Origin: Halalkaliarchaeum desulfuricum
Lineage (GTDB): Archaea > Halobacteriota > Halobacteria > Halobacteriales > Haloferacaceae
Assembly: GCF_002952775.1 (NCBI RefSeq)
Contig: NZ_CP025066.1
Location: 2,046,001-2,110,000 of the forward strand
Length of the DNA: 64,000 bases
Direction: 5' to 3'
Below are positions 1 to 64,000 of this stretch, piece by piece; position 1 is the first letter of the stretch, and every line of letters starts with the position of its first letter. The notes beneath the pieces are model-generated. The model made no database searches, was not told the origin of the DNA, and worked only from the letters and a program-made list of their open reading frames with translations. A program made the translations under genes and the position numbers.

Positions 1-1
1 G

Positions 2-1426
2 GACAGCCCCGGGTTCATCGTCAACCGCGTGCTGGTGCCGCTGATGAACGAGGCTGCCTGGATCGTCGAAATGGGCGATGCGACGGTGGCCGAAGTCGAC
101 TCGACCACCAAGTTCGATATCGGCCTCCCGATGGGCGCCTTCGAACTCGCAGATCAGGTCGGGATCGACGTGGGCTATCACGTGCTCGAGTACATGCACG
201 ACCAGCTCGGGGACGCCTACGAACCGTGTCCCGTCCTCGTCGAGAAAGTCGAGGCCGAAGAGCTCGGCAAGAAGACCGGAAAAGGCTTCTACGACTACGA
301 GGACGGGGGTGCAGACGTCCCGACCGGAGAGGGTGACGACGACGTCCGGCTGCGACTGCTCGCAGTGATGGCAAACGAGGTCGCCGGACTGGTCGAAAAC
401 GACGTGGCGGATCCGGCGGCGATCGATCGGGCGGTGAAACTGGGCGCGGGGTTCCCGGACGGGCCGGCAAAGATGGCCGACGACGCCGGGATAGAGACGC
501 TCGTGGAGACGCTCGAGGAGCTGTACGATCGCAGCGGTGCCGCCCGATACGAGCCCGAAGACTGTCTCGTCGATCTGGCTGAATCCGGCGGAACGTTCCA
601 CGGCGAGGACGGGGACGTCTCCGAGGACGAGGGCGACGCGTTCGACTTCGAGACGCTGTCCGTCGAAATCAGCGACCGGGTCGGCCACGTCCAGCTCTCG
701 CGGCCCCACCGGATGAACACGATCAGCAGCGAACTGCTCGAGGAGCTTTCGACGGCGATCGACGAACTCGAGACACACGAGGGGGTACGGGCGATCCTGC
801 TGACCGGCGAGGGCGACCGCGCGTTCTCGGCGGGCGCAGACGTCCAGAGCATGGCTGCTGGCGGCGCGGACCCGCTTGCAGGCGTGGAACTCTCCCGGAA
901 GGGCCAGCAAACGTTCGGCAAACTCGAGGAGTGTGACATGCCGGTTCTGGCGGGGATCGACGGCTACTGTCTCGGCGGCGGGATGGAGCTGGCGACGTGT
1001 GCGGACCTCCGGATCGCGACGGAGCGATCCGAACTCGGCCAGCCGGAGCACAACCTCGGGTTGCTCCCCGGCTGGGGCGGGACACAGCGGCTCCGGCACA
1101 TTGTCGGTGAAGGCCGGGCCAAGGAGATCATCTTCACCGCCGAGCGCTACGACGCGGAGACGATGGAAGAGTACGGCTTCCTCAACGAGGTCGTCGACAA
1201 CGAGGAGTTCGAGGATCGGGCGTTCGAACTCGCATCCGATCTGGCGAGCGGGCCGCCGATCGCCCAGCGGTACACGAAGCGCGCGATGCTGTATGGCCGC
1301 GAGGACACCGACGCGGGACTCGAAATCGAGGCTCAGGCGTTCGGTCACCTCATGGCGACTGACGACCTGATGGAGGGAATCACCGCCTTCATGGGCGACT
1401 CCGAGCCGGAATTCGAAGGCAAGTGA
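2..1426 (+). CDS. 3-hydroxyacyl-CoA dehydrogenase / enoyl-CoA hydratase fusion, 5'-truncated
   Basis: Carries out two consecutive beta-oxidation steps in the cytoplasm: hydration of 2-enoyl-CoA and NAD-dependent oxidation of 3-hydroxyacyl-CoA. The frame is open to the window edge and begins DSPGFIVNR, the conserved junction after the Rossmann domain of 3-hydroxyacyl-CoA dehydrogenases, so the NAD-binding half lies outside the window. The helical C-terminal HCDH domains fill visible residues ~1-195. After an acidic linker a crotonase domain runs from about residue 225 to the end, with oxyanion-hole segments FSAGADVQSMA and GYCLGGGMELA and the Glu-containing GQPEHNLGLLPGWGGTQ. Dehydrogenase precedes hydratase, the reverse of E. 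coli FadB. Family firm; acyl chain preference cannot be read. Confidence 0.93.
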   Translation, partial: DSPGFIVNRVLVPLMNEAAWIVEMGDATVAEVDSTTKFDIGLPMGAFELADQVGIDVGYHVLEYMHDQLGDAYEPCPVLVEKVEAEELGKKTGKGFYDYEDGGADVPTGEGDDDVRLRLLAVMANEVAGLVENDVADPAAIDRAVKLGAGFPDGPAKMADDAGIETLVETLEELYDRSGAARYEPEDCLVDLAESGGTFHGEDGDVSEDEGDAFDFETLSVEISDRVGHVQLSRPHRMNTISSELLEELSTAIDELETHEGVRAILLTGEGDRAFSAGADVQSMAAGGADPLAGVELSRKGQQTFGKLEECDMPVLAGIDGYCLGGGMELATCADLRIATERSELGQPEHNLGLLPGWGGTQRLRHIVGEGRAKEIIFTAERYDAETMEEYGFLNEVVDNEEFEDRAFELASDLASGPPIAQRYTKRAMLYGREDTDAGLEIEAQAFGHLMATDDLMEGITAFMGDSEPEFEGK

Positions 1427-1518
1427 ACCGCGGCCGTTCTTCCCGTCCTGACGTGTCCGTGGCGTGGTACCACCCGCCGAACGAAATCATTTAATCCCGT
1501 CCCGAAGAACTCACGCGT

Positions 1519-1632
1519 ATGCTCCCGGTTTTACTCCAGTCGGAACCGCTACCGGTCGCCGAAATGGGTGCGACGGTACTTCTGGCGTCGTTGCTGGTCA
1601 CCGTGATCTGGCTCGTCTACCTGTATCGTTGA
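1519..1632 (+). CDS. 37-residue putative membrane peptide
   Basis: A very short frame encoding one hydrophobic helix (about residues 17-36, ending VIWLVYLYR) after a short polar N-terminus. I recognise no family. It is supported by an archaeal TATA-like element (tttaat, near 1490-1495) about 26 bp before the ATG, the leaderless spacing seen for many genes here. It sits alone between the beta-oxidation gene and the convergent CinA-like gene. Function unknown; a spurious ORF is possible because there is only one helix and no conservation test. Confidence 0.5.
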   Translation: MLPVLLQSEPLPVAEMGATVLLASLLVTVIWLVYLYR

Positions 1633-1668
1633 GTTCGCCGTCGGCCACGACTTCAGTCTCGCTGTCGA

Positions 1669-2382
1669 CTACGCTGTTTCGGATACTTCCGGCCCCTCGA
1701 CGACGTCGATTCGCTCACGCAGCCACGATGCCGCGTCCTCGAGGGTTTCGGGATCGCGGGCGGTCACTTTCACTCTGACGTTCTCGCCGGGGTACGAACC
1801 GACCGAAACCCCGAACGTCTCCTGGAGCGTCACCATGAGGTCGATCAGTTCGCTCTCCGGCTGCGGCGTGGTGAGAAACGTCGTGTAGGTCCGATCGCCG
1901 CTGAACTCGTCGGCGACGAGCTGGAACATGGCTTTCATTTCGGCGGGGACCCCCGGCAGGACGTAGACTGTTTCGACGACTGCCCCCGGGGCAACCCCCT
2001 CCTCGTTCGGCAGCATCCGCGCGCCCGCCGGCAGGTTGGTCGTCCCCGCGACGAGGTCGTCTGCGCTGTATCCGCCGTGCTCTTCGAGCCACGCGAGCGC
2101 CCCCTCGTGAGGCTCGACCTCGCGACCGAACGCCGCCGCGACCGCCTCCATCGTCACGTCGTCGTGGGTCGGACCCAGCCCGCCGGTGGTTATCACGGCG
2201 TCGTACTCTGCGCGGTATTCGTTGACCACGCGGGCGATTTCTCCGATCTCGTCGGGGACAGTCGTCACCCGCCGAACTTGCACCCCGCGTTCGGTTAGCT
2301 GTCCACACAGCCACGTGGAGTTCGTGTCCTGGGTGTCACCGGCGAGCAGTTCGTCGCCCACGGTGACGATGGCTACGTCCAT
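1669..2382 (-). CDS. CinA-like molybdopterin-binding-fold protein
   Basis: Matches the N-terminal MoCF_biosynth (MoaB/MogA-fold) domain of CinA: it starts MDVAIVTVGDELLAGDTQDTN and carries the nucleotide/pterin-binding core ITTGGLGPTHDD at about residue 65, followed by the conserved LPGVPAEMK segment near residue 144. At 237 residues it lacks the C-terminal nicotinamide-nucleotide amidohydrolase domain of full bacterial CinA, as is usual for archaeal homologues. Proposed activities in the wider family include pyrophosphatase action on ADP-ribose or related nucleotides, but none is proven for this form. It is a single-gene unit facing the small upstream ORF. Confidence 0.88.
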   Translation of the reverse strand: MDVAIVTVGDELLAGDTQDTNSTWLCGQLTERGVQVRRVTTVPDEIGEIARVVNEYRAEYDAVITTGGLGPTHDDVTMEAVAAAFGREVEPHEGALAWLEEHGGYSADDLVAGTTNLPAGARMLPNEEGVAPGAVVETVYVLPGVPAEMKAMFQLVADEFSGDRTYTTFLTTPQPESELIDLMVTLQETFGVSVGSYPGENVRVKVTARDPETLEDAASWLRERIDVVEGPEVSETA

Positions 2383-2477
2383 GTATTACGGCACGGGCGT
2401 CGGGCACAAAAACGCGCGGTCCCCTGCGGACGGATCGACGTTCGGGAGTAGGAGGTGGCGACGCCGGCGTCGACTGC

Positions 2478-3287
2478 TCACCGCAGCCCTGGCGGCGGAT
2501 CGTCGTCGTCTTCGTACTCGTCGATCTCCTCTTCGACGTCCAGTCCCATCTCCTTGCGCCGCCGCGTGAGCTCTTCGATCCGTCGGCGGTAGTGGTACAG
2601 CCCGACTACGGCGATCACGGCTGCAATGGCGAGTCCGCCGGCAAAGATCCACAGGTCACGCTGGAGGTAAAACTGGACGATCACCGTCTCGCCGGTGAAG
2701 TCGTCCCAGACGACGTGCTGGCGATCGCCGCGGATTTCCGTCTCGTATCCGCGCGGGGCGACGTTACCGAACAGGAAAAAGTCCATCCGTCGGTCCGGCG
2801 GCAGAACCACCTCGACCGCCCCCTCTACGGGTACCTTGGCGACGAATCGCTTGGGTGTACTCGAGGCCGTAAACGCGAGGCTGTCTGCCTCGCGGTCGTC
2901 CGGGAACCGGACCCAGATCTCGTCGGTCGTCTGCTCGACCTCCCCGCCGTGGGCGCGGAACGTCGAGCCGTTGACGATTTCACCGTCGGCGTACTGGACC
3001 CGGAACGCGCGCATGTCGATCGGCTCTTCGGTGCCGTATCCCGTCTCGCGGTGGAGACGGACCTCCTCGCGGTTGGTTACGTTGTAGACGGCCCGGTAGT
3101 TCGCCTCTGTCGTCACGACGAGATAGCCGTCCCGGTCGACGTCGAACTCGTAGGGTTCGGCCGGCTCCCTGTCGAGCGTTTCGTCGTCCACCTCGCCGCC
3201 GCCCGTCACGTAGGCGAGACAGCCGGCACTCAGCGCCAACAGCGCGACCACGACAACGGCGAGAAGCAGTCGGCGACTGACGGTCAT
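2478..3287 (-). CDS. DUF5803-type membrane lipoprotein
   Basis: A 269-residue exported protein. The N-terminus has a signal helix ending in a lipobox-like LSAGC (Cys about residue 23), then an extracellular beta-rich domain (~40-205), a transmembrane helix (~212-232, IFAGGLAIAAVIAVVGLYHY) and a basic-acidic cytoplasmic tail ending in a run of Asp. This is the architecture I associate with the haloarchaeal DUF5803 group. The start ATG overlaps the stop of the upstream DUF2110 gene by 4 bp, so it is co-transcribed with tfe. Function unknown; the link to tfe is probably operonic rather than functional. Confidence 0.72.
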   Translation of the reverse strand: MTVSRRLLLAVVVVALLALSAGCLAYVTGGGEVDDETLDREPAEPYEFDVDRDGYLVVTTEANYRAVYNVTNREEVRLHRETGYGTEEPIDMRAFRVQYADGEIVNGSTFRAHGGEVEQTTDEIWVRFPDDREADSLAFTASSTPKRFVAKVPVEGAVEVVLPPDRRMDFFLFGNVAPRGYETEIRGDRQHVVWDDFTGETVIVQFYLQRDLWIFAGGLAIAAVIAVVGLYHYRRRIEELTRRRKEMGLDVEEEIDEYEDDDDPPPGLR

Positions 3288-3952
3288 GGAACGACACAGC
3301 GCAGCTCGGCGGGGAGATACTCGCCGATCGCCGCCAGAAGCCCCGGCGGGTCGGTGTCCTCCGTACAGACGATGCTCTGTTCGAGCAGTCCCAACCGTTC
3401 GACGGTGACGATGTCGTGGGCGTGTCCCGCCCGGTTCACCGTCGCCCGTACCTCGCCGCGGGTCGCGCTGTTTACGTTCACCCGACCGGTGCCGCGGGTC
3501 CAGTCGTACAGTCGATCACGCTCGGCGTCGGCGAGCCGTGGGGGCTCGCCGGCGACGAACCGCATCGGGAGATGCTGGACGAGCCCGTATCGCTTCACGA
3601 GCTGTTCTGGGGTCCCCGGTCCCAGGCCGAGTTCGTCGGCAGGCACCTCGATCGGCCGTCCCGCATCGAGGATGAACCCCGCATCGTCCCACGACTCCAG
3701 TGTGCCGACGTACGTCCCTCCTGGCTCCATCTCTTCGGGGATTTCGCCCCACTCTTCGGCGAGGAGGTTCTCCGCGACCGTCGCGTCCTCCCCCTCGAAC
3801 TCGACCTGGACGAACTCGTCTTTGCTCCTGACGCCGACGGTCCACTCGACGTCGAGTTCGCCGACGGCGTTGTCGACGAGCGCGTTCATCCCGTCCAGGG
3901 CGCGGTTCCGGGCGTCGCCCGCAACGTAGCACTTCGTAGCGAGTACAACCAT
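3284..3952 (-). CDS. DUF2110 family protein
   Basis: A 222-residue archaeal protein of the DUF2110 (COG4031) type, beginning MVVLATKCYVAGDARNRALD. No catalytic motif is obvious; the central part (VGTLESWDDAGFILDAG) looks like an OB/S1-like beta-barrel, which suggests nucleic-acid contact, but that is inference. The ATG at 3950-3952 overlaps the tfe stop (TGATG), placing it directly downstream of tfe in one transcript. The frame stays open for another 54 codons inside tfe; I chose the internal ATG because it gives the family's N-terminus and a tight operonic overlap. Confidence 0.85.
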   Translation of the reverse strand: MVVLATKCYVAGDARNRALDGMNALVDNAVGELDVEWTVGVRSKDEFVQVEFEGEDATVAENLLAEEWGEIPEEMEPGGTYVGTLESWDDAGFILDAGRPIEVPADELGLGPGTPEQLVKRYGLVQHLPMRFVAGEPPRLADAERDRLYDWTRGTGRVNVNSATRGEVRATVNRAGHAHDIVTVERLGLLEQSIVCTEDTDPPGLLAAIGEYLPAELRCVVP

Positions 3953-4476
3953 CAGTTCGTCACATCGACGTTGAGTTCGTCCCGAAGTTCCTCGCGTCGC
4001 CGATCCATCGCGTCGATCAGGTGATCGTTCTCCATCGAGTCCAGTGGCGAGCCACATTCGGGGCACTCGAACCCGAACTCCATCGCCTCTCCGAACTCGA
4101 ACCGGATCGAACACACCTCACAGAGGTAGAATTCGTGGTTGCGCTCGTACTCCTCCCGCTCTTCGATCGCCTCCAGCAGCCGGTGCATCTCCTCTTCGAG
4201 GTTCTCCGGGATGTTCTCGTACTCGAAGGTCCACAGGTACGTGAGCCATCCGGAATCCTCGTCACGAACGCGCCGGTAGGCGGCGAGATCGTTTTCATAG
4301 AGGATGAAAAGCGCGCGCCGAACGTCGTTGAGTTCCAGATCGAGGCGCTCGGCGAGTTCCTCGTCGGTCACCTCGCCGTCCGGCGGGGCCGCGGCGACCG
4401 GCATCCCCGTCGGTCCCACGAGTTCGTGGAGGTATTTCTGGATGACGGGATCGTTCAAGAGCTCCTCAAAAGCCAT
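3952..4476 (-). CDS. tfe: Transcription initiation factor E, alpha subunit (TFE)
   Basis: General transcription factor that stabilises the open complex of archaeal RNA polymerase with TBP and TFB. Residues ~1-95 form the extended winged helix (LNDPVIQKYLHELVG, then the EELAERLDLELNDVRRALFIL recognition part), a coiled linker follows (~100-125), and a zinc ribbon with two CxxC pairs (CEVC and CPEC) ends near residue 155. Length of 174 is normal. A TATA-like tttaaa lies near 4500-4507, about 26 bp upstream of the ATG, implying a leaderless mRNA. It is the first gene of the tfe-DUF2110-DUF5803 operon. Confidence 0.96.
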   Translation of the reverse strand: MAFEELLNDPVIQKYLHELVGPTGMPVAAAPPDGEVTDEELAERLDLELNDVRRALFILYENDLAAYRRVRDEDSGWLTYLWTFEYENIPENLEEEMHRLLEAIEEREEYERNHEFYLCEVCSIRFEFGEAMEFGFECPECGSPLDSMENDHLIDAMDRRREELRDELNVDVTN

Positions 4477-4564
4477 TACGGATAGATGGGTCCGGAACTC
4501 GTTTAAAAGCTCCGGATGCGGGCGTTCTTCCCACCTGCGATTCCAGGCGCGGGCGTCGACGCTT

Positions 4565-5251
4565 CTACGACCACTCTTTGCCCGAAGCGAGATCGATCCC
4601 GTTGTCCAGTTTCGAGGACGGACAGAGATCCTCCAGCACGCAGTCGTCGCAATCGGGATTTCGCGCCGTACAGGTCGCCCGACCGTGGTCGATGAAGAGA
4701 TGAGTGAACTGCTGCCAGTTCTCCTTCGGGACGATGTCCATCAGGTCCTCCTCGATCGCCTCCGGCCGACGTGCTTCTGTCAACCCGAGGCGACGGGAGA
4801 GTCGCTGGACGTGCGTGTCGACGACGATCCCCTCGACGACGTCGTGGCCGTGCTGGAGGACGACATTTGCAGTCTTCCGACCGACGCCGTCGAGGTCGGT
4901 GAGCTCCGACATCGTGTCCGGAACCTCCCCGTCGTGTTCCTCGACGATGTCCCGGGCTGCAGATCGGAGATAGCCCGCCTTGTTGTTGTAGTAAGTAATC
5001 GAGCTCAGTCGCTCGGCCAGTTCGTCCTGATCAGCGTTGGCGAAGTCCTGCGGCGTCGCGTACTCCTCGAAAAGCTCCGCCGTCGTCGCGTTCACCCGCT
5101 CGTCGGTACACTGCGCCGAGAGCACGACCGCCACGAGCAGCTCGAAGCGGCTCGAATAGTTCAACGAAATTGTCGAGTCGGGATACGCGTCGTACAACCG
5201 GTCAAGAACCGCTGTGGCCTGTTCTTCTCGTTCGGCGAGCGGGGTCCCCAT
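4565..5251 (-). CDS. nth: Endonuclease III (DNA glycosylase / AP lyase)
   Basis: Base-excision repair enzyme that removes oxidised pyrimidines and cleaves the abasic site. The helix-hairpin-helix LDGVGRKTANVVL (about residues 122-134) carries the catalytic Lys, and VVDTHVQRLSRRLGL shortly after carries the catalytic Asp. The C-terminus has the four-Cys [4Fe-4S] loop (C-x6-C-x2-C-x5-C, around residues 193-210). Length 228 is typical. It is transcribed alone, divergent from the 5348-5707 membrane gene, with about 96 bp between them. Confidence 0.96.
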   Translation of the reverse strand: MGTPLAEREEQATAVLDRLYDAYPDSTISLNYSSRFELLVAVVLSAQCTDERVNATTAELFEEYATPQDFANADQDELAERLSSITYYNNKAGYLRSAARDIVEEHDGEVPDTMSELTDLDGVGRKTANVVLQHGHDVVEGIVVDTHVQRLSRRLGLTEARRPEAIEEDLMDIVPKENWQQFTHLFIDHGRATCTARNPDCDDCVLEDLCPSSKLDNGIDLASGKEWS

Positions 5252-5316
5252 GGCCGGTCGTTTGCGACGAACGGAATGAATCGTTCGGTTCGGATCTTCG
5301 GCGTGCTATCGGTCCG

Positions 5317-5325
5317 GTTTATATT
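5317..5325 (+). promoter_or_regulatory. TATA box for the 5348 gene
   Basis: The sequence gtttatatt is centred about 27 bp upstream of the GTG at 5348, exactly where an archaeal TATA box directs a leaderless transcript. This is the main reason for choosing the GTG start over upstream starts in the same open frame. Confidence 0.75.
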
Positions 5326-5347
5326 CCGGCGAATCTCAGGTTCGGTC

Positions 5348-5707
5348 GTGTCCCGCTCCCGCCGTTCCCGTGCTCGTCCGACATACGACCGCCGTCCCGA
5401 CGAGTTCTACTGGCTGTGGATCGTCGCCACGGCAGCCTACGGCGTCGGCGACGTGGTGACGACGATCGCGCTCGTGTACTTCGTCCCCCATCTCGGCGAG
5501 GGAAATCCGATCGTCCGGTTCGCGATGGATTCTCTCGGTCTGTGGGGGCTCGTCGCCGCGAAGCTGGCGGCGTTTCTGGTGATGGTGTGGATCAGTCATC
5601 TGGGTGCCCGTGACGGCGACACGTTGCTGTACTACTTTCCTCCGCTACTACTCACGATCGTCGGGGTGATGGTCACGGCCGTGAACCTTCGGTTGCTGTT
5701 CACCTGA
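5348..5707 (+). CDS. Small four-helix membrane protein
   Basis: A 119-residue protein with a basic N-terminus (SRSRRSRARPTYDRR) and about three to four hydrophobic segments (from WLWIVATAAYGVGDVVTTIALVY through LLLTIVGVMVTAVNLRLLF, described in parts). The motif GDVVTT followed by EGNPIVR resembles the DUF5658-type small membrane family, where an N/GD-xx-TT segment precedes E-x-NP; I offer that only as a likeness. The GTG start is chosen from the well-placed TATA box. Its stop codon TGA (5705-5707) opens a 14-bp tandem repeat. Function unknown. Confidence 0.72.
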   Translation: MSRSRRSRARPTYDRRPDEFYWLWIVATAAYGVGDVVTTIALVYFVPHLGEGNPIVRFAMDSLGLWGLVAAKLAAFLVMVWISHLGARDGDTLLYYFPPLLLTIVGVMVTAVNLRLLFT

Positions 5708-5761
5708 TTCCCGGCGCTCGATTCCTGGCGCTCGACTCCCGACGCTCGACTCCCGGGTCCC
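5705..5761. repeat. Imperfect 14-bp tandem repeat starting at a stop codon
   Basis: About four 14-bp units of the form gattcccggcgctc, gattcctggcgctc, gactcccgacgctc and gactcccgggtccc follow each other without gaps, beginning with the last two bases of the upstream gene's TGA. It fills the gap to the convergent gene ending at 5777. Confidence 0.8.
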
Positions 5762-5776
5762 GACTGATCCGAGCTA

Positions 5777-6205
5777 CTACCCGTCCAGGTCGCGAGCGAT
5801 TTCCGAGAGGGAAGAGGCGGGTCCCCGAGTGACCGAGTAGACCGTCCGGCTTCCGGGAATCCGGAGACCGTACAGTTCGCCGGCGACGACTTCGTCGACC
5901 TCCAGGGAGTCTCCCGGTTGTTTGCCGACTTCTTCGAGCCATGCGCGTAGCTCGTTATCGCCCTCGGTCGGCGACCGTGCCAGACGACGGTTTTCGTACG
6001 CCCCTCGAAGGAGTAGACCGTTCGCGTCGGCGTGGACTCGACTGTGGTACGTTTTCCGATCCAGAACCAGCCTGACGAGGTCGCCGTCGGAAACGTCGAG
6101 TTCCTCCCCGAGGCGAACGCAGCGACGGCGCGTCCCGCCGAAGCGGTCGACGTGCGCCCGGGTCGTCGACACCGCGTCGGCGTCGGAAGGAAGGCGGTCG
6201 GGCAT
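5777..6205 (-). CDS. Conserved haloarchaeal protein downstream of rps6e
   Basis: A 142-residue soluble acidic protein. It begins with a variable stretch, then GGTRRRCVRLGEELDVSDGDLVRLVLD, which reads like a small beta-barrel (an AbrB- or PUA-like shape), and ends ASSLSEIARDLDG. From memory it resembles the haloarchaeal DUF7112 group, but I cannot confirm it. It lies 14 bp after rps6e on the same strand and is probably co-transcribed. No catalytic residues stand out; function unknown. Confidence 0.7.
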   Translation of the reverse strand: MPDRLPSDADAVSTTRAHVDRFGGTRRRCVRLGEELDVSDGDLVRLVLDRKTYHSRVHADANGLLLRGAYENRRLARSPTEGDNELRAWLEEVGKQPGDSLEVDEVVAGELYGLRIPGSRTVYSVTRGPASSLSEIARDLDG

Positions 6206-6219
6206 CTCCAGCCCGACGG

Positions 6220-6600
6220 TTACTCCGCTTCGAACGCGTCGGCGACGTCGCCGTCGCCGGCGACGACCTTCGCGTTGATCTGGGCGGTCTCGTCGCTGAT
6301 TTCGCGGCCCCGAACGGTGATCCGCCTGCGCTCGCCGTCGCGGCTCGGCTTGTAGCCGACCCCGCCCTCGAGCAGCAGTTCCTTCAACCCCGATCCCGAC
6401 ACGTCGGCACGCATCGGACGGCCCGTCACGTCCGAGCCGCCGGTCACTTCGAGGGTGAAGCCGTCGAGGCCGACGGCGCTGCCGTCCACCTCGTCGCCGA
6501 GCTCCCGCCCGATGAATCGGTTCGCGTCCTGTCCGTCGACTTCCGCCTGATACGTCTCGCCGGTTTCGGGATCGGCGACGACGACTTTGAATTCGGCCAT
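6220..6600 (-). CDS. rps6e: 30S ribosomal protein S6e
   Basis: Small-subunit ribosomal protein found only in archaea and eukaryotes. The N-terminus [18 protein letters not shown] and the internal [25 protein letters not shown] followed by [14 protein letters not shown] are typical of S6e. At 126 residues it has the compact archaeal length without the eukaryotic C-terminal phosphorylation tail. A TATA-like run (ttttta on the minus strand, about 6620-6628) is about 25 bp upstream. It heads a two-gene unit with the 5777-6205 gene. Confidence 0.96.
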
Positions 6601-6654
6601 ACCACGAGAACGCGGCCGGGCAATAAAAAGAACGTCGAAACGGCCGTCGACCGG

Positions 6655-7395
6655 CTACCGTTCGACTCGTTCGACGACGCAGTGACGTCCGTCCACAAAC
6701 GCCGACTCGATTTCCCCGATGACGACGTTCGGATCGTGACTCCCTCCGGCAGCCGCTACCGAGCCGAGCGAGTCCGGATCGAACGGAAGCTCCAGCCGGT
6801 CGTACACCGCCGTCAGTACTTCTCGAAGCTCCGTCGTGTCCTCGACGACGACGACCCCCGAGACGAGCGCGCTGTCGGTTCCAATTCGCTGTGCGATCCC
6901 TGCGACCTTTCCGCCGTTCTCGCGCCGCTTTTGATCGGACACTTGCCCGTCAGGAACCGCACGCAACGAGTGATCGCCGGGACAGAACGCTCCCGGGGGC
7001 TCACCGCGACTGACGGACGCGCCAGTCGCCTCCAGGGCGTTGTGGAGCCGGTGGATGGCCCGGTCGTAACGCTTCGAGAGCCCCCGCCGGGGATCGGAAA
7101 GCGGAACGGCGTACGCGAACGCGACGGTGGTGTCGCCGTCGTACGCGACGGCCCGACCACCGACGCGCCGTTCGACTGGCGGGAACCCTCTGTTGTGTGC
7201 GGCTTCCCTCGCAGTCCCGTAGCCGGACTCGTTTGCGTCCCGTCGGCCGAACGCCAGCTGTCTGGGCGGCCTCCAGACCCGCACCGCCGGCTCCTGCCGT
7301 TCGGCGGCGATCTCCCGGAGCCTTCCTGCGAGTTCCCGATCGGCTTCGATGCCGTCAGGGCACCCGCGGACGACGTGGACTGTCACGCCGAACAC
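6655..7395 (-). CDS. Lipoate--protein ligase family protein
   Basis: Belongs to the biotin/lipoate A/B ligase fold that transfers lipoyl, octanoyl or biotinyl groups to a carrier-protein lysine. Recognisable motifs are VWRPPRQLAFGRRDA near residue 40, RRVGGRAVAYD (the conserved R-R-x-GG substrate loop) near 75, and GGKVAGIAQR near 165 with the catalytic Lys. Length 246 is usual for the archaeal single-domain form. The start is a GTG; a second in-frame GTG three codons downstream is equally possible. It lies just upstream of rps6e on the same strand, but S6e has its own promoter. Confidence 0.85.
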   Translation of the reverse strand: MFGVTVHVVRGCPDGIEADRELAGRLREIAAERQEPAVRVWRPPRQLAFGRRDANESGYGTAREAAHNRGFPPVERRVGGRAVAYDGDTTVAFAYAVPLSDPRRGLSKRYDRAIHRLHNALEATGASVSRGEPPGAFCPGDHSLRAVPDGQVSDQKRRENGGKVAGIAQRIGTDSALVSGVVVVEDTTELREVLTAVYDRLELPFDPDSLGSVAAAGGSHDPNVVIGEIESAFVDGRHCVVERVER

Positions 7396-7498
7396 GACGC
7401 AGCCGAAACGGAAAACGACACCGACGTCATCGGCCCACAGCCACTATTGGCCCCCCGCGTGACGACGCCCCTTTGTTCGGCCGGATCCAACGCCACCC

Positions 7499-8419
7499 AT
7501 GGACGCCGAGTCGACCAGGGGCGCCGAACCGTCCGTCCATCTCCCCACCGAACTCCTGTTTCGCTATCGGCGGTTCTCGCTTTACAACTCCCCGTATCCG
7601 GCCCACGACTGCGGCCGTGCGATCGATCTGTATCCGGAAACCGAAACCGCACGGTCGCCAGTCGCCGGTGAGGTACTCGACACGAAGACGGTCGGCTGTC
7701 CGGGCAGGCCGTACGCCGTCGATTGCGATCACCTGATCGTGATCCGGGTGAATGGGGAGCCGGCCGACGCCGACGGGCTGGTCGCGCGGATTCTCCACGT
7801 CGATCCCGACGTCGCTCCCGGTGACCGGATCGAGGTCGGCGATCCGCTGGGACAACTCGTCAGGTCCGGATTCTTCGGGCCGTGGGTCGACAATCACGTT
7901 CATCTCGGGTTTCGTCTGCCGGACCGGAACCCGCTTCGTGCGCGGGGTTCGCTTCCGATCTCCGTATCGACTCCCGTCGCGGGACTCGAGTGGGACGGGA
8001 CCGGAACAGTAGTCGAGACGGGACACACCTACGCCGTGCTGGATGCGCCGACACATCCCGATCCTGGATCGGCGTTCGCCGCGATCGCCGACGACGACGG
8101 TCGGCCCCTGGACGGCGGTCTGACCCATTACGACGGTGGCGGAGTGCTCGACGGATCGGCCGACGGTGGGAACACGGAGTCGGCCGTGAAACTGCTCGGA
8201 ACCCGGATCGGAACCGCAACTGGACGGACTATCCGCTGGCGCGATGTCGACGTCCTCGCCGACGGAGACCGGGTTATCGGACTGTCACTGTTCGCCGCAC
8301 GGGACGGTGAGTACGGCGCCAAACTGATCGCCAGGGACGTCCCGTTCGAAGTCGGCCAGGACGTTACAGTAACGATCCGAGCGAGCGATGATCCGATCCG
8401 TCTCGGCCCCGGCCGATAG
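7499..8419 (+). CDS. M23/LytM-fold protein
   Basis: A 306-residue protein whose first half has the lysostaphin-type M23 fold. Candidate zinc ligands are His36 and Asp43 in HDCGRAIDLY and His133/His135 in DNHVHLGF; the typical SPVAGEV strand (53-59) and the H100-VDPDVAPGDRIEVGDPLGQ turn lie between them. The second half (~150-306) is beta-rich and unrecognised. There is no signal peptide, so it appears cytoplasmic. Archaea lack peptidoglycan, so a murein-hydrolase role is unlikely; a different peptide substrate or non-catalytic binding is possible. It is divergent from the lipoate-ligase gene. Confidence 0.7.
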   Translation: MDAESTRGAEPSVHLPTELLFRYRRFSLYNSPYPAHDCGRAIDLYPETETARSPVAGEVLDTKTVGCPGRPYAVDCDHLIVIRVNGEPADADGLVARILHVDPDVAPGDRIEVGDPLGQLVRSGFFGPWVDNHVHLGFRLPDRNPLRARGSLPISVSTPVAGLEWDGTGTVVETGHTYAVLDAPTHPDPGSAFAAIADDDGRPLDGGLTHYDGGGVLDGSADGGNTESAVKLLGTRIGTATGRTIRWRDVDVLADGDRVIGLSLFAARDGEYGAKLIARDVPFEVGQDVTVTIRASDDPIRLGPGR

Positions 8420-8460
8420 CGGCAGACTGCCGGCGTCGGTCCGGGTCGCCCCGGGCGGGT

Positions 8461-8844
8461 TCACCCGTCGAACCGGATCCCGTCCTCGACGAGACGGTAG
8501 TTGCGCTCGCGATCGAGTTCCTCTGCGAGCCACTCCTCCTGGTACAGTTGTGCAATGAGCTCCGCATACAGGTTTCGCCACGCCATCGCGTAGATCGGGG
8601 ACTGGCCCCACGCCCTGAGTTCGGGGACGAACTCGTCGTACCGTTCCATCCGCGATTCCATGTGTTCGATCGCGTCGACGACGTACCCGGCCGCCTCGCC
8701 GGGATCGTCCGCCTCGTCGATCGCGTCGTTGATCCGGCGCTCGATCCCGTCGACGGCCCGGTGTATGTCCATCTCCGCGGCGTCTTCTTCTTCGGGGAGC
8801 GATTCGAGTACGCCACGCGGTACGCCGAGTGAGACGTGGTCCAT
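8461..8844 (-). CDS. Conserved helical hypothetical protein
   Basis: A 127-residue, mostly helical acidic protein (IHRAVDGIERRINDAID, then EHMESRMERYDEFVPELRAW). I do not recognise a family or catalytic motif. A TATA-like tttta on the minus strand around 8868-8874 is about 26 bp upstream of the ATG, arguing for a real leaderless gene. It precedes nothing on its strand except the convergent M23-fold gene, with the dUTPase-family gene upstream on the same strand. Function unknown. Confidence 0.7.
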   Translation of the reverse strand: MDHVSLGVPRGVLESLPEEEDAAEMDIHRAVDGIERRINDAIDEADDPGEAAGYVVDAIEHMESRMERYDEFVPELRAWGQSPIYAMAWRNLYAELIAQLYQEEWLAEELDRERNYRLVEDGIRFDG

Positions 8845-8910
8845 GTGGGGTCAATCGACCGGACGGAACCTAAAAGAGTCGGTCCCGTCCGGTCCGCTCC
8901 GGGCAACCGA

Positions 8911-9387
8911 TCACAGCCGTTCGCCCTGATACTCTCCCTCGTAGACACCCTCGTGGTCGGCGGCTGCGAGCACGAACTGGCCGATGCGTGCACCCCGCCG
9001 GATCTCGATCTCGTGGCCGACCTGCAACAGTCCCTCGCCGATCCCCTCGTAGCCGGCGTCCCACACCGCCGTGTGCAACATCGCGCTGTTGCGCATGAGC
9101 GAGGATCGGGGATAGACGAAACCGACGTGGGAGTCGGGGACCCGGACGACTTCCCCGTATTCGGCGACGTAGTTGCCGGGCTCGAGTCGGAACGCGCCGT
9201 CGTCCGGTTCGAGCTCCAGTCTCTCGCCGACCGTTTTTCCGTCCCGGTCAATACGGCCCGGGGAGCTCTGTTCGTAAACTGTCCCCAGCGTGAGATCGAC
9301 GCCGTTCGGCTGTACCTGGTCGGAAGACAGCGGTTCGTCGTTCGCCTTCCGAAGCCGTTTCGCGACGAACTTCCCTGATCTGAACAT
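8911..9387 (-). CDS. dUTPase / dCTP deaminase family protein
   Basis: Trimeric pyrimidine-nucleotide enzyme fold that either hydrolyses dUTP or deaminates dCTP, supplying dUMP and keeping uracil out of DNA. The motifs QPNGVDLTLG (residues ~26-35), VGFVYPRSSLMRN (~84-96, the conserved R-SS-x-R loop), TAVWDAGYEG (~102-111) and GARIGQFVLA are diagnostic. The ATG at 9387 is preferred over an upstream in-frame ATG because it gives the family start MFRSGKF and lies about 25 bp from a TATA-like ttttatt near 9405-9412. Haloarchaeal relatives are usually called dUTPase; I cannot separate the two activities. Confidence 0.88.
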   Translation of the reverse strand: MFRSGKFVAKRLRKANDEPLSSDQVQPNGVDLTLGTVYEQSSPGRIDRDGKTVGERLELEPDDGAFRLEPGNYVAEYGEVVRVPDSHVGFVYPRSSLMRNSAMLHTAVWDAGYEGIGEGLLQVGHEIEIRRGARIGQFVLAAADHEGVYEGEYQGERL

Positions 9388-9511
9388 ACCGGCTCTGTCG
9401 TGCCCGTGAATAAAACGCTGCTGTCGTGTCCTCGCTGCTGTCATTTCGTGAGTTTCGTTCCTGATAACCTGGCCGTGCCTTTGATAACCCCTCCGGGTAG
9501 AGTCACTCCCT

Positions 9512-10288
9512 GTGAGCGAGACGAACGGTGGCGACCGGGGAGTGAGCGAGGCGTTGAGCTTCGTTCTCGTGTTCGCGCTCGTGATTGGTTCGATCGCGAT
9601 CGTCTACACGGTCGGGCTCGGCGGCCTCCAGGACGCCCGGGATCACGAGCGGATCAACAACGCCGAGCGGGCGTTCGAGGTGTTCGGGGAGAACCTCGAC
9701 GACATCGTCCTGGACGGGGCGCCGAGTCGCTCGACGCAGATCCGCATGTCGGACGCGACGCTATCAGTTCAAGAGGCGGCATACGTCGAGATCACCGGAA
9801 CCAATCCAGAAACCGGTGAAAACTACACCTATCCCCCACAACAGGTCCGATCGCTCGCCTTCGAATCCGGCGACAGCACCGTCAGCTACACCGGTGGTGC
9901 GGTGGTCCGCAGCGACGGCGATGGGGATGGCGTGATGGTTCGGGAGCCACCGTTCCTGTTCGAGGACGACAGGATGGTCCTCCCTATCGTTCGGCTCTCT
10001 TCGGGTGGCTCCGTCGCCGTGAGCGGCGATCAGGTCATTCAGGTCCGGACCGAACAGGTTCTCAGACGGAACGATCCCGTCAACGGAACCGAGTTCGATA
10101 GCGTAGAGGTGAACGTCTCGACGGACAATCCGGGTGCGTGGAACAGATACATGGAGGACAGCGGGATGGAGTGTGAGGAACCCGATCCGGGCGCGGGAGA
10201 GGACGGACTCGCGCTGGTGTCATGTGAGCACGAGGACGTAGAGCAGCTTCGCGTGGTCGTGATACGCATCGACGTCGCCTTCGAGTGA
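9512..10288 (+). CDS. Type IV pilin-like surface protein
   Basis: A 258-residue exported protein with a class III (archaeal type IV pilin) signal: polar start, then RGVSEALSFVLVFALVIGS with the hydrophobic helix from about residue 13. Cleavage by the prepilin peptidase after the Gly of RG is likely. The rest is a beta-rich ectodomain with a CEEPDPG...SCEHE pair of Cys near the C-terminus. It resembles the haloarchaeal DUF7289-type pilin-like proteins. Start is GTG. It stands alone, with no assembly ATPase nearby, so it would use a platform encoded elsewhere. Confidence 0.72.
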   Translation: MSETNGGDRGVSEALSFVLVFALVIGSIAIVYTVGLGGLQDARDHERINNAERAFEVFGENLDDIVLDGAPSRSTQIRMSDATLSVQEAAYVEITGTNPETGENYTYPPQQVRSLAFESGDSTVSYTGGAVVRSDGDGDGVMVREPPFLFEDDRMVLPIVRLSSGGSVAVSGDQVIQVRTEQVLRRNDPVNGTEFDSVEVNVSTDNPGAWNRYMEDSGMECEEPDPGAGEDGLALVSCEHEDVEQLRVVVIRIDVAFE

Positions 10289-10340
10289 GAATCCGCCGCT
10301 AGGGTTGCTCCTCCGGAACTGTCCGGTCGCTTTTTGTCCG

Positions 10341-11609
10341 TCAGTTCCATGGGATGGGCTCAGCGTCTTTCTCAGGATCGTATCGATGACACTGAGCCGA
10401 TTGCCCGTCGAGATCGACAACAGTTGGCGTTTCGCGTTCACAGATCGTCGGGAACGCGTCGGCGAGGAGTTCACTTGCGCCATCGATGTCCCCGTCCGCG
10501 ATCGCCGCAGCTGCGTCTGTAACTGCCCGTTCCGCGAGTGGATCCGAAAGCGACGACGGGAGTCCGAACTCCTTGCGAACCGTTTCGGCCGTCGTCGACT
10601 GTCCCTGTCGATCCGGCGCGAGCGGTTCGGGGAGTTCACCGGTTTCGACGGTGAATCTGAGCGCCGCGATCGCCCGCCACTGTTCCTGGGTGACGTCCAC
10701 GTCTTTCGGGGGGATCACCTCAGGACACCTGGTGTGGAACCGACAGCCTTTGGGCGGGTTCGCCGGCTCCGGAACGGTGTCGGTGAGCGGCTTTTCGAGG
10801 GTCCTGTCACCGGGGTCGAGACTCGGCACCGAGCCGAGTAGCACGCGGGTGTACGGATGTGCTGGTGAGTCGAGAACCTCCGCGACAGGTCCCTTTTCGA
10901 CGAGTTCACCGAGATACATCACGGCGATCCGATCACAGAACCGGCGCACGACGTCGATGTCGTGGCTGATGAATAGCACGGCAATGTCGAACTCCCGCCG
11001 GATCTCGTCCAGCAGAGCGAGCACGTCCGACTGTACCCGCCCGTCGAGCGCGCTCGTGGGCTCGTCGGCGACGATCAAGTCCGGATTCACGACGAGCGCC
11101 CGGGCGATCGCGATCCGCTGTTTCTCGCCGCCGGAGAACGCGTGTGGGTAGCGGTCGACGTCGGCTGCGGACAGCCCCACGCGTTCGAGCACGTCGGCGA
11201 CGATCTCCCGTCGTCGGTCGGAATCGTCCATTCCGTGGAGCCGAAGCGGCTCCGCAACCGCCTCTCCGACGGTCATTCTGGGGCTGAACGCCTCGTTCGG
11301 ATCCTGGACGATCAGCTGTGCCCGACGGCGGAACGACTTGAGCTGCTCCCCGCGGAACTTCTCGATCGGGGTGCCCTCGAATCTGACTTCCCCACCGGTC
11401 GGCTCCTCGAGCCGGAGGATCGACAGCGCAGTCGTGGACTTCCCGCAGCCGGACTCGCCGACGAGTCCGAGCGCCTCGCCGCGGTCGATCCGGAAGTTAA
11501 CGCCGTCGACGGCGCGGACTCGGCCGACTTCGCGGCGCAACAGCCCTTTCGTGATCGGGTAATGTTTCTCCAGCCCGTCGACAGCGAGCACTGGCGGCTC
11601 GTCACTCAT
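10341..11609 (-). CDS. Oligo/dipeptide ABC transporter ATP-binding protein (DppF/OppF type), set 1
   Basis: Cytoplasmic ATPase energising peptide uptake. Walker [10 protein letters not shown] near residue 50, signature FSGGEKQRIAIARAL near 155 and Walker B LIVADEPTSALD near 178 are intact. The oligopeptide-ABC C-terminal domain starts with [10 protein letters not shown] but is interrupted by about 100 residues of helical acidic sequence before a final Cys-containing segment. The start is the ATG at 11609, overlapping the upstream DppD-type gene by 8 bp; the longer open frame upstream is antisense noise. Last gene of the minus-strand trio. Confidence 0.92.
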   Translation of the reverse strand: MSDEPPVLAVDGLEKHYPITKGLLRREVGRVRAVDGVNFRIDRGEALGLVGESGCGKSTTALSILRLEEPTGGEVRFEGTPIEKFRGEQLKSFRRRAQLIVQDPNEAFSPRMTVGEAVAEPLRLHGMDDSDRRREIVADVLERVGLSAADVDRYPHAFSGGEKQRIAIARALVVNPDLIVADEPTSALDGRVQSDVLALLDEIRREFDIAVLFISHDIDVVRRFCDRIAVMYLGELVEKGPVAEVLDSPAHPYTRVLLGSVPSLDPGDRTLEKPLTDTVPEPANPPKGCRFHTRCPEVIPPKDVDVTQEQWRAIAALRFTVETGELPEPLAPDRQGQSTTAETVRKEFGLPSSLSDPLAERAVTDAAAAIADGDIDGASELLADAFPTICERETPTVVDLDGQSAQCHRYDPEKDAEPIPWN

Positions 11610-12726
11610 CGGTCGGCCCCCCGTTGGCTGTTCCGCTTTCTCCACGCGGACGGGTATCCGGCGCGTCTTCGCTCCGATCGGTTCTGCCCGGTATCCCGCC
11701 CGGGCTGGCGCCCCTCGCGTCCGCGAGGATCTGATCCGGATCCCTCTCGGGGGCGTAGTGAACACACGAGACCTCGTGTGCGCTGTTGCCGTCCGTCGGA
11801 TACGTCGGCGGCTGTGTTCCACCCCCGCACGCGTCGACGGCGTGGGGACATTCCCGCCGGAACCGACAGCCGTCCGTCGGGATCTCGTCTCTCGCGGACC
11901 GTTCTCCCCGTCGGTCCAGCCCGTCGTAACTTTCGAACAGCGCCTGCGTGTACGGATGTGACGGTCGCGCGAACACGGTCTCCACCGGACCCTGTTCCAT
12001 CACCGTCCCGCCGAACATCACGACGACTCGATCGGCCAGGGCGGCAACCACCCGAAGGTCGTGGGTAACGAGCAGGAGAGACATGCCGCCCCCGGTTAGT
12101 TCCCGGAGCAGTTCGATGAGGCGGGCCTGCACGGTGACGTCGACGGCAGTCGTCGGCTCGTCGGCGATCAACAGCTCCGGGTCGGCTGCGAGCCCGATCC
12201 CGATCGCGACCCGCTGGGCCATCCCGCCGGAGAACTCGTGTGGGTAGTCGTCGACCCGCTCGCTCGCCCGCGGGATCCCGACCCGCCTCAGGAGTTCGAC
12301 AGCTCGCTCGCGTGTCGCAGTGACGTCTCCCGCTCCATGGATCGTCATCGCTTCCGCGAGTTGATCCCCCACGGTGTACACCGGATCGAGTGCCTGCTGT
12401 GGGTTCTGGAACACGTGTGCGATTCTGTTTCCGCGAACCGACCGGAGCGTCGAATCGTCTGCGTCCAGAAGCGACAGTCCATCGAACGAGACGGTTCCGC
12501 CGACGATTTCTGCCGGTGGCTGTGGCACGATACCGGTGAGCGACTCGCAGGTGACGCTTTTCCCGCTGCCGGATTCGCCGACCAGACAGACAGTTTCTCC
12601 GCGATCGACGGTGAAGCTCACCCCGTCTACTGCGTGGACGCGGCCCCCGTCCGCGTCGATGTATGTGCGGAGGTTTTCGACCGAAAGGAGCGGTTCGCTC
12701 CCGACCTCGCTTTGGTCGAGGGTCAT
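11602..12726 (-). CDS. Oligo/dipeptide ABC transporter ATP-binding protein (DppD/OppD type), set 1
   Basis: Second ATPase of the transporter. Walker A GESGSGKS (about residue 49), signature EFSGGMAQRVAIGIGL (~165) and Walker [13 protein letters not shown] (~189) are present, and the C-terminal oligopeptide-ABC domain shows CRFRRECPHAVDAC with a late VSCVHYAPE. Length 374 includes a low-complexity tail rich in Gly, Arg and Asp. The ATG overlaps the permease stop by 4 bp (ATGA). A longer open frame reaching 13986 is out of register with the real permease gene and was discarded. Confidence 0.92.
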   Translation of the reverse strand: MTLDQSEVGSEPLLSVENLRTYIDADGGRVHAVDGVSFTVDRGETVCLVGESGSGKSVTCESLTGIVPQPPAEIVGGTVSFDGLSLLDADDSTLRSVRGNRIAHVFQNPQQALDPVYTVGDQLAEAMTIHGAGDVTATRERAVELLRRVGIPRASERVDDYPHEFSGGMAQRVAIGIGLAADPELLIADEPTTAVDVTVQARLIELLRELTGGGMSLLLVTHDLRVVAALADRVVVMFGGTVMEQGPVETVFARPSHPYTQALFESYDGLDRRGERSARDEIPTDGCRFRRECPHAVDACGGGTQPPTYPTDGNSAHEVSCVHYAPERDPDQILADARGASPGGIPGRTDRSEDAPDTRPRGESGTANGGPTDE

Positions 12727-13943
12727 CGGTTTGCCCCCCGTCGAGGATCCATCGCGTCCCTGAATTCGTCGCCGACGAGTTTGAGCGAGAGAATCGTCGC
12801 CGTCAACGCCAGGGCGGGGAGCGTCGCCACCCACCAGATCTTGTACGCTGGATGTGGGGCTCTGGTCTGCATCTCTGCGGCCACCTCCGCGTTGATCCCT
12901 TCGCTGATGATTCCGCCCCACGAGTAGGTCTGGAGCTCGTGGTAGCCGAGGAACGCCACTCCAGCCTCGAACAGCACCAGCAACGCGAGCAGCTGAAATA
13001 CCGCCGGAACCAGGGTGTTGGTCACGTTCGGCAGGATGTGACGCTTTGCGAGATACGTCCCCGACGCCCCGAGGCTCCTGGCGACGAGGACGTGACCGTC
13101 CTCCCTGCGCTGTAACACCTCGCTGCGGACCAGCCTGGCGATGCCGCCCCAGCTGAGCAGCCCGAAGGCGAGAAGCAACACGAGCAACGACGGCCCCCAG
13201 TAGGTGTAGCCGATGAAGTACAGCACGATCGCGGGGATCGAAAGCTGGACGTCGACGTACGACATCAGCAGGCTGTCGACGGCACCGCCGCGCAGTCCGG
13301 CGATCACTCCCACGGCTGCCGCCGCCGGAATCACGAACGCTGCGGTGATCGCCATCACGTACAGCGCGACACGCGCACCGGAGGCGACCAGGAATCCCAT
13401 CGGATGGCCCCGTTCGTTGGTGCCGAGGGGATATGCCCACGTTCCGTGGCATCGCTGTTCGAATATCTCTCCCGTTACGGCACCGAGACACTCGACCCCA
13501 GTGACCTCGCTTGTGAACCCGATCGGCGGGTGAAACGCGTGCTGGAAGGCCAGACCGGGGTTCGGAAACAGTATCGGAGCGAAAAACCCGATCACAACCA
13601 GCACCAGCAGATAGCCACCGGCCAACTTCGTGGACAGTTTGGCGCCGACGCCCTCGACGACACGTGTGACGGTGTCGCGGTGCTGTACTGCGGGAACGAT
13701 ACCGTACGCGACGAGCGTCGCGACCGCAAGGAGGAACACCCAGTCGACAGGTTCCGCCCGCCACTCTCCGATCGTGTACACGTGGGCGTACATGACGTCG
13801 TATAGATACAGTAGTCCGACGAGAGTGATGCCGATCAGGAGTGTAACGCGCTGTGGGGTGACGATCCGTCTGGATCTGTCGATCCGTGACCAGTCGACGG
13901 TTTCGAACCGGGGGGAGTCGTCGTTGTCGCTCATGGAGGGCAC
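12723..13943 (-). CDS. Oligo/dipeptide ABC transporter permease (DppC/OppC type), set 1
   Basis: Inner-membrane permease with the binding-protein-dependent transport fold; the EAA loop is EVLQRREDGHVLVARSLGAS near residue 285. At 406 residues it is about 100 longer than a usual DppC. The excess is at the N-terminus, with extra predicted helices (LLIGITLVGLLYLYDVMY and WVFLLAVATLVAYGIV) before the usual anchor helix. A periplasm-facing loop between helices contains two Cys (VECLG, QRCHG). It is the first gene of the minus-strand trio and is divergent from its presumed partner at 14120. Confidence 0.9.
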   Translation of the reverse strand: MPSMSDNDDSPRFETVDWSRIDRSRRIVTPQRVTLLIGITLVGLLYLYDVMYAHVYTIGEWRAEPVDWVFLLAVATLVAYGIVPAVQHRDTVTRVVEGVGAKLSTKLAGGYLLVLVVIGFFAPILFPNPGLAFQHAFHPPIGFTSEVTGVECLGAVTGEIFEQRCHGTWAYPLGTNERGHPMGFLVASGARVALYVMAITAAFVIPAAAAVGVIAGLRGGAVDSLLMSYVDVQLSIPAIVLYFIGYTYWGPSLLVLLLAFGLLSWGGIARLVRSEVLQRREDGHVLVARSLGASGTYLAKRHILPNVTNTLVPAVFQLLALLVLFEAGVAFLGYHELQTYSWGGIISEGINAEVAAEMQTRAPHPAYKIWWVATLPALALTATILSLKLVGDEFRDAMDPRRGANR

Positions 13944-14119
13944 CTCTTTCGGGACCAGTTACCGTGGCACGTGGGTGGGTTTTCACGAACGTGGCATAAC
14001 CGTTACGTTTTTGAGAGCATACGTCGGTAACCAGACTGTATGCGCTCCATGGTCCCTGTCATCCCTCCACAGACACTGTTGGATACCCTCCACCGGATTT
14101 CGACGCGGAGTGACCCCCC
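13944..14119. promoter_or_regulatory. Divergent promoter region between the two permease genes of set 1
   Basis: 176 bp separate the divergent dppC- and dppB-type genes. It contains an inverted repeat GCATAC (14017-14022) / GTATGC (14038-14043) with a 15-bp spacer, and nearby near-repeats of cggtaac/gttacg. These could be an operator serving both directions. I see no strong TATA for the plus-strand gene. Confidence 0.4.
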
Positions 14120-15064
14120 GTGAACGTCGTTCGGGTGTTCCTCCAGCGGATCGCGCTGGGCCTCGTGGCCGCCTGGGGCGTCCTGACCGCCGTGTTCGTC
14201 GGATTCACGATGACGGACGACTGGGTGAAGCAAGGACTCGAAGGCCAACTCAGATGGGTCGGAATCACGGGGGAGGAACTCGAGGCGCGTCTGGACGCCT
14301 ATCTCGCGGATAGAGGCCTCGACAGACCCATCTGGGAGCAGTACCTGGACTGGATGGGAGATATGGTGACGCTTTCGTGGGGAGAATCGTTAGTGACTGG
14401 AGAGCCCGTTATGGGACTCGTCGCCGATGCAGTGCTGCGAACGGGGATGTACGTCGTCCCCGCGATCGTTCTCGGACTCTCGATCGGGATGATGGTCGGA
14501 CTGTATGTGGCCCTGAACCCGGAGAGCCGGATCGCAAACGGGGGACGTGGAACCACGTACCTGCTTTTTGCGCTGCCGAGTTTCTGGATCGGCGGCATGT
14601 TCGTTTCGCTTCTGGAGGGTGATGTGATCTCCCGGTCACCGGTGCTTTTCGACCACGCACTTCCGATCGGGCTCGCGACGGCGGCACTACTCGGCGGATA
14701 CGTGAGTTACACCCGGGCGTACGCGATCGATCACGCCTCTGCAGATTTCGTCTCGCTGGTGAAAGCGAAAGGTGCCGGGCCGGTTCTCGTCGCGAAGCAC
14801 GTGGTGCGCAACGCCGCTGTCCCGCTTTTCTCGATGCTGTTCACCGAAGCGCTCGCGTTGCTCGTCCTCGCAGTGTTCGTGATCGAAGTGCTGTTCGCCA
14901 TCGACGGGTTCGGACTGCTGTTCCTCGAGGCCATACAGAACCGCGATCTCCCGGTTCTTCTCGGGAGTACGATCGTAATCATCGGCTTTGGAGTCGTCGG
15001 GAACATCATCCAGGACCTCTCGTACAGTTACCTGGATCCTCGCGTCGACGCCGGATCTCGGTGA
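14120..15064 (+). CDS. Oligo/dipeptide ABC transporter permease (DppB/OppB type), set 1
   Basis: A 314-residue permease with about six transmembrane helices. The N-terminal anchor NVVRVFLQRIALGLVAAWGVL, the long extracytoplasmic loop containing DRGLDRPIWEQYLDWM and the EAA-type loop DFVSLVKAKGAGPVLVAKHV (~215) are typical of DppB. The start is GTG, because an in-frame TGA lies three codons upstream. It faces away from its likely partner DppC (13943) and lies only 140 bp before the dppA-type gene of set 2, so it may be transcribed towards that operon. Confidence 0.9.
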   Translation: MNVVRVFLQRIALGLVAAWGVLTAVFVGFTMTDDWVKQGLEGQLRWVGITGEELEARLDAYLADRGLDRPIWEQYLDWMGDMVTLSWGESLVTGEPVMGLVADAVLRTGMYVVPAIVLGLSIGMMVGLYVALNPESRIANGGRGTTYLLFALPSFWIGGMFVSLLEGDVISRSPVLFDHALPIGLATAALLGGYVSYTRAYAIDHASADFVSLVKAKGAGPVLVAKHVVRNAAVPLFSMLFTEALALLVLAVFVIEVLFAIDGFGLLFLEAIQNRDLPVLLGSTIVIIGFGVVGNIIQDLSYSYLDPRVDAGSR

Positions 15065-15204
15065 TTTTCATCGGCCAAATCTGGACAAAAATGTTAAAAA
15101 TTGCTCAAAACTGAATCATCGTTTTACTCTGACAGATATTTACCGCCCGAAGGAAACGGCATCAAAGCAGTACATATATCAGTAGGGATCCCGCAATTCT
15201 GCCC

Positions 15205-17154
15205 ATGGTACAGGATACCGAGATATCCAGTCCGAGCATCAACCGAAGACGAGTCCTCCAGAGCGTCGGCGCAGCGGGCGTCGTCGGTCTGGCGGGTTGT
15301 CTCGAGGGCGAAGAGCCCGCAGAAGAGGATGATGAGGGTATCGGCGAGGAGGACGTCGATCCAGACGAACTCGTCGAAGGCGGCACCCTTCGCGTCGGCA
15401 TCGGTGCCAATGCCGACTCGTTCGACGGTCCGTACAGCACGGACACGACCTCGACGCTGGTCCAGAGCCTCATTTTCGAGTCGCTGACCGTCAGCGACAG
15501 CGAGGGGAACCTCTATCCGTGGCTCGCCGAGGACTTCGAAGTTGAAGAGACGCAGGACATCGAGCGCACCGACTACGCCCCGTACATGCGGTCGGTCGAA
15601 GCCGGCGAGGAGGGTGCGGTACCGATCGAGGAACAGGAGATCGTCCGTCACCCGGAGGATGCAGTCCCCGAGGAAGGCGACGAAGTCCGAACGCTGCTGT
15701 TCGAAGACGCGGCAGACGCCGTCGCAGACGGTGTGTACGGCATGCGGATCCGGTACGACCTCCGCGAGGGCGTCGAGTTCCACAACGGCGAGGAGATGAC
15801 CGCCGAGGACGTCATCGCCTCCTACGATCGACTCAAGCTGTCAGACAACGCCGCCCAGTACTTCGACTCGACGCTGTACTACGAGGCGATCGACGAGTAC
15901 ACGGTGGACATCTACGGTCAGCTTCCCGACGCGGAGGGCGCCCGGGAGCTGCCGCCGATGTACGTCTATCCGAAGGAACTGGCCGAACTGCCGCCGAACG
16001 ACCTCGACCCGCGACAGGGTAACGAGCCGGTCGGCACCGGCCCGTACGTGCTGGACGAGATGGCGGACGAGCAGTACGTCGAGTACGAGAAGAACGACAA
16101 CTACTGGGTCGAGGACGTCGGCGTCGACTCCTTCGACTGGTTCGAGGGCGATGCCGACTTCCCTGACGGGCCGGTCATCGACCGGATCGAGATGGAAATC
16201 ATCCCGGACGACGCAACCCGATCAGGTGCACTCCAAAACGACGAAATCGACATCACGACGGGCCTCACCCGGGCGACGCTGGACGACTTCGACGCCTCTG
16301 AAGACTTCGAGGTCGCCGGCGTCGAGACAGGCGGGTACGAGTACTTCCAGCCGCCGATCCAGGTCGAGCCCTGGGACGACCAGCGACTCCGGCAAGCGTT
16401 CAACCACCTCGTCCCACGAGAATCCATCGTCGAAAACGTTCTTGCGGGCTGGGCCCGCCCGGCGTGGACGATGATTCCCCAACTCGCGCAGGGTGCCGGG
16501 ACCACCGATGCACAGGCGCTCGAAGAAGAGCTACGTCCATACAACGAGTACCGACCTGAGGAAGCGGCCGAAATGGCTGAGGAAGTGTTTGATGACTACG
16601 GCATCGAGGCGCCGCTTGAAGTAACTCTGGAAGTCAACGCCGACAACGACGACCGCGTCCAGATGGTCGAACTTGTTGCCGAGTCAATGGAGGAAACGGG
16701 GCTTTTCGAGACCGAAATCGAGACGTACGAGTGGACGACCTACGTGGGGCGCGTCCTGGACCCCGGCTACGCCGAAGAAGGGGTCATCGCCTGTATCGGC
16801 CTCTCGGGTACGTTCAATCCCCACAGCTTCTGTGACGCGCTGCACCACAGCAGCAACTGGGGAGCCTGCTGTAACCTGAGCGGCGTCAACTTCGACTGGC
16901 TCGACGAGATGCTGGACAACGCCCGCTACGGGGCCGAGGTCGCTGAGGATGAGGACCTCCGCCGCGAGCGGTACGACGAAATCTGGCGGGAACTCGAGGA
17001 GCTTGCAGCCAGCGCGATCACGCACTTCGACCTGCAAACCTCCGTCCGCCACGAGCGGGTCAAGGGCTGGGGGCAGTGGCCGTTCCACGAGGGCTACCTC
17101 AACTACGCACTGTTCGCACCACAAGACGAACAAGTTATTTACATCGACGAATAA
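15205..17154 (+). CDS. Oligo/dipeptide ABC transporter substrate-binding lipoprotein (DppA type)
   Basis: Extracytoplasmic peptide-binding protein, family 5. A twin-arginine signal (NRRRVLQSVGAAGVVGLAGC) ends in a lipobox, so it is exported folded and lipid-anchored. An acidic linker (~35-55) precedes the binding domain, which starts EGGTLRVGIGANADSFD and contains the family signature region YDLREGVEFHNGEEMTAEDV near residue 180. The 649 residues are slightly longer than usual because of acidic insertions. Its 140-bp upstream region is AT-rich, with a TATA-like tacatatat (15171-15179) about 30 bp before the ATG. First gene of the set 2 operon; substrate not readable. Confidence 0.93.
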   Translation: MVQDTEISSPSINRRRVLQSVGAAGVVGLAGCLEGEEPAEEDDEGIGEEDVDPDELVEGGTLRVGIGANADSFDGPYSTDTTSTLVQSLIFESLTVSDSEGNLYPWLAEDFEVEETQDIERTDYAPYMRSVEAGEEGAVPIEEQEIVRHPEDAVPEEGDEVRTLLFEDAADAVADGVYGMRIRYDLREGVEFHNGEEMTAEDVIASYDRLKLSDNAAQYFDSTLYYEAIDEYTVDIYGQLPDAEGARELPPMYVYPKELAELPPNDLDPRQGNEPVGTGPYVLDEMADEQYVEYEKNDNYWVEDVGVDSFDWFEGDADFPDGPVIDRIEMEIIPDDATRSGALQNDEIDITTGLTRATLDDFDASEDFEVAGVETGGYEYFQPPIQVEPWDDQRLRQAFNHLVPRESIVENVLAGWARPAWTMIPQLAQGAGTTDAQALEEELRPYNEYRPEEAAEMAEEVFDDYGIEAPLEVTLEVNADNDDRVQMVELVAESMEETGLFETEIETYEWTTYVGRVLDPGYAEEGVIACIGLSGTFNPHSFCDALHHSSNWGACCNLSGVNFDWLDEMLDNARYGAEVAEDEDLRRERYDEIWRELEELAASAITHFDLQTSVRHERVKGWGQWPFHEGYLNYALFAPQDEQVIYIDE

Positions 17155-17203
17155 GCCCTCGGCGTGCTGCCGGACGACCGGCGGCTTCCCTCCCCATTAA
17201 CGA

Positions 17204-18160
17204 ATGAGTTTACGACGATTTATCCTCAAGCGGTTCCTGGCGATCATCCCGATACTGTTCGGTGTTTCAGTAATTACGTTCGCGCTCGTCCACTATACCC
17301 CGGGTGATCCGGTCCAGCAGATGGTCGGGTTAAATCCCGATATGACGGAAGCCGAGCGGCAAGCGATCCGTCGTCGGTACGGCCTCCACCGGCCGGCCTA
17401 CGAGCAGTATTTCCACTGGATGGCGAACGTGTTACAGGGTGATTTCGGCCGGGTGTACAGTTCGGGCCGTGACGTCGGCACGATCGTTCTGATGCGGCTC
17501 CCTGAAACGATCGCGCTGGGCATCTTCGGGTGGGTGTTCGCGCTGGGTATCGCGATCCCGACCGGGATTTACGCGGCCGTGAAGAAGGATCAGCTGGGCG
17601 ACACCGTCAGCCGGTTCCTGGCCCTGTCGGGCATCTCGATCCCGAACTTCTGGCTCGGGCTGATGTTGATCCTGTTTTTCGCGTTGATCCTGGATCTCTG
17701 GCCCGTGTTACCGCCCTCGCGTCAGCCGTTGCATAGCCCCGAGATGCTGTGGTATCTCATCCTCCCGGGCGTCACGGTGGGGACGGCCTCGGCAGCAGCG
17801 ATCATGCGTGTGATGCGTACGTCGATGGCCGAAGAAATGAACAAGGACTACGTAACGGCAGCTCGTGCGAAAGGCCTCCCCGAGCGTAAAGTCGTCTTGA
17901 AACACGTGCTCCGCAACTCGCTGATCTCCGTCGTGACGCTTGCGGCGCTTCTCACGGCGGGGATCGTCAGCGGGTCGATCGTCGTCGAGGTCGTGTTCAA
18001 CTGGCCCGGTCTCGGCCGGGAGTTCATCGACGCGCTGACCCAAAACGAGATCGACCTCATCATGGCGATCACGCTCGTGACGGGCATCGCGATCATCATC
18101 GCGAACCTGGTTGCAGACATCATGTACGCGGTACTCGATCCGAGGATCAGATATGACTAG
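17204..18160 (+). CDS. Oligo/dipeptide ABC transporter permease (DppB type), set 2
   Basis: A 318-residue permease of classic DppB shape: N-terminal RRFILKRFLAIIPILFGVSV, the conserved YTPGDPVQQMVG loop at about residue 31-42, RRRYGLHRPAYEQYFHWM, and the EAA loop KDYVTAARAKGLPERKVVLKH near 220. It follows the dppA-type gene by 49 bp and overlaps the next permease by 8 bp, so this is one operon. Unlike its set 1 counterpart it starts with ATG and has the normal length. Confidence 0.94.
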   Translation: MSLRRFILKRFLAIIPILFGVSVITFALVHYTPGDPVQQMVGLNPDMTEAERQAIRRRYGLHRPAYEQYFHWMANVLQGDFGRVYSSGRDVGTIVLMRLPETIALGIFGWVFALGIAIPTGIYAAVKKDQLGDTVSRFLALSGISIPNFWLGLMLILFFALILDLWPVLPPSRQPLHSPEMLWYLILPGVTVGTASAAAIMRVMRTSMAEEMNKDYVTAARAKGLPERKVVLKHVLRNSLISVVTLAALLTAGIVSGSIVVEVVFNWPGLGREFIDALTQNEIDLIMAITLVTGIAIIIANLVADIMYAVLDPRIRYD

Positions 18161-19202
18161 CAAATCTCACTCACAGCGGGGTCGGATTCAGGTCACCGGG
18201 TTCGACCCGGCGCGGGTAACGGAACGTGAGCGGATCTCCGACTGGTCGGGCGACATCCAGACCGAGACGGAGAGTCGGTGGGTTCGGGCGTACAAACGGT
18301 TCTTGCGGAACCGGTCCGCGCTCGTCGGACTCGCGGTCGTGTTGCTCATGAGCCTTGCGGCGTTTATGGCTCGGCCGATCGCCGTGTGGGGCGTCACGAT
18401 TCAGCCGTTCGCGCTCGCCCCGTACGACCCGACGACGATCCTCTATCTGACCGAGGATCCGACCGTCAGCGTCTACGACTGGCCGTCGACCGACTACATC
18501 ATGGGCGTCGACGGAAGCGGCCGCGACCTGTTCTCTCGTATCCTCTTTGGCGGCCGGTACAGCATCTCGATCGGGTTCGTCGTGGTCATGTTGACCGCCA
18601 GTGTCGGGATGGTCTACGGGAGCATCTCCGGCTACTACGGCGGCTGGATCGACGAAATCATGATGCGGATCGTCGACACGATCTACGCGTTCCCCGGGAT
18701 CGTCCTGGCGCTGATCATCGTGACGATCTTCGGCGGCGGCTACTGGCAGCTCGTGGCGGCGTTCTCGCTTTTCGGCTGGAACGGCTACGCCCGCATTATG
18801 CGCGGGGAGGTGTTGTCCATCAAGGAAAGCGAGTACGTGAAGGCGGCGAAGGCGCTGGGCGCCCGCGACAGGCGGGTGATCATGCGCCACGTCCTGCCGA
18901 ACGCGATGGCGGAGGTGCTCGTCGTCGCGTCGCTAAACATCGGTACCGTCGTCATCGGGGTCGCGGCGCTCGGCTTCCTCGGGTTGGGGATGCCGCCCGG
19001 CACCGCCGAGTGGGGGACGATGCTCGATCAGACCCGGGAGACGCTGATCCAGGGTCCCGGCGGAGCGATCCCCTGGCACGCCACCGTCTTCCCCGGTGTT
19101 GCGATCTTCCTGTTCGTGATGTCGATGAACATGATCGGTGACGGAATCAACGACGCACTCGACGCACAGGAGACGAGCGTCACTGCGGGAGGTGCCCAGT
19201 AA
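18153..19202 (+). CDS. Oligo/dipeptide ABC transporter permease (DppC type), set 2
   Basis: A 349-residue permease with the DppC features: cytoplasmic N-terminal segment ending RWVRAYKRFLRNRSALVGL (~45-65), the loop YIMGVDGSGRDLFSRILFGGRYS (quoted in part: MGVDGSGRDLFSR), and the EAA loop SEYVKAAKALGARDRRVIMRH near 235. The ATG at 18153 overlaps the preceding permease by 8 bp; an earlier in-frame start lies deep inside that gene and is rejected. Its stop overlaps the next ATG by one base (TAATG). Confidence 0.94.
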   Translation: MTSKSHSQRGRIQVTGFDPARVTERERISDWSGDIQTETESRWVRAYKRFLRNRSALVGLAVVLLMSLAAFMARPIAVWGVTIQPFALAPYDPTTILYLTEDPTVSVYDWPSTDYIMGVDGSGRDLFSRILFGGRYSISIGFVVVMLTASVGMVYGSISGYYGGWIDEIMMRIVDTIYAFPGIVLALIIVTIFGGGYWQLVAAFSLFGWNGYARIMRGEVLSIKESEYVKAAKALGARDRRVIMRHVLPNAMAEVLVVASLNIGTVVIGVAALGFLGLGMPPGTAEWGTMLDQTRETLIQGPGGAIPWHATVFPGVAIFLFVMSMNMIGDGINDALDAQETSVTAGGAQ

Positions 19203-20278
19203 TGGCGCTTCTCGAAGTGAACGATCTGACGGTTCGCTTTTATACCCAGGAGGGGGCCGTCACCGCGGTAGACAACCTCTCGTACCGGATCGAACGCGGC
19301 GAGAAGTTCGGCGTCGTCGGCGAAAGCGGCGCCGGAAAAAGCGTCAGTGCGCTCTCGTTGATGCGGCTCATCGACAACCCCGGACAGATCGAAAGCGGGG
19401 AGATCCTCTTTAAAGGTGAGAACCTCCTGGATATGACAGAGCAGGAGGTTCGGGCGATCCGCGGCAACGACATCGCCATGATCTTCCAGGACGCCCAGAC
19501 CGCGCTGAACCCCGTGTACACGGTCGGGGATCAGATCGGCGAAGCGCTCAGACACCACCTCGATTACAGCGAAGGCGAGGCCCGCGAACGCACGATACAG
19601 CTGCTCGATAAGGTCGGCATCCCCGAAGCGGAGACGCGGTACTCCGATTACCCTCACGAGTTCTCCGGCGGGATGCAACAGCGGGCGATCATCGCGATGG
19701 CACTGTCGTGTGACCCAGAACTCATCATCGCCGACGAGCCGACCACCGCGCTGGACGTGACCATCGAGACGAAGATCCTCAATCTCATCGAGGATCTCGC
19801 AGACGATATGGGGACGGCGGTGCAGCTCATCACCCACGACCTCGGCGTCATCGCCGAATTCTGTGATCGAGTGATGGTGATGTACGCGGGCAAACCCGTC
19901 GAGAAGGCCCCCGTCGAGGACCTCTATTACGATCCCAAACACCCGTACACGGTGGGACTCATGAGCTCGATCCCGCGGATCGGGGACAAACGCGACCGGC
20001 TACAGACGATCCCCGGGACGATGCCGGACCTGATCGAGCTGCCGCCGGGCTGCAGTTTCCATCCGCGGTGTCCGTTCGCCGAGGAGGCGTGTACGCGAAC
20101 GGAGCCGTCGCTGCTCGACCCAGAGACGGGCGAGCCGGCGACGATCGACTCCGAACGCGGCGCCGCCTGCCTGGAGTATTCGGGGGACCTCACCGGCGGA
20201 CTCGACTACGACATCGTCGTTCGCGAGGAGACGGCCGATCCGACGGCGAGTGCCTCGGGAGGTGGTGGCGATGAGTAG
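19202..20278 (+). CDS. Oligo/dipeptide ABC transporter ATP-binding protein (DppD type), set 2
   Basis: A 358-residue ATPase. Walker [13 protein letters not shown] at about residue 40, signature [16 protein letters not shown] near 155 and Walker [14 protein letters not shown] near 178. The C-terminal oligopeptide domain has [14 protein letters not shown] and a late Cys (GAACLEY). It is translationally coupled to its neighbours: a one-base overlap upstream and an 8-bp overlap downstream. The final ~20 residues are low-complexity ([10 protein letters not shown]). Confidence 0.94.
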
Positions 20279-21638
20279 CGAGGAACCGATTTTGCGCGTC
20301 GAGAACCTCGAGAAGTACTACGACACGAGCGAGGGATTCATCGACACGCTACTCGGGGAATCACAGAAGGTGAAGGCTGTCGACGACGTCAGCTTCGAGC
20401 TCATGGAGGGGGAAACCCTCGGCGTCGTCGGCGAATCCGGCTGCGGGAAGTCGACGCTCGGACAGGCGATGATCCGGCTGATCGAACCGACCGGCGGTTC
20501 GGTTTACTACCGGGGCACCGACCTCACCGAGCTATCGAGCAGTGGACTCAGGGACATCCGGAAGAACGTCCAGTACATCTTCCAGGACCCGTATTCGAGC
20601 CTGAACCCCCGGATGACCGTCGGCGACATCATCCGCGAACCGCTCGAGATCCACGACCTCGGCGAGGGCGGCGAGCGGGACGATAGGGTGTACGAACTGC
20701 TGGAAACCGTCGGGCTCAATCCGAGCCACGCGAACAGGTACCCCCACGAGTTCTCCGGGGGGCAAAAACAGCGCATCGGCATCGCCCGCGCGCTCGCGGT
20801 CGATCCCGAGGTCGTGATCTGTGACGAGCCGGTGAGCGCGCTCGACGTGAGTGTCCAGGCACAGATCCTCAACCTGCTCGAGGATCTCCAGGAGGAGTTC
20901 GATCTCTCCTACGTGTTCATCGCCCACGACCTGAGCGTGGTCGAGCACATCTCCGACCGCGTGGGAGTGATGTATCTCGGCAAGGTCGCGGAGATCGGAC
21001 CGACACAGAGCGTCTACGCGCCACCGTACCATCCGTACACAGAAGCGCTTCTGTCGGCGATTCCGGAGCCGGACCCGCTCTGGGAGGGCGATCAGATCTT
21101 CCTGCGCGGCGCGGTCCCCTCGCCGATCGATCCGCCGTCCGGCTGTCGGTTCCACACCCGATGTCCCCGGATCATTCAGGGCGGGGAGTACGATATCGAC
21201 CAGGTACACTGGCGTTCGCTCATGAACCTTCGTCAGCGTGCGCGTTCGGCAGAAACCGCGGCTGCGGTCACTGCGATCGACGAGGACGCCGACGAGGCGA
21301 CGGTCGAACCCGCCGAAATCCCGGAGTCGGAGCTCGAGGAACTGATCCGAGAGGAGTTCGACCTTCCCGACCGTTTCGGCGATCCCGACGCAGACGAGGC
21401 CATCTCTGCGTTCGTCGCCACGCTTCACGACGAGGGTATCACACCGGCCGCTGAAACGATCTCCGAACGGGTAACCTCGCCGTGTGAACGGACCGTTCCG
21501 CCGCTGATCGAGTCGGAGGGGGGATCGGATCACCGCATCGCGTGTCTCCTCTACGACGAGGAGTACGCCGGGATGCCTCCCGAGTTCGTCACCGAGTCGA
21601 CGGAAACGAAGTCGGACGATCCGGTTGCCGGGGACTGA
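20271..21638 (+). CDS. Oligo/dipeptide ABC transporter ATP-binding protein (DppF type), set 2
   Basis: A 455-residue ATPase. Walker [12 protein letters not shown] near residue 52, signature [16 protein letters not shown] near 160, Walker [14 protein letters not shown] near 184. As in the set 1 paralogue, the C-terminal oligopeptide domain is split: [10 protein letters not shown] near 290 is followed by ~110 acidic helical residues before the closing C-ERTVPP...[11 protein letters not shown] portion. The gene ends inside a perfect 27-bp tandem duplication that contains its TGA. It is the last gene of the operon. Confidence 0.94.
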
Positions 21639-21683
21639 CCGGACGAATCGGTTTCCGGGGACTGACCGGACGAATCGGTTTCC
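21630..21683. repeat. Perfect 27-bp tandem duplication spanning the dppF stop codon
   Basis: Two identical 27-bp units (21630-21656 and 21657-21683) start ggggactgacc and end gtttcc; the first unit contains the gene's TGA at 21636-21638. A diverged partial third unit follows. The period is a multiple of three, so readthrough would meet a second TGA in the same frame. Confidence 0.9.
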
Positions 21684-21764
21684 GGAGACGGATTGGACTC
21701 GACCGCAAGGGGTCTGTCCAACCGAACCGAACGCTTTTACGGGTTTGCGGCCGTAATTCCATCG

Positions 21765-22310
21765 ATGCGTCGGATCTACGAGTCGGAGGCGCTCCGCCGG
21801 GACGACGAGGACAGCTTCAGCCCCGGCGAACAGCGCGACCGCTCTCACGAACCGCTCGCGGTCAAGATGGTCCCCTCCACGTGGCTGAGTCGGGTGTTCG
21901 TTCCACATTGGCTCCGGTATCGCTCCATCAAAATCGACGTTACGAGTCCCAGAAACGAGTATCCGGTCGAGGCCGACGTTCCGTTCCTGGTGCGGATGCG
22001 GAACGTGATGCCGTTCCCGGTGACGGTGCCGGTCCGGTCGCCGGTGCTGTGGACGTGGGACGTCGACGGCGTGACCGAAGCGTCACACGTCGACCTGAAG
22101 AACCCGCCCGACGAGGAACGGGGGTTCGTCTTCGAACGTGGTGAAGAGAAGGTGTTCAGGAAGCGCTGGACCGGGACGTTCCGCGTGTCGGAGTCGGAGT
22201 GGGAACCGGCCGGACCGGGAAAGTACGTCATCGGTGCCGGCCTCAACGTCGAGGACGCCGAGGGGAAGGGGCTGTACAGTCGGACGACGGTTCGGCTGGT
22301 TCCGGAGTAG
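21765..22310 (+). CDS. Conserved haloarchaeal beta-sandwich-like protein
   Basis: A 181-residue soluble protein. After a basic-acidic N-terminus the sequence alternates short strands (SIKIDVTSPRNEYPVEADVPFLVRMRNVMPFPVTVPVR described in parts) and ends with GKYVIGAGLN and SRTTVRLVPE. The pattern resembles an immunoglobulin-like or BsuPI-type beta-sandwich, which is inference. A TATA-like cttttac (about 21733-21739) lies about 28 bp before the ATG at 21765, favouring that start over an upstream in-frame one. Function unknown. Confidence 0.72.
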   Translation: MRRIYESEALRRDDEDSFSPGEQRDRSHEPLAVKMVPSTWLSRVFVPHWLRYRSIKIDVTSPRNEYPVEADVPFLVRMRNVMPFPVTVPVRSPVLWTWDVDGVTEASHVDLKNPPDEERGFVFERGEEKVFRKRWTGTFRVSESEWEPAGPGKYVIGAGLNVEDAEGKGLYSRTTVRLVPE

Positions 22311-22311
22311 C

Positions 22312-23253
22312 CTACGGCCTGATTCCGGTTCCGTCGCCCTCGTCGATCGTTGCCGGATCCAACTCCAGGAGGCGTTCTCCACAGTCGAGACACTCGTAGG
22401 AGATGACCTCGTAGGTCGCACAGCACGACTCTACGACTGCGTCGCCGAACGCGACCTCGCCGTCACAGACGGGACACTGGAGTTGAAACGTCCGCAGCGA
22501 TTCGAGAATCCCGATGCGCTGTTCCAGCGGAACCGAGCGCCAGCGATCCGTTCGTTCCTCGAGCGCGCGGTGGGTCGCGACGTCGACCTGGAGTGCACCC
22601 TCGGAGGGCCACTTCCGGATCCGGCGTCCAACCTTGATCGCCGGGTACTCCCTGTCTTTGAACTCGACTTCGTCGGGTTCGGCGTCGAACACGTCCCCAA
22701 CGGCAGCCCGTTCTGGACGTCCCCCATCGATTGCCGCAAGCTCCTCGTCGACGGCGGCGGCAAACGACTCGGTCAATCGGAGATCGTTGCCGGTCTCGGT
22801 CTGTGTGGTGACACCGACCTCGAGCAGGAACTGCTCGGGATCGACCGCTTCCTCCCGTTGTTTTCTGATCTTCTCGACGGTTTCGAACGACTCCTCTGTG
22901 GCCGTTTTCTCCCCGGTGGTGTCAGTTTCGACGGTCGTCTCCGTGTATCCGGCGGTATCAGTCCTCGTGAAGTCATCCTCCAGTGGATGGTGGTCGAAAT
23001 ACTGCAACACCCAGCCGGGGAGAAACCGTTTCGTCAACTGAGGGGTACCAGGGACCAGATATCCTCTGAGATAGATCGCTACAAAGGAGACGGCGACGAT
23101 CACGGCCGCGGCCCCACGGGATCGGACCGCGGCGAGCGCTCCGAGAACGAGAGCGATGCCCACGTTGACTATCGTACAGGGGATACACCGGTTTTCACCG
23201 GTGTACTCCTCATTTTGAAGCGATCCGACGAGAGAGCGGGGTTGGCTTGCCAT
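22312..23253 (-). CDS. Membrane protein with C-terminal zinc ribbon
   Basis: A 313-residue protein with two N-terminal hydrophobic segments (~25-43 and ~48-65), an acidic cytoplasmic middle, and a C-terminal four-Cys zinc ribbon (CPVC near residue 262 and CLDC near 290, with an extra CC at ~275). A CIPC motif lies just before the first helix. No family recognised. A TATA-like tttttac on the minus strand near 23275-23282 is about 26 bp upstream of the ATG. It ends one base after the convergent neighbour. A membrane-tethered regulatory role is possible but unproven. Confidence 0.72.
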   Translation of the reverse strand: MASQPRSLVGSLQNEEYTGENRCIPCTIVNVGIALVLGALAAVRSRGAAAVIVAVSFVAIYLRGYLVPGTPQLTKRFLPGWVLQYFDHHPLEDDFTRTDTAGYTETTVETDTTGEKTATEESFETVEKIRKQREEAVDPEQFLLEVGVTTQTETGNDLRLTESFAAAVDEELAAIDGGRPERAAVGDVFDAEPDEVEFKDREYPAIKVGRRIRKWPSEGALQVDVATHRALEERTDRWRSVPLEQRIGILESLRTFQLQCPVCDGEVAFGDAVVESCCATYEVISYECLDCGERLLELDPATIDEGDGTGIRP

Positions 23254-23337
23254 ACCGAGGTTTTCTCCCCCTGGGGTAAAAACGGATGCGTCATCCGGAC
23301 CGATATCGCTGCCGGACGAACGCTGGAATGAAGACGC

Positions 23338-23424
23338 CTATTCTTCGGTCGACCGTTTGCGCAGGATCACGATTGCGACGATCGCGACGATCGCGACAAG
23401 TGCGATGAGTTTGGATCGTTTCAT
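23338..23424 (-). CDS. 28-residue single-helix membrane peptide
   Basis: Encodes MKRSKLIALVAIVAIVAIV followed by ILRKRSTEE: a positively charged start, one helix of about 17 hydrophobic residues and a basic-acidic tail. The DNA for the helix is itself a short cga/tcg-type repeat. A strong TATA element (23448-23456 on the minus strand) is centred 28 bp from the ATG, the leaderless geometry typical here. No family known. The promoter and sensible topology argue it is real. Confidence 0.55.
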   Translation of the reverse strand: MKRSKLIALVAIVAIVAIVILRKRSTEE

Positions 23425-23447
23425 TGCGAATGAAAATACGCCGAGCC

Positions 23448-23456
23448 AATATATAG
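23448..23456 (-). promoter_or_regulatory. TATA box for the 28-residue peptide gene
   Basis: Reads ctatatatt on the minus strand, centred 28 bp upstream of the ATG at 23424, in an AT-rich pocket of an otherwise GC-rich region. Its near-palindromic core means it could also drive plus-strand transcription. Confidence 0.65.
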
Positions 23457-23571
23457 TTCTTATAGGTGTTTTTCACACGACCGGTCTCCACCGAGTTGCG
23501 TTCGTCGGCGAATCCGGTCGGGGATGTGCCGACCGTAACGGGTTTGTTCGGGGGTGGTGAACCACCACTGT

Positions 23572-24927
23572 ATGACTGTCACTATCGTCGGCTCCCAGCT
23601 CGGAGACGAGGGCAAGGGCGCCCTCGTCGACATCTGGGGAGGCGACGCCAACGTCGTCGTCCGGTATCAGGGCGGGGACAACGCGGGACACACGGTCGTT
23701 CACGACGGGACCGAGTACAAACTCTCGCTGGTTCCAAGCGGCGCGATTCGGGGAAAGACCGGCGTGCTCGGAAACGGCTGTGTGATCAATCCCCGCACGT
23801 TGTTCTCCGAAATCGACGACCTCCGTGACTGCGGAGTCGACCCGGACGTTCGTCTCGCCAGGCGGGCTCACGTAATTCTCCCGTTTCACCGCGTGCTCGA
23901 CGGAATCGAAGAGGAGGTCAAATCCGACTCCGATCTGGACGCGGGGACGACCGGCCGGGGGATCGGACCGACCTACGAGGACAAGGCGGGCCGCCGCGGC
24001 GTTCGCGTCGGCGACCTGCTGGATCCGGACGTCCTCCGGGAGCGTCTCGAGTACGTCGTCCCACAAAAACGCGCCCTGGCGACCGAGGTGTACGGGCTCG
24101 ACCTCGTCGACGAACACGCAGAGTACGCCGAGGCGTTCGACATCGAAGCACTGTTCGAAGAGTACAGCGAGATCGGTCGACGCCTCGAACGCGAAGAGAT
24201 GACGGTAAACGCGGGGGAGTTCCTCGCCCAACTACGGGAGGGAGGCGAGAACCTCTTGTTCGAGGGTGCCCAGGGGACCAGCATCGACATCGACCACGGG
24301 ATCTACCCGTACGTAACCTCCTCGAATCCGACCGCCGGCGGCGCCTGTGTCGGTTCCGGGCTCGGTCCCTCGGTGATCGGCCGCGGGGAGATCGTCGGCG
24401 TGGTGAAGGCGTACCTCTCCCGGGTCGGCACCGGGCCGCTTCCCACGGAACTGGACGAGGACGAAAACGAGGAGGCGCTCGCCGACGAGATCCGGGAACG
24501 CGGCGGCGAGTTCGGTACGGTTACGGGTCGTCCGCGTCGGATCGGTTGGCTCGACATGCCTATGCTGCGACACGCCTCCCGCGCGAACGGGTTCACGGGG
24601 ATCGGCGTCAATCACGTCGACGTGCTCGCCGGGCTCGAGGAGCTAAAGGTCGGTCACGCGTACGAACTCGACGGCGAGACGGTCGAGACGATGCCGACGA
24701 CGACCGAGGAGTGGGCGCGCTGCGAGCCGGTGTACCGGGAGTTCGAACCGTGGCCCGAGGCCGACTGGGACGCCGTCGCCAAAGAGGGGTACGACGCCCT
24801 GCCGGAGGCCGCTTGCGAGTACCTCTCATATCTTTCCGAAGAAGTCGGCGTGCCGGTGTACGCGGTCGGAATCGGCCCGAACCGCGGGCAGACGGTCGTT
24901 CGCGAAAACCCGTTCGACCTCGTCTGA
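23572..24927 (+). CDS. purA: Adenylosuccinate synthetase
   Basis: Makes adenylosuccinate from IMP, aspartate and GTP, the committed step to AMP. The N-terminal GTP-binding loop GSQLGDEGKGALVD (residues 6-19) carries the catalytic Asp, GDNAGHTVVHDG (~39-50) the catalytic His, TGRGIGPTYEDK near 130 and the GAQGTSIDIDHGIYPYVTSSN region near 235 bind IMP. Length 451 is slightly above average with acidic insertions. The ATG at 23572 is chosen over one six codons upstream because it gives the family start. It is not in an operon with other purine genes. Confidence 0.97.
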   Translation: MTVTIVGSQLGDEGKGALVDIWGGDANVVVRYQGGDNAGHTVVHDGTEYKLSLVPSGAIRGKTGVLGNGCVINPRTLFSEIDDLRDCGVDPDVRLARRAHVILPFHRVLDGIEEEVKSDSDLDAGTTGRGIGPTYEDKAGRRGVRVGDLLDPDVLRERLEYVVPQKRALATEVYGLDLVDEHAEYAEAFDIEALFEEYSEIGRRLEREEMTVNAGEFLAQLREGGENLLFEGAQGTSIDIDHGIYPYVTSSNPTAGGACVGSGLGPSVIGRGEIVGVVKAYLSRVGTGPLPTELDEDENEEALADEIRERGGEFGTVTGRPRRIGWLDMPMLRHASRANGFTGIGVNHVDVLAGLEELKVGHAYELDGETVETMPTTTEEWARCEPVYREFEPWPEADWDAVAKEGYDALPEAACEYLSYLSEEVGVPVYAVGIGPNRGQTVVRENPFDLV

Positions 24928-24968
24928 CTGGACACGAAAAGAGACGCTCTAGCGAGCGGTCCCGCAGA

Positions 24969-25517
24969 TCAGTGTGTGCTGGATTCGAGCACCAGCGTGT
25001 CGTCTTCGAGGTAGTGTTCGATGTGATGGGCGTGTTCTTCCGTGGTCTGGAGGATCTCCCGAAGTTCCTCATCGGTCGTGTAATCGCCCAGGTTGTTGGC
25101 GAGCTGGATGTGTTCGCGAAGCGACTCGATGATGTCGCCGTACATCTCCATGTCGTTCTCCAGCGACGAGCGGATGTCGTAGGCGTCGGGGTCCTCCGGG
25201 GTCACCGTCGCGTGTTCTTCGAAGTTCGCGCCGCCCGAGAGGGGAACCCCGCCCAGCGCCTGGATGCGCTCGGCGAGCACGTCGGCCGCCTCCTCGGCGT
25301 CGCCGGCGGCCTCCCCGAGGAACAGGTGAAGGTCGCGGAACTCCGCTCCCTCGACGATCCAGTGGTGCTTTTTCAGCTGGTGGTAGAGGACGTACGTCGA
25401 TGCCAGGTCCGTCGTCAACGCGTCGATTATCTGCTCGGCTTTGTCCGCCGGGATCCGGAGGGACTCGCTACCTTCGACTTCGCCGTACTGCTGTCGGACG
25501 TGCTTCTGGGTGCTCAT
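24969..25517 (-). CDS. dpsA: DNA-protecting ferritin-like protein DpsA
   Basis: A 182-residue Dps-family protein that stores iron as a ferroxidase dodecamer and protects DNA from oxidative damage. The Dps signature region LYHQLKKHHWIVEGAEFRDLH (quoted in part: KKHHWIVEGAEFRDLH, about residues 49-64) holds the conserved His, and E/D ligands follow in EAAGDAEEAADVLAERI. The length equals the described Halobacterium DpsA. The start at 25517 is preferred over open frame further upstream because MSTQKHVRQQYGEVEG matches the family start. It is divergent from the Old Yellow Enzyme gene; the shared 151-bp gap holds a 14-bp palindrome. Confidence 0.95.
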   Translation of the reverse strand: MSTQKHVRQQYGEVEGSESLRIPADKAEQIIDALTTDLASTYVLYHQLKKHHWIVEGAEFRDLHLFLGEAAGDAEEAADVLAERIQALGGVPLSGGANFEEHATVTPEDPDAYDIRSSLENDMEMYGDIIESLREHIQLANNLGDYTTDEELREILQTTEEHAHHIEHYLEDDTLVLESSTH

Positions 25518-25563
25518 TGCAAACGTAAATTCGGCCGCATCCCCCTTAAAGATTGGTATCTTG

Positions 25564-25577
25564 GAAACTGTAGTTTC
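25564..25577. promoter_or_regulatory. 14-bp inverted repeat in the dpsA / flavin oxidoreductase gap
   Basis: GAAACT-GT-AGTTTC is a perfect palindrome with 6-bp arms and a 2-bp centre. It lies between the divergent dpsA and 25669 genes, upstream of likely promoters on both sides (a ttaaag element near 25545-25553 for dpsA, ttttatc near 25640-25646 for the other). A redox- or iron-responsive operator is plausible. Confidence 0.5.
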
Positions 25578-25668
25578 TGAATCGAAAACAATTATTTTTA
25601 AATTGGAATATCCGTGCCGTGGTTCCGGTTTCAACAGCCGTTTTATCCTGGCGGGCGAACTCCGAGTG

Positions 25669-26754
25669 ATGACCGACTCCCTGTTCGATCCAATACGGTT
25701 GCGCGACACTGAACTGCCGAACCGCGTGATGGTGTCGCCGATGTGTCAGTACTCCTCGAGGGAGGGGATGTCGACCGACTGGCATCAGGTCCACCTGGGC
25801 AGTCGGGCGGTCGGCGGCGCGGGCGTGGTGATGTCGGAAGCGACGGCGGTTTCGCCGGAGGGACGCATCACGCCCCACGACCTCGGCATCTGGAACGACG
25901 ACCAGGCCGACGCGCTCGAGGACGTCGCGGGGTTCATCGCCGACCAAGGATCGGTTCCGGGGATCCAACTGGCCCACGCCGGCCGGAAGGCGTCGACCGA
26001 ACGTCCCTGGGAGGGTGGCGGTCCGGTTGCGCCCGCCGACGGCGGCTGGGACGTCGTCGCACCGAGCGACGAGCCGTGGCCACGGGGGGAGGATCCGGTT
26101 CCGCTGCGGCGGCTCACGCGGGAGGGGATCGCAGACGTCGTCGACGACTTCACCGCCGCCGCCGAGCGCGCTCGACACGCCGGCTTCGAGATCGCCGAGG
26201 TGCACGCCGCCCACGGCTATCTCCTCCACGAGTTTCTCTCGCCGGTGACGAATCGACGGACGGACGCCTATGGCGGTGACTTCGAGGGTCGGACCCGGCT
26301 CCTCAGAGAGGTTACGGCTGCGGTCAGAGAGGTCTGGCCCGACGACAAACCGGTTTTCGTCCGCATATCGGCGACAGACTGGCTGCCGGATCGAGCGTCG
26401 TGGACGCTTTCGGATTCGGTCCGGCTCGCCCCACTGCTCGCGGAGGCCGGCGCCGATCTGATCGACGTCTCGGCGGGCGGCATCCACCCCGATCAGACGG
26501 TTCCCAACTCGGGACCCGGCTATCAGGTGCCGTACGCCGAGGAGATCCGGGAGCGGACCGACGTCCCCGTCGGAGCAGTCGGGAAGATCACGGAGCCGGG
26601 ACACGCTGACGCGCTCGTCCGAAACGGCCGGGCCGACCTCGCGATCCTGGGCCGGGAGTTCCTCCGGGATCCGTACTGGCCGTTGCACGCGGCCGAGGCG
26701 CTCGGTGTCGACGTCGAGTGGCCCCCGCAGTATCGACGCGCGAAACCGAAGTAG
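25669..26754 (+). CDS. NADH:flavin oxidoreductase, Old Yellow Enzyme family
   Basis: A 361-residue FMN-dependent TIM barrel that reduces activated C=C bonds or related electrophiles. It starts MTDSLFDPIRLRDTELPNRVMVSPMCQYSS, of which LPNRVMVSPMCQYSS is the FMN-contact segment. GIQLAHAGRKAS near residue 100 and EVHAAHGYLLHEFLSPVTN near 175 (HAAHGYL) supply the substrate-binding His residues, and the FMN phosphate is held by GAVGKI and ADLAILGREFLRDP near the end. This matches the YqjM subclass. A TATA-like ttttatc at 25640-25646 sits about 26 bp upstream. Divergent from dpsA. Confidence 0.93.
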   Translation: MTDSLFDPIRLRDTELPNRVMVSPMCQYSSREGMSTDWHQVHLGSRAVGGAGVVMSEATAVSPEGRITPHDLGIWNDDQADALEDVAGFIADQGSVPGIQLAHAGRKASTERPWEGGGPVAPADGGWDVVAPSDEPWPRGEDPVPLRRLTREGIADVVDDFTAAAERARHAGFEIAEVHAAHGYLLHEFLSPVTNRRTDAYGGDFEGRTRLLREVTAAVREVWPDDKPVFVRISATDWLPDRASWTLSDSVRLAPLLAEAGADLIDVSAGGIHPDQTVPNSGPGYQVPYAEEIRERTDVPVGAVGKITEPGHADALVRNGRADLAILGREFLRDPYWPLHAAEALGVDVEWPPQYRRAKPK

Positions 26755-26823
26755 ATCGCGCGGCTGTCCTCGTCGAGAGCCCCGGGTCGGTTTTATTTCC
26801 GTCCGCCCCGAAACACGGACGCC

Positions 26824-27327
26824 ATGGAGTTCAGCGTCATCCAGGGCGACATCGCAGGCCAGGAGGCCGACGCACTCGTCAACGCGGCCGGAACGAGCCT
26901 GCGAATGGGATCGGGCGTCGCCGGCGCGCTCAGGCGGGTCGGCGGCGAACAGCTCAACCGGGCGGCCGTCGAGAAAGGGCCGGTCGAACTCGGGGAGGTC
27001 GCCGTCACCGACGCGTTCGATCTGGACGCCGACTACGTGATCCACGCCGCGGCGATGCCCCACTACGGTGACGGACTCGCCACCGAAGAGAGCATCCGCG
27101 AAGCCACGACGAACGCGCTGTCGGCCGCAGAAGAGCGCGGTTGCGAGTCGGTGGTCGTCCCGGTGCTCGGAACCGGCGCCGCCGGGTTCGACTTCGAGGA
27201 GGGGGCCCGGATCGTCTGTGAGGCGATCGCGGCCTACGACGCGTCCACGCTCTCGGACGTGCGTGTGATCGCGTACGGGCAAGACCAGTACGAGCGCCTC
27301 CGCGAGATCGCGGATCGCGTTCGGTGA
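26824..27327 (+). CDS. Macro domain protein (ADP-ribose binding)
   Basis: A 167-residue stand-alone macro domain. The ADP-ribose pocket shows VIQGDIAGQEADALVNAAG (in part GDI...VNAAG, ~residues 6-24), the G-rich loop GSGVAGALRRVGG (~30-42), and the phosphate loop VPVLGTGAAGFDFEEG (~118-133). Single macro domains of this type hydrolyse ADP-ribose derivatives or remove ADP-ribose from targets; which one is not readable. A ttttattt element near 26790-26797 lies about 30 bp before the ATG. It stands alone between two unrelated genes. Confidence 0.92.
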   Translation: MEFSVIQGDIAGQEADALVNAAGTSLRMGSGVAGALRRVGGEQLNRAAVEKGPVELGEVAVTDAFDLDADYVIHAAAMPHYGDGLATEESIREATTNALSAAEERGCESVVVPVLGTGAAGFDFEEGARIVCEAIAAYDASTLSDVRVIAYGQDQYERLREIADRVR

Positions 27328-27418
27328 CGGGAGACAGGAGGGAACGTCCGACTGTCCGCCGGGCTACACCCCGGAGGAGGGCGGTCGGCGTGGGGTCTGC
27401 TTTCGATCCCCCGTTCGA

Positions 27419-29407
27419 TCACTCCTGTCGTTCGACGAGTTCCTGCCGCGTGGACTCGAAGATCGGTGTGTCGACGCCGACGACGCCCGCGATCGCGTCG
27501 CCGGCGCCCAGCAGCCACTCCGCGCGACTCACCCGGGATTCGAGGTCGCCCGGTCCGATCCGGTACGACTCGACCAGGGTTTCGACGGACGCCCCGTCGA
27601 TCCACTCGGCGAGGATCCGTGCCGTCTTTACGGACTCGAGCCACCGTTCGAAGTCGTCGGCGTCGTTCATCCCGGTTGTCAACTCCTCGGAGCGTCGCCG
27701 TGCGAACCGATACATGTCGGCCCGTTCCCGGTTCCCGAGGTAAGTGTCCTGCATGTCCGTGGTGTCACAGACGACCTCCAGTGCGGTAAGCTGGGTGACG
27801 CTTCCCCCGTCGGTCTGCATCCGGCCGATCGTCTCCACGCCCCTGACGATTCGGGTTCCCGTCTCCGGCCGGACGTACTGTCTGGACACCTGTGTACCCA
27901 GCTCCGTGGCCGAAAGCCGGGCGTCCGCGCTCGTTCCCGACGCGCGGACGAGTTCCATTTCGGCGAGATCCTCGATGACCGTCGCGACGTCGCCCGACAG
28001 GTCCGGACTCGGCGTCCGGGAGGCGTAAAACGTCCCGTCGAAGCGGTCGAGGATCTCGCGAGGCGTGTCCGCAAACCCGGTCGCGACCAGCGACAGGGTA
28101 TGGGTCCGGAGCGAACTCCGGTCGGCGAGGTTCGACGCTACCGCCTCGGGATCGCCCTCGACGTACCGCCGCGTGAGCTCTTCGGGCGAGTCGCAGTCGC
28201 CGACCAGCACCGCCTCCCCGTACGGGTCGAGGTGGGGCCGCCCCGCACGGCCGCACATCTGGTGAACCTCCAGCACCGGCAGCCACTCCATCGCGCTGCC
28301 GGTGTACCGTTTCAGGTCCCTGACGACGACCCGTCTCGCGGGGAGGTTCACGCCGGCCGCAAGCGTCGGCGTCGCACACAGACACGCGATCTCCCTGTTC
28401 CGGAACGCCGTCTCGACTGCAGCGCGGTGCTCGCTACCCAATCCGGCGTGGTGAAACGCCACGCCCGACCGGACGCAGTCGGCCAGCCGCTCGCCGGTTG
28501 CGGTCCCGTCGATCGCCCTGATCTCGTCTGCGACTGCGGAGTCGTTCCCGCCGGTCGTGTGTCTCTCTGCGATACCGGATCGGGCGAACCGCTCGGCGAG
28601 CGTTTCCGCCTCCCGGCGGGACCGAACGAACGATAGCGCCTGCCCGCCGTTCCCGACGGTTTCCTCGATCAGTCGGCTCGTCGCTTTCGTCGGTTGCTCG
28701 TGCGCTCGCTCTTCGGGGGCGTCCGCGACGGTCTCGCTGCCCGCGTCGACGGGCTGTACCGCCCCGTCGTCGAACGCGACGCGTCCGTCGGCGTACACGC
28801 CCGTCCGGAGTTCGACGGGTCGCCACGTCGACTCGACCAGGTCGGCATCGAGCCATTCGGCGACGTCCTCGGGGTTGGCCACGGTCGCAGAAAGCGCCAC
28901 CAGCTGTGCCTCGGGTGCCCGACGTCGAAGCGTCGCGACGGTGACCTCGAGTGTCGGTCCGCGGCGGTCCGATCCGAGCAGGTGCACCTCGTCGACGACC
29001 ACACACGCGAGGTCGTCGACCCACGAGGCGCCGTTTCGGATCGCCGAGTCGACCTTCTCGCTGGTGGCGACGACGATGTCGTAGGTGGCCAGTTCCTCGG
29101 CCGGGGAGTCGTATTCGCCGGTGGCCAGCCCGGCGTCGACCCCGGGGAGCGCGTCGAACGTTTCGTGTTTCTCGCGGGCGAGCGCTCGGAGCGGACACAT
29201 GTACAGGCTCGGCCCGTCGGCAGTCACCATGGCGAGTTCGGCGATCAGCGTCTTCCCCGACGCCGTCGGGATCGCGGCGACGAGGTTGTTGCCGTCACAG
29301 ATTCCGGCCTCGACTGCCGCCCGCTGGGGCGGATACAACGTTTCGATCCCCTCCTGCCGGAACCGATCGCGGATCCGACGTCGAACCGGGAGTTCACCGA
29401 CGTCCAT
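27419..29407 (-). CDS. Ski2/Hel308-like DNA helicase
   Basis: A superfamily 2 helicase of 662 residues. Motif I is AAIPTASGKTLIAEL (~43-57), motif Ia CPLRALAREK, motif II VVVDEVHLLG (~137-146), motif III LVALSATVANPED, and motifs IV-VI include GLGSEHRAAVE, TPTLAAGVNLPARRVVVRD and QMCGRAGRPHLD (~385). The C-terminal winged helix and helical bundle end in RAEWLLGAGDAIAGVVG, like Hel308 domain V. It is ~100 residues shorter than typical haloarchaeal Hel308, so it is likely a paralogue. A ttaaatatc element (29431-29439) places a leaderless start at 29407. Confidence 0.87.
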   Translation of the reverse strand: MDVGELPVRRRIRDRFRQEGIETLYPPQRAAVEAGICDGNNLVAAIPTASGKTLIAELAMVTADGPSLYMCPLRALAREKHETFDALPGVDAGLATGEYDSPAEELATYDIVVATSEKVDSAIRNGASWVDDLACVVVDEVHLLGSDRRGPTLEVTVATLRRRAPEAQLVALSATVANPEDVAEWLDADLVESTWRPVELRTGVYADGRVAFDDGAVQPVDAGSETVADAPEERAHEQPTKATSRLIEETVGNGGQALSFVRSRREAETLAERFARSGIAERHTTGGNDSAVADEIRAIDGTATGERLADCVRSGVAFHHAGLGSEHRAAVETAFRNREIACLCATPTLAAGVNLPARRVVVRDLKRYTGSAMEWLPVLEVHQMCGRAGRPHLDPYGEAVLVGDCDSPEELTRRYVEGDPEAVASNLADRSSLRTHTLSLVATGFADTPREILDRFDGTFYASRTPSPDLSGDVATVIEDLAEMELVRASGTSADARLSATELGTQVSRQYVRPETGTRIVRGVETIGRMQTDGGSVTQLTALEVVCDTTDMQDTYLGNRERADMYRFARRRSEELTTGMNDADDFERWLESVKTARILAEWIDGASVETLVESYRIGPGDLESRVSRAEWLLGAGDAIAGVVGVDTPIFESTRQELVERQE

Positions 29408-29504
29408 CGACGGTACTGGGGCGGCACGACAGTTAAATATCGGCGTCCGTCACGCCGCGAGAACCCCAGGGTTAAGTACGGTCTCCCACGTAGTTAGTCC
29501 GGTC

Positions 29505-30590
29505 ATGGATGACATCCGAACGGGACTGAGCTACGGCGATGTGTTGCTCGTCCCGCAGCGTTCGCCCGTCGACAGTCGCGACGATGTCGACCTGTCGACG
29601 GCGTTTACGCCCGGCATCGAACTCGAGACGCCGCTGGTTTCTGCGGCCATGGACACGGTGACGGAGTCGACACTCGCCGCCGAACTCGCGGCTGTGGGTG
29701 GTATCGGGACGATCCACCGCTTTTTCACGATCGAGGAACAGGCCGCCGAAGTCGAGGCCGCCACAGAGACTGGCGGCCCGGTCGCCGCCGCCGTCGGCGT
29801 CGACGAGTCGTATCTCCGACGCACGGAGGCGCTATCTGCCGCGGGCGCCGACGCGGTCGTCGTCGACGTCGCGCACGGCCACCTCGAAATCGCGCTCGAG
29901 GCGGTCGCGGAGATCGCCGACGCGTTTCCGGACGTCGAGCTCGTCGCCGGGAACGTCGCGACGCCCGACGGAGTCGCAGATCTGGCGGCTGCAGGCGCCG
30001 ACGCGGTGAAGGTGGGGATCGGCCCAGGATCCCACTGTACGACCCGCAAGGTCGCCGGCGCTGGCGTTCCCCAGCTGACCGCGGTCGACGACTGCGCGGA
30101 CGTCGCCCACGAGCGGGGACTGACTGTGATTGCCGACGGCGGCATCCGGTCGTCCGGCGACGCGGTGAAGGCGCTGATGGCCGGGGCGGACACGGTGATG
30201 ATGGGGAGTCTCTTTGCCGGAACCGCGGAGTCGCCGGGCGAGACCAGAGAGATCGACGGGATCCGGTACAAGCGATCCAGGGGGATGGCGACCACCGCCG
30301 CCGCCGAAGACCGAACGGACAAAGCCGAGAACGTCGGCGCAGACGAAGGGGTCGAGGGGTGGACGCCGTACAAGGGGCCCATGGCCGAGGTGGCCCGGGA
30401 GTTCTCCGCCGGAATTCGATCTGGGCTTTCCTACTGCGGCGGCGAGACGATCCCCGAGGCCCGCAAGAAGGCGACGTTCATTCGCGTGGCGGAAAGCGCG
30501 CAGGACCGCGAGGGCGCACACGTCGCGAACGAGTGGGGGTCGATCGACGTCGACAGCACCCTCCACGCCCGAACCGACGAGGACGCGTAG
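29505..30590 (+). CDS. IMP dehydrogenase / GMP reductase family protein without CBS domains
   Basis: A 361-residue phosphate-binding TIM barrel of purine nucleotide metabolism. It begins [20 protein letters not shown]; the catalytic Cys loop is [17 protein letters not shown] (~residue 167-183) and the phosphate loop [16 protein letters not shown] follows. The flap region [12 protein letters not shown] is IMPDH-like, while TTRK and the absence of the paired CBS domains recall GMP reductase. About 130 residues of CBS insert present in ordinary IMPDH are missing between ~90 and 100. I favour a GMP reductase or second IMPDH paralogue, undecided. A gttaagta element lies about 28 bp before the ATG. 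Confidence 0.85.
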
Positions 30591-30677
30591 CGATCGGGCC
30601 CTTCTCGACCCGCGAGTCTCCCGAGACGGCGATCCGTAAGCGACGCAAGACGAGCGTCAGACGCCGGCGGGTCGCTT

Positions 30678-31562
30678 ATGTTCCGTGACGTACTCATTTC
30701 TGGCGTGTCACTGGCAGGAGATCCCCTCGAGGAACTGTCCATCCCCGACGGGACGACCGTGGAGGAACACGACGTCGTCGTCGACGGCGACGTCCTCGTC
30801 GGCGGACAGTCGACGGTTTCCTTCGGGGTACGAGGGAAAAACGTCCTGGCGGGCGAGCGCGTCAGCTTCGGCGGCGACATCGAGGCCGACGGGGACTGCC
30901 GGCTGGACATGTGGTGTGATGTCGACGGCAACGTCCTCGTCGGAACGGACGCCTATCTCGGCGAGCGAGTCCACATCGACGGTCGGCTGATGGTTTCCGG
31001 CGATCTGGACATCGGCGACGACGTCTCGATCGACGAGGGGTTCGAGGCGAACGGCTGGATCGTCATCCGGAACCCGATGCCGACGATCGTCTTCTACTTC
31101 ATCGTGCTCTCGCAGCTGCTCCGCGTGGGCGAACAGGAGGCCGCAGAAGGGTTCGCCGAGGCGCTGGCGGGCGACGGCGGGGACGTCCGGGAGACGCTCG
31201 TCATCCCGCGTGGAGCCAGCATCTCCGACGACGCCTGGCAGGTGTCGACGCCGGCGCGGATCGGCGACGACTGTCGCATTCACGGCAACGTCCGGGCGGA
31301 ATCGGTCGCCGTCGGCGAGGAAAACAACGTGTTCGGGAGCCTCCGTGCCCGCGAGGACGTCGCCGTCGGAACCGGCACACGGATCCACGGTGACGTGACG
31401 ACACGCAACGGAACCGTCACTGTCGAGTCCGGAGCCAGGGTGTTCGGGGACGTCTCCGGTCGGGACCTGGTGATCTACGAGGGTGCCGAGGTGGACGGCT
31501 CGCTCAGGGCACGTGACGAGATGAAGCTCGTCCGGCCGGACGACGGACGGGAAGAAGAGTGA
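30678..31562 (+). CDS. Bactofilin-like polymer-forming protein
   Basis: A 294-residue right-handed beta-helix protein made of repeating hexapeptide-like strands (VDGDVLVGGQ, ADGDCRLDMWCDVDGNVLVG, IHGNVRAESVAVGEEN, IHGDVTTRNGTVTVESGARVFGDVSGR in parts). Two beta-helical blocks (~30-125 and ~190-285) flank a hydrophobic stretch VIRNPMPTIVFYFIVLSQLL near residue 135 that could touch the membrane. Such proteins form non-nucleotide filaments in bacteria, and bactofilin homologues act in cell-shape control in haloarchaea. It could alternatively be read as an acyltransferase-like hexapeptide protein, but no active-site His is evident. Confidence 0.75.
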   Translation: MFRDVLISGVSLAGDPLEELSIPDGTTVEEHDVVVDGDVLVGGQSTVSFGVRGKNVLAGERVSFGGDIEADGDCRLDMWCDVDGNVLVGTDAYLGERVHIDGRLMVSGDLDIGDDVSIDEGFEANGWIVIRNPMPTIVFYFIVLSQLLRVGEQEAAEGFAEALAGDGGDVRETLVIPRGASISDDAWQVSTPARIGDDCRIHGNVRAESVAVGEENNVFGSLRAREDVAVGTGTRIHGDVTTRNGTVTVESGARVFGDVSGRDLVIYEGAEVDGSLRARDEMKLVRPDDGREEE

Positions 31563-31574
31563 GCCCGTCCGCAG

Positions 31575-32330
31575 CTAGGGATCGGTGTCGACGGGGAACG
31601 TCCGATCGTGGAGCTCCCCGGTCACCCGATCGGCCAGGCGCCGCAGGTTGACGGCGTCCTCGCGGTTGTACGCGATCAGCCGGTCGAGCGCGTCCTCGTC
31701 GCCGTCCTCGTATCGGTGCCACAGCCGGACCGCCTCCCGGCCGTCGACGTCCGGGAGTTCGCGCTCGATCCCCAGTTCCCGTTCGATCGGCTTGAGGCCG
31801 CCCGAGAGATCGATCTTCCGGCACGGATACATCAGGTCCAGGTGGGGTGTCGTCACGTCGAGCCCGAACGACTCCTCCAGGAACGGGACGTCGAACCGAG
31901 CGCCGTTGAACGTCGCCAGCATGTCGGCGGCCTCGAACTCCCGGCGGAGTCTGTCGGCAGTGAGGTCGTGGCCTCGGACCAGCGTCGTGGTTTCGCCGCT
32001 CCGGTGGAGGCTGACGGTCGTCACGCGGTCCCGACGCTGGTCCAACCCGGTGGTTTCGATGTCGAAAAAGCAGGTCGACTCCCGGAAGTTCTCGTAGAGC
32101 CGCCACCGCTCGTCGGAGGGGAACTGCCGATCGAAGTAGGACGCGTCGCCACGCTGGAGGTGCGTCGACGCCTCCTGGATGAACGCCTCGATCCGGTCTG
32201 CCGTCGTCCCCCCGACGCCGGGGGCCGACGGATCGAACGCTTCCCAGCGCGTGACCCCGGCCTCCCACAGCCGCCGTTCGGTCCGTTCTCCGACCCCGCG
32301 AACGGGGATGAAGCTGTTTTCGATTCGCAC
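31575..32330 (-). CDS. RNase H-fold 3'-5' exonuclease-like protein
   Basis: A 251-residue protein with an N-terminal helix-hairpin-helix-like segment (VRGVGERTERRLWEAGVT, ~10-27) and a DEDD-type nuclease domain. Exo I is FFDIETTGLD (~88-97), exo II is LATFNGARFDVPFLEE (~139-154), and exo III is AYNREDAVNLRRL (~218-230). It resembles the YprB-type ribonuclease H-like group seen in archaea. Start is GTG (MRIENSFI). It converges on the bactofilin-like gene 13 bp away and is divergent from dph2. Confidence 0.82.
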   Translation of the reverse strand: MRIENSFIPVRGVGERTERRLWEAGVTRWEAFDPSAPGVGGTTADRIEAFIQEASTHLQRGDASYFDRQFPSDERWRLYENFRESTCFFDIETTGLDQRRDRVTTVSLHRSGETTTLVRGHDLTADRLRREFEAADMLATFNGARFDVPFLEESFGLDVTTPHLDLMYPCRKIDLSGGLKPIERELGIERELPDVDGREAVRLWHRYEDGDEDALDRLIAYNREDAVNLRRLADRVTGELHDRTFPVDTDP

Positions 32331-32406
32331 GCCCGGAACTCGGTAGCCGAGAAGGTAAAGTCGTCGGAACGCGGCGTTTAACCGTTCGCGTCCGCAAACG
32401 TTGTCA

Positions 32407-33495
32407 ATGAGTCAGGACGCGCGCGGCGACGCCGGGACAGATAAACGCCCCGGCGACCTCCGACGGACGGGAATGTCGCTCAAAAGCGACCGAGAGTGGG
32501 ATTACGAACTGGACCGCATCATCGACGCGATCGAGGAACGGGACGCGGCGACGGTCGGCCTGCAGTTCCCGGAGGGGCTCAAGCGGCGGGCACCGAAGGT
32601 CGCCGACGACCTCCGGCAACTGACCGACGGTGTCCGGTTCCTGATCTCCGGACAGCCGTGTTATGGCGCCTGCGACCTGGACACCGAGTTGATGCGGCGC
32701 ACCGACGTTTTCGTCCACTTCGGCCACTCGCCGATGAAGGAGTCGGACAAGATCATCTACGTTCCGCTCTTCTCGAACGTCGACCCGTTCCCGATCATGG
32801 AGGAGGCGCTCGAGGAGCTTCCGGACGTCGACACAGCCGGCGATTCGGACGTCGACGACCGGCCCGCCGTCGGGCTCGTGACGACCGCCCAGCACATGAA
32901 CAAGTTCGGGGAGATGCACGAGTGGCTCGAAGAGCGCGGCTACGCCGTCGAGACTCGCCGTGGCGACGAGAGACTCACTCACGAGGGGCAGGTGCTCGGC
33001 TGTAACTACGCCAGCGCCGACGTCGACGCCGAAACTGTACTGTACGTCGGCGGCGGGAAGTTCCACCCGCTGGGGCTGGCGATGGAGCATCCCGACAAAC
33101 ACGTCGTGATCGCGGATCCCGTCAACAACGTCGTCGACGTTGCCGACACGGAGAAGTTCATCAAACAGCGATACGGCGCGGTCCACCGGGCGATGGATGC
33201 CGACTCCTGGGGCGTGCTCTACTGTACGAAGATCGGACAGGGCCGGTGGGAAATGGCGACCGAAATCGTCGAAAACAACGAGAACGCCTACCTGATCACG
33301 ATGGACGAGATCACGCCGGACCGATTGCGCAACTTCGGCTGTGACGCATACGTCAACACGGGCTGTCCCCGGATCACGACCGACGACGGCCCACAGTTCC
33401 ACAAGCCGATGTTGACGCCCGGGGAGTACGAGATCGCGGTGGGTAACGAGCCGCTCGACTCCCTCGAGTTCGACACGTTCCACGGAACCTGGTAA
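32407..33495 (+). CDS. dph2: Diphthamide biosynthesis enzyme Dph2
   Basis: Radical-SAM-like [4Fe-4S] enzyme that transfers 3-amino-3-carboxypropyl from SAM to a histidine of elongation factor 2, the first step of diphthamide synthesis. Three widely spaced cysteines ligate the cluster: SGQPCYGACDLD (~85), VLGCNYASA (~200) and YVNTGCPRIT (~320). Archaeal Dph2 acts as a homodimer. The ATG at 32407 is used; the leading ~20 residues are a non-conserved haloarchaeal extension, and MSLKSDREW at residue 23 is an alternative start. The gene ends inside a 19-bp tandem repeat. Confidence 0.95.
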   Translation: MSQDARGDAGTDKRPGDLRRTGMSLKSDREWDYELDRIIDAIEERDAATVGLQFPEGLKRRAPKVADDLRQLTDGVRFLISGQPCYGACDLDTELMRRTDVFVHFGHSPMKESDKIIYVPLFSNVDPFPIMEEALEELPDVDTAGDSDVDDRPAVGLVTTAQHMNKFGEMHEWLEERGYAVETRRGDERLTHEGQVLGCNYASADVDAETVLYVGGGKFHPLGLAMEHPDKHVVIADPVNNVVDVADTEKFIKQRYGAVHRAMDADSWGVLYCTKIGQGRWEMATEIVENNENAYLITMDEITPDRLRNFGCDAYVNTGCPRITTDDGPQFHKPMLTPGEYEIAVGNEPLDSLEFDTFHGTW

Positions 33496-33537
33496 CGCCC
33501 ACGGAACCTGGTAACGCCCACGGAACCCGGTAACGCG
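33481..33537. repeat. 19-bp tandem repeat spanning the dph2 stop codon
   Basis: Units cacggaacctggtaacgcc at 33481-33499 and 33500-33518 are identical, and a third (33519-33537) differs at two positions. The first contains the dph2 stop TAA (33493-33495); each copy carries the same gg-taa. Confidence 0.92.
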
Positions 33538-33641
33538 AACGTTTGCTGCGGTCGCCTGCGGTGTTCTCGAGTTTCGACCTACTTCGCTCCACGAGTGTCT
33601 CTCTATGGCGCGCCCGCTGTTTCCACATCGAGTAAATTATT

Positions 33642-33655
33642 TTTGTTCTAACAAA
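33642..33655. promoter_or_regulatory. 14-bp inverted repeat upstream of the katG TATA box
   Basis: TTTGTT-CT-AACAAA is a perfect palindrome with 6-bp arms, centred about 35 bp upstream of the TATA element. This is a suitable place for an archaeal activator or repressor. The flanking 60 bp are strikingly AT-rich. Confidence 0.55.
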
Positions 33656-33680
33656 GACATCATCGTCCAAGTCGGCAATA

Positions 33681-33687
33681 TTAATAT
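33681..33687 (+). promoter_or_regulatory. TATA box of katG
   Basis: The sequence ttaatat is centred 27 bp before the ATG at 33711, matching the leaderless spacing of neighbouring genes and helping to choose between the adjacent ATGs at 33708 and 33711. Confidence 0.7.
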
Positions 33688-33692
33688 GGTAA

Positions 33693-35852
<2,160 letters not shown>

Positions 35853-35913
35853 GCGCGGCGAGGACATCCGGCCCGATAGCATCCTGACCGCTGTTCGTTC
35901 GGTTGATCTACTA

Positions 35914-35920
35914 TTTATAA
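35914..35920 (+). promoter_or_regulatory. TATA box for a 34-residue ORF
   Basis: The sequence tttataa, in an AT-rich run, is centred 29 bp before the ATG at 35946. It is among the clearest TATA boxes in the window. Confidence 0.7.
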
Positions 35921-35945
35921 ATCGTTCCCGACCGATTCCACGGAC

Positions 35946-36050
35946 ATGTATCGCCTGCTCACTGTCGCTGTCGGTCCCCTCGAACTGCTGGCGCCGCGAA
36001 TCGTCCTCCGGTTGTTCGGCCGGCTGTGTTATCGCTCGCCCGACGACTGA
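35946..36050 (+). CDS. 34-residue putative small protein
   Basis: Encodes MYRLLTVAVGPLELLAPRIV then LRLFGRLCYRSPDD: amphipathic to hydrophobic, Arg-rich in the second half, with one Cys. No family recognised. Support comes from the strong, correctly spaced TATA box and from the lack of any other gene in the 371-bp katG-moaB interval. It could be a small membrane-associated peptide; a non-coding transcript from the same promoter is the alternative. Confidence 0.5.
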   Translation: MYRLLTVAVGPLELLAPRIVLRLFGRLCYRSPDD

Positions 36051-36062
36051 TCGGAGGACTGA

Positions 36063-36142
36063 TAATGATTATTCTAGGCCGTAACCGGACGAGCGGCGGG
36101 CCGGGTGGCCGATCGACCGGTAAATCGCTACAATAATCATTA
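36063..36142. repeat. Perfect 11-bp inverted repeat upstream of the His-rich moaB-like gene
   Basis: TAATGATTATT (36063-36073) and its exact reverse complement AATAATCATTA (36132-36142) are separated by 58 bp of GC-rich DNA. Each arm has an internal near-palindrome (AATNATT). The two AT-rich sites could be paired operators for a metal-dependent repressor or could pair in a transcript. Confidence 0.6.
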
Positions 36143-36223
36143 AGAGCTCCCGTCGACGGTGGTTTGACTCCATACCGGCACCGTCCCGAAGCGGTTTTGA
36201 CTCGTGGTTTATAAGACAGCGCC

Positions 36224-36850
36224 ATGAGCGATCAGTCGCCCGAGGACCACCACGACCACGATCATCACGATCACGACCATCACGATCACGATCACGACCA
36301 TCACGATCACGATCACGACCATCACGACCACGATCACGATCATCACGACCACGATCATCACGATCACGACATCGAAACGGCCGCAGTCGCCATTTTGACC
36401 GTGTCCTCGTCGCGAACGATCGACGAGGATCCCTCGGGCGAGTACATCGCCTCGGCGTTCGAGGAGGCAGGCCACGAGGTTGCGATCCGGGAACTCGTCC
36501 CCGACGACTTCGACGACGTCCAGTCGGCGGTCGACCGGCTCGCTTCACGGGAGGACACCGACGCTGTCGTCACAACCGGCGGCACGGGGATCACGCCCGA
36601 CGACGTGACGCCCGAAGCGGTCGAACGGCTGTTCGACAAGCGACTCCCCGGCTTCGGCGAACTGTTCCGTCAGCTCTCCTACGAGGAGATCGGCACCCGC
36701 TCGATCGGCTCCCGGGCCGTCGCGGGCGTCGACGACGGCACGCCGATCTTCTGTCTGCCGGGGTCGGAAAACGCGGTGCGGCTCGGGATCGAAGAGATCA
36801 TCATCCCCGAAGTCGGCCACCTCGCTGGGCTCGCCGCCCGCGAGGAGTGA
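36224..36850 (+). CDS. MoaB/MogA-like molybdenum cofactor protein with a poly-His/Asp N-terminus
   Basis: Residues ~50-208 form a MoaB/MogA domain, which adenylylates molybdopterin before metal insertion: SSRTIDEDPSGEYI near 60-73, VVTTGGTGITPDDVTPEA near 115-132 and FCLPGSENAVRLGIEEII near 180. Residues 9-49 are almost only His and Asp (about 24 His in groups of one or two), a potential high-capacity divalent-metal-binding tail. The DNA there is itself repetitive. A tttata sequence lies only about 13 bp before the ATG, too near for a leaderless start there. Metal storage, delivery or sensing by the tail is inference. Confidence 0.88.
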   Translation: MSDQSPEDHHDHDHHDHDHHDHDHDHHDHDHDHHDHDHDHHDHDHHDHDIETAAVAILTVSSSRTIDEDPSGEYIASAFEEAGHEVAIRELVPDDFDDVQSAVDRLASREDTDAVVTTGGTGITPDDVTPEAVERLFDKRLPGFGELFRQLSYEEIGTRSIGSRAVAGVDDGTPIFCLPGSENAVRLGIEEIIIPEVGHLAGLAAREE

Positions 36851-36869
36851 TCGACATTCGCTTTCGCTG

Positions 36870-37745
36870 TTATCGGTCAGCGTCCGGACCGCCGTCGTCG
36901 TCAACATCGTTCCTCTCCCGCGTTTCCGGCCATTCGGGCGCGTCGTAGCGCTCGATGAGTTCCCAGCGGTGGTTCAACTGATCGGCGGCCCTGCGGAACA
37001 CGCCGATGAGCGTGTGCGCCTCCCGGGTCGTCGGGTGGGCGCGACCAAAGACGCGCCGGAACAGCGTCCGGGTTCGATCGAACCGGTTCCCGGAATAGCC
37101 AGCCGCATCGAGGAAGTCGTCGAACCGGTCGTGGACGCGTTCGACGTCGGCTTCCGTCGCACGTTCGCGCTCGACGTCGGGCAACTGGGTGTCCGTCAAG
37201 AACAGCTCCCGGAGCTCGTACAGCACGATCGTCGCCGCCTGACCCAGGTTCAACACCGGATACTCCGGGCTCGCGGGGATCGAACACACCTCGTCGAGCT
37301 GCCGGAGCTCCTCGTTGTCGAGTCCCCGCCCCTCGCGGCCGAACACCAGGGCGGTGTCCGTCTCCACGGTCGCAAGCGAGTCGCGAAGCTCGGCGGGAGT
37401 TCGAAACGGGAACCGGACGTGGCGTCTGGCGTCCTCGCCGGTGATGGCGGTACAGCCGACGGTGTGGTAGCGGTCGGCCACCTCCTCGAAGGTCACCTCT
37501 CTGGCGTTCGGGAGGACGTCCTCCCTGGCGTGGCCGGCGAAGCCGTACGCCTCGCCGCCCTCCGGAAGCGGCGGGGGATCTATCAAAGCGAGATCCGAGA
37601 GCCCGAAGTTCTTCATGGCACGCGCGATCGTCCCGACGTTGCCGGGGGTCTGTGGGTCGACGACGACCACCGTAAACGACGGTTGTCTCGTTTTCTCTTC
37701 CCGAGAGCACCCGTTGGCTCTGTCGGCGTCCTCTGTCGGCGTCAT
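36870..37745 (-). CDS. trmJ: SPOUT tRNA 2'-O-methyltransferase, TrmJ type
   Basis: Methylates the ribose of position 32 in tRNA using SAM. The SPOUT core starts FTVVVVDPQTPGNVGTIARAMKNFG (in part DPQTPGNVGTIARAMKNFG, ~30-48, with the catalytic Arg/Asn region), ALVFGREGRGLDNEEL near 135 and the C-terminal trefoil knot EYPVLNLGQAATIVLYEL near 165. A helical C-terminal domain (~200-280) is typical of TrmJ. The ATG lies 3 bp after the stop of the upstream gene on the same strand, so the two are co-transcribed. Confidence 0.92.
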   Translation of the reverse strand: MTPTEDADRANGCSREEKTRQPSFTVVVVDPQTPGNVGTIARAMKNFGLSDLALIDPPPLPEGGEAYGFAGHAREDVLPNAREVTFEEVADRYHTVGCTAITGEDARRHVRFPFRTPAELRDSLATVETDTALVFGREGRGLDNEELRQLDEVCSIPASPEYPVLNLGQAATIVLYELRELFLTDTQLPDVERERATEADVERVHDRFDDFLDAAGYSGNRFDRTRTLFRRVFGRAHPTTREAHTLIGVFRRAADQLNHRWELIERYDAPEWPETRERNDVDDDGGPDADR

Positions 37746-37748
37746 CGA

Positions 37749-38270
37749 TCACTCCTCGGCCGATCCGCTCTCTGCGAGCGCCTTGATGTCGATCCGGTGT
37801 TCCTCGCGCTGGGCGTCGAGCCGTTCCTGGATCTCCTGGGGGCTGGGCGGTTCCGGTAGTTCCTCGGGGGCCGTCTCGACGTGTTCGAGGCCGCCGTACT
37901 CGTCCGGCGCGCGGTTCCCGTCGGCGAACCACTCGTGGAAGGCGTCCTGTAGCTCCGCGGTCCCTTTCAGTTCGGAGCCGCCTTCCTCCCGGAACCAGTA
38001 GAGGAAATCGGGTTCGTGGACGCCACACAGCAGCACTTCGGCCCCCGGCTCGCCGTAGACGATCTCCGCGGGACGACAGTTCGAGATCTCCGCCTCGCCG
38101 TGAACGAGGTAACACGCGTCACACGGCTCCTCGACGAGCGCCAGCAGCCTGACGAGGCGTTCGCTCGCGTCGTCGGGGATCTCCTCAAGCGGCTTGAATT
38201 CGCCGTCCTCGTCGAAGATTTCCGCTTCCTCGAACCGCCAGCCGCGAAGCCCAACGCTCACTTTGGCCAT
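37749..38270 (-). CDS. Conserved protein upstream of trmJ
   Basis: A 173-residue acidic soluble protein starting MAKVSVGLRGWRFEEAEIFD. It has two Cys-containing stretches (PCDACYLVHGEAEISNCRP, with a CxxC, and LLCGVHEPDF) that could bind zinc or iron, and a charged helical tail. It is conserved-looking, but I do not assign a domain. The start at 38270 is well defined; longer open frame upstream is antisense noise. Cotranscription with trmJ suggests a tRNA- or translation-related role, which is guilt by association only. Confidence 0.75.
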   Translation of the reverse strand: MAKVSVGLRGWRFEEAEIFDEDGEFKPLEEIPDDASERLVRLLALVEEPCDACYLVHGEAEISNCRPAEIVYGEPGAEVLLCGVHEPDFLYWFREEGGSELKGTAELQDAFHEWFADGNRAPDEYGGLEHVETAPEELPEPPSPQEIQERLDAQREEHRIDIKALAESGSAEE

Positions 38271-38518
38271 TTGGTGTGTGTAACGCTCCTGCAGATAAAA
38301 ACGACGTGTTCGGATTTCGCGGGCGAACCCCGCGAGTGCGCCGAGATGGGGAGGGATACAACGAGAAAACTTATGCCAAGTGCCCCAGAACCAACGATTG
38401 GACGCCGGAAGGGCACGCGGGTAGGGGTACTTGCTGCCACTCCGGCGCACACGGTTACTCATCGAGAGCGACGCGACCGTTCCGTGAGAGCCATTAGCGT
38501 CCCGGCCGAACCCCGCGT

Positions 38519-39220
38519 ATGGAGTTCTCCGAGTGGGAGCCGGTGTACGAGGCGATCCTCGCGGACTTCGGGTTCGACAGGGTGGCCGACGAGCGCGCCA
38601 GAGACGTGGCCGCCACATACGCGACCCCGGTCGACTTCTCCGTCCTGGCGGAAGCCGTCGGCGTCGCCGGTGGGAAGACTGTGGCGATCGTCGGTGCGGC
38701 CCCGTCGCTTTCGGCGGAACTCGATACCTTCGACCCGGAGAGTGTCGACGCCGTGTTCGCCGCCTCGACTGCGGCCGACACCCTCCTCGGTGCGGATCTC
38801 CCGGTCGACTGTCTGGTAACCGACCTCGACAAAAACCCGGAGACTGCAGCGCGATTGACGCGGGAGGAGACGCTCGTCGCCGCCCACGCTCACGGGGATA
38901 ACGTCGAGATGGTTCGGCGTTTTCTCCCGGAGTTTGACCCCTCCTCGACGCTCGTGACCACCCAGGCCGAACCCGTCGACGCCGTCTACAATCTCGGCGG
39001 GTTCACCGACGGGGATCGTGCGGCGTTTCTGGCGGACGCGCTGGGGGCCGGGGAGCTTCGATTCCTCGGCTGGGAGTTCGACGACACCTCGGTCGGTCCG
39101 GTGAAGGCGAAAAAGCTCCGCTGGGCCGAACGGCTATTGTTCTGGCTCGAGCAGAGACGGAATGAGCGATTCGGGGTACTCGATGGCCGACGCAGCGGAA
39201 TCGAACAGATACCGGTGTGA
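38519..39220 (+). CDS. mptE: 6-hydroxymethylpterin diphosphokinase, archaeal MptE type
   Basis: A 233-residue enzyme that pyrophosphorylates 6-hydroxymethyl-dihydropterin on the route to tetrahydrofolate or methanopterin; archaea use this DUF115-fold enzyme instead of FolK. Characteristic segments are VAIVGAAPSLSAELD (~57-71), DCLVTDLDKNP (~100-110, the metal-binding Asp pair), VAAHAHGDN (~122-130) and GGFTDGDRAAFLADALGA near 160. The ATG is at the start of the conserved WEPVYEAILADFGF. It is monocistronic and converges on the small membrane gene at 39228. Confidence 0.93.
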   Translation: MEFSEWEPVYEAILADFGFDRVADERARDVAATYATPVDFSVLAEAVGVAGGKTVAIVGAAPSLSAELDTFDPESVDAVFAASTAADTLLGADLPVDCLVTDLDKNPETAARLTREETLVAAHAHGDNVEMVRRFLPEFDPSSTLVTTQAEPVDAVYNLGGFTDGDRAAFLADALGAGELRFLGWEFDDTSVGPVKAKKLRWAERLLFWLEQRRNERFGVLDGRRSGIEQIPV

Positions 39221-39227
39221 TGAAAAA

Positions 39228-39422
39228 TCACAACAGCGCGAGTAGAGTGCCGACCCCGAGCGAGAAAAAGAGTATATATAAGAGCCCGACGAGTACGTTT
39301 CGCTTGCTCGCACCGGGATAAAATCCAGGTAGAGCGTACAGGGCCGTGTGTTGGAACCGCCGATTTCGGGGGCGTCGCCTGGGCTGGGTCTCCTCTTTCG
39401 AACGCCTACTCGGCGCTGTCAT
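39228..39422 (-). CDS. Small membrane protein at the end of the SipW-type cluster
   Basis: A possible 64-residue protein: a basic N-terminus followed by HTALYALPGFYPGASKRNVL and a hydrophobic helix VGLLYILFFSLGVGTLLALL. The hydrophobic half is clearly non-random compared with antisense noise. The best ATG (39422) overlaps the acidic protein gene by 17 bp, so translation may be coupled. Two other ATGs lie a few codons upstream. Function unknown; it may be the last gene of the eight-gene cluster. Confidence 0.45.
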   Translation of the reverse strand: MTAPSRRSKEETQPRRRPRNRRFQHTALYALPGFYPGASKRNVLVGLLYILFFSLGVGTLLALL

Positions 39423-40095
39423 CACCATCGCCAATTTCGTCGTCCTCGGTGTCTGTCTCCGCATCATCGCCGTCGTCCGTCGTTTCCTCGGAGCTATCGT
39501 CCGTCGTTTCCTCGGAGCTGTCGGTCTCACCCTCGTCGGCGCTGCTGTTCGTTTCGTCGGGCGCTATTTCGCTCTCTGCATCCTCGTCGGATCCGTCGTC
39601 TGAGGTCGAATCTTCCGTTCCGTCGGATCCGTCTTCGATTTCGCCGCCGTCACCGTCTTCGCTCTCATCTGCATCGGCGTCGCCGTCGGCACTGGCGTCG
39701 CTGTCGACTTGACCGTCACTGTCGCCGTCTTCTGCAGTCTGCGGTTCCGAGTCGGCGTCGTCGGAGTCGGTGTTCTCGGTGTCACCGGCCGGCGTTGGAT
39801 CGTCGGTCTCTGGTTCCGTGTCGTCGGGCTCAGTTGGGCCGGATACTTCAGGAGCACTCGCTTCCGTGGCTGGGGCATCCGATCCGGTGTCGTTTCCGGG
39901 AGCACCGCTCCCGTTGCCGACTGTTTCGTTCGTCGTGGTCGTCTCGAACGTCTCGAACGTTTCGTTCGTCGAGAACGTTCCCTCTACCGTCTCCTGTGCG
40001 TTGAAGAACGCGGCCGTGTAGAATCCGCCGCTCGCGGCGACCGCGAACACCAGACCGACCACGGCCACGATCGACAACAGTTTTCTAATTGTCAT
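39406..40095 (-). CDS. Secreted, extremely acidic low-complexity protein
   Basis: A 229-residue protein with a signal-like helix (RKLLSIVAVVGLVFAVAASGG) followed by FYTAAFFNAQETVEGTF, which resembles the post-signal segment of SipW-processed proteins (AYFSDEESFEGNT in its neighbours). From about residue 50 it is almost wholly Asp, Glu, Ser, Thr and Gly with several NxT/NxS sites (NET, NGS, NDT), consistent with a disordered, glycosylated cell-surface or matrix component. Its ATG overlaps the signal-peptidase stop by 11 bp. No folded domain seen. Confidence 0.75.
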   Translation of the reverse strand: MTIRKLLSIVAVVGLVFAVAASGGFYTAAFFNAQETVEGTFSTNETFETFETTTTNETVGNGSGAPGNDTGSDAPATEASAPEVSGPTEPDDTEPETDDPTPAGDTENTDSDDADSEPQTAEDGDSDGQVDSDASADGDADADESEDGDGGEIEDGSDGTEDSTSDDGSDEDAESEIAPDETNSSADEGETDSSEETTDDSSEETTDDGDDAETDTEDDEIGDGDDSAE

Positions 40096-41128
40096 CGTTT
40101 ACCACCTCCCCGTCAACTGCGGAACTGTCCGCGACGGGCTCCTCCGCATTTATGCCCGGAACCCACTCGGATTCCGGACCGTCATCGCTCACTGTTGTGC
40201 CACCGTCGAATCCGACCGCGAGGATCGGATCAGATGGTTCGTCGCCGTCGACCGCTTCAGTAGACGCGGCTTCGGATTCGGACGCGGCGTTCGCGTTGCT
40301 GGGAATCCAGGCGGGCAACAAGGTCGCCGTGACCCCCAGGAGTGTCATCCCCGAAGCGATAGCGACGGTTACCGACAGCGTCGTCTGCCAGCTGTACGCG
40401 ACGTAGGCGCTGTACGGTGTAAACACCACCAGCGCGAGGAACGCCCCTTCGAACGTTCGCAGCGTCATGACGAACGGGGCGTTCGCGGCCGGGGTCGCCA
40501 CGTCCTCGGATTGTGCGTTTGCTGTCCCGACGTCTGCAGTTTCGTCGTCGCCGTCTCCTTTCGTGTCGTCGGAATCCGTCTCCGCTGCGAGTTCGTCGTC
40601 CACTTTCGAGAAGGACGCGTTCGACGCCCTGCTCCGGCGGTAGAACGTATAGGCCTCGTTCAGCGCGAGCAGCCCGAACGGCACGACGATCAGAGCGATG
40701 AAGCCGTACTGGGAGTTGGCGAACTGGATCACGTACCCGATGTATGGAATCGTCACGAACACGACGCCCAGGACGTTCTCGGCCGGGACGAGTCCGGCGT
40801 CGGGTGCCTCGTTGGCGTCGCCCATGGTTTCGAAGGCGATTCCGTCCCCGGATTCGACTACGCCGATCACCCGATGTGTCACCGGCACTTCGCTGTTGCC
40901 GCGCAGGAAGGTGATCACATCACCCTCCTGGATGGTGGCCGGATCCCGATCGGCGACGATCACCGCGTCGCCCGGCGCAATCGCCGGCGTCATGCTCGCG
41001 GTCAACACCACGAAGCTGTGGTCGGCGCCGACCGCCTGGGGCACCGCGTACACGACGAACGGCGCCACGACTGCGAGCAACAGGAGCACGCCGAGGACGC
41101 TTGCGACCCGCCGGACTGTCACGTTCAT
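40085..41128 (-). CDS. Signal peptidase I of the SipW / ER type
   Basis: A 347-residue membrane protease expected to cleave the leader of the neighbouring surface proteins. After a first helix (RVASVLGVLLLLAVVAPFVVYAV), the Ser motif is VVLTASMTPAIAPGD (~44-58) and the His motif VTHRVIGV (~88-95), followed by MGDANEAPDAG (~105). The catalytic base is His rather than Lys, as in SipW and archaeal/ER enzymes. At least two further helix groups and long acidic tails (~180-210 and the C-terminus) extend it beyond a usual ~200-residue SipW. ATG at 41128 overlaps the upstream gene by 4 bp. Confidence 0.88.
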   Translation of the reverse strand: MNVTVRRVASVLGVLLLLAVVAPFVVYAVPQAVGADHSFVVLTASMTPAIAPGDAVIVADRDPATIQEGDVITFLRGNSEVPVTHRVIGVVESGDGIAFETMGDANEAPDAGLVPAENVLGVVFVTIPYIGYVIQFANSQYGFIALIVVPFGLLALNEAYTFYRRSRASNASFSKVDDELAAETDSDDTKGDGDDETADVGTANAQSEDVATPAANAPFVMTLRTFEGAFLALVVFTPYSAYVAYSWQTTLSVTVAIASGMTLLGVTATLLPAWIPSNANAASESEAASTEAVDGDEPSDPILAVGFDGGTTVSDDGPESEWVPGINAEEPVADSSAVDGEVVNDDN

Positions 41129-42558
41129 GCCCCACCTCCGCAAAACGGGAAGCCGAACGGATCGTGCGCGGCCAGGACCTCGAAGTCGTGGCCGGCGTCG
41201 TCGTCAGTGTCCTCCGGATCGTCGCTACCGACGACTGTCAGTGGTCCGGGGTCACACCGGACCTCGAGTTCCCGTTCGCCGCCGTCGACGACGAGGTACA
41301 GCGTGCTTTCGAACGCGGACCCGCTGGTCGAGCTTCCCTCCCGGCTGCTGGCCTCGAGGAAGAACTCGTCGCCCTGGGAGAGCTGTCCGTCGAACAGCAG
41401 TCCCTGGAGTCCGCTTTCGGGGCCCTGACCACCCTGCTTGCGGTAGTAGGCCCGGACGTCGCGAGCCTCGGCGCCGTTATCCTCGCCGGTGTACCGGACC
41501 AGCAGTCCACCGACGTTGCTGCCGTCGGTACAGTCGACACACTCCAGATCGTGACACAGGGGCACACCGTCGGCGTTCCTCGCGCCGACGAGGCGGAAAT
41601 CACCGACCCGGATTCCGGGGGCGATCGGATCAGAGCAGCTCGTGTGGAGCTGAGCGTTCTTCTTGCCGTCGACGTAGAACGCGGCTTCGGGCTGGCCGGA
41701 CATGGGTAGCGGAACGGTGAACATCCCACCAGGGGGCAGCTCGACCGATTCGGAGCCGTCCGTCGGGTACAGCTGTTCGACCGCCTCGACGTTGCCACTC
41801 GGGACGTACACTGCCACGTCGGCCGTCGTCGGTCCGACGTATTCCATGGTACTCTCCGAGAGCCTGCTCGTGCAGGGTTCACACACGTCCGGGCACGGGG
41901 CCCGGTCGGCGAATGGGTTCACCGCGCCCTCCTCGGGCACGTGTCGGCACTGGTCGGCGTGCAGCTCGAACGTGAGGTCCGACGTTTCGCCTGCAAGCGA
42001 TTCCGTGTCCTCGTAGGGGAAGAACCACCGGAGCACGAGCTCTATCGCCCTGCGGTCCGACGGGTCCAGACACCCCTCGCCGATCCGGAGCCCGTCGTGG
42101 AGTTCCCGCTTCAGTTGCGAGAGCGTCCACGTCCCCCGCTCGGGGATCTGTGAGACGCCGTTCCAGTTCCGCGGCTGAATCCACACCCTGAGGGCCTCCC
42201 CGAGGGGATCGTACGACGGCGGACAGTCGGTCGCGAGCCACAGCCTGGCGGGGTTCTCCTCTGCCCGGAGGCTGATGGACACCGATCCGCTGTCTCCCGG
42301 TTCGATCCCGTCGAAGCCGAAGGACAACTCGCCGTCCGGAGAGACCGAACAGTAGTTTTCCTCGCAGTCGAGTTCGACCCCGATGCCGACGCCGCCGGTT
42401 TCCAGCGTCCCCGAGACGCGCTGCCCCTCGTTGAGCAACGCGTGGGTTCCCGCGCCCGTGAACGCCCCGGCGACGCCGATCGCCCCGACGCTGGCGAGGA
42501 TCTGCCGCCGGCTCAGTCCGGCGAGGCGTCCGGTGTCCGTCCGACGCTCGTCGGTCAT
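41125..42558 (-). CDS. SipW-type secreted surface protein with C-terminal domain
   Basis: A 477-residue exported protein. Its N-terminus has a twin-arginine motif and hydrophobic helix (LSRRQILASVGAIGVAGAF), then a GTLETGGVGI segment like the GNTLTAGEL element of its neighbours. The first half follows the family scaffold (IEPGDSGSVSISLRAEENPARLWL, in part) and closes with ELHADQCRHVPEEGAVNPF near residue 222. The second half (~240-477) is a separate beta-rich domain with several Cys (CEPC, CHDLECVDC) and an FPFCGGG end. Overlaps both neighbours by 4 bp (ATGA), so it is strictly co-translated with the signal peptidase. Confidence 0.78.
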   Translation of the reverse strand: MTDERRTDTGRLAGLSRRQILASVGAIGVAGAFTGAGTHALLNEGQRVSGTLETGGVGIGVELDCEENYCSVSPDGELSFGFDGIEPGDSGSVSISLRAEENPARLWLATDCPPSYDPLGEALRVWIQPRNWNGVSQIPERGTWTLSQLKRELHDGLRIGEGCLDPSDRRAIELVLRWFFPYEDTESLAGETSDLTFELHADQCRHVPEEGAVNPFADRAPCPDVCEPCTSRLSESTMEYVGPTTADVAVYVPSGNVEAVEQLYPTDGSESVELPPGGMFTVPLPMSGQPEAAFYVDGKKNAQLHTSCSDPIAPGIRVGDFRLVGARNADGVPLCHDLECVDCTDGSNVGGLLVRYTGEDNGAEARDVRAYYRKQGGQGPESGLQGLLFDGQLSQGDEFFLEASSREGSSTSGSAFESTLYLVVDGGERELEVRCDPGPLTVVGSDDPEDTDDDAGHDFEVLAAHDPFGFPFCGGGA

Positions 42559-43421
42559 GCCGTCACCTCGGTTTCGCCGTCGACGGCGAACGGATTGGTC
42601 GGGTCGTCGGCGGCGACGGCCCGGAACTCGATGTCGAACGCGACCGACGTGCCCTGGAGGTCGTTGACGTTCTCGAGGATCGTCGGGAACGCCCACGCCA
42701 GGGCCAGACAGAGCCGGTCGCCCTCTTCGAGCACGCTGTTGTCCAAGACGCCGGGGTTCAGCTCGATCCCCTCGAAAACGGAGCCGTCGACACCGCCGAC
42801 GGTCGGCATCTCACCCAGGACGCCTTCGGCGATCGGTTCGCCGAAGGAACTCTCTTCTGCCCCCTGACAGCCGAACAGCCCGAAGATCCCCGTGTCGTAC
42901 CACAGTTCGGTTTCGATGGCGTTCGCCAGGGGGTTCTCCGCGAGCGGGGGACAGTCTTCTTCGCTGCCCTCTGTCGTCCCGCAAGACGGCGAGATCCGGA
43001 GCCAGACCCGTGCGTCGGCCTCCTCCGCCAGGAGTCCGATGCTCGCCGTACCGGAGTCACCCGGGAGGACGTTGTTCACCTGGATTGCGGGACCGTCGAC
43101 GTCGGCCACGTAGCCGTCGACGTTCTCGTAGTCCCATTCCTCGGTGGAGCCGTTCGTCGCGAGCGGGGCTCCAGTGAGGAGGTGGCCGTTGTACGTGCTG
43201 TACCAGGACACCCGGATCCGGGGCCCGACGTCGTTGCTGATAGTACTCGAGTCATCGACTTCGACGTTGGCGCCGTCCGGCTGGGCGTAGGTGTAGTGTG
43301 TATACGTCCGGCGCCGGTTCGCAGTGCGGAGCTGGCCGTAGCCGATCCCGGCGACTCCGAGCCCGCCGATGCCTGCGAGAAGCGTTCGGCGGTTCAGTTC
43401 GGTTTTCGATTGATTCGTCAT
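42555..43421 (-). CDS. SipW-type secreted surface protein (short member)
   Basis: A 288-residue member of the cluster family. The leader TELNRRTLLAGIGGLGVAGIG has a twin-arginine pair. The scaffold shows NNVLPGDSGTASIGLLAEEADARVWL (in part) near 110 and ends FRAVAADDPTNPFAVDG, a diverged form of the shared terminal motif. The RR-containing leader fixes the start at ATG 43421; an in-frame start at 43541 would bury the signal behind 40 residues. A GGGGGA-type Shine-Dalgarno-like run lies about 10 bp upstream. It is 253 bp downstream of the next cluster gene. Confidence 0.76.
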   Translation of the reverse strand: MTNQSKTELNRRTLLAGIGGLGVAGIGYGQLRTANRRRTYTHYTYAQPDGANVEVDDSSTISNDVGPRIRVSWYSTYNGHLLTGAPLATNGSTEEWDYENVDGYVADVDGPAIQVNNVLPGDSGTASIGLLAEEADARVWLRISPSCGTTEGSEEDCPPLAENPLANAIETELWYDTGIFGLFGCQGAEESSFGEPIAEGVLGEMPTVGGVDGSVFEGIELNPGVLDNSVLEEGDRLCLALAWAFPTILENVNDLQGTSVAFDIEFRAVAADDPTNPFAVDGETEVTA

Positions 43422-43503
43422 TTGGTGTATCCCCCCGACGATTTCGGCCCGATGGGCCGGAGCAGTCGGTCGCTTTCTGACCCGTCTCCCGCGAGCGAGT
43501 GCA

Positions 43504-43526
43504 TATGAGTCGCGTACCGTCGCGCG
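43504..43526. promoter_or_regulatory. 23-bp element, copy 1 (upstream of 43421 gene)
   Basis: Begins tatgagtcgcgtaccgt and ends gcgcg; 22 of 23 bases match a second copy at 45181-45203. It lies about 83 bp before the ATG of the 43421 gene. Because copy 2 directly abuts a TATA box, this is best read as a promoter-proximal regulator site. Confidence 0.6.
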
Positions 43527-43576
43527 TGTGACTGGTGTCACACGTCGCGGACGGAGTCCGCGAGCCCAGGTCCACC

Positions 43577-43593
43577 GACGGAGTCGAACCGTC
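43577..43593 (-). other. T-arm-like hairpin, copy 1
   Basis: On the minus strand it reads GACGGTTCGACTCCGTC: a 5-bp stem closed by G-C over the 7-base loop TTCGACT, the consensus of a tRNA T-arm. Copies 2 and 3 have GC where this one has AU at stem pair two, a compensatory change. It lies between two surface-protein genes, 81 bp past the stop of one and 156 bp before the start of the next. Confidence 0.65.
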
Positions 43594-43673
43594 GCAAGGC
43601 GCCGGCGTGGATTGGTTTCTGTTCGTCCGAGAGTTATCGACGGAGGTGCGATCCTCCGTGATTGGATGTTAGC

Positions 43674-45023
43674 TTACTGTTGTGTGCTCTCGTTTCCCAT
43701 CTCCGCGAAGGGGTTCACGGGGTCGGGGTTGTGGCGGCACTGTTCGGTGTAGAACGACAGATCGAACGATACCGAATCGCCCTGTACCTCGTTGCCGACA
43801 CTGGTCGGGAGGCACCACTCGAAGCCGATGAACCGGGTGTTCGACGGTTCGAAGCAGAGCCCACCGTTCTCCTCGATCGGGACGCCGTTTCCATCTTCCA
43901 CGTCACAGTAGAAGAACCGGAAGTTGCTGATCCCGTATGGTTCCCCTCCCGGTGAGAGCGTCGTTGCGACAGTACCTTCCGTCTCACAGGCGTACACGGT
44001 CGCGAGTCCCTCGCCGTCGGCGATCCCGTCGGGTCCTCCCTTCAGGGTCACCTGGCAGATGGGTTCGTTGCTGGACCACGAGAAGCCGGTCGGCTCGTCA
44101 CCCTTGTAAGACACCTCGTCGATGGTGATTACGATTGTTTTGTCGTCGACGACGTAGGTAAACTCGTCTCCTGCCGTGAGGTTGTCGATGACGTTCTCAT
44201 CATCCTCTTTGGTCAGCGCAATGCACTCTCCCTCTGTGTCGTCGTCAGATCCGTTTTCCTCGTCCGGTACCTCGAATACGACCGGGTCGTACTGGAGCAG
44301 GAGCCCTTCGTTGAGTTCGTCGAGCACTTCACGTAGCGTACCGGCAGCGATCTGCGGTTCGTCTTCCTGGAAGACGTTGTCGCCGTCGTCGTACCACGCA
44401 CGGGCGATGATGTTGTCAGCGAGTTCTGCGCCGTCGCTTTCCGGGTGATCGCCGTCTTCTTCACCGGTCAAGTCGCCGTGGAGCCAGATGTAGCCCGGAT
44501 TGTCACACAGTTTGGTGCCGAAAGTGATCTCACCACAGTCGCCCGGCTTGACGTCGTCGAGTTCGATGAGGCTGTCCTCGTTCGGATCGAAGGATGGCTC
44601 ATCGAACGTTGCGATCTCGTCGCAGGCGAATTCGAGGTTCCGTCCTTCTTTCGCTGCCTCTTCGTGATCGTCGTAGTCGTCGAGGTCGACGTACATGTCG
44701 ACACCGCCGTCCCGTTCGAACGACTGGAGGCCGTTCCCATCGTGATCCGGGTACGCGTTGACGAAGGGCCGCATCGCCGAGCCGTAATCTTCCGACCGGC
44801 TCGACTGCGGGCCGCCGTAGTAGAGTTGCTGCCAGGTGACGCTCAGTTCGAGCTGCCCAGCAGTGAGGGTGTTCCCCTCGAAGGACTCCTCGTCACTGAA
44901 GTATGCCGTCGTCCCGAATCCCGCGCCCGCGCTCGCGACACCGACCATGCCGAGGCCAGCGAGCACTTTGCGGCGGGAGATCCCCATCGCGTTCGTTTCG
45001 AAGTTGTTCGATTCGTTTGTCAT
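43674..45023 (-). CDS. SipW-type secreted surface protein with internal beta domain
   Basis: A 449-residue exported protein. Leader GISRRKVLAGLGMVGVASAG then TTAYFSDEESFEGNTLTAGQLEL: a twin-arginine motif and the SipW-substrate element. Scaffold strands LDDVKPGDCGEITFGTKLCDNPGYIWL and AAGTLREVLDELNEGLLLQY flank an inserted beta-rich region (~290-395) containing YVVDDKTIVITIDEV and Cys pairs. The scaffold resumes with GFEWCLPTSVGNEVQGDS and closes with YTEQCRHNPDPVNPF. It has its own promoter with a palindromic TATA and a ~120-base leader holding hairpin copy 2. Confidence 0.85.
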   Translation of the reverse strand: MTNESNNFETNAMGISRRKVLAGLGMVGVASAGAGFGTTAYFSDEESFEGNTLTAGQLELSVTWQQLYYGGPQSSRSEDYGSAMRPFVNAYPDHDGNGLQSFERDGGVDMYVDLDDYDDHEEAAKEGRNLEFACDEIATFDEPSFDPNEDSLIELDDVKPGDCGEITFGTKLCDNPGYIWLHGDLTGEEDGDHPESDGAELADNIIARAWYDDGDNVFQEDEPQIAAGTLREVLDELNEGLLLQYDPVVFEVPDEENGSDDDTEGECIALTKEDDENVIDNLTAGDEFTYVVDDKTIVITIDEVSYKGDEPTGFSWSSNEPICQVTLKGGPDGIADGEGLATVYACETEGTVATTLSPGGEPYGISNFRFFYCDVEDGNGVPIEENGGLCFEPSNTRFIGFEWCLPTSVGNEVQGDSVSFDLSFYTEQCRHNPDPVNPFAEMGNESTQQ

Positions 45024-45067
45024 GATGTTCTTCCCTCGTGGAGGGGTCCTCCCGGGGGATTCCCACC

Positions 45068-45084
45068 GGCGGAGTCGAACCGCC
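45068..45084 (-). other. T-arm-like hairpin, copy 2
   Basis: Minus strand GGCGGTTCGACTCCGCC, perfect 5-bp stem with TTCGACT loop, 45 bp upstream of the ATG at 45023 and inside the predicted mRNA leader. Together with its 3' flank (GGTGGGA and a C-run) it matches copy 3 at 28 of 30 positions. Confidence 0.7.
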
Positions 45085-45161
45085 GTTCCGCGGAAGTGCC
45101 GCGGTTCGAGTCCGTCGCGATCGACGGGCTCGGTGCCGACGTGGGTGGTCGCCTGTAGATA

Positions 45162-45175
45162 CCCCTTATAAGGGG
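45162..45175 (-). promoter_or_regulatory. Perfectly palindromic TATA box of the 45023 gene
   Basis: CCCCTTATAAGGGG is a 14-bp perfect palindrome whose core is a canonical TATA. With initiation about 26 bp downstream, the transcript would start near 45142 and carry a ~120-base leader, unlike the leaderless genes elsewhere in the window. The 23-bp element abuts it upstream. Confidence 0.72.
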
Positions 45176-45180
45176 ATATG

Positions 45181-45203
45181 TATGAGTCGCGTACCGTTGC
45201 GCG
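45181..45203. promoter_or_regulatory. 23-bp element, copy 2 (upstream of the palindromic TATA)
   Basis: Second copy of the element at 43504-43526, one mismatch. It sits 5 bp upstream of the palindromic TATA box, where an archaeal activator or the BRE-contacting TFB acts. Confidence 0.65.
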
Positions 45204-45328
45204 CCTCGCCGTCAGGGTGTTGCTACCGTGCTTTTCGGGGGTCGTGTCCGGAGGTCTCAAACGCCCGTTCCGGCCGTTTTGGGGCGGTATGGTGTGCCTG
45301 CCGCCCGAATTTCTCTCCTGTATCGTGA

Positions 45329-47143
45329 TCAGGCGAACGGATTCTGTGGATCGTCGTTGTGGCGGCACTGTTCGGCGTAGAAGTCGATGTCGAACATCAC
45401 GGAGTCCGTCTGGACTTCGTTGCCGACGTCGGTCGGCAGCCACCACTCGAAGCCGACACACCGGGTGAGCAACGGCGGGAAGCAGTCCTGCCCCTCCGTG
45501 AACTGATTGGAATCGAGTGCGTAACCTTCCTCCAGGACAGCCAGTACTTCCCGGAGTGAACCCTCCGCGATCACCTTTTCGCCGAAGACGACCTGGGCGA
45601 TCTGAGCGAAGATAGCGACAAGATCGACGTCCGCCGGCGATTCGAAGAACAGCTTGTTGCCGTCGTCTCCGTCTCCGGGGGAGGCGATCTCCACAAGTGT
45701 CGTCCGTGCGAGACCGGTCTGTCCAACTTCCTCGAGACCGAAGCCGATGGTGATGATGAGGTAGTCGGTTTCGTCTTTGATCTCGTCGGCCACCGATATC
45801 GTATCGTCGGCAGCACCGTTTCCGCCGACGTCGGCCATCGCATCGAGCTTGTCATCACGAACCCACCCTTGCCACTCGCCGTAGCTCGGGAATCCACTCT
45901 CGGTACTACCGTCGACCTGTTCGGACTCGTAGGACCAGGTCGGTGCGCCGTCTCCGAGGAGGATAATCACGGGACGCCTGTCGGGCGTTCCCTGGGTGTC
46001 GAGCATGTGTCGGCCACCGTAGAGCCCGGCGCCGATGTTCGTCCCGGAGATACCGAACGGCGCGTCCGGCGGGTCGTCCTGTCCGACTTCGTACGATTCC
46101 AGATCTTCCAAGTCGTCCACGATAGCAGCGACGTCGGACGCCTCGGTGAGTCCGAACTCCTCCTCGTCGATCCCGCCGAACGTCACAACGCCGAGACGGT
46201 CGTCGAGACCGCTGCCACCGACGTCCTCGCGGAGATTGTTCGCGAGTGCGATCGCCGCTTTTCTGGCCTCGGCGATCCGGGATCCTTCACCCTGGCCGAT
46301 AACGTTGTCCGGGTTGCCGATTTCGTAGGTCATCGAGCCGGAAACGTCGATGACGAGCGAGATGTCGACCGGCTCGCCGTCCCCGCCCTCGTCGAAGATG
46401 TTGTTGCAGTTGTCGTCGTACCAGACCCGCGCCTCGATGGCGTCGGCGAGCTGGCCGCCCCAGTCGCCGTCGACGTTGTAGTAAAGTGCGTCCTCGTCCT
46501 CCGCCCACGCGGCGAAGTCCTCGGGGTCGTCGTTAGTGGTTTCCTCGTATCCGAGTTCGTCGAGCGTCGCCTGTTCCGGGTCGTTGACACCGTTGTTGGC
46601 GTTTTCCCGGAGGCCGCCACCCATCCACATGTACGCCGGGTTGTCGAAGAGGTGGAAGCTGATCGTTGCTTCGCCGTAGTCGCCGGGTTTGACGTCTTCG
46701 AGCTTGAAAAGCGGGAAGCCGGCGTCGGTGAGTTCCTCGCGCTCGAATCCCGAAATCTCGCCGTTCTCGCCGACACCGACGTTGGCTGCCTCGACCCAGT
46801 CGTTGGGTTCGGGGTAGTCCGGACGGCGGGGTACCTGATCGAGAACGTAGTTTCCGGAGCCCTCCGGGAACTCTTTCACCTGAACCTCTGGATTGTAGTT
46901 CGGGTCATCGTCGTACAGCGCCTGCAGTTCTTCGAGACGGCCCGGACCTCCGTTGTAGGTGATCCGGTAGTCCATCAGAAGGTCCAACTCGCCAGCAGTC
47001 AACGTGTTCCCCTCGAAGCTCTCCTCGTCGCTGAAGTACGCGGTCGTTCCCAGGCCCGCCCCGGCGGAGGCCACGCCGACCATGCCGAGGCCGGCGAGCA
47101 CCTTGCGGCGCGAGAGTCCGAATGATTGGTTGTCGTTCGTCAT
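45329..47143 (-). CDS. SipW-type secreted surface protein with inserted von Willebrand A domain
   Basis: A 604-residue exported protein. Leader LSRRKVLAGLGMVGVASAG and AYFSDEESFEGNTLTAGEL are nearly identical to the 45023 gene. Scaffold: LEDVKPGDYGEATISFHLFD (~165) and ARVWYDDNCNNIFDEGG (~235). A vWA domain then occupies ~255-515 with a full MIDAS: IDVSGSM (~265), the Thr in GISGTNIGAG and ILLGDGAPT. The scaffold resumes at EGSLREVLAVLEEGYALD (~520), then FEWWLPTDVGNEVQTDS, and the protein ends with EQCRHNDDPQNPFA. The vWA suggests metal-dependent ligand binding at the surface. Separated by 110 bp from the upstream cluster gene, with hairpin copy 3 between. Confidence 0.88.
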   Translation of the reverse strand: MTNDNQSFGLSRRKVLAGLGMVGVASAGAGLGTTAYFSDEESFEGNTLTAGELDLLMDYRITYNGGPGRLEELQALYDDDPNYNPEVQVKEFPEGSGNYVLDQVPRRPDYPEPNDWVEAANVGVGENGEISGFEREELTDAGFPLFKLEDVKPGDYGEATISFHLFDNPAYMWMGGGLRENANNGVNDPEQATLDELGYEETTNDDPEDFAAWAEDEDALYYNVDGDWGGQLADAIEARVWYDDNCNNIFDEGGDGEPVDISLVIDVSGSMTYEIGNPDNVIGQGEGSRIAEARKAAIALANNLREDVGGSGLDDRLGVVTFGGIDEEEFGLTEASDVAAIVDDLEDLESYEVGQDDPPDAPFGISGTNIGAGLYGGRHMLDTQGTPDRRPVIILLGDGAPTWSYESEQVDGSTESGFPSYGEWQGWVRDDKLDAMADVGGNGAADDTISVADEIKDETDYLIITIGFGLEEVGQTGLARTTLVEIASPGDGDDGNKLFFESPADVDLVAIFAQIAQVVFGEKVIAEGSLREVLAVLEEGYALDSNQFTEGQDCFPPLLTRCVGFEWWLPTDVGNEVQTDSVMFDIDFYAEQCRHNDDPQNPFA

Positions 47144-47172
47144 GATTGTCTCCCCATCCGGGGAATCCCACC

Positions 47173-47189
47173 GGCGGCGTCGAACCGCC
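47173..47189 (-). other. T-arm-like hairpin, copy 3
   Basis: Minus strand GGCGGTTCGACGCCGCC: same 5-bp stem as copy 2, loop TTCGACG. It is 30 bp upstream of the ATG at 47143, within the 110-bp gap after the 47254-48609 gene. The flank GGTGGGATTCCCC is shared with copy 2. Confidence 0.7.
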
Positions 47190-47253
47190 TCGTCGGCCAC
47201 CCCCGATGGGGTCCGAAAGGGATGAGCGGGATCGCCGCTCGTCGGTTGATTTC

Positions 47254-48609
47254 TCAGACGTCGACGCGGAAGCCGATGTCTTCGCGACCTGGTGTCGCGT
47301 TCCAGGACATTGTCACCATTCCGGAGACGACGTCGCCTTCCTGCAGCGTCGCGCCTTCGATCATCAGGTAGTTCGTCGTGGCACTACCGGACGCGGAGAC
47401 GGAGTCGGCACCCGTTGGGCTCGATCCGTTCAGCATAACGTCCTCGACGGTGATGCTGGCGTCTGCGTCGCGGGTCTTGACTGTCACCCCGATGCCATCT
47501 GCGACTGGGAGCGGTGCGTCATCGACCAATACCTCAGTACCATCGACGTTCCACTTCGCGTCACCGCCGTCGATGGTGAGCGAGAACGGAACCGCCTGGC
47601 CGTTTTGCCACGCGTAGTTCTCGTCGCCGGAGTGGATCGGAAGGTCGTCGGGATCTCGGATATCGAGTTCGCGGTTCGCGGCGCCGCCGCCGTCACCGTA
47701 GATACCGCGGGCGTGCCAGCTGGGCTCTTCGAGTTCCTCTTCGGCCTTGCCCCAGCCTTCACCCTCGCGAGTGACGACACAGGGGTTCGTCAGGCCATCG
47801 TTGTGGCGTTCCTGTTCGGCGTAGAACGAGAAGTCGAACTCTACAGAGTCCGTCTGGATCTCGTTGCCGACAGTTGTGGGGACCTCCCACTCGAAGCAGA
47901 CGCAGGTCTGAGCGGTGTTGGGTTCGTCCTCGACGAACGGGGTGTCGACACCCTCGAATGCGGGTCGGTTCGCCACGGGGGCGTCCGGGTTGCCATCGCC
48001 GTACAGCGGAACGCCCGCCTGCAGCGCCGCCATGACCTCTGCGAGCGACCCGGAGACGATCTCCTCGTTGGTCTCGCCTTCGGTGCAGTAGGACAACGTG
48101 ACCTCCATCGCGTCCGCAAGTTGTCCATCGTCGGGAATCTCGCCGAACAGTTCCTCCAGTGCGGCTTCCTCTGGTTCGGTCGTTCCGTTTTGATCGTTCG
48201 CTGTCAGCTCCCCGCACATCCACATGTAGGCTGGGTTGTCGACGATGGAGAAGCAGAACTCTCCCTCACCGGAGTCGCCAGGTTTGAGGTCGACGACTTG
48301 GATGCTGAGCGGCTCGCCTTCCTCGAGCGAGATCCCAGTCTCTTCATCAGAGACGCTCTCACCGATTACCCCGCCCTGCACGTACGTCCCTGCCGGGGTG
48401 GACCACTGTGCGAACGAGCCCTGATCTTCAGAGTAGTCAACATGGACATACAGGTCCAGTTCACCCGCGGTGAGGCTGTTGCCGACGAAGCTCTCCTCGT
48501 CGCTGAAATACGCCGTCATTCCGAGTCCCGCGCCCGCGGAGGCCACTCCGACTGCGCCAAGACCGACCAGTACTTTTCGCCGCGAAAGTCCGAATTCTTT
48601 GTCTGCCAT
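47254..48609 (-). CDS. SipW-type secreted surface protein with C-terminal beta domain
   Basis: A 451-residue exported protein, first gene of the minus-strand cluster. Leader LSRRKVLVGLGAVGVASAG and AYFSDEESFVGNSLTAGEL. Scaffold elements VVDLKPGDSGEGEFCFSIVD (~110), NPAYMWMCGEL, GSLAEVMAALQAGVPLY (~195), CFEWEVPTTVGNEIQTDS (~240) and YAEQERHNDGLTNP (~265) match its paralogues, but here NPC replaces NPF. A second beta-rich domain (~285-451, including PFSLTIDGGDAKWNVDG and a final DIGFRVDV) follows. A GGGGAGA Shine-Dalgarno-like run precedes the ATG at 48609. The predicted leader is ~80 bases. Confidence 0.84.
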   Translation of the reverse strand: MADKEFGLSRRKVLVGLGAVGVASAGAGLGMTAYFSDEESFVGNSLTAGELDLYVHVDYSEDQGSFAQWSTPAGTYVQGGVIGESVSDEETGISLEEGEPLSIQVVDLKPGDSGEGEFCFSIVDNPAYMWMCGELTANDQNGTTEPEEAALEELFGEIPDDGQLADAMEVTLSYCTEGETNEEIVSGSLAEVMAALQAGVPLYGDGNPDAPVANRPAFEGVDTPFVEDEPNTAQTCVCFEWEVPTTVGNEIQTDSVEFDFSFYAEQERHNDGLTNPCVVTREGEGWGKAEEELEEPSWHARGIYGDGGGAANRELDIRDPDDLPIHSGDENYAWQNGQAVPFSLTIDGGDAKWNVDGTEVLVDDAPLPVADGIGVTVKTRDADASITVEDVMLNGSSPTGADSVSASGSATTNYLMIEGATLQEGDVVSGMVTMSWNATPGREDIGFRVDV

Positions 48610-48709
48610 GTGTTTTTCTCCCCGGTACATTGCCACCTGGTGGCCCTGTGCCGGTACGACCGATACTGGCCCTCCTATGGGGATAGTTACGAGCAGCCAC
48701 GTCACCGGC

Positions 48710-48718
48710 TAATAATAG
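48710..48718 (-). promoter_or_regulatory. Probable TATA box of the surface-protein operon
   Basis: Minus strand ctattatta, about 100 bp upstream of the ATG at 48609, which would give a leader of roughly 75-80 bases. It lies about 70 bp from the first of the phased CCTAC boxes. Confidence 0.5.
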
Positions 48719-48783
48719 GCCAGAATCGTCTAAGAGCCCGATAGACCCGTCTACGAAGTGCTTAGACACCCCGGCTGGAGGTC

Positions 48784-48852
48784 CCTACCACACGGATGGG
48801 ACACCCTACCGTCCGAATCGGAAGACCTACCAACCGGTCCGACGTTCCTACT
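48784..48852. promoter_or_regulatory. Four CCTAC boxes at exact 21-bp spacing
   Basis: CCTACC at 48784, 48805 and 48826 and CCTACT at 48847 start exactly 21 bp apart, i.e. two helical turns, so all face one side of the DNA. The first three 21-bp units also share weaker CCGG/CGGA and GG positions. They lie in the 435-bp divergent region between the surface-protein operon and the 49045 regulator gene. The rest of this gap shows no gene. Confidence 0.65.
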
Positions 48853-49044
48853 TTCAACACCCACAACCGTGAATAATTCGTTTGGACGGGATTCGACCTC
48901 GGAATCCGAACTGCGAGCTCTTCGCCCACGGGAAACAATGTGATGGCGTATTCATGCCGTATCGGCTTTCTACTGCCTGAATTCGGCGTATTGGCTTATT
49001 GTGTCGGATCAGTGGGCGTCCCGAAACCTTCCGGTAGTCGGTCC

Positions 49045-49635
49045 ATGTATATCCCCTCGTCCGACGAACTACCCTCCAGAACACCGGCGGCCTCCGGTGG
49101 TGAGATTTCAATGCAGCTACGCACAACAGACATTCCGGAAAGCCAGATCCACACGATCCTCTCGAATCCCCGACGCACGCGGGCGTTGCGCCACCTGTAT
49201 CTCGCGGGCGGGACGATCACGGTCAACGAACTCTCACATTTGATTGCCGAACACGAGACCGGAGAGTCGCCACCGCCGAAGAACGTCAGGGAGAGTGTCT
49301 ACATCTCCCTCCACCAGACTCACCTCCCGAAGCTACACGATCTCGGCGTGGTCGAATACGACCGGGAGACGAAGCAGATCAAATTGAAACAGAAGGCTCG
49401 CGACGTCGATCTGTACATGGAGGTGGTCACCCGGCACGGGATCACCTGGTCGGAGTTCTATCAGGGGCTCGGGATCCTCTCGTTGCTTGCGATCCTCGCG
49501 AGTCTGCTTTCCGTCCCCGGGATCTCCGCGATCGACCCACTCCTGCTCACGAGCGGGTTCCTGGCGCTTTTCGCCGTCGTGACGCTGTACCAGCTGTGGA
49601 CCAACCGGTGGTTCTACCTCTCGACGTCCGGCTGA
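49045..49635 (+). CDS. DUF7344-like winged-helix regulator with membrane helices
   Basis: A ~196-residue protein. An N-terminal winged helix (~25-115) is recognisable from LSNPRRTRALRHLYLAGGTI and TVNELSHLIAEHE, then HQTHLPKLHDLGVVEYDRET, the typical HTH-to-wing turn of haloarchaeal DUF7344 proteins. Two hydrophobic helices follow (LSLLAILASLLSVPGI and LLTSGFLALFAVVTLYQL), so it appears membrane-tethered. The ATG at 49045 gives MYIPSSDE; a second ATG at 49111 (MQLRTTDIPES) is equally plausible. Divergent orientation across the phased boxes makes it the likely regulator of the surface-protein operon. Confidence 0.78.
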   Translation: MYIPSSDELPSRTPAASGGEISMQLRTTDIPESQIHTILSNPRRTRALRHLYLAGGTITVNELSHLIAEHETGESPPPKNVRESVYISLHQTHLPKLHDLGVVEYDRETKQIKLKQKARDVDLYMEVVTRHGITWSEFYQGLGILSLLAILASLLSVPGISAIDPLLLTSGFLALFAVVTLYQLWTNRWFYLSTSG

Positions 49636-49708
49636 CCGCTGGACGCCGGCGATGGCCCGCCCCAGTCCGTGGGAAGATTCAAACCGTTCGTCCGGGAACG
49701 TCCACCCG

Positions 49709-50056
49709 ATGAAACGACCCGAGCCGTCCGAGTGGAAGGATCGCGACAGCTACCGCAAACAGATCCTCGCGACCGAAGAGGAGATCGGCTTCGACGGGAA
49801 CCTCCTGCAGGTGGTCGAGATCCCGCCCGGCGAACACGTCGAACCGCATTACCACCGGGAAACCGAGGAGGTGTTTTATATCCTCCAGTCCGGCGGGACG
49901 CTCGTTATCGACGACACCGAGATCACACCCGACGAGGGGGAGGTCATCATCTGTGAGCCGGGGGACGTCCACGAGGTCACAAACGAGTCGGATCGTCCGT
50001 TCCGAATCCTCGTGTTCAAGGTGAATTTGACTGACGACGACACCGTCTGGGTGTAG
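49709..50056 (+). CDS. Cupin domain protein
   Basis: A 115-residue single-domain cupin. Motif 1 is GEHVEPHYHRETEEVFYILQSG (in part HYHRETEEVFY, ~53-63) with metal-ligand His-His-Glu, and motif 2 is ICEPGDVHEVTN (~88-99) with the last His. Such small cupins act as metal-dependent isomerases, dioxygenases or sugar-binding regulators; none can be assigned. The ATG at 49709 is preferred over an upstream one. It is monocistronic, 73 bp after the regulator gene. Confidence 0.85.
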   Translation: MKRPEPSEWKDRDSYRKQILATEEEIGFDGNLLQVVEIPPGEHVEPHYHRETEEVFYILQSGGTLVIDDTEITPDEGEVIICEPGDVHEVTNESDRPFRILVFKVNLTDDDTVWV

Positions 50057-50108
50057 TTGGTCGGGCAAGCACCGTCGCTGGTGTTCCGAGGGGTCGAATG
50101 CTGGCCCA

Positions 50109-50117
50109 TTTATATTT
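50109..50117 (+). promoter_or_regulatory. TATA box of the serine acetyltransferase gene
   Basis: tttatattt, centred 26 bp before the ATG at 50139, giving a leaderless transcript. Confidence 0.75.
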
Positions 50118-50138
50118 CTCCCGCCGAAGACACAAAGC

Positions 50139-51023
50139 ATGGACTACAGTTACACCGGGGACGCACATCGGAGACTTGTCGAGTCCTACGAGGCGGACGA
50201 GAGCCCGTTTCCGACGTGTGACTCGCCCGGGTTCCCCCGTCGGGATCATCTCCGGGACGAGATCGTCCTGTTGAAGAAGCTGGTGTTTCCGCGGTGCTGG
50301 AACGCCGGGTCCCTCGCCGCCGACGAGGAGGCCACCCGTGCTGCAGTCACGGATCTCGGCTCGATCTGCTGTTCGGGGATCAGTCCGTACGTGACCGACG
50401 AACTCTCCCACACTTCGGGGAACCCCGATGCGATCGTCGACGCGGTGCTCGACCGACTGCCCGAAATCCGGGAGGCGGTGAAAAAGGACGTCGAGGCCGC
50501 CTACAAGGGCGACCCCGCCGCGAAGAGCTACCTCGAGGTCGTCCGGTCGTATCCGGGAGTGCACGCCGCCCTGGTGTACCGGTTCGCTCACGTTCTCTAC
50601 GAGGAAGGCTCCCCCGAGTACGCCCGGGAACTAAGCGAATATGCCAAGACCGAAACCGGGATCGACATCCACCCCGGTGCGGAGATCGGCGAGTACTTCT
50701 TCGTCGATCACGGCACCGGGGTCGTCATCGGTGAGAGCGCCACTGTCGGGGATTGGGTTCGGCTCTACCAGAACGTCACCCTTGGCGCGCTCCACTTCGA
50801 GGAGCAGGAGGGCGAAGAACACATGTTGAAAAAAGGATACAAACGTCATCCGGACATCGGGAGCCACGTCGTGATCGGTGCCGGGACCAACGTGCTCGGA
50901 CCCATCAGTGTCGGCGATCACGTGAGCATCGGCGCGAACTCCTGGATCACCGAAGACATCCCGGACCACACCAAAGTCATCGTCGCGGAACACCCCAAAC
51001 AGGTCCGAAAACACCAGGAGTGA
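50139..51023 (+). CDS. Serine O-acetyltransferase
   Basis: Acetylates serine with acetyl-CoA, making O-acetylserine for cysteine synthesis. The N-terminal helical domain (~1-175) is followed by the left-handed beta-helix: IDIHPGAEIGEYFFVDHGTG (~182-201, with the catalytic Asp-His), VVIGESATVGDWVRLYQNVTLG and HPDIGSHVVIGAGTNVLGPISVGDHVSIGANSW, each rich in hexapeptide repeats. It resembles the EpsC/CysE group in length (294). A leaderless promoter sits upstream. The following TrmB-like gene converges on it. Confidence 0.92.
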   Translation: MDYSYTGDAHRRLVESYEADESPFPTCDSPGFPRRDHLRDEIVLLKKLVFPRCWNAGSLAADEEATRAAVTDLGSICCSGISPYVTDELSHTSGNPDAIVDAVLDRLPEIREAVKKDVEAAYKGDPAAKSYLEVVRSYPGVHAALVYRFAHVLYEEGSPEYARELSEYAKTETGIDIHPGAEIGEYFFVDHGTGVVIGESATVGDWVRLYQNVTLGALHFEEQEGEEHMLKKGYKRHPDIGSHVVIGAGTNVLGPISVGDHVSIGANSWITEDIPDHTKVIVAEHPKQVRKHQE

Positions 51024-51061
51024 CACCGTCTCCCCCTCGAGAGTGAGGCCGCCTCCCGCAG

Positions 51062-51466
51062 CTACTGTTCGGCGTCGACGGGTTCGGCGGCCGGTTGTTC
51101 GTACTTTTCGCGGAACTCGTCGATGAGCTGGCCCATCTTGGCGTACCAGTCGTTCAACATCCGCTGCATGTCGTCGGCAATCTCTTCGCCGTCGACGGGA
51201 CGATAAACGAAGTAATAGCCACCCTGGTCGTAGTTTTTCTGCTCTTTCTGGACGAATCCGGCCTGCAGCAGTCGTTTCACCGATCGGTACGCCGTGGATC
51301 GCTCTCTGTCGACCTCCGCTGCGATCTCGTCGACGGTCATCGGCTCGTCGCTCTCGACGAGCACCCGAAAGCAGTTCCTGTCCAGTTCCGTCAGACCGTG
51401 AAAGCAGTCGAGAACTCCCTCACACTCCATGTCCCGACGGAGCATTTCGCTGAGTGATTCCGGCAT
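51062..51466 (-). CDS. TrmB-like helix-turn-helix transcriptional regulator
   Basis: A 134-residue DNA-binding protein: helices around LTELDRNCFRVLVESDEPMTVDEIAAEVDRERSTAYRSVKRLLQAG (quoted in part: TVDEIAAEVDRERSTAYRSV) form the HTH at ~42-70, then the beta-wing FVQKEQKNYDQGGYYFVYRP, and a helical dimerisation tail. It lacks the sugar-binding domain of full TrmB. The ATG at 51466 gives the family start MPESLSEMLRRD. It faces the serine acetyltransferase gene, so control of cysteine synthesis is a possibility, not shown. Confidence 0.85.
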   Translation of the reverse strand: MPESLSEMLRRDMECEGVLDCFHGLTELDRNCFRVLVESDEPMTVDEIAAEVDRERSTAYRSVKRLLQAGFVQKEQKNYDQGGYYFVYRPVDGEEIADDMQRMLNDWYAKMGQLIDEFREKYEQPAAEPVDAEQ

Positions 51467-51562
51467 GCCCGGGGTTATGCGACCCTCCGTCAAAACACTT
51501 GTGTACGGTCGAAACAAGAGCGCAGTTCGGGAACGGTCAGACCGAATCTCGATAGAGCTGCC

Positions 51563-51784
51563 TCACCGCAGGCGATACAGCGCGTACATAAGTGCGACGA
51601 GGGCGCCCCAGAACACCACGGCCGCAACTGCGAGTCCGGACACCGAAAGGAATCCCGGCGCGGGAACCGAAAGCGCCACCACCAAGATCACCAGCAGTAC
51701 GGCCACGATCGCCAGTACGGCCCCGATTACCTGTATCAGTGCCTCGGGATCGCCGAAGACTGACGGCTTCGTCTGCGTGCTCAT
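51563..51784 (-). CDS. Small two-helix membrane protein
   Basis: A 73-residue protein: a polar N-terminus (STQTKPSVFGDPEAL) then two hydrophobic helices (IQVIGAVLAIVAVLLVILVV and LAVAAVVFWGALVALMYAL). No catalytic residues. A TATA-like ctttttgg on the minus strand at 51806-51813 is about 26 bp upstream of the ATG at 51784, which rejects the longer 112-residue reading. Function unknown. Confidence 0.7.
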   Translation of the reverse strand: MSTQTKPSVFGDPEALIQVIGAVLAIVAVLLVILVVALSVPAPGFLSVSGLAVAAVVFWGALVALMYALYRLR

Positions 51785-51843
51785 ATACGATCGTTTTATC
51801 CGAGTCCAAAAAGAACCGTCGTCTTTTCTTGCCACGCGGTAAC

Positions 51844-52338
51844 TCACGCGTCGCGATCGCCGACTACCCACTTGTGGGAGTAGGATTCGCCACAGGAACA
51901 CTGTGCGTACGCGTGGATCACGTCCCCCTCGGCGTACAGCCCGCCGACCTCCTCGTTTTGCTCTTCTGCGAACGCGAACACGAACTCGGGTTCGTGGTCG
52001 CCTTCCTGGTCGGGAGCAGAGTCGCCGGGGGCAGAGTCGCCGGGAGCAGCGTTGCCGGTATCGATCTCTCCCGCAACCGGACAGACGCCGCTGTCGAGCC
52101 GCCGTCCGATCGTTCCCTCCGTTCCCATCGCTTCCTTTGCAAACTCCATCGCGTCTATGCCGGTTCCGGCGGAAAACGCCTGTCGTCCGTTCTCGCCCGG
52201 AACCACGATCACGACACCGCTGTCGACGCTTTCTCCGAGATCCGTGAGACTTTCTGCCCCCTCGAGGTGGGCGTCGCTCACGAAAATCGCGACGTCGTCG
52301 AGCCGCTGTCCGGCGAGAAATCCATCGAGTTTGCTCAT
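51844..52338 (-). CDS. DUF5807 family protein
   Basis: A 164-residue acidic protein of the haloarchaeal DUF5807 type: SKLDGFLAGQRLDDVAIFVS at the start, then GESVDSGVVIVVPGENGRQAFSAGTGIDAMEFAKEAMGTEG in parts, and a conserved end FAEEQNEEVGGLYAEGD followed by a Cys pair (YAQCSCGESYSHKW) that could bind metal. A short repeat GDSAPGDSAP lies in the linker (~100-110). Function unknown. Monocistronic; its downstream neighbour is the small membrane gene. Confidence 0.82.
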   Translation of the reverse strand: MSKLDGFLAGQRLDDVAIFVSDAHLEGAESLTDLGESVDSGVVIVVPGENGRQAFSAGTGIDAMEFAKEAMGTEGTIGRRLDSGVCPVAGEIDTGNAAPGDSAPGDSAPDQEGDHEPEFVFAFAEEQNEEVGGLYAEGDVIHAYAQCSCGESYSHKWVVGDRDA

Positions 52339-52426
52339 ATCCGAACGAGACGCCGCCGACTTAATTCGGCTTCGATGGACAACTGGTCTCCGTCAACGAT
52401 GGAGTCATCGATCCGTTTTCCGAGGG

Positions 52427-53392
52427 TCAGCCGAACCGATCGAGCCCCACCTGCCGATGGAGCGCTCCCGGTGGGTCACGAATCCAGGGGGAGCGTTCCG
52501 CTCTGGCTGCTTCGGGATCGATCGTCGGTGTACTCTCCCGCTCGAACGCGGGACAATCGGTACCACAGTCGGTTCCCGGGTCGACGACGCGATCGAACTG
52601 GCTGCAGTACGGCCGACAATCCTCGGTCGCTTCGACGTGTGTACACTCCGGGTACGCATCCGCTTTCGGCCGCCACCCCTTCCCGTAGGCACGTTCCGCG
52701 ATGGTGAGCCGCCTCCGCCGCTTCTCTTCGGGTCCCACGATGGCGACGTCGGTTCGCAAGGGCCGGCGATCGACCGGTTCGACCCCCGGTTCGTCGACCG
52801 GCAACGGAGACGGATCGCGCACGACGGTTCGTTCCCCCGTTTCCGGATCGAACTGCCAGACGCCGACCGCATCGGGGATCCTGTTGAGGTGAGCACGGGT
52901 GACGTGAGAGTTCGTTGCCATCACGACCTCGTCGAACAGCCCCACTGTCACGTCGTGGGTGAGCTGTCTCTCGAGATCCCCTGGCTTCGCGAGGTCCGGT
53001 TTGTTTTCGATCGCGGTCAAGCGGTCGTACCATCCCTCCGGATATCTCGCCGTCGCTCGCACCCACTCCCTTCCGTCACGACGCTCGATCTGGAAGTAGC
53101 CGGCCTCGACTGCCGTCTCGACGACCCGCCGGGCGTGGGAGCTCCCGTCGAGAACGTCTCGTCGCGGCACTGCCTGTCCGGCTCCGACGTCGCTTTCGAT
53201 CGCGCTGGTCGGTACCGCATTCGGGGAGAGCCGAGCCCGCATGTCGAACTGATCTCCCGGCTGCAAAACGACGATGTCGACGACTCGAGCGCCCGGCCGA
53301 GCGACCGCCCCGCCGAGCTGTCTGGCGACGATCGTCTCGGTTTCGGACTCCAGGTGCGAACACAGCGCGAGTTCGAACCGGAACTCGTCCAT
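52427..53392 (-). CDS. DUF5787 family protein
   Basis: A 321-residue protein beginning MDEFRFELALCSHLESE, typical of the haloarchaeal DUF5787 group. The middle (REWVRATARYPEGWYDRLTAIENKPDL, in part) ends in a D/E-x-K-like pattern (AIENKPDL) that recalls restriction-endonuclease-type nucleases, which is inference. A Cys-rich cluster follows near residue 255-285 (CTHVEATEDCRPYC and CGTDCPAF), probably a zinc or Fe-S site. ATG at 53392 is supported by the TATA at 53416-53425; an upstream 53-codon extension is rejected. Confidence 0.82.
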   Translation of the reverse strand: MDEFRFELALCSHLESETETIVARQLGGAVARPGARVVDIVVLQPGDQFDMRARLSPNAVPTSAIESDVGAGQAVPRRDVLDGSSHARRVVETAVEAGYFQIERRDGREWVRATARYPEGWYDRLTAIENKPDLAKPGDLERQLTHDVTVGLFDEVVMATNSHVTRAHLNRIPDAVGVWQFDPETGERTVVRDPSPLPVDEPGVEPVDRRPLRTDVAIVGPEEKRRRRLTIAERAYGKGWRPKADAYPECTHVEATEDCRPYCSQFDRVVDPGTDCGTDCPAFERESTPTIDPEAARAERSPWIRDPPGALHRQVGLDRFG

Positions 53393-53415
53393 CGTGGTAG
53401 TGCAGGACGCGCGAT

Positions 53416-53425
53416 CGGATAAACC
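53416..53425 (-). promoter_or_regulatory. TATA box of the DUF5787 gene
   Basis: Minus strand ggtttatccg, centred 29 bp before the ATG at 53392, the leaderless geometry used elsewhere in the window. Confidence 0.7.
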
Positions 53426-53432
53426 GGTCGAC

Positions 53433-53486
53433 GCGGCCTCGACCGGCGACACGGCCTCGATCGGCGACGTGGCTTCGATCGTCGAG
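53433..53486. repeat. Imperfect 18-bp tandem repeat upstream of the DUF5787 promoter
   Basis: Three adjacent 18-bp units (gcggcctcgaccggcgac, acggcctcgatcggcgac, gtggcttcgatcgtcgag) lie just beyond the TATA box, between divergent genes. They could be regulator sites or slippage products. Confidence 0.7.
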
Positions 53487-53549
53487 GGCTCGCCGGGGGG
53501 ACCCATCCGCTGACGAAACCCGTATGGCCGGTGACCCCGTATCCCGGCC

Positions 53550-53936
53550 ATGCGATCGGTAACTCGGAACGCGGTCCTGCTCGCCGCGATTCTCGTCGTC
53601 GGACTGCTCGCGCTCGGCGCGCTTCCGAGCTACCTCGGCACCGGCGACCCGTATCATCTCGTGTTAACGGAGACGGACGACGACGGAACCGCCGTCGACG
53701 TGAGCGACGTCTCGGAACGTCGGTATCCGTACCTGACGAGCGCGCTCGTAAGCGACGACCTGCGATCCGACCCGTATCAGACGGGTCCGTACGGCCTCAA
53801 GGAACATTTCACCCACACTCCATTCGACGAAGTGAGCGCGCTCGCACACCGCGTTCCCGAGGCAGAAACGACGGACGGCCGCGTTCGGATCGAGATAGAC
53901 GACCGTCGCTACTACGCCGAGGTGGTTCAGGAATGA
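53550..53936 (+). CDS. Membrane-anchored hypothetical protein
   Basis: A 128-residue protein with one N-terminal helix (NAVLLAAILVVGLLALGALP, ~7-26) and an external domain of ~100 residues rich in Asp and Tyr (YLTSALVSDDLRSDPYQTGP, RVRIEIDDRRYYAEVVQE). No family recognised. Its stop overlaps the start of the NUDIX gene by 4 bp (ATGA), so the two are co-translated. Function unknown. Confidence 0.74.
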   Translation: MRSVTRNAVLLAAILVVGLLALGALPSYLGTGDPYHLVLTETDDDGTAVDVSDVSERRYPYLTSALVSDDLRSDPYQTGPYGLKEHFTHTPFDEVSALAHRVPEAETTDGRVRIEIDDRRYYAEVVQE

Positions 53937-54526
53937 CTGACGAGACCGGGGAGCCAACGTCAACTGATCGACGGCGGGTCGAACTCCCCGGGGAGCCGGA
54001 GTGGCCAGTTGTCGAGTCGCGAGTCGAGTACGAGACCGACTGGTTCCTCGGCGGATACGACCTGGTGGAACAGCCGGACGGCACGCGGAAACGCTACTAC
54101 TGGGCCGAGCTTCCCCCCGCGGTCGTCGTGATCGCGAGAGTCGACGACGAACTGCTCTTTGTCGAGCAGTACCGCCCGACGATCCGCGAGACGCAACTGG
54201 AACTGCCCGCCGGTATCGTCGAGGCGGGGGAGTCGTTCACGACGGCCGGGGCTCGAGAACTCGAGGAGGAAACCGGCTTTCGCCCGTCGTCGACGGCGCT
54301 TCTGGAAACGGTGTGGTGTTCGACCGGGCTGTTGCGACATCACCGGGGCTACGTGTACGCCGAGGGCCTGGAACCCGGGAATCGGGAACTCGATTCGAAC
54401 GAGTTTCTCACTCTCCGGACGGTCCCGATCGACGACGCCGTCCAGACGGTTCGGGAGGGGTCGACGAACGACGCGACGCTTGAAGGGTTGCTGGTCGCGG
54501 AGTACGATGGCGTCCTCGACGAGTGA
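53933..54526 (+). CDS. NUDIX hydrolase, ADP-ribose pyrophosphatase-like
   Basis: A 197-residue hydrolase of nucleoside diphosphate derivatives. The Nudix box runs from GIVEAGESFTTAGARE to LEEETGF (~93-115) with the full G-x5-E-x7-RE-x-x-EE-x-G pattern. The upstream LLFVEQYRPTIRETQLELPAG is typical of ADP-ribose/ADP-sugar pyrophosphatases (R-QYR motif with ELPAG), so that specificity is likely. The ATG at 53933 overlaps the membrane gene. The long open frame upstream in this frame is noise. Confidence 0.9.
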   Translation: MTDETGEPTSTDRRRVELPGEPEWPVVESRVEYETDWFLGGYDLVEQPDGTRKRYYWAELPPAVVVIARVDDELLFVEQYRPTIRETQLELPAGIVEAGESFTTAGARELEEETGFRPSSTALLETVWCSTGLLRHHRGYVYAEGLEPGNRELDSNEFLTLRTVPIDDAVQTVREGSTNDATLEGLLVAEYDGVLDE

Positions 54527-54578
54527 CTGAACGCCGAAAAATGAAATCGGACCGTGGGCAGAACTGTTGGGGGAGTTC

Positions 54579-54791
54579 TCAGTACGGCGTGAGTACCGAG
54601 ATCGTCGTGCCGATGACGAACAGTCCGATGACGAGTGCGCCGACGAACACCAGCATGTAGCCGAACGTCAACGCGATCGACCGGAAGTCCCGGGGTTTCC
54701 CGAGGAACCACCCGAGGACCATCACGTACACCGGCAGCATGATGATGCCGAAGATCACGTACAGGCCGATGTGGATTGTTTCGTGCGCCAT
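54579..54791 (-). CDS. 70-residue membrane protein of the NrfD redox module
   Basis: A small protein with two hydrophobic helices (IHIGLYVIFGIIMLPVYVMVLGWFLG and LTFGYMLVFVGALVIGLFVIG, in parts) joined by a short basic loop. Its ATG overlaps the NrfD stop by one base (TAATG), so it is translated with the complex. Small hydrophobic subunits often stabilise such membrane oxidoreductases; this is inference. Last gene of the redox operon. Confidence 0.78.
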   Translation of the reverse strand: MAHETIHIGLYVIFGIIMLPVYVMVLGWFLGKPRDFRSIALTFGYMLVFVGALVIGLFVIGTTISVLTPY

Positions 54792-56140
54792 TATTCTCCC
54801 TCCGTTCCGTCGGTCTCAGCGGTCGGTTTAAGGAGTTCCCGTTCTTCCTTTTCCAGTTCGATCATGGGGATCACTTTCGTGATGACGAGGAAGCCGAAGC
54901 CGGCGAGCATGATCGTTCCGAGGAACAGGATCCACTCGACGAGCGTCGGCGAGTACACGCCAGTGGGGTAGAGGTTCGTGAGCGGCGGCTGGGTCGGGTA
55001 CATGAGCCCCTCGACGACGAACATCACCTTCTTGTTCAGGATCGTGATCGCGAGCAGTGCGGAAACGCCGACCAGCAGTGGCGTGTTGAAGAACCACTTG
55101 GGCCAGCCGATCATCCCGAACAGCAGCACGACAGAAAGCACCAGGCCGCCGATTGCGATCCAGAAGAAGTTCAATTCGAGCATTCCGGCAGTGAGTGCGC
55201 CGATGTTGACCGGTGCGATGTAGTAGCCGGTCAATACGTCGTGCATGGTAAACCAGATCGTCCCGAGCGCAAGGAACGCCAGCACGATCGTGAGATCACG
55301 CAGGATGTCGTCTTCGATCATGTCCTGCCAGCCGTAGGCCTGCCTGAACACGACCGTCATGATGAGCACGAGCGCGAGCGCGCTGGTGATCGACTCGGTG
55401 AGCATCGCCGCGCCGGCTGCGGCCCCGTACCACCCGGGCTGGGCGGCGATGAGGCTGAACAGCCAAGGGACCACACCGCCGGAAAGCAGCGGCACCAGCG
55501 CCAGGATCGCGACCGCGAGCCACCAGAGGATCTGATCGATCTTCTCGTCTTCGTCCGGGTTGTAACCCAGCGTGATGAGCGCGTACAGCGGCGCGAGCCA
55601 CTTGGGAAGCCGGTGACGCACCGCGCTGATTTCCGAGCGCAGTGAGAGCGTCATGTACGTCAAGGTGAGCACGAGATACAGCGAGATGACCGCGATGTCC
55701 CACGCCAGCGGCGAGTGATGCACGGTGAACGGCCACTGGACGATCGTGTTGAAGATCCGGTCGGGTCGCCCCATGCTCAACACGATGTTGAGCGCGGCCA
55801 TCGCGAGTGCGAGCACGGTGAGCACTTCGGCGATCCGTGCGATCGGACGGTATTTGTCGAGGTTGATCACCCGGACGGCCGCGGAGATCGCGATCCCGCC
55901 GTGGGCGACCCCGATCCACCAGACGAAGCCGCCGATGTACAGCCCCCAGGGGACGCCGCCGGAGATTCCCCAGTCGCCGATCCCCGTAACGGCACCGACG
56001 CCGTAGGTGATCTGGTGGACCCATGCCTCGAGGAACAAAAGGAGGGCGAGCGTGAACAGTCCGAGGAGAATGTAGTACTCCCGGGAGGTGTTCTGGAGCG
56101 GTTTCAACACCCGTTCCGGGTCGATCTCGACGCCGCTCAT
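54791..56140 (-). CDS. nrfD: NrfD/PsrC-type membrane quinone oxidoreductase subunit
   Basis: A 449-residue integral membrane protein with about ten helices, of the family that exchanges electrons between quinone and an iron-sulfur subunit. It begins with LQNTSREYYILLGLFTLALLLF and contains GGVPWGLYIGGFVWWIGVAHGG (in parts) and the conserved MGRPDRIFN (~128). It has an NrfD-like central repeat. It overlaps both neighbours (4 bp with the Fe-S gene, 1 bp with the 70-residue gene). No molybdopterin catalytic subunit is next to it. Confidence 0.88.
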   Translation of the reverse strand: MSGVEIDPERVLKPLQNTSREYYILLGLFTLALLLFLEAWVHQITYGVGAVTGIGDWGISGGVPWGLYIGGFVWWIGVAHGGIAISAAVRVINLDKYRPIARIAEVLTVLALAMAALNIVLSMGRPDRIFNTIVQWPFTVHHSPLAWDIAVISLYLVLTLTYMTLSLRSEISAVRHRLPKWLAPLYALITLGYNPDEDEKIDQILWWLAVAILALVPLLSGGVVPWLFSLIAAQPGWYGAAAGAAMLTESITSALALVLIMTVVFRQAYGWQDMIEDDILRDLTIVLAFLALGTIWFTMHDVLTGYYIAPVNIGALTAGMLELNFFWIAIGGLVLSVVLLFGMIGWPKWFFNTPLLVGVSALLAITILNKKVMFVVEGLMYPTQPPLTNLYPTGVYSPTLVEWILFLGTIMLAGFGFLVITKVIPMIELEKEERELLKPTAETDGTEGE

Positions 56141-57300
56141 GCGGCATCACCCTCCTCGCCGTCGGCTGGTGCTTCATCTTGCGCCCCGACGTAATCGTAG
56201 TTCCCGTCACGCATGTTGAGCTCCTCGTAGGAGACGGGTCCCTGGACCGGCTCGGCGTCCTTCGAGGGTCGCTTGCCGATGTAAACGATGTTCGGCTCGT
56301 TGCCGACCTCGTCCAGCAGCCTGTACTGGTTCGACCCCTCCTTCTCGCGGAGGTGTTCGCGTGGATCGCTGTCGCGATCGTTCATGTCGCCGAAGTGAAT
56401 GACGTCGACCGGACACGCCTGCTCGCACGCGGTCGTTCCCTGGAGTTCCGGATCGTCGGAGTCCTGGCGGTGGACACAGTAGGTACACTTGCCCATGACG
56501 CCCTTCGGTGGGTTCCCGCCGACTGTTCTCCCGTCACGGCCGACTCGATCGCCCTCGAACTCGCTGCCGACGACCTCGTTCGGTTCGTCTTTCCCGAGGT
56601 AGTTGACCCCGTACGGGCAGGCCACCTGACAGTACTTGCAGCCGACACACGTGTCGTAATCGGTGAGAACAATGCCGTCCTCGGTGCGCCTGTACCTCGC
56701 TTGCGTGGGGCACACGTACGTACAGGACGGTTCCGAACAGTGCTGGCAGTGGCGAGTGAGAAAGTCTTCGCGGGTATCTCCCGCGTGTTCGTCCTCGTAT
56801 CGGAAGACGTACGGCCAGTGGACGCCGATGTCGGTGTTGTTCTCCTCCTTGCAGGCTTCCGAACACTGGAGACAGGCGATACAGCGTTCGGTGTCGATCG
56901 CCATCCCGATCTGCGTGTCTGAGTCCGGATTTCCATCGCTTTCGGAACCGTCGTCGGCGCTGGCGCTGACACAGCCTGCAAGCCCCACGGCGGCTGCCGC
57001 CCCGCCCATCGCTTTCAGTACGTTGCGGCGGGTCTGGTTTCGGTCGCCCGGGACTCTCGGCATCGTATTGTCCGGTTCGGGATCGGGCTTCGTCGGGCGT
57101 TCGTCGACTCCAAACTCGGCTTTCACTTCGTCGCCGTATCGCTCGTGGAACTCCGCTTTCGAAAGTTCACCCTCGGCAATACGCAACGCGTCTTTCGAGA
57201 TCTGCTTGCCGAGTTCAGTGTCGAACTCGGTGGAGTCGAGGATGTCCTCCGCCCACTCCTCCCACTCCGGATCTCCTTTTTTCGGTGGCAGATCGGCCAT
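56137..57300 (-). CDS. Four-cluster [4Fe-4S] ferredoxin subunit with long N-terminal extension
   Basis: A 387-residue electron-transfer subunit of the DmsB/PsrB/HybA type. Four cysteine clusters are seen: CIACLQCSEAC (~140), CQHCSEPSCTYVC (~185), CVGCKYCQVAC (~220) and CTYCVHRQ plus CEQAC (~275-300). Residues 1-~80 are an unusual helical, acidic extension (MADLPPKKGDPEWEEWAEDI) placed ahead of a twin-arginine leader NQTRRNVLKAMGGAAA ending in a lipobox LAGC (~110). That makes the RR motif internal by ~85 residues. It passes electrons to NrfD. Overlaps NrfD by 4 bp. Confidence 0.9.
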   Translation of the reverse strand: MADLPPKKGDPEWEEWAEDILDSTEFDTELGKQISKDALRIAEGELSKAEFHERYGDEVKAEFGVDERPTKPDPEPDNTMPRVPGDRNQTRRNVLKAMGGAAAAVGLAGCVSASADDGSESDGNPDSDTQIGMAIDTERCIACLQCSEACKEENNTDIGVHWPYVFRYEDEHAGDTREDFLTRHCQHCSEPSCTYVCPTQARYRRTEDGIVLTDYDTCVGCKYCQVACPYGVNYLGKDEPNEVVGSEFEGDRVGRDGRTVGGNPPKGVMGKCTYCVHRQDSDDPELQGTTACEQACPVDVIHFGDMNDRDSDPREHLREKEGSNQYRLLDEVGNEPNIVYIGKRPSKDAEPVQGPVSYEELNMRDGNYDYVGAQDEAPADGEEGDAA

Positions 57301-57534
57301 ATCAGGTGTAAGGACTAGCTATCTACTTATTCATTCACCCATAGCTATGGGTGACTTAAATATACAGCTCTTTAGGTGCCTCCTCTGTCTTCGACAAACC
57401 TCGAGTTTTGGACGTGTCCACATGGAAAGCCAGCACCGGTGTGGGACCAGTTTACAGGGAACTCACAAACAGTGTCGGATCCGTTTACCGAGAAAATCGA
57501 TCGTGCTCGGCTCCACCTCTCCTGGAATCCTGTT

Positions 57535-58440
57535 TCAGGGACTCTCGTCCGTCTCGATAGAGAACTCCGCCCGAGGTTGTCCCGTACACGTCAGCACGTA
57601 ACCGTCCTCGATTTCGTCGTCGCTCAGTACTTCGTTGTCGGTCATCTCGACGAGTTCGTGTCCGTCACCGTCGACGCGGGCCGAACATTGGCCACACACA
57701 CCGACGCGGCACTGATATGGGAGATCCCAGCCCTGTTCTTCGCCGGCCTCGAGCAGGTTCTCGGTTTCGGGGACGTCGATCGTCTCTCCCTGCTTTGCGT
57801 ATTCGACGGCGTGTGTTTCGACGTCGTCGGTTTCGTCGTCCGCTTCGTCCTCCTCGTCAGCGTCCTCTGCGAGTGCACCCGCCATCCCCGTCTCGAGCGC
57901 GAAGTCCGCCCGGGGCTGACCAGTACACGTCAGCACGTAGCCGTCCGAGATAGCGTCGTCGTCGAGCGGATCGTAGTCGTTGTTGGTCATCTCGACGAGT
58001 TCGTGCCCGTCGCCGTCGACCTGCGCGAGACACTCGCCGCAGAACCCGGATCGGCACTGGTATGGAAGCTCCCAGCCCTGTTCTTCGCCGGCCTCGAGCA
58101 GGTTCTCGTCCCGCGCCACTTCGATCGACGCCTCCTGTACCAGATATTCGATGTCGAACGGACCGGGATCCGCGTCGTCGTTCTCCCGCTCATCGTCGTC
58201 AGGTTCGGGGACAGTCTGACCTTCGGGTTCGGGAAACAGCCCGACACAGCCCGCAAGCGCGATCGAACCGCCGGTGGCGACCACACCCAGCAGGTTCCGT
58301 CGTCGAGTCTCCGACGGTCGACGGTCGCACGGTCCGGCGTTTTCACATCCATCTCCAGAGCACTGCTCGGATCGAGAGTACTCCGAATGTTTCCGATCCA
58401 TAGCTATCCTACGACGACGAACGCTCATAGAGTTTGGCAT
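57535..58440 (-). CDS. Double [2Fe-2S] ferredoxin lipoprotein
   Basis: A ~301-residue exported protein with two plant-type [2Fe-2S] domains. Each has CRSGFCGEC or CRVGVCGQC (C-x4-C-x2-C) and a later LTC, spaced about 30 residues on. A twin-arginine leader ETRRRNLLGVVATGG ends in the lipobox LAGC near residue 65, followed by an acidic linker. The two domains share LLEAGEEQGW, GDGHELVEMT and DGYVLTCTGQPRA, so this is a recent internal duplication. Start uncertain: ATGs lie at 58449, 58440, 58428 and 58401. It is 234 bp upstream of the Fe-S gene on the same strand. Confidence 0.85.
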   Translation of the reverse strand: MPNSMSVRRRRIAMDRKHSEYSRSEQCSGDGCENAGPCDRRPSETRRRNLLGVVATGGSIALAGCVGLFPEPEGQTVPEPDDDERENDDADPGPFDIEYLVQEASIEVARDENLLEAGEEQGWELPYQCRSGFCGECLAQVDGDGHELVEMTNNDYDPLDDDAISDGYVLTCTGQPRADFALETGMAGALAEDADEEDEADDETDDVETHAVEYAKQGETIDVPETENLLEAGEEQGWDLPYQCRVGVCGQCSARVDGDGHELVEMTDNEVLSDDEIEDGYVLTCTGQPRAEFSIETDESP

Positions 58441-58699
58441 CTCTGTCAATTATACAGGTGTTTTTAAAAACCGGCCTGGCGAGACCGAAAATCGAGGGAT
58501 AGTTCCGGAATTTCCGGGACTACTAATAAATCGCTCCAATATTGAGAAGTACTGACAGGAGGCGGGAGGTGATATCTACAAGCGAGTGAGTACCAGTGCT
58601 TTCCCCTCAACCCATCCGATATCACGGCGTGACCGTACGGGTGACCGCAAGCGACACGGGACCTCCGAGTGCGCTTCGTCCCGGGCGAGGTGAGTGACC

Positions 58700-59152
58700 A
58701 TGTCCGGGAACGTCACTGGTGAAGCGGACGTCGTCGAAAAAAGGGACGAAACCGCTCCAGAAGGGGAGATACTCGGACGGGAGTTTACCGAAGACGGCCG
58801 CGTATTGATCTCGTTTTCGGTTCCCGAACCGGCGGACGTGATCACCATCCTCAACTGCGGACAGAAGAACGACCTCGATATCCAGAACGTCGGGGTGATC
58901 GATCCGAGCAGCTCCGACACCTGTCCCGTGCACGTCGATATTGGGATGCTTACACAAACACAGTGGGAAACCCTCGAACTCGCCTTCGCCAAGGACTACT
59001 ATCAGAAACCGCGCGGGACGTCGCTCGAGGAACTCGCCAACGAACTCGGAGTTTCGAAATCCGCCGTTTCGCAGCGACTCAACGGGGCAGAACGGAAACT
59101 CGTTCAGGCGGTGTTCCAGAGTATGCCTCTCGATCACGGAACCGATAGGTAG
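58700..59152 (+). CDS. Bat-type HTH_10 regulator, short form
   Basis: A 150-residue regulator whose C-terminal ~60 residues form the bacterio-opsin-activator HTH: LTQTQWETLELAFAKDYYQKPR then SLEELANELGVSKSAVSQRL, with KLVQAV after it. The N-terminal ~85 residues are a small beta-rich domain without the full cysteine motif of its neighbour (only NCGQ and TCPV remain). ATG at 58700 is used; a GTG two codons earlier exists. It lies between the redox operon (divergent) and a longer paralogue on the same strand. Probable regulator of the redox module. Confidence 0.83.
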   Translation: MSGNVTGEADVVEKRDETAPEGEILGREFTEDGRVLISFSVPEPADVITILNCGQKNDLDIQNVGVIDPSSSDTCPVHVDIGMLTQTQWETLELAFAKDYYQKPRGTSLEELANELGVSKSAVSQRLNGAERKLVQAVFQSMPLDHGTDR

Positions 59153-59276
59153 GGAGACTCCGACCGTTTGCGGCATATTTTGCTGTCACGAGTTGTACGT
59201 CAACAGGAGACAGTATTCTAAGTCTGCGGGAATCTACTGCAACTATTGAAAGGGTGGACCTGTAAGGTATATTCAA

Positions 59277-59945
59277 ATGAGTATCCAACGCACTGCTCCA
59301 GAGACGACCGGGCATCTTCGCGCGGTTCTCCGTGTGGAACCACACCCAGAGGCCGGCTGTTTCGTCGCTCAGATCGGCGAGGAAAGCGACGAGGTGACCC
59401 ACGATCTCGTCTGCTGGGACGCCGACTGCGCGAACTGCGAGTGCCGCGCAGAGATTCAGGTCTCCAGCGGTTCGACGCGCCAGTTCGTCGCCGGTGACGT
59501 CAACGATCGGTGTATCTGCCCGGTGTTTAGGCGATACGACTGTCTGCCTTCCATCGAATCTTTCGACGGCGCGGAACTCGTCGTTTCGCTCATCCTCCCC
59601 GACCGGGAGGAGCTGACGGAGATCGTCTCGGAACTGCGCGAAGTCGGCGCGGCTGTCCAGCTCGACAGGCTCACCCGGTCTTCCTCTGAGGGTCAGGAGA
59701 ACGTCCTCGAACTCGAGGCCAACGGAATCACCGAAAAGCAGCGCGAGGCGGTCCGGACGGCGATCGAATGTGGCTACTACGAGACGCCGCGCCGGGCGGA
59801 TCTCGCTGACCTCGCCGAGGAACTGGACGTCTCCCGTTCTGCAGTCTCTCAGCGGCTCGGGGCGGTCGAGTCCAAACTCGTCACCGAGCTGTTCCGTGCG
59901 GAACACGGTGCCCGCGAGGAGCGCAACCTCGTTCGGGGCGACTGA
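59277..59945 (+). CDS. Bat-type HTH_10 regulator with NarO/DmsR-like cysteine motif
   Basis: A 222-residue regulator. The C-terminal HTH_10 (ITEKQREAVRTAIECGYYETPR, in part; then DLAEELDVSRSAVSQRL) binds DNA. The N-terminal sensor carries many cysteines: CWDADCANCEC (~46-56) and CICPVFRRYDC (~80-90). The latter is exactly C-x-C-x7-C, the spacing described for the anaerobic regulators NarO and DmsR of haloarchaea, thought to bind an oxygen-sensitive Fe-S cluster. A gtatatt lies about 11 bp before the ATG. The redox operon nearby is a likely target. Confidence 0.85.
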   Translation: MSIQRTAPETTGHLRAVLRVEPHPEAGCFVAQIGEESDEVTHDLVCWDADCANCECRAEIQVSSGSTRQFVAGDVNDRCICPVFRRYDCLPSIESFDGAELVVSLILPDREELTEIVSELREVGAAVQLDRLTRSSSEGQENVLELEANGITEKQREAVRTAIECGYYETPRRADLADLAEELDVSRSAVSQRLGAVESKLVTELFRAEHGAREERNLVRGD

Positions 59946-59994
59946 TTTTCGGAAACGGACAAAGGTTTTGCCGGTTCGCCTCCGAGTTACAGGT

Positions 59995-60426
59995 ATGCGA
60001 TATCTCGTTGCGACAGACGGGTCCTCTCAGGGCGACGACGCGGTTGCGTACGCGGCGACCCGGGCAGCGGCATTCGACGCACAGCTGGAGATCGTTCACG
60101 TGCTGACCTCGCGAACCCGATCGGTCGATGGGGAGGCGGTTCTCGAGGACGAACTGGAAGAGACGGAAACCGGGGAAGCGGTTCTCGAAAGGGCCAGGTC
60201 GATCGCGCGGGAGGCCGTGGGCCCCTCCGAGGGTGAACTGCAGGTCTCGACGCAGCTTCTCACCGGGCGACCCGCCCACGCCATCGCCGATTACGCCGCG
60301 GAGATCGGCGCGGACGCGATCTTCACCGGTCACCGCGGGCTCTCCAGCAAGCGCGAGAAGATAGTCGGAAGCGTCGCCAAAGGTGTCGTCGACGAGGCCG
60401 ACGTTCCGGTTACGGTCGTCCGCTGA
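59995..60426 (+). CDS. Universal stress protein UspA family
   Basis: A 143-residue single Usp domain with an alpha/beta fold: MRYLVATDGSSQGDDAVAYA at the start, and the nucleotide-binding G-x2-G-x9-G-S pattern (GHRGLSSKREKIVGS, ~110-124) near the end, so it probably binds ATP. An acidic loop occupies ~45-65. ATG at 59995. It overlaps the convergent thioredoxin-like gene by 17 bp. Confidence 0.92.
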   Translation: MRYLVATDGSSQGDDAVAYAATRAAAFDAQLEIVHVLTSRTRSVDGEAVLEDELEETETGEAVLERARSIAREAVGPSEGELQVSTQLLTGRPAHAIADYAAEIGADAIFTGHRGLSSKREKIVGSVAKGVVDEADVPVTVVR

Positions 60427-60835
60427 TCTCGTCGGCGAGTTGCGCCGACAGCGCCTCGGGGATCGGTTTCTCGCCGCTTTCGACGAACCGGGCCAGCTCC
60501 GTCCCGTCGCGTTCGACGACGACAGTCGGAATCCGTTCGACGCCGTACGCTTTCATTTGCGGGCCCGTCTTTTCCCCGTCGTCGGTCTTTTCGACCGGAT
60601 ACTGTTCGATCCGTTCGCTCGGAACGCCGGCGGCCTCGAGTGCGGTCCCGAGCGCCGGGAGCTGGTCTCGACAGTCGCCACACCAGTCACCGCCCCACAC
60701 CTTGAACGCGAGCCCTTCGGCAGAAAGCGTCTCGACGACGTCGGGGTGGGCGCTCGGATCCCAGTCGGATCCGGGCTGCAGTGTCTCCAGCGTCCGGGAT
60801 CCCGTCTTCGGAGTTTCCGATTCTTCGGGATTCAT
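60410..60835 (-). CDS. Thioredoxin-like protein (WCGDC active site)
   Basis: A 141-residue thioredoxin-fold protein. The active-site motif is VWGGDWCGDCRDQLP (~46-60), with CGDC instead of the usual CGPC; this changes the redox potential and is typical of a small haloarchaeal group. The cis-Pro follows in GVERIPTVVVERDG (~100). An N-terminal ~25-residue tail is non-conserved. ATG at 60835, because the upstream open frame is antisense to udp. No cognate reductase is visible. Confidence 0.87.
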   Translation of the reverse strand: MNPEESETPKTGSRTLETLQPGSDWDPSAHPDVVETLSAEGLAFKVWGGDWCGDCRDQLPALGTALEAAGVPSERIEQYPVEKTDDGEKTGPQMKAYGVERIPTVVVERDGTELARFVESGEKPIPEALSAQLADEISGRP

Positions 60836-60950
60836 ACCTTCTCGGATGACCCGGCGAGAGTTAAACTGCGTGGTGAATGGAGTAGGCGAGGGGAACTGGA
60901 GGGAACACGACGCGAAGGAACTAACTCGCGGACGGACGAACTCCGTCGGT

Positions 60951-61769
60951 ATGCCCACGTCCGAGGACCCGAACGACGATCTGCAGTACCATCTCGAAGT
61001 CGGCCCAGAAGACGTCGCAGATGCGGTGCTACTCCCGGGGAACCCCGAGCGCGTCGACAAGATCACGGCGCTTTGGGACGACAGCCGGGAGGTCGCCTCC
61101 CACCGCGAGTACCGCACGGCAACGGGGACCTACGAGGGAGCGCAGATCTCGGTGACGTCGACGGGAATCGGCTCCCCGTCGGCAGCGATCGCGCTCGAGG
61201 AACTCGCCCGCGTCGGCGCTGACACGTTCATCAGGGTCGGCTCGTGTGGGGCAATTCAGGAGGATATGGACGTCGGAGATCTCGTGATCACCTCGGGCGC
61301 AGTCCGCCAGGAGGGCACGAGCGACGAGTACGTCCGGGAGGATTACCCGGCAGTCGCCGATCAGGAGGTCGTCTCCGCGCTCGTTGCCGCCGCAGAGCGG
61401 TTGGGGTACGACTACCACGTGGGGACCACGATGAGTGCAGACTCCTTTTACGCCGGCCAGGGCCGCCCCGGGGTCGACGGCTTCCGCGCGGCGGGAAGCG
61501 AGGCGCTCGTCGAGGAACTCCGCGAGGCGAACGTGAAAAACATCGAAATGGAGGCAAGCGCGATCCTCACGCTCGCGAACATCTACGGGTTGCGCGCGGG
61601 TGCGGTCTGTGCCGTCTACGCCAACCGGATCACCGGGGAGTTCCGCACCGAGGGCGAGTCGAGGGCGGCCGAGACGGCGAGCCTCGCGGTGAAACTACTC
61701 GAGAAGATGGACACGGTAAAGCGAGAACACGGGGCGGACCGCTGGCACGCCGAGCTCTCGCTCGATTGA
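60951..61769 (+). CDS. udp: Uridine phosphorylase
   Basis: A 272-residue nucleoside phosphorylase that splits uridine or related nucleosides with phosphate. The N-terminal LLPGNPERVDKITALWD (~28-44), the phosphate/nucleoside segments TGIGSPSAAIALEEL (~70-84) and IRVGSCGAIQED (~93-104), and the NIEMEASAILTLANIYG region (~200) are typical of UdP. ATG at 60951 gives the family start. Its stop codon opens a 16-bp tandem repeat. Downstream is hisF on the same strand, separated by that repeat. Confidence 0.93.
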   Translation: MPTSEDPNDDLQYHLEVGPEDVADAVLLPGNPERVDKITALWDDSREVASHREYRTATGTYEGAQISVTSTGIGSPSAAIALEELARVGADTFIRVGSCGAIQEDMDVGDLVITSGAVRQEGTSDEYVREDYPAVADQEVVSALVAAAERLGYDYHVGTTMSADSFYAGQGRPGVDGFRAAGSEALVEELREANVKNIEMEASAILTLANIYGLRAGAVCAVYANRITGEFRTEGESRAAETASLAVKLLEKMDTVKREHGADRWHAELSLD

Positions 61770-61862
61770 GCGATCGCCGGAGTGAGCGATCGCCGGAGTG
61801 AGCGATCGCCAGAGTGAGCGATCGCCGGAGTGAGCGATCGCCAGAGTGAGCGATCGCCAGGG
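61767..61862. repeat. 16-bp tandem repeat, six copies, starting at the udp stop codon
   Basis: Six units of tgagcgatcgccggag (variants with cag in place of cgg) run without gaps from the TGA (61767-61769). Each unit contains the 8-bp palindrome GCGATCGC and repeats a TGA. The repeat ends about 45 bp before the hisF ATG, just upstream of its likely TATA element (ttttaag near 61873-61879). Confidence 0.92.
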
Positions 61863-61908
61863 ATCCGCTCGCTTTTAAGTCTCTCCCGCCGAGATGGTGA
61901 GGTACCGA

Positions 61909-62724
61909 ATGGCACTTACGAAGCGCATCATTCCCTGTATCGACGTCGATCTCGACGAGGACGGCAACGCGGCGGTGTACACCGGCGTTCACTTCGAAGA
62001 CCTGCAGTACACCGGCGACCCCGTCGAGATGGCGAAGGCGTACAACGACGCGGGCGCAGACGAGTTCGTCTTTCTGGACATCACCGCGAGCGCCGAGGGG
62101 CGCGAGACGATGCTGGACACGGTTTCGGCGGTCGCAGACGAGTGTTTCATCCCGCTCACCGTGGGCGGCGGCATCAGGACGAAGGCCGACATCAAAGAGA
62201 CGCTCCGTGCGGGGGCGGACAAAGTGTCTATCACGACCGGTGCCCTCGAACGCCCGGAGCTAATAAACGAGGGCGCGGCTGCCTTCGGCAGCCAGTGTAT
62301 CGTCATCTCCGTCGACGCCCGACGGCGGTACGACGAGGAGGGCGAACACTACGTCGAGGTCGACGGCGAGTCCTGCTGGTTCGAGTGTACCAAGAAGGGC
62401 GGACGCGAGGGGACCGGGATCGACGTGATCGAGTGGGCCCGTGAGGCCGAATCCCGGGGCGCGGGGGAGCTGTTCGTCAACTCGATCGACGCCGATGGCA
62501 CGAAGGATGGCTACGACGTTCCCCTCACGTCGGCGGTGTGTGACGCCGTCTCCACGCCAGTGATCGCCTCTTCCGGCTGTGGCGGCCCGGAGGACATGTA
62601 CGAGGTGTTCACCGACGCCGGCGCCGACGCGGCGCTGGCCGCGTCGATCTTCCACTTCGGCGAGTATACGATTCGGGAAATAAAGGAGTATCTCGACGAG
62701 CGGGACGTCCCAGTCCGGCTGTAG
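61909..62724 (+). CDS. hisF: Imidazole glycerol phosphate synthase, cyclase subunit
   Basis: A 271-residue TIM barrel that closes the imidazole ring in histidine synthesis with HisH. Catalytic Asp lies in [15 protein letters not shown] (~5-19) and a second Asp in [13 protein letters not shown] (~131-143). Phosphate-binding loops are VGGGIRT (~84) and IASSGCGG (~221). Barrel motifs FLDITAS and [15 protein letters not shown] are present. ATG at 61909 is preferred over a GTG-like start five codons earlier because [11 protein letters not shown] is conserved. No hisH adjacent. Confidence 0.95.
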
Positions 62725-62769
62725 TGGGCGTCGAGACCGGGGAAGTTCGACTGACGCAGAGGTCGTTTT

Positions 62770-63786
62770 TCACTCCGTATCGGGCGCTTTTCCATCCGGG
62801 AACAGCGTCTCCACGTCGACGCCTGACGCGAGCCCGAGCGCAAGCGTTACTCGCGCTTTCGCCGTCGAGAGATCCCCGGCGAACGCGACCCCTGCCTCCG
62901 ACAGCGTCACTGCGCCGCCGGGGGTTCCGTACACAGGCTCGGTCGTCCCGGCGCAACACCGGGAGCCGACGACGACTGGGAGTTCCTCTGCGATCGACGC
63001 GATCGCCTCACCGAGTTCTCCCGTCACGTTTCCGAGGCCGGTTCCCTCGATCACGACGCCGCCGAGGGGGTACTCGTCCTCGCTTGTGCCATCCGCCCGA
63101 ACCAATCGATGGATCTCCTCGGCGCCGACACCGGTGCCGGAGTGGACGATCGGAACCGGGGGAATCTCCGCTGAGTCCACCCGTCCCAGAGCTGAGACGC
63201 TCACCCGTCGCTGGGGGGTGCGGTGAATCCGGACGTCGCCCCGGGTCAGCGTCGCGACCGGTCCCTTCCCGGGCGACCGGAACGTGTCCAGGGCGCTGGT
63301 GTGGGCTTTGACGACGTCGCGTGCGGCGTGTATCTCCTGATCGAACGCGACGTGAACGCCCGCAGCGAACCGGTCGTCGGTTGCCGTCCGGACCGCAGCG
63401 ATCAGGTTCGCTGGCGCGTCCGAGGAGGGCTCGTCCAGCCGGCGCTGGGCGCCGGTGACCACGACCGGAACCGACAGGTCTCCGAGCAGCTCCAGCGCGT
63501 ATGCGGTGTCTGCGAGGGTATCCGTCCCGTGGGTAACGACGATTCCGTCGACCTCCGACCGGACGTCTTCGGCCAGTTCGGCGGCTGCGAGTACGTCCCG
63601 CCATCGCATGTCGAATCCCGGTCTGGAACACACCTCGTGAATCTCGAAGTGGGCACGCCCCTCGAGCGCCGGAACCGCCTCGAGCAGCTGATCGCCGGAT
63701 TTTGCGGGTGCCGCTCCGCCGTCGTCGGGTTCGGCCGCGATCGTACCGCCGCAGGACAACACCGCGAGGGTCGGGACAGTCACCAC
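62770..63786 (-). CDS. Type I/II L-asparaginase family protein
   Basis: A 338-residue enzyme that hydrolyses asparagine to aspartate and ammonia. The first catalytic Thr is in VLSCGGTIAAEP (~9-20) and the second in VVTHGTDTLADTAYAL (~83-98, GTDT). QRRLDEPSSDAPANLIAAV (~113-131) supplies the conserved SSDA segment and GVVIEGTGLGNV near 230 is also usual. The C-terminal domain closes the active site. Start is GTG (MVTVPTLAV). It converges on hisF and has no signal peptide, so it is cytoplasmic. Confidence 0.92.
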   Translation of the reverse strand: MVTVPTLAVLSCGGTIAAEPDDGGAAPAKSGDQLLEAVPALEGRAHFEIHEVCSRPGFDMRWRDVLAAAELAEDVRSEVDGIVVTHGTDTLADTAYALELLGDLSVPVVVTGAQRRLDEPSSDAPANLIAAVRTATDDRFAAGVHVAFDQEIHAARDVVKAHTSALDTFRSPGKGPVATLTRGDVRIHRTPQRRVSVSALGRVDSAEIPPVPIVHSGTGVGAEEIHRLVRADGTSEDEYPLGGVVIEGTGLGNVTGELGEAIASIAEELPVVVGSRCCAGTTEPVYGTPGGAVTLSEAGVAFAGDLSTAKARVTLALGLASGVDVETLFPDGKAPDTE

Positions 63787-63870
63787 GGACCACCGCGCGT
63801 TCGTCGGATCATGTTTCGACGTTCGATCGTCAGCCGAAAAGCGTTTGCCGTTGCTCGCGGTGGATTCGGT

Positions 63871-63993
63871 ATGGAAGAACTCATCCTCGACGACGAAGGG
63901 ATGCTCTCGCCGGTCGTCGTCGTCGCCACGATCCTGCTGATCGCAGGCTTTGCCATCGGGCTGCTGTATCAGTTGATACTACTTGTCCTGTGA
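63871..63993 (+). CDS. 40-residue single-helix membrane protein
   Basis: Encodes MEELILDDEGMLSPVVVVAT then ILLIAGFAIGLLYQLILLVL: a short acidic head and one long hydrophobic helix, the shape of a small anchoring or subunit peptide. No family recognised. It lies at the window end, divergent from the asparaginase gene; the upstream frame is open but antisense, so the ATG at 63871 is used. Only a weak TATA-like run (aaaagcg) is seen upstream. Confidence 0.55.
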   Translation: MEELILDDEGMLSPVVVVATILLIAGFAIGLLYQLILLVL

Positions 63994-64000
63994 AAAACCG

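Follow-up and report, generated by a model that had tools for sequence, protein, structure and literature searches.

A conserved haloarchaeal locus of TasA-like proteins, a SipW-type signal peptidase and tRNA-like RNA elements: a candidate surface-fibre system

Gene content and conservation of the locus

The DNA analysed here (the window) is a stretch of 64,000 nt from Halalkaliarchaeum desulfuricum (NZ_CP025066.1, 2,046,001-2,110,000), and the coordinates in Table 1 are positions within it. Eight genes on the minus strand (P1, P2, P3, P4, P5, SipW, P7 and P8) adjoin a divergent winged-helix gene. A first-pass annotation had described such a minus-strand set, joined by overlaps or short gaps, beside a divergent membrane-tethered winged-helix gene. 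All nine genes are indeed present; P4/P5 and P5/SipW each overlap by 4 bp, SipW/P7 by 11 bp, and the start codon of P8 lies within the 3' end of P7. P8, annotated as a small membrane protein, is a weak ORF when taken alone, yet P7 is followed by a similar ORF at three or more other loci. The Tat feature, the VWA domain of P2, the proposed TapA-like role of P7, the conservation across genera and the RNA elements were absent from that annotation.

Table 1. Features of the locus, with positions in the window and supporting evidence.
Feature	Position	Strand	Evidence
P1, first operon gene: SipW-leader (Tat) TasA-like subunit, choice-of-anchor W domain at C-terminus	47254..48609	-	NF041928 E 1.8e-24; TIGR04088 16.2 bits; PF12389 20.5 bits
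P2: SipW-leader TasA-like subunit, VWA domain inserted (MIDAS DVSGS)	45329..47143	-	TIGR04088 29.4 bits; PF13519 8e-8
P3: SipW-leader TasA-like subunit with inserted beta domain	43674..45023	-	TIGR04088 27.1 bits; AF model mb380fcee949a vs 8AUR Z 8.7
P4: TasA-like minor subunit, Tat leader, conserved N-terminal strand YTxYTYAQTD	42555..43421	-	hhalign to P3 family 99.7%; AF model m6ac96e905d27 vs 8AUR Z 8.7
P5: TasA-like minor subunit, DUF7467-like segment at C-terminus	41125..42558	-	hhalign to P3 family 99.8%, E 1e-27; PF24269 26.7 bits
SipW/ER-type (Ser-His) signal peptidase, membrane/acidic C-terminal extension	40085..41128	-	TIGR02228 107.7 bits; NF046067 SipW 106.8 bits; S45, H85, D104, D110 invariant
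P7: Sec-type leader, SipW cleavage motif, one donor-strand-like segment, disordered D/E-rich tail	39406..40095	-	directly 3' of SipW in 33/33 loci
P8: small basic/membrane ORF, 64 aa, overlaps P7 end	39228..39422	-	similar ORFs 3' of P7 in L062, L090, L065
Winged-helix regulator (DUF7344), divergent, two C-terminal membrane segments	49111..49635	+	PF24035 92.8 bits; divergent placement conserved
T-arm/acceptor RNA element before P2	47165..47212	-	CM R1 24.5 bits; CGGTTCGACGCCG
T-arm/acceptor RNA element before P3, four-way cloverleaf	45062..45145	-	CM R1 36.4 bits; MFE cloverleaf z -3.4
T-arm/acceptor RNA element before P4	43569..43613	-	CM R1 55.5 bits

The layout goes beyond chance: the order divergent wHTH, two to seven SipW-leader subunits, P4, P5, SipW, P7 is shared by 33 haloarchaeal loci, and the H. 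desulfuricum genome contains two of these (the window operon and a second copy). P4, P5, SipW and a strand-only P7 are kept in every full locus. All 63 subunits tested match TIGR04088, 54 of them match PF12389 (camelysin) at E ≤ 0.01 (best E 9.9e-8), and 23 carry a VWA domain. None of the window proteins reaches the curated PF12389 cut-off of 22.5 bits (20.5, 15.6 and 20.8 bits), and P5 lies slightly under the PF24269 cut-off of 27 bits. No description of haloarchaeal SipW/TasA loci was found in the literature; because the search was limited to open-licence papers, novelty is provisional.

Signal peptidase, leaders and secreted proteins

The Ser and His motifs of a SipW/ER-type peptidase noted at first pass were confirmed as Ser45 and His85. 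Together with Asp104 and Asp110, these residues do not vary in an alignment of 20 S26 peptidases that includes Bacillus subtilis SipW. The H. desulfuricum genome encodes three further S26 peptidases outside both loci and, in the second operon, another SipW (∼ 2.8177 Mb), which a PF10502 search alone had missed. Operon-linked SipW enzymes cluster separately from the general S26 peptidases, and SipW-type leaders are restricted in this genome to the two operons. These data support a protease dedicated to the locus, as had been suggested, and not the general one of the cell. The twin-arginine (RR) motif is present in 67 of 67 leaders tested, thus export of P1-P5 in folded form through Tat is likely, Tat use itself being inferred. 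The five secreted paralogues of the first-pass annotation all possess Tat leaders; the SipW-type leader is canonical only in P1-P3, is degenerate in P5, and its cleavage motif is absent from P4.

AlphaFold models were made for P3 and P4 only. Foldseek ranked the Bacillus TasA fibre (8AUR) first for both, with the VIA-align scores given in Table 1, which are moderate. P3 also aligned with the TasA monomer 5OF2 (Z 6.8) and, as third hit, with the Pyrobaculum calidifontis bundling pilus 7UEG, an archaeal TasA-like donor-strand filament; this last score (Z 6.0) is near that of unrelated β-sandwiches (5.6), and P4 aligned with 7UEG at Z 5.4. Profiles of P3, P4 and P5 searched directly against solved-structure sequences gave no TasA match, only 9P0A (E 0.07). 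Structure prediction against TasA, camelysin and archaeal pili had been put forward as a check on the mature proteins; the models do not resemble unrelated enzymes, and P3 and P4 are predicted to share the TasA-type jelly-roll fold. In mature P3 a β-domain is inserted at about residues 208-345, and residues 1-15 are of low confidence (disordered). The VWA subunit P2, with its MIDAS motif, is likely adhesive.

The acidic secreted protein recognized at first pass is P7, which additionally bears a SipW-type cleavage motif. It consists of a strand motif followed by a tail of low hydrophobicity; in the window protein only about 3% of residues after position 50 are hydrophobic, and no Pfam domain was found in it. 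The TapA of B. subtilis shares its N-terminus with TasA (AFHDI/AFNDI) and donates its strand, and the tapA stop codon overlaps the sipW start (PMC10151520). P7 likewise has a SipW-type leader, a subunit-like N-terminus and a gene overlapping SipW. Classification as TapA was rejected, as there is no folded Ig-like domain behind the N-terminal strand. P7 resembles a donor strand joined to a disordered tail; its position is TapA-like and so, we infer, is its role.

tRNA-like elements before internal cistrons

The elements before P2, P3 and P4 consist of a 5-bp T-stem, a 7-nt TTCGANN loop and an adjoining acceptor-like stem. Covariation was detected in 9 of 12 pairs (score 0.404 versus 0.169 shuffled and ≤ 0.139 slid), with compensatory changes in both helices. 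The outer T-stem pairs, picked without regard to pairing, are all formed in 50 of 55 elements (shuffled mean 27.9, maximum 37 over 2000). Complementarity of acceptor and T-stem was among the criteria by which alignment A6 was chosen, and this biases the pairing counts of A6; the T-stem test above and the two outermost acceptor pairs are free of this selection. A wide 100-nt search found the acceptor stem in 61/69 cases versus 48% by chance in shuffled upstream sequence, a weak test. We rely on covariation because minimum free energy folding was indecisive: the P4 element gave no tRNA-like fold (z -0.7) and the pre-5S control scored z +0.7. An Rfam scan of the locus gave no match above gathering score. 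The elements were rejected as tRNA genes (ARAGORN, 0 tRNAs in the window).

At the threshold of R1, a covariance model built solely from fibre-operon elements, only 53 of 95 internal subunit genes are preceded by an element, some of these internal genes overlapping the one before; before first genes there are 2 in 35, one an artefact. Strand and position before internal cistrons are strict in many genera. The 3' end lies 19-31 nt upstream of the start codon in 53/56, with only 4 nt between them at some other loci, and a GC hairpin stands 3' of the element in 63/72 (29.5% at random sites). Upstream of both P3 and P4 stands a 17-bp repeat, possibly a sign of internal promoters, in which case the local elements might belong to 5' leaders instead of read-through mRNA.

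R1 also matches at 908143 and 2924841, the 23S-5S spacers of both H. desulfuricum rRNA operons, ending 1-2 nt upstream of the 5S 5' end, while true tRNAs score weakly. In Haloferax volcanii, a tRNA-like structure preceding 5S is a cleavage site of tRNase Z (PMC3296008). Because the same model thus finds a known haloarchaeal tRNase Z site, the fibre mRNA is probably cut at the elements by this enzyme, cleavage being inferred. A close 9P0A homologue in another genome has the same element upstream. We consider it somewhat probable that all of the following hold together: the tRNA mimics of the fibre mRNA are tRNase Z sites that share the pre-5S signal, separate cistrons and set ratios; they also mark at least one 9P0A-like pilin family; and Tat-exported, pre-folded TasA-like subunits have their strand freed by a dedicated SipW.

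The tight spacing to the start codon and the frequent hairpin would equally suit structured 5' leaders that control translation, for example by occlusion of the ribosome site through the CCCC/GGGG hairpin 3' of the element, or that bind a protein via the T-loop, without being cleavage signals. T-loops are general RNA motifs and the possible promoters upstream of P3 and P4 fit such leaders. Against this, R1 also picks the 23S-5S signal directly ahead of 5S, where tRNase Z cuts in H. volcanii, and the 4-nt distance seen elsewhere fits a new 5' end with almost no leader; we regard leaders as possible but the weaker explanation. The tRNA-like T-arm sequence and the weak R1 scores of true tRNAs could also be reconciled with functionless dispersed repeats, mobile or tRNA-derived (tRNA-gene remnants, integration sites). 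Given the covarying helices this is unlikely, and with the fixed strand and position, the many genera and the near absence before first genes we give it hardly any credence.

A surface-fibre model and its relation to known systems

The matrix or fibre locus suggested at first pass is supported by the fold matches to the TasA fibre and by the dedicated SipW; fibre formation is inferred. We put the probability of the whole model, in which the locus is dedicated to surface fibres of the TasA/camelysin/archaeal-bundling-pilus type, at roughly 75%. It starts from what is observed, namely gene content, synteny, fold similarity, leader motifs, RNA covariation and the pre-5S match; fibres, Tat use, donor-strand exchange, the role of P7, and RNA cleavage and its purpose are inferences. 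P1-P5 would pass Tat folded and remain membrane-anchored through their uncut leaders until SipW cuts after the Ala ahead of the aromatic segment (A^YFSDEESFEGN), freeing an N-terminal strand that would enter the next jelly-roll subunit. P7, co-made with SipW and presumably Sec-exported, would start or cap the fibre like TapA, its donor strand standing bare at the head of a disordered acidic tail. Since P1, P2 and P3 differ in their added domains (anchor-W, VWA and β), they may be backbone, adhesive and display subunits, with P4 and P5 as obligatory minor subunits. Cutting by tRNase Z before P2, P3 and P4 would give each cistron a hairpin-guarded new 5' end and set subunit ratios. Counting against the model, no fibre has been seen, P4 is without the SipW motif and the P2 element scores just 24.5 bits.

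The same fold could belong to separate monomeric S-layer-associated proteins linked only by a common leader type and peptidase. Large inserted domains, the VWA domain in 23/63 subunits, several distinct paralogues per operon and the choice-of-anchor W domain of P1 would fit such display. We nevertheless think this improbable: the structure matched best is TasA in its fibre form, the constant company of P4, P5, SipW and strand-only P7 fits assembly better than independent display, and the monomer model leaves the freed N-terminus disordered, as expected of a donor strand. If the fibre model is true, haloarchaea own a TasA-type matrix or pilus system with one SipW per operon as genetic handle, donor-strand subunits are exported pre-folded, and tRNA processing machinery serves, in a rare archaeal case, as a routine mRNA cutter. 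The pre-5S signal provides a built-in control for the mRNA-cutting reading, testable in tractable haloarchaea.

The locus resembles B. subtilis tapA-sipW-tasA in its SipW-type leaders, adjacent Ser-His SipW, TasA jelly-roll and partner with a subunit-like N-terminus. It differs in its twin-arginine leaders and two to seven TasA-like paralogues with VWA, anchor or β inserts, and adds the minor subunits P4 and P5, a membrane wHTH regulator and tRNA-like RNA elements; unlike TapA, P7 lacks a folded domain and has only a disordered tail after its strand. Several SipW-processed matrix proteins also occur in Bacillus cereus sipW-tasA/calY-capP, a filament system of two TasA-like subunits and the assembly modulator CapP, for which neither VWA subunits nor Tat leaders nor RNA elements are described in the accessible part of the source (PMC13082335). 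Compared with P. calidifontis bundling pili (7UEG), the H. desulfuricum system is haloarchaeal and multi-subunit. The 9P0A pilin has a similar twin-arginine leader followed by GTGAFSS, but is a different, smaller protein whose similarity to the P5 family is at leader level only. The RNA elements share with the haloarchaeal pre-5S tRNase Z signal an acceptor-like stem, GG and a T-arm with a TTCGANN loop; unlike that signal, they stand in front of cistrons that encode proteins and frequently carry additional variable arms.

Gene content and distribution of the locus

The first-pass annotation had described eight minus-strand genes and a divergent winged-helix gene; this is correct, and all were located (see table). 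The overlap is 4 bp for P4/P5 and again for P5/SipW, and 11 bp for SipW/P7.

Genes of the putative fibre locus, in window coordinates
Feature	Position	Strand
P1	47254-48609	minus
P2	45329-47143	minus
P3	43674-45023	minus
P4	42555-43421	minus
P5	41125-42558	minus
SipW-type signal peptidase	40085-41128	minus
P7, acidic, secreted	39406-40095	minus
P8, small ORF	39228-39422	minus
Winged-helix gene	49111-49635	plus (divergent from the minus-strand genes)

Homologues of P3 occur in 64 of 195 haloarchaeal genomes (order-level search) and matches to the P4 profile in 59 of 195. Neighbourhood reading gave 33 full loci, counting the window locus and a second one in the same genome, with the order divergent winged-helix gene, two to seven SipW-leader subunits, P4, P5, SipW and P7. 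An overlapping ORF masked P4 in the census at a few of these loci; most of the genomes concerned still give a P4-type match in the P4-profile search. A reduced form, with a single P3-like gene and adjoining SipW and winged-helix genes, is present in four more loci (L054-L057). In a phylum-wide profile search all full-length relatives lay within the order; beyond it, matches were limited to the leader or to a portion of the core.

A diverged second whole fibre operon with its own SipW and winged-helix gene lies in the same genome (L048, G000:C1:2807000-2820000, ∼ 2.807-2.820 Mb). Proteins of weak similarity occur on a Candidatus Kaiserbacteria metagenome contig (L006, 10001-11998), and one of these has a leader motif of SipW-like type. 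An ORF at window 36224-36850 (+) encodes a long N-terminal His-Asp repeat (DHDHHDHDH...) followed by an apparent MogA/MoaB-type domain, and is possibly metal-binding.

Subunit fold, leaders and signal peptidase

The SipW-leader model TIGR04088 (cut-off 19 bits) matches P2 (29.4 bits) and P3 (27.1 bits), with P1 at 16.2 bits. P1 has a C-terminal choice-of-anchor W domain (E 1.8e-24) and P2 a VWA domain (E 8e-8). Among 63 P1-P3-type subunits TIGR04088 is found in all, camelysin (PF12389) in 54 and VWA in 23. Profile comparison identifies P4 (99.7% probability) and P5 (99.8%) as homologous to the P3 family. Structure prediction against TasA and archaeal bundling pili, the check proposed in the first-pass annotation, placed the TasA fibre 8AUR first for both P3 and P4 (Foldseek and VIA-align). 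For mature P3 (AlphaFold mean pLDDT 76, residues 1-15 < 50) the Foldseek match in the PDB has probability 1.00 and E 2.5e-3, and VIA-align gives Z 8.7 (rmsd 3.9, 157 aligned), followed by the TasA monomer 5OF2 (Z 6.8), the P. calidifontis bundling pilus 7UEG (Z 6.0) and an unrelated enzyme (Z 5.6). For P4 (mean pLDDT 75.5) the VIA-align Z is 8.7 versus 6.1 for the second-placed entry, with 7UEG at 5.4. The E-values are modest and the Z values moderate; the predicted TasA-like fold of P3 and P4 is nonetheless convincing, since two diverged paralogues agree, in line with the leader and the peptidase.

The locus peptidase scores almost equally with the archaeal (107.7 bits) and Bacillus (106.8 bits) SipW models. 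All 67 leaders retrieved with the pattern G(T/A)xA[YF][FL][SN]D carry a twin arginine, a feature that the pattern does not include. With the predicted cut, A^[YF][FL], position P2' is occupied by leucine or an aromatic residue (residues that the search pattern itself specifies); in the case of TasA, bacterial LepB is hindered by an aromatic residue at this position (PMC10269814). Scores above the cut-off of the SipW-leader model are confined, in this genome, to the two fibre operons, and a tree places the three other S26 peptidases, encoded elsewhere, outside the operon-linked group (support 91/95, long branches). Judged from these sequence data, SipW is most likely dedicated to its operon.

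A tRNA-like element ahead of internal subunit genes

The window has three copies of CGGTTCGACNCCG (0.13 expected), located in the gaps ahead of P2, P3 and P4. The cross-locus consensus reads CCCACnCnGG-(variable)-GGCGG-TTCGACT-CCGCC-GGTGGG-(hairpin CCCC..GGGG)-start codon, in which the 5-bp stem with its 7-nt TTCGANN loop has T-arm geometry, as in a tRNA, and the GTGGG/CCCAC pairing resembles an acceptor stem. For the P3 element the predicted fold is a four-way cloverleaf (z -3.4); no Rfam family matched at the window locus. In 29 aligned elements pairing holds in 95.7% of cells, with both-side changes at 9 of 12 pairs and a covariation score of 0.404 versus 0.169 (shuffled) and ≤ 0.139 (slid). 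Because this set was chosen partly by pairing, we retested upstream regions of subunit genes with GGTTC[GA]ANNCC as the sole requirement: 50 of 55 had a fully paired outer stem, whereas 2000 shuffles gave a mean of 27.9 and a maximum of 37. The element is on the coding strand, its 3' end 19-31 nt upstream of the start codon in 53 of the 56 assigned to a leader-bearing gene. It precedes 53 of 95 internal genes versus 2 of 35 first genes (one a census artefact), and a GC hairpin follows it in 63 of 72 cases versus 29.5% at random sites.

A covariance model made from fibre-operon elements only was searched against the 3.3-Mb genome. Besides the two operons it matched two more places (E 3e-4), both 23S-5S spacers, the match ending 1-2 nt ahead of the 5S rRNA 5' end; tRNA genes are among the later matches (E about 1 or worse). 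According to PMC3296008 (citing Hoelzle 2008), the 5S 5' end of H. volcanii is processed by tRNase Z at a tRNA-like structure. The simplest interpretation is that tRNase Z sites are present in the fibre mRNA. Cleavage is not shown; these elements are the more surprising part of the locus and directly testable. Elsewhere, in genomes other than this one, the element is also found ahead of a gene for a close homologue of the 9P0A pilin (PDB; E 2.4e-10), of DUF1102-type proteins, of one SipW gene, and of Tat-leader proteins that begin 4 nt past it.

The same T-arm element stands ahead of other secreted or surface-protein genes, a 9P0A-type pilin among them, at loci L111, L136, L137, L115, L119, L116 and L127, as well as L131-L133, L123 and L138; at some of these only 4 nt separate it from the start codon. 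An exact 17-bp repeat, ACGGTACGCGACTCATA (0.02 expected), lies upstream of P4 (window 43504-43520, minus) and P3 (45181-45197, minus); internal promoters or operators are possible. TCGTAACTA, a candidate operator, lies between the first operon gene and the divergent winged-helix gene (about 48680, minus), and in the same place in L005, L053, L059, L060, L063, L082, L083, L085, L086 and L091; other loci have GATTAGCTATGGGG in its stead.

P7 and comparison with TasA systems

All 33 loci encode a P7-type protein directly downstream of SipW, the gene overlapping the SipW end. Its leader is hydrophobic and lacks RR in 28 of 33; in most cases there is a SipW-like motif with a single short strand after it (e.g. 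LAVFSDEVTVQGNF), and then comes a long tail of low hydrophobicity. P7 is most likely a strand donor. By inference, Tat export would carry subunits across the membrane already folded, and the leader would restrain the donor strand until the SipW cut. In B. subtilis, TapA gives its N-terminal strand to TasA, and the end of tapA overlaps sipW (PMC10151520). P7 is not itself a TapA, as it is without the folded domain that TapA possesses.

Fibres are not shown, but the fibre reading of the annotation is supported by the top fold match of P3 and P4 to 8AUR, the SipW leaders and the probably dedicated peptidase; the data support a system of the TasA/archaeal bundling pilus type in a new haloarchaeal variant, multi-subunit and, by inference, Tat-using.
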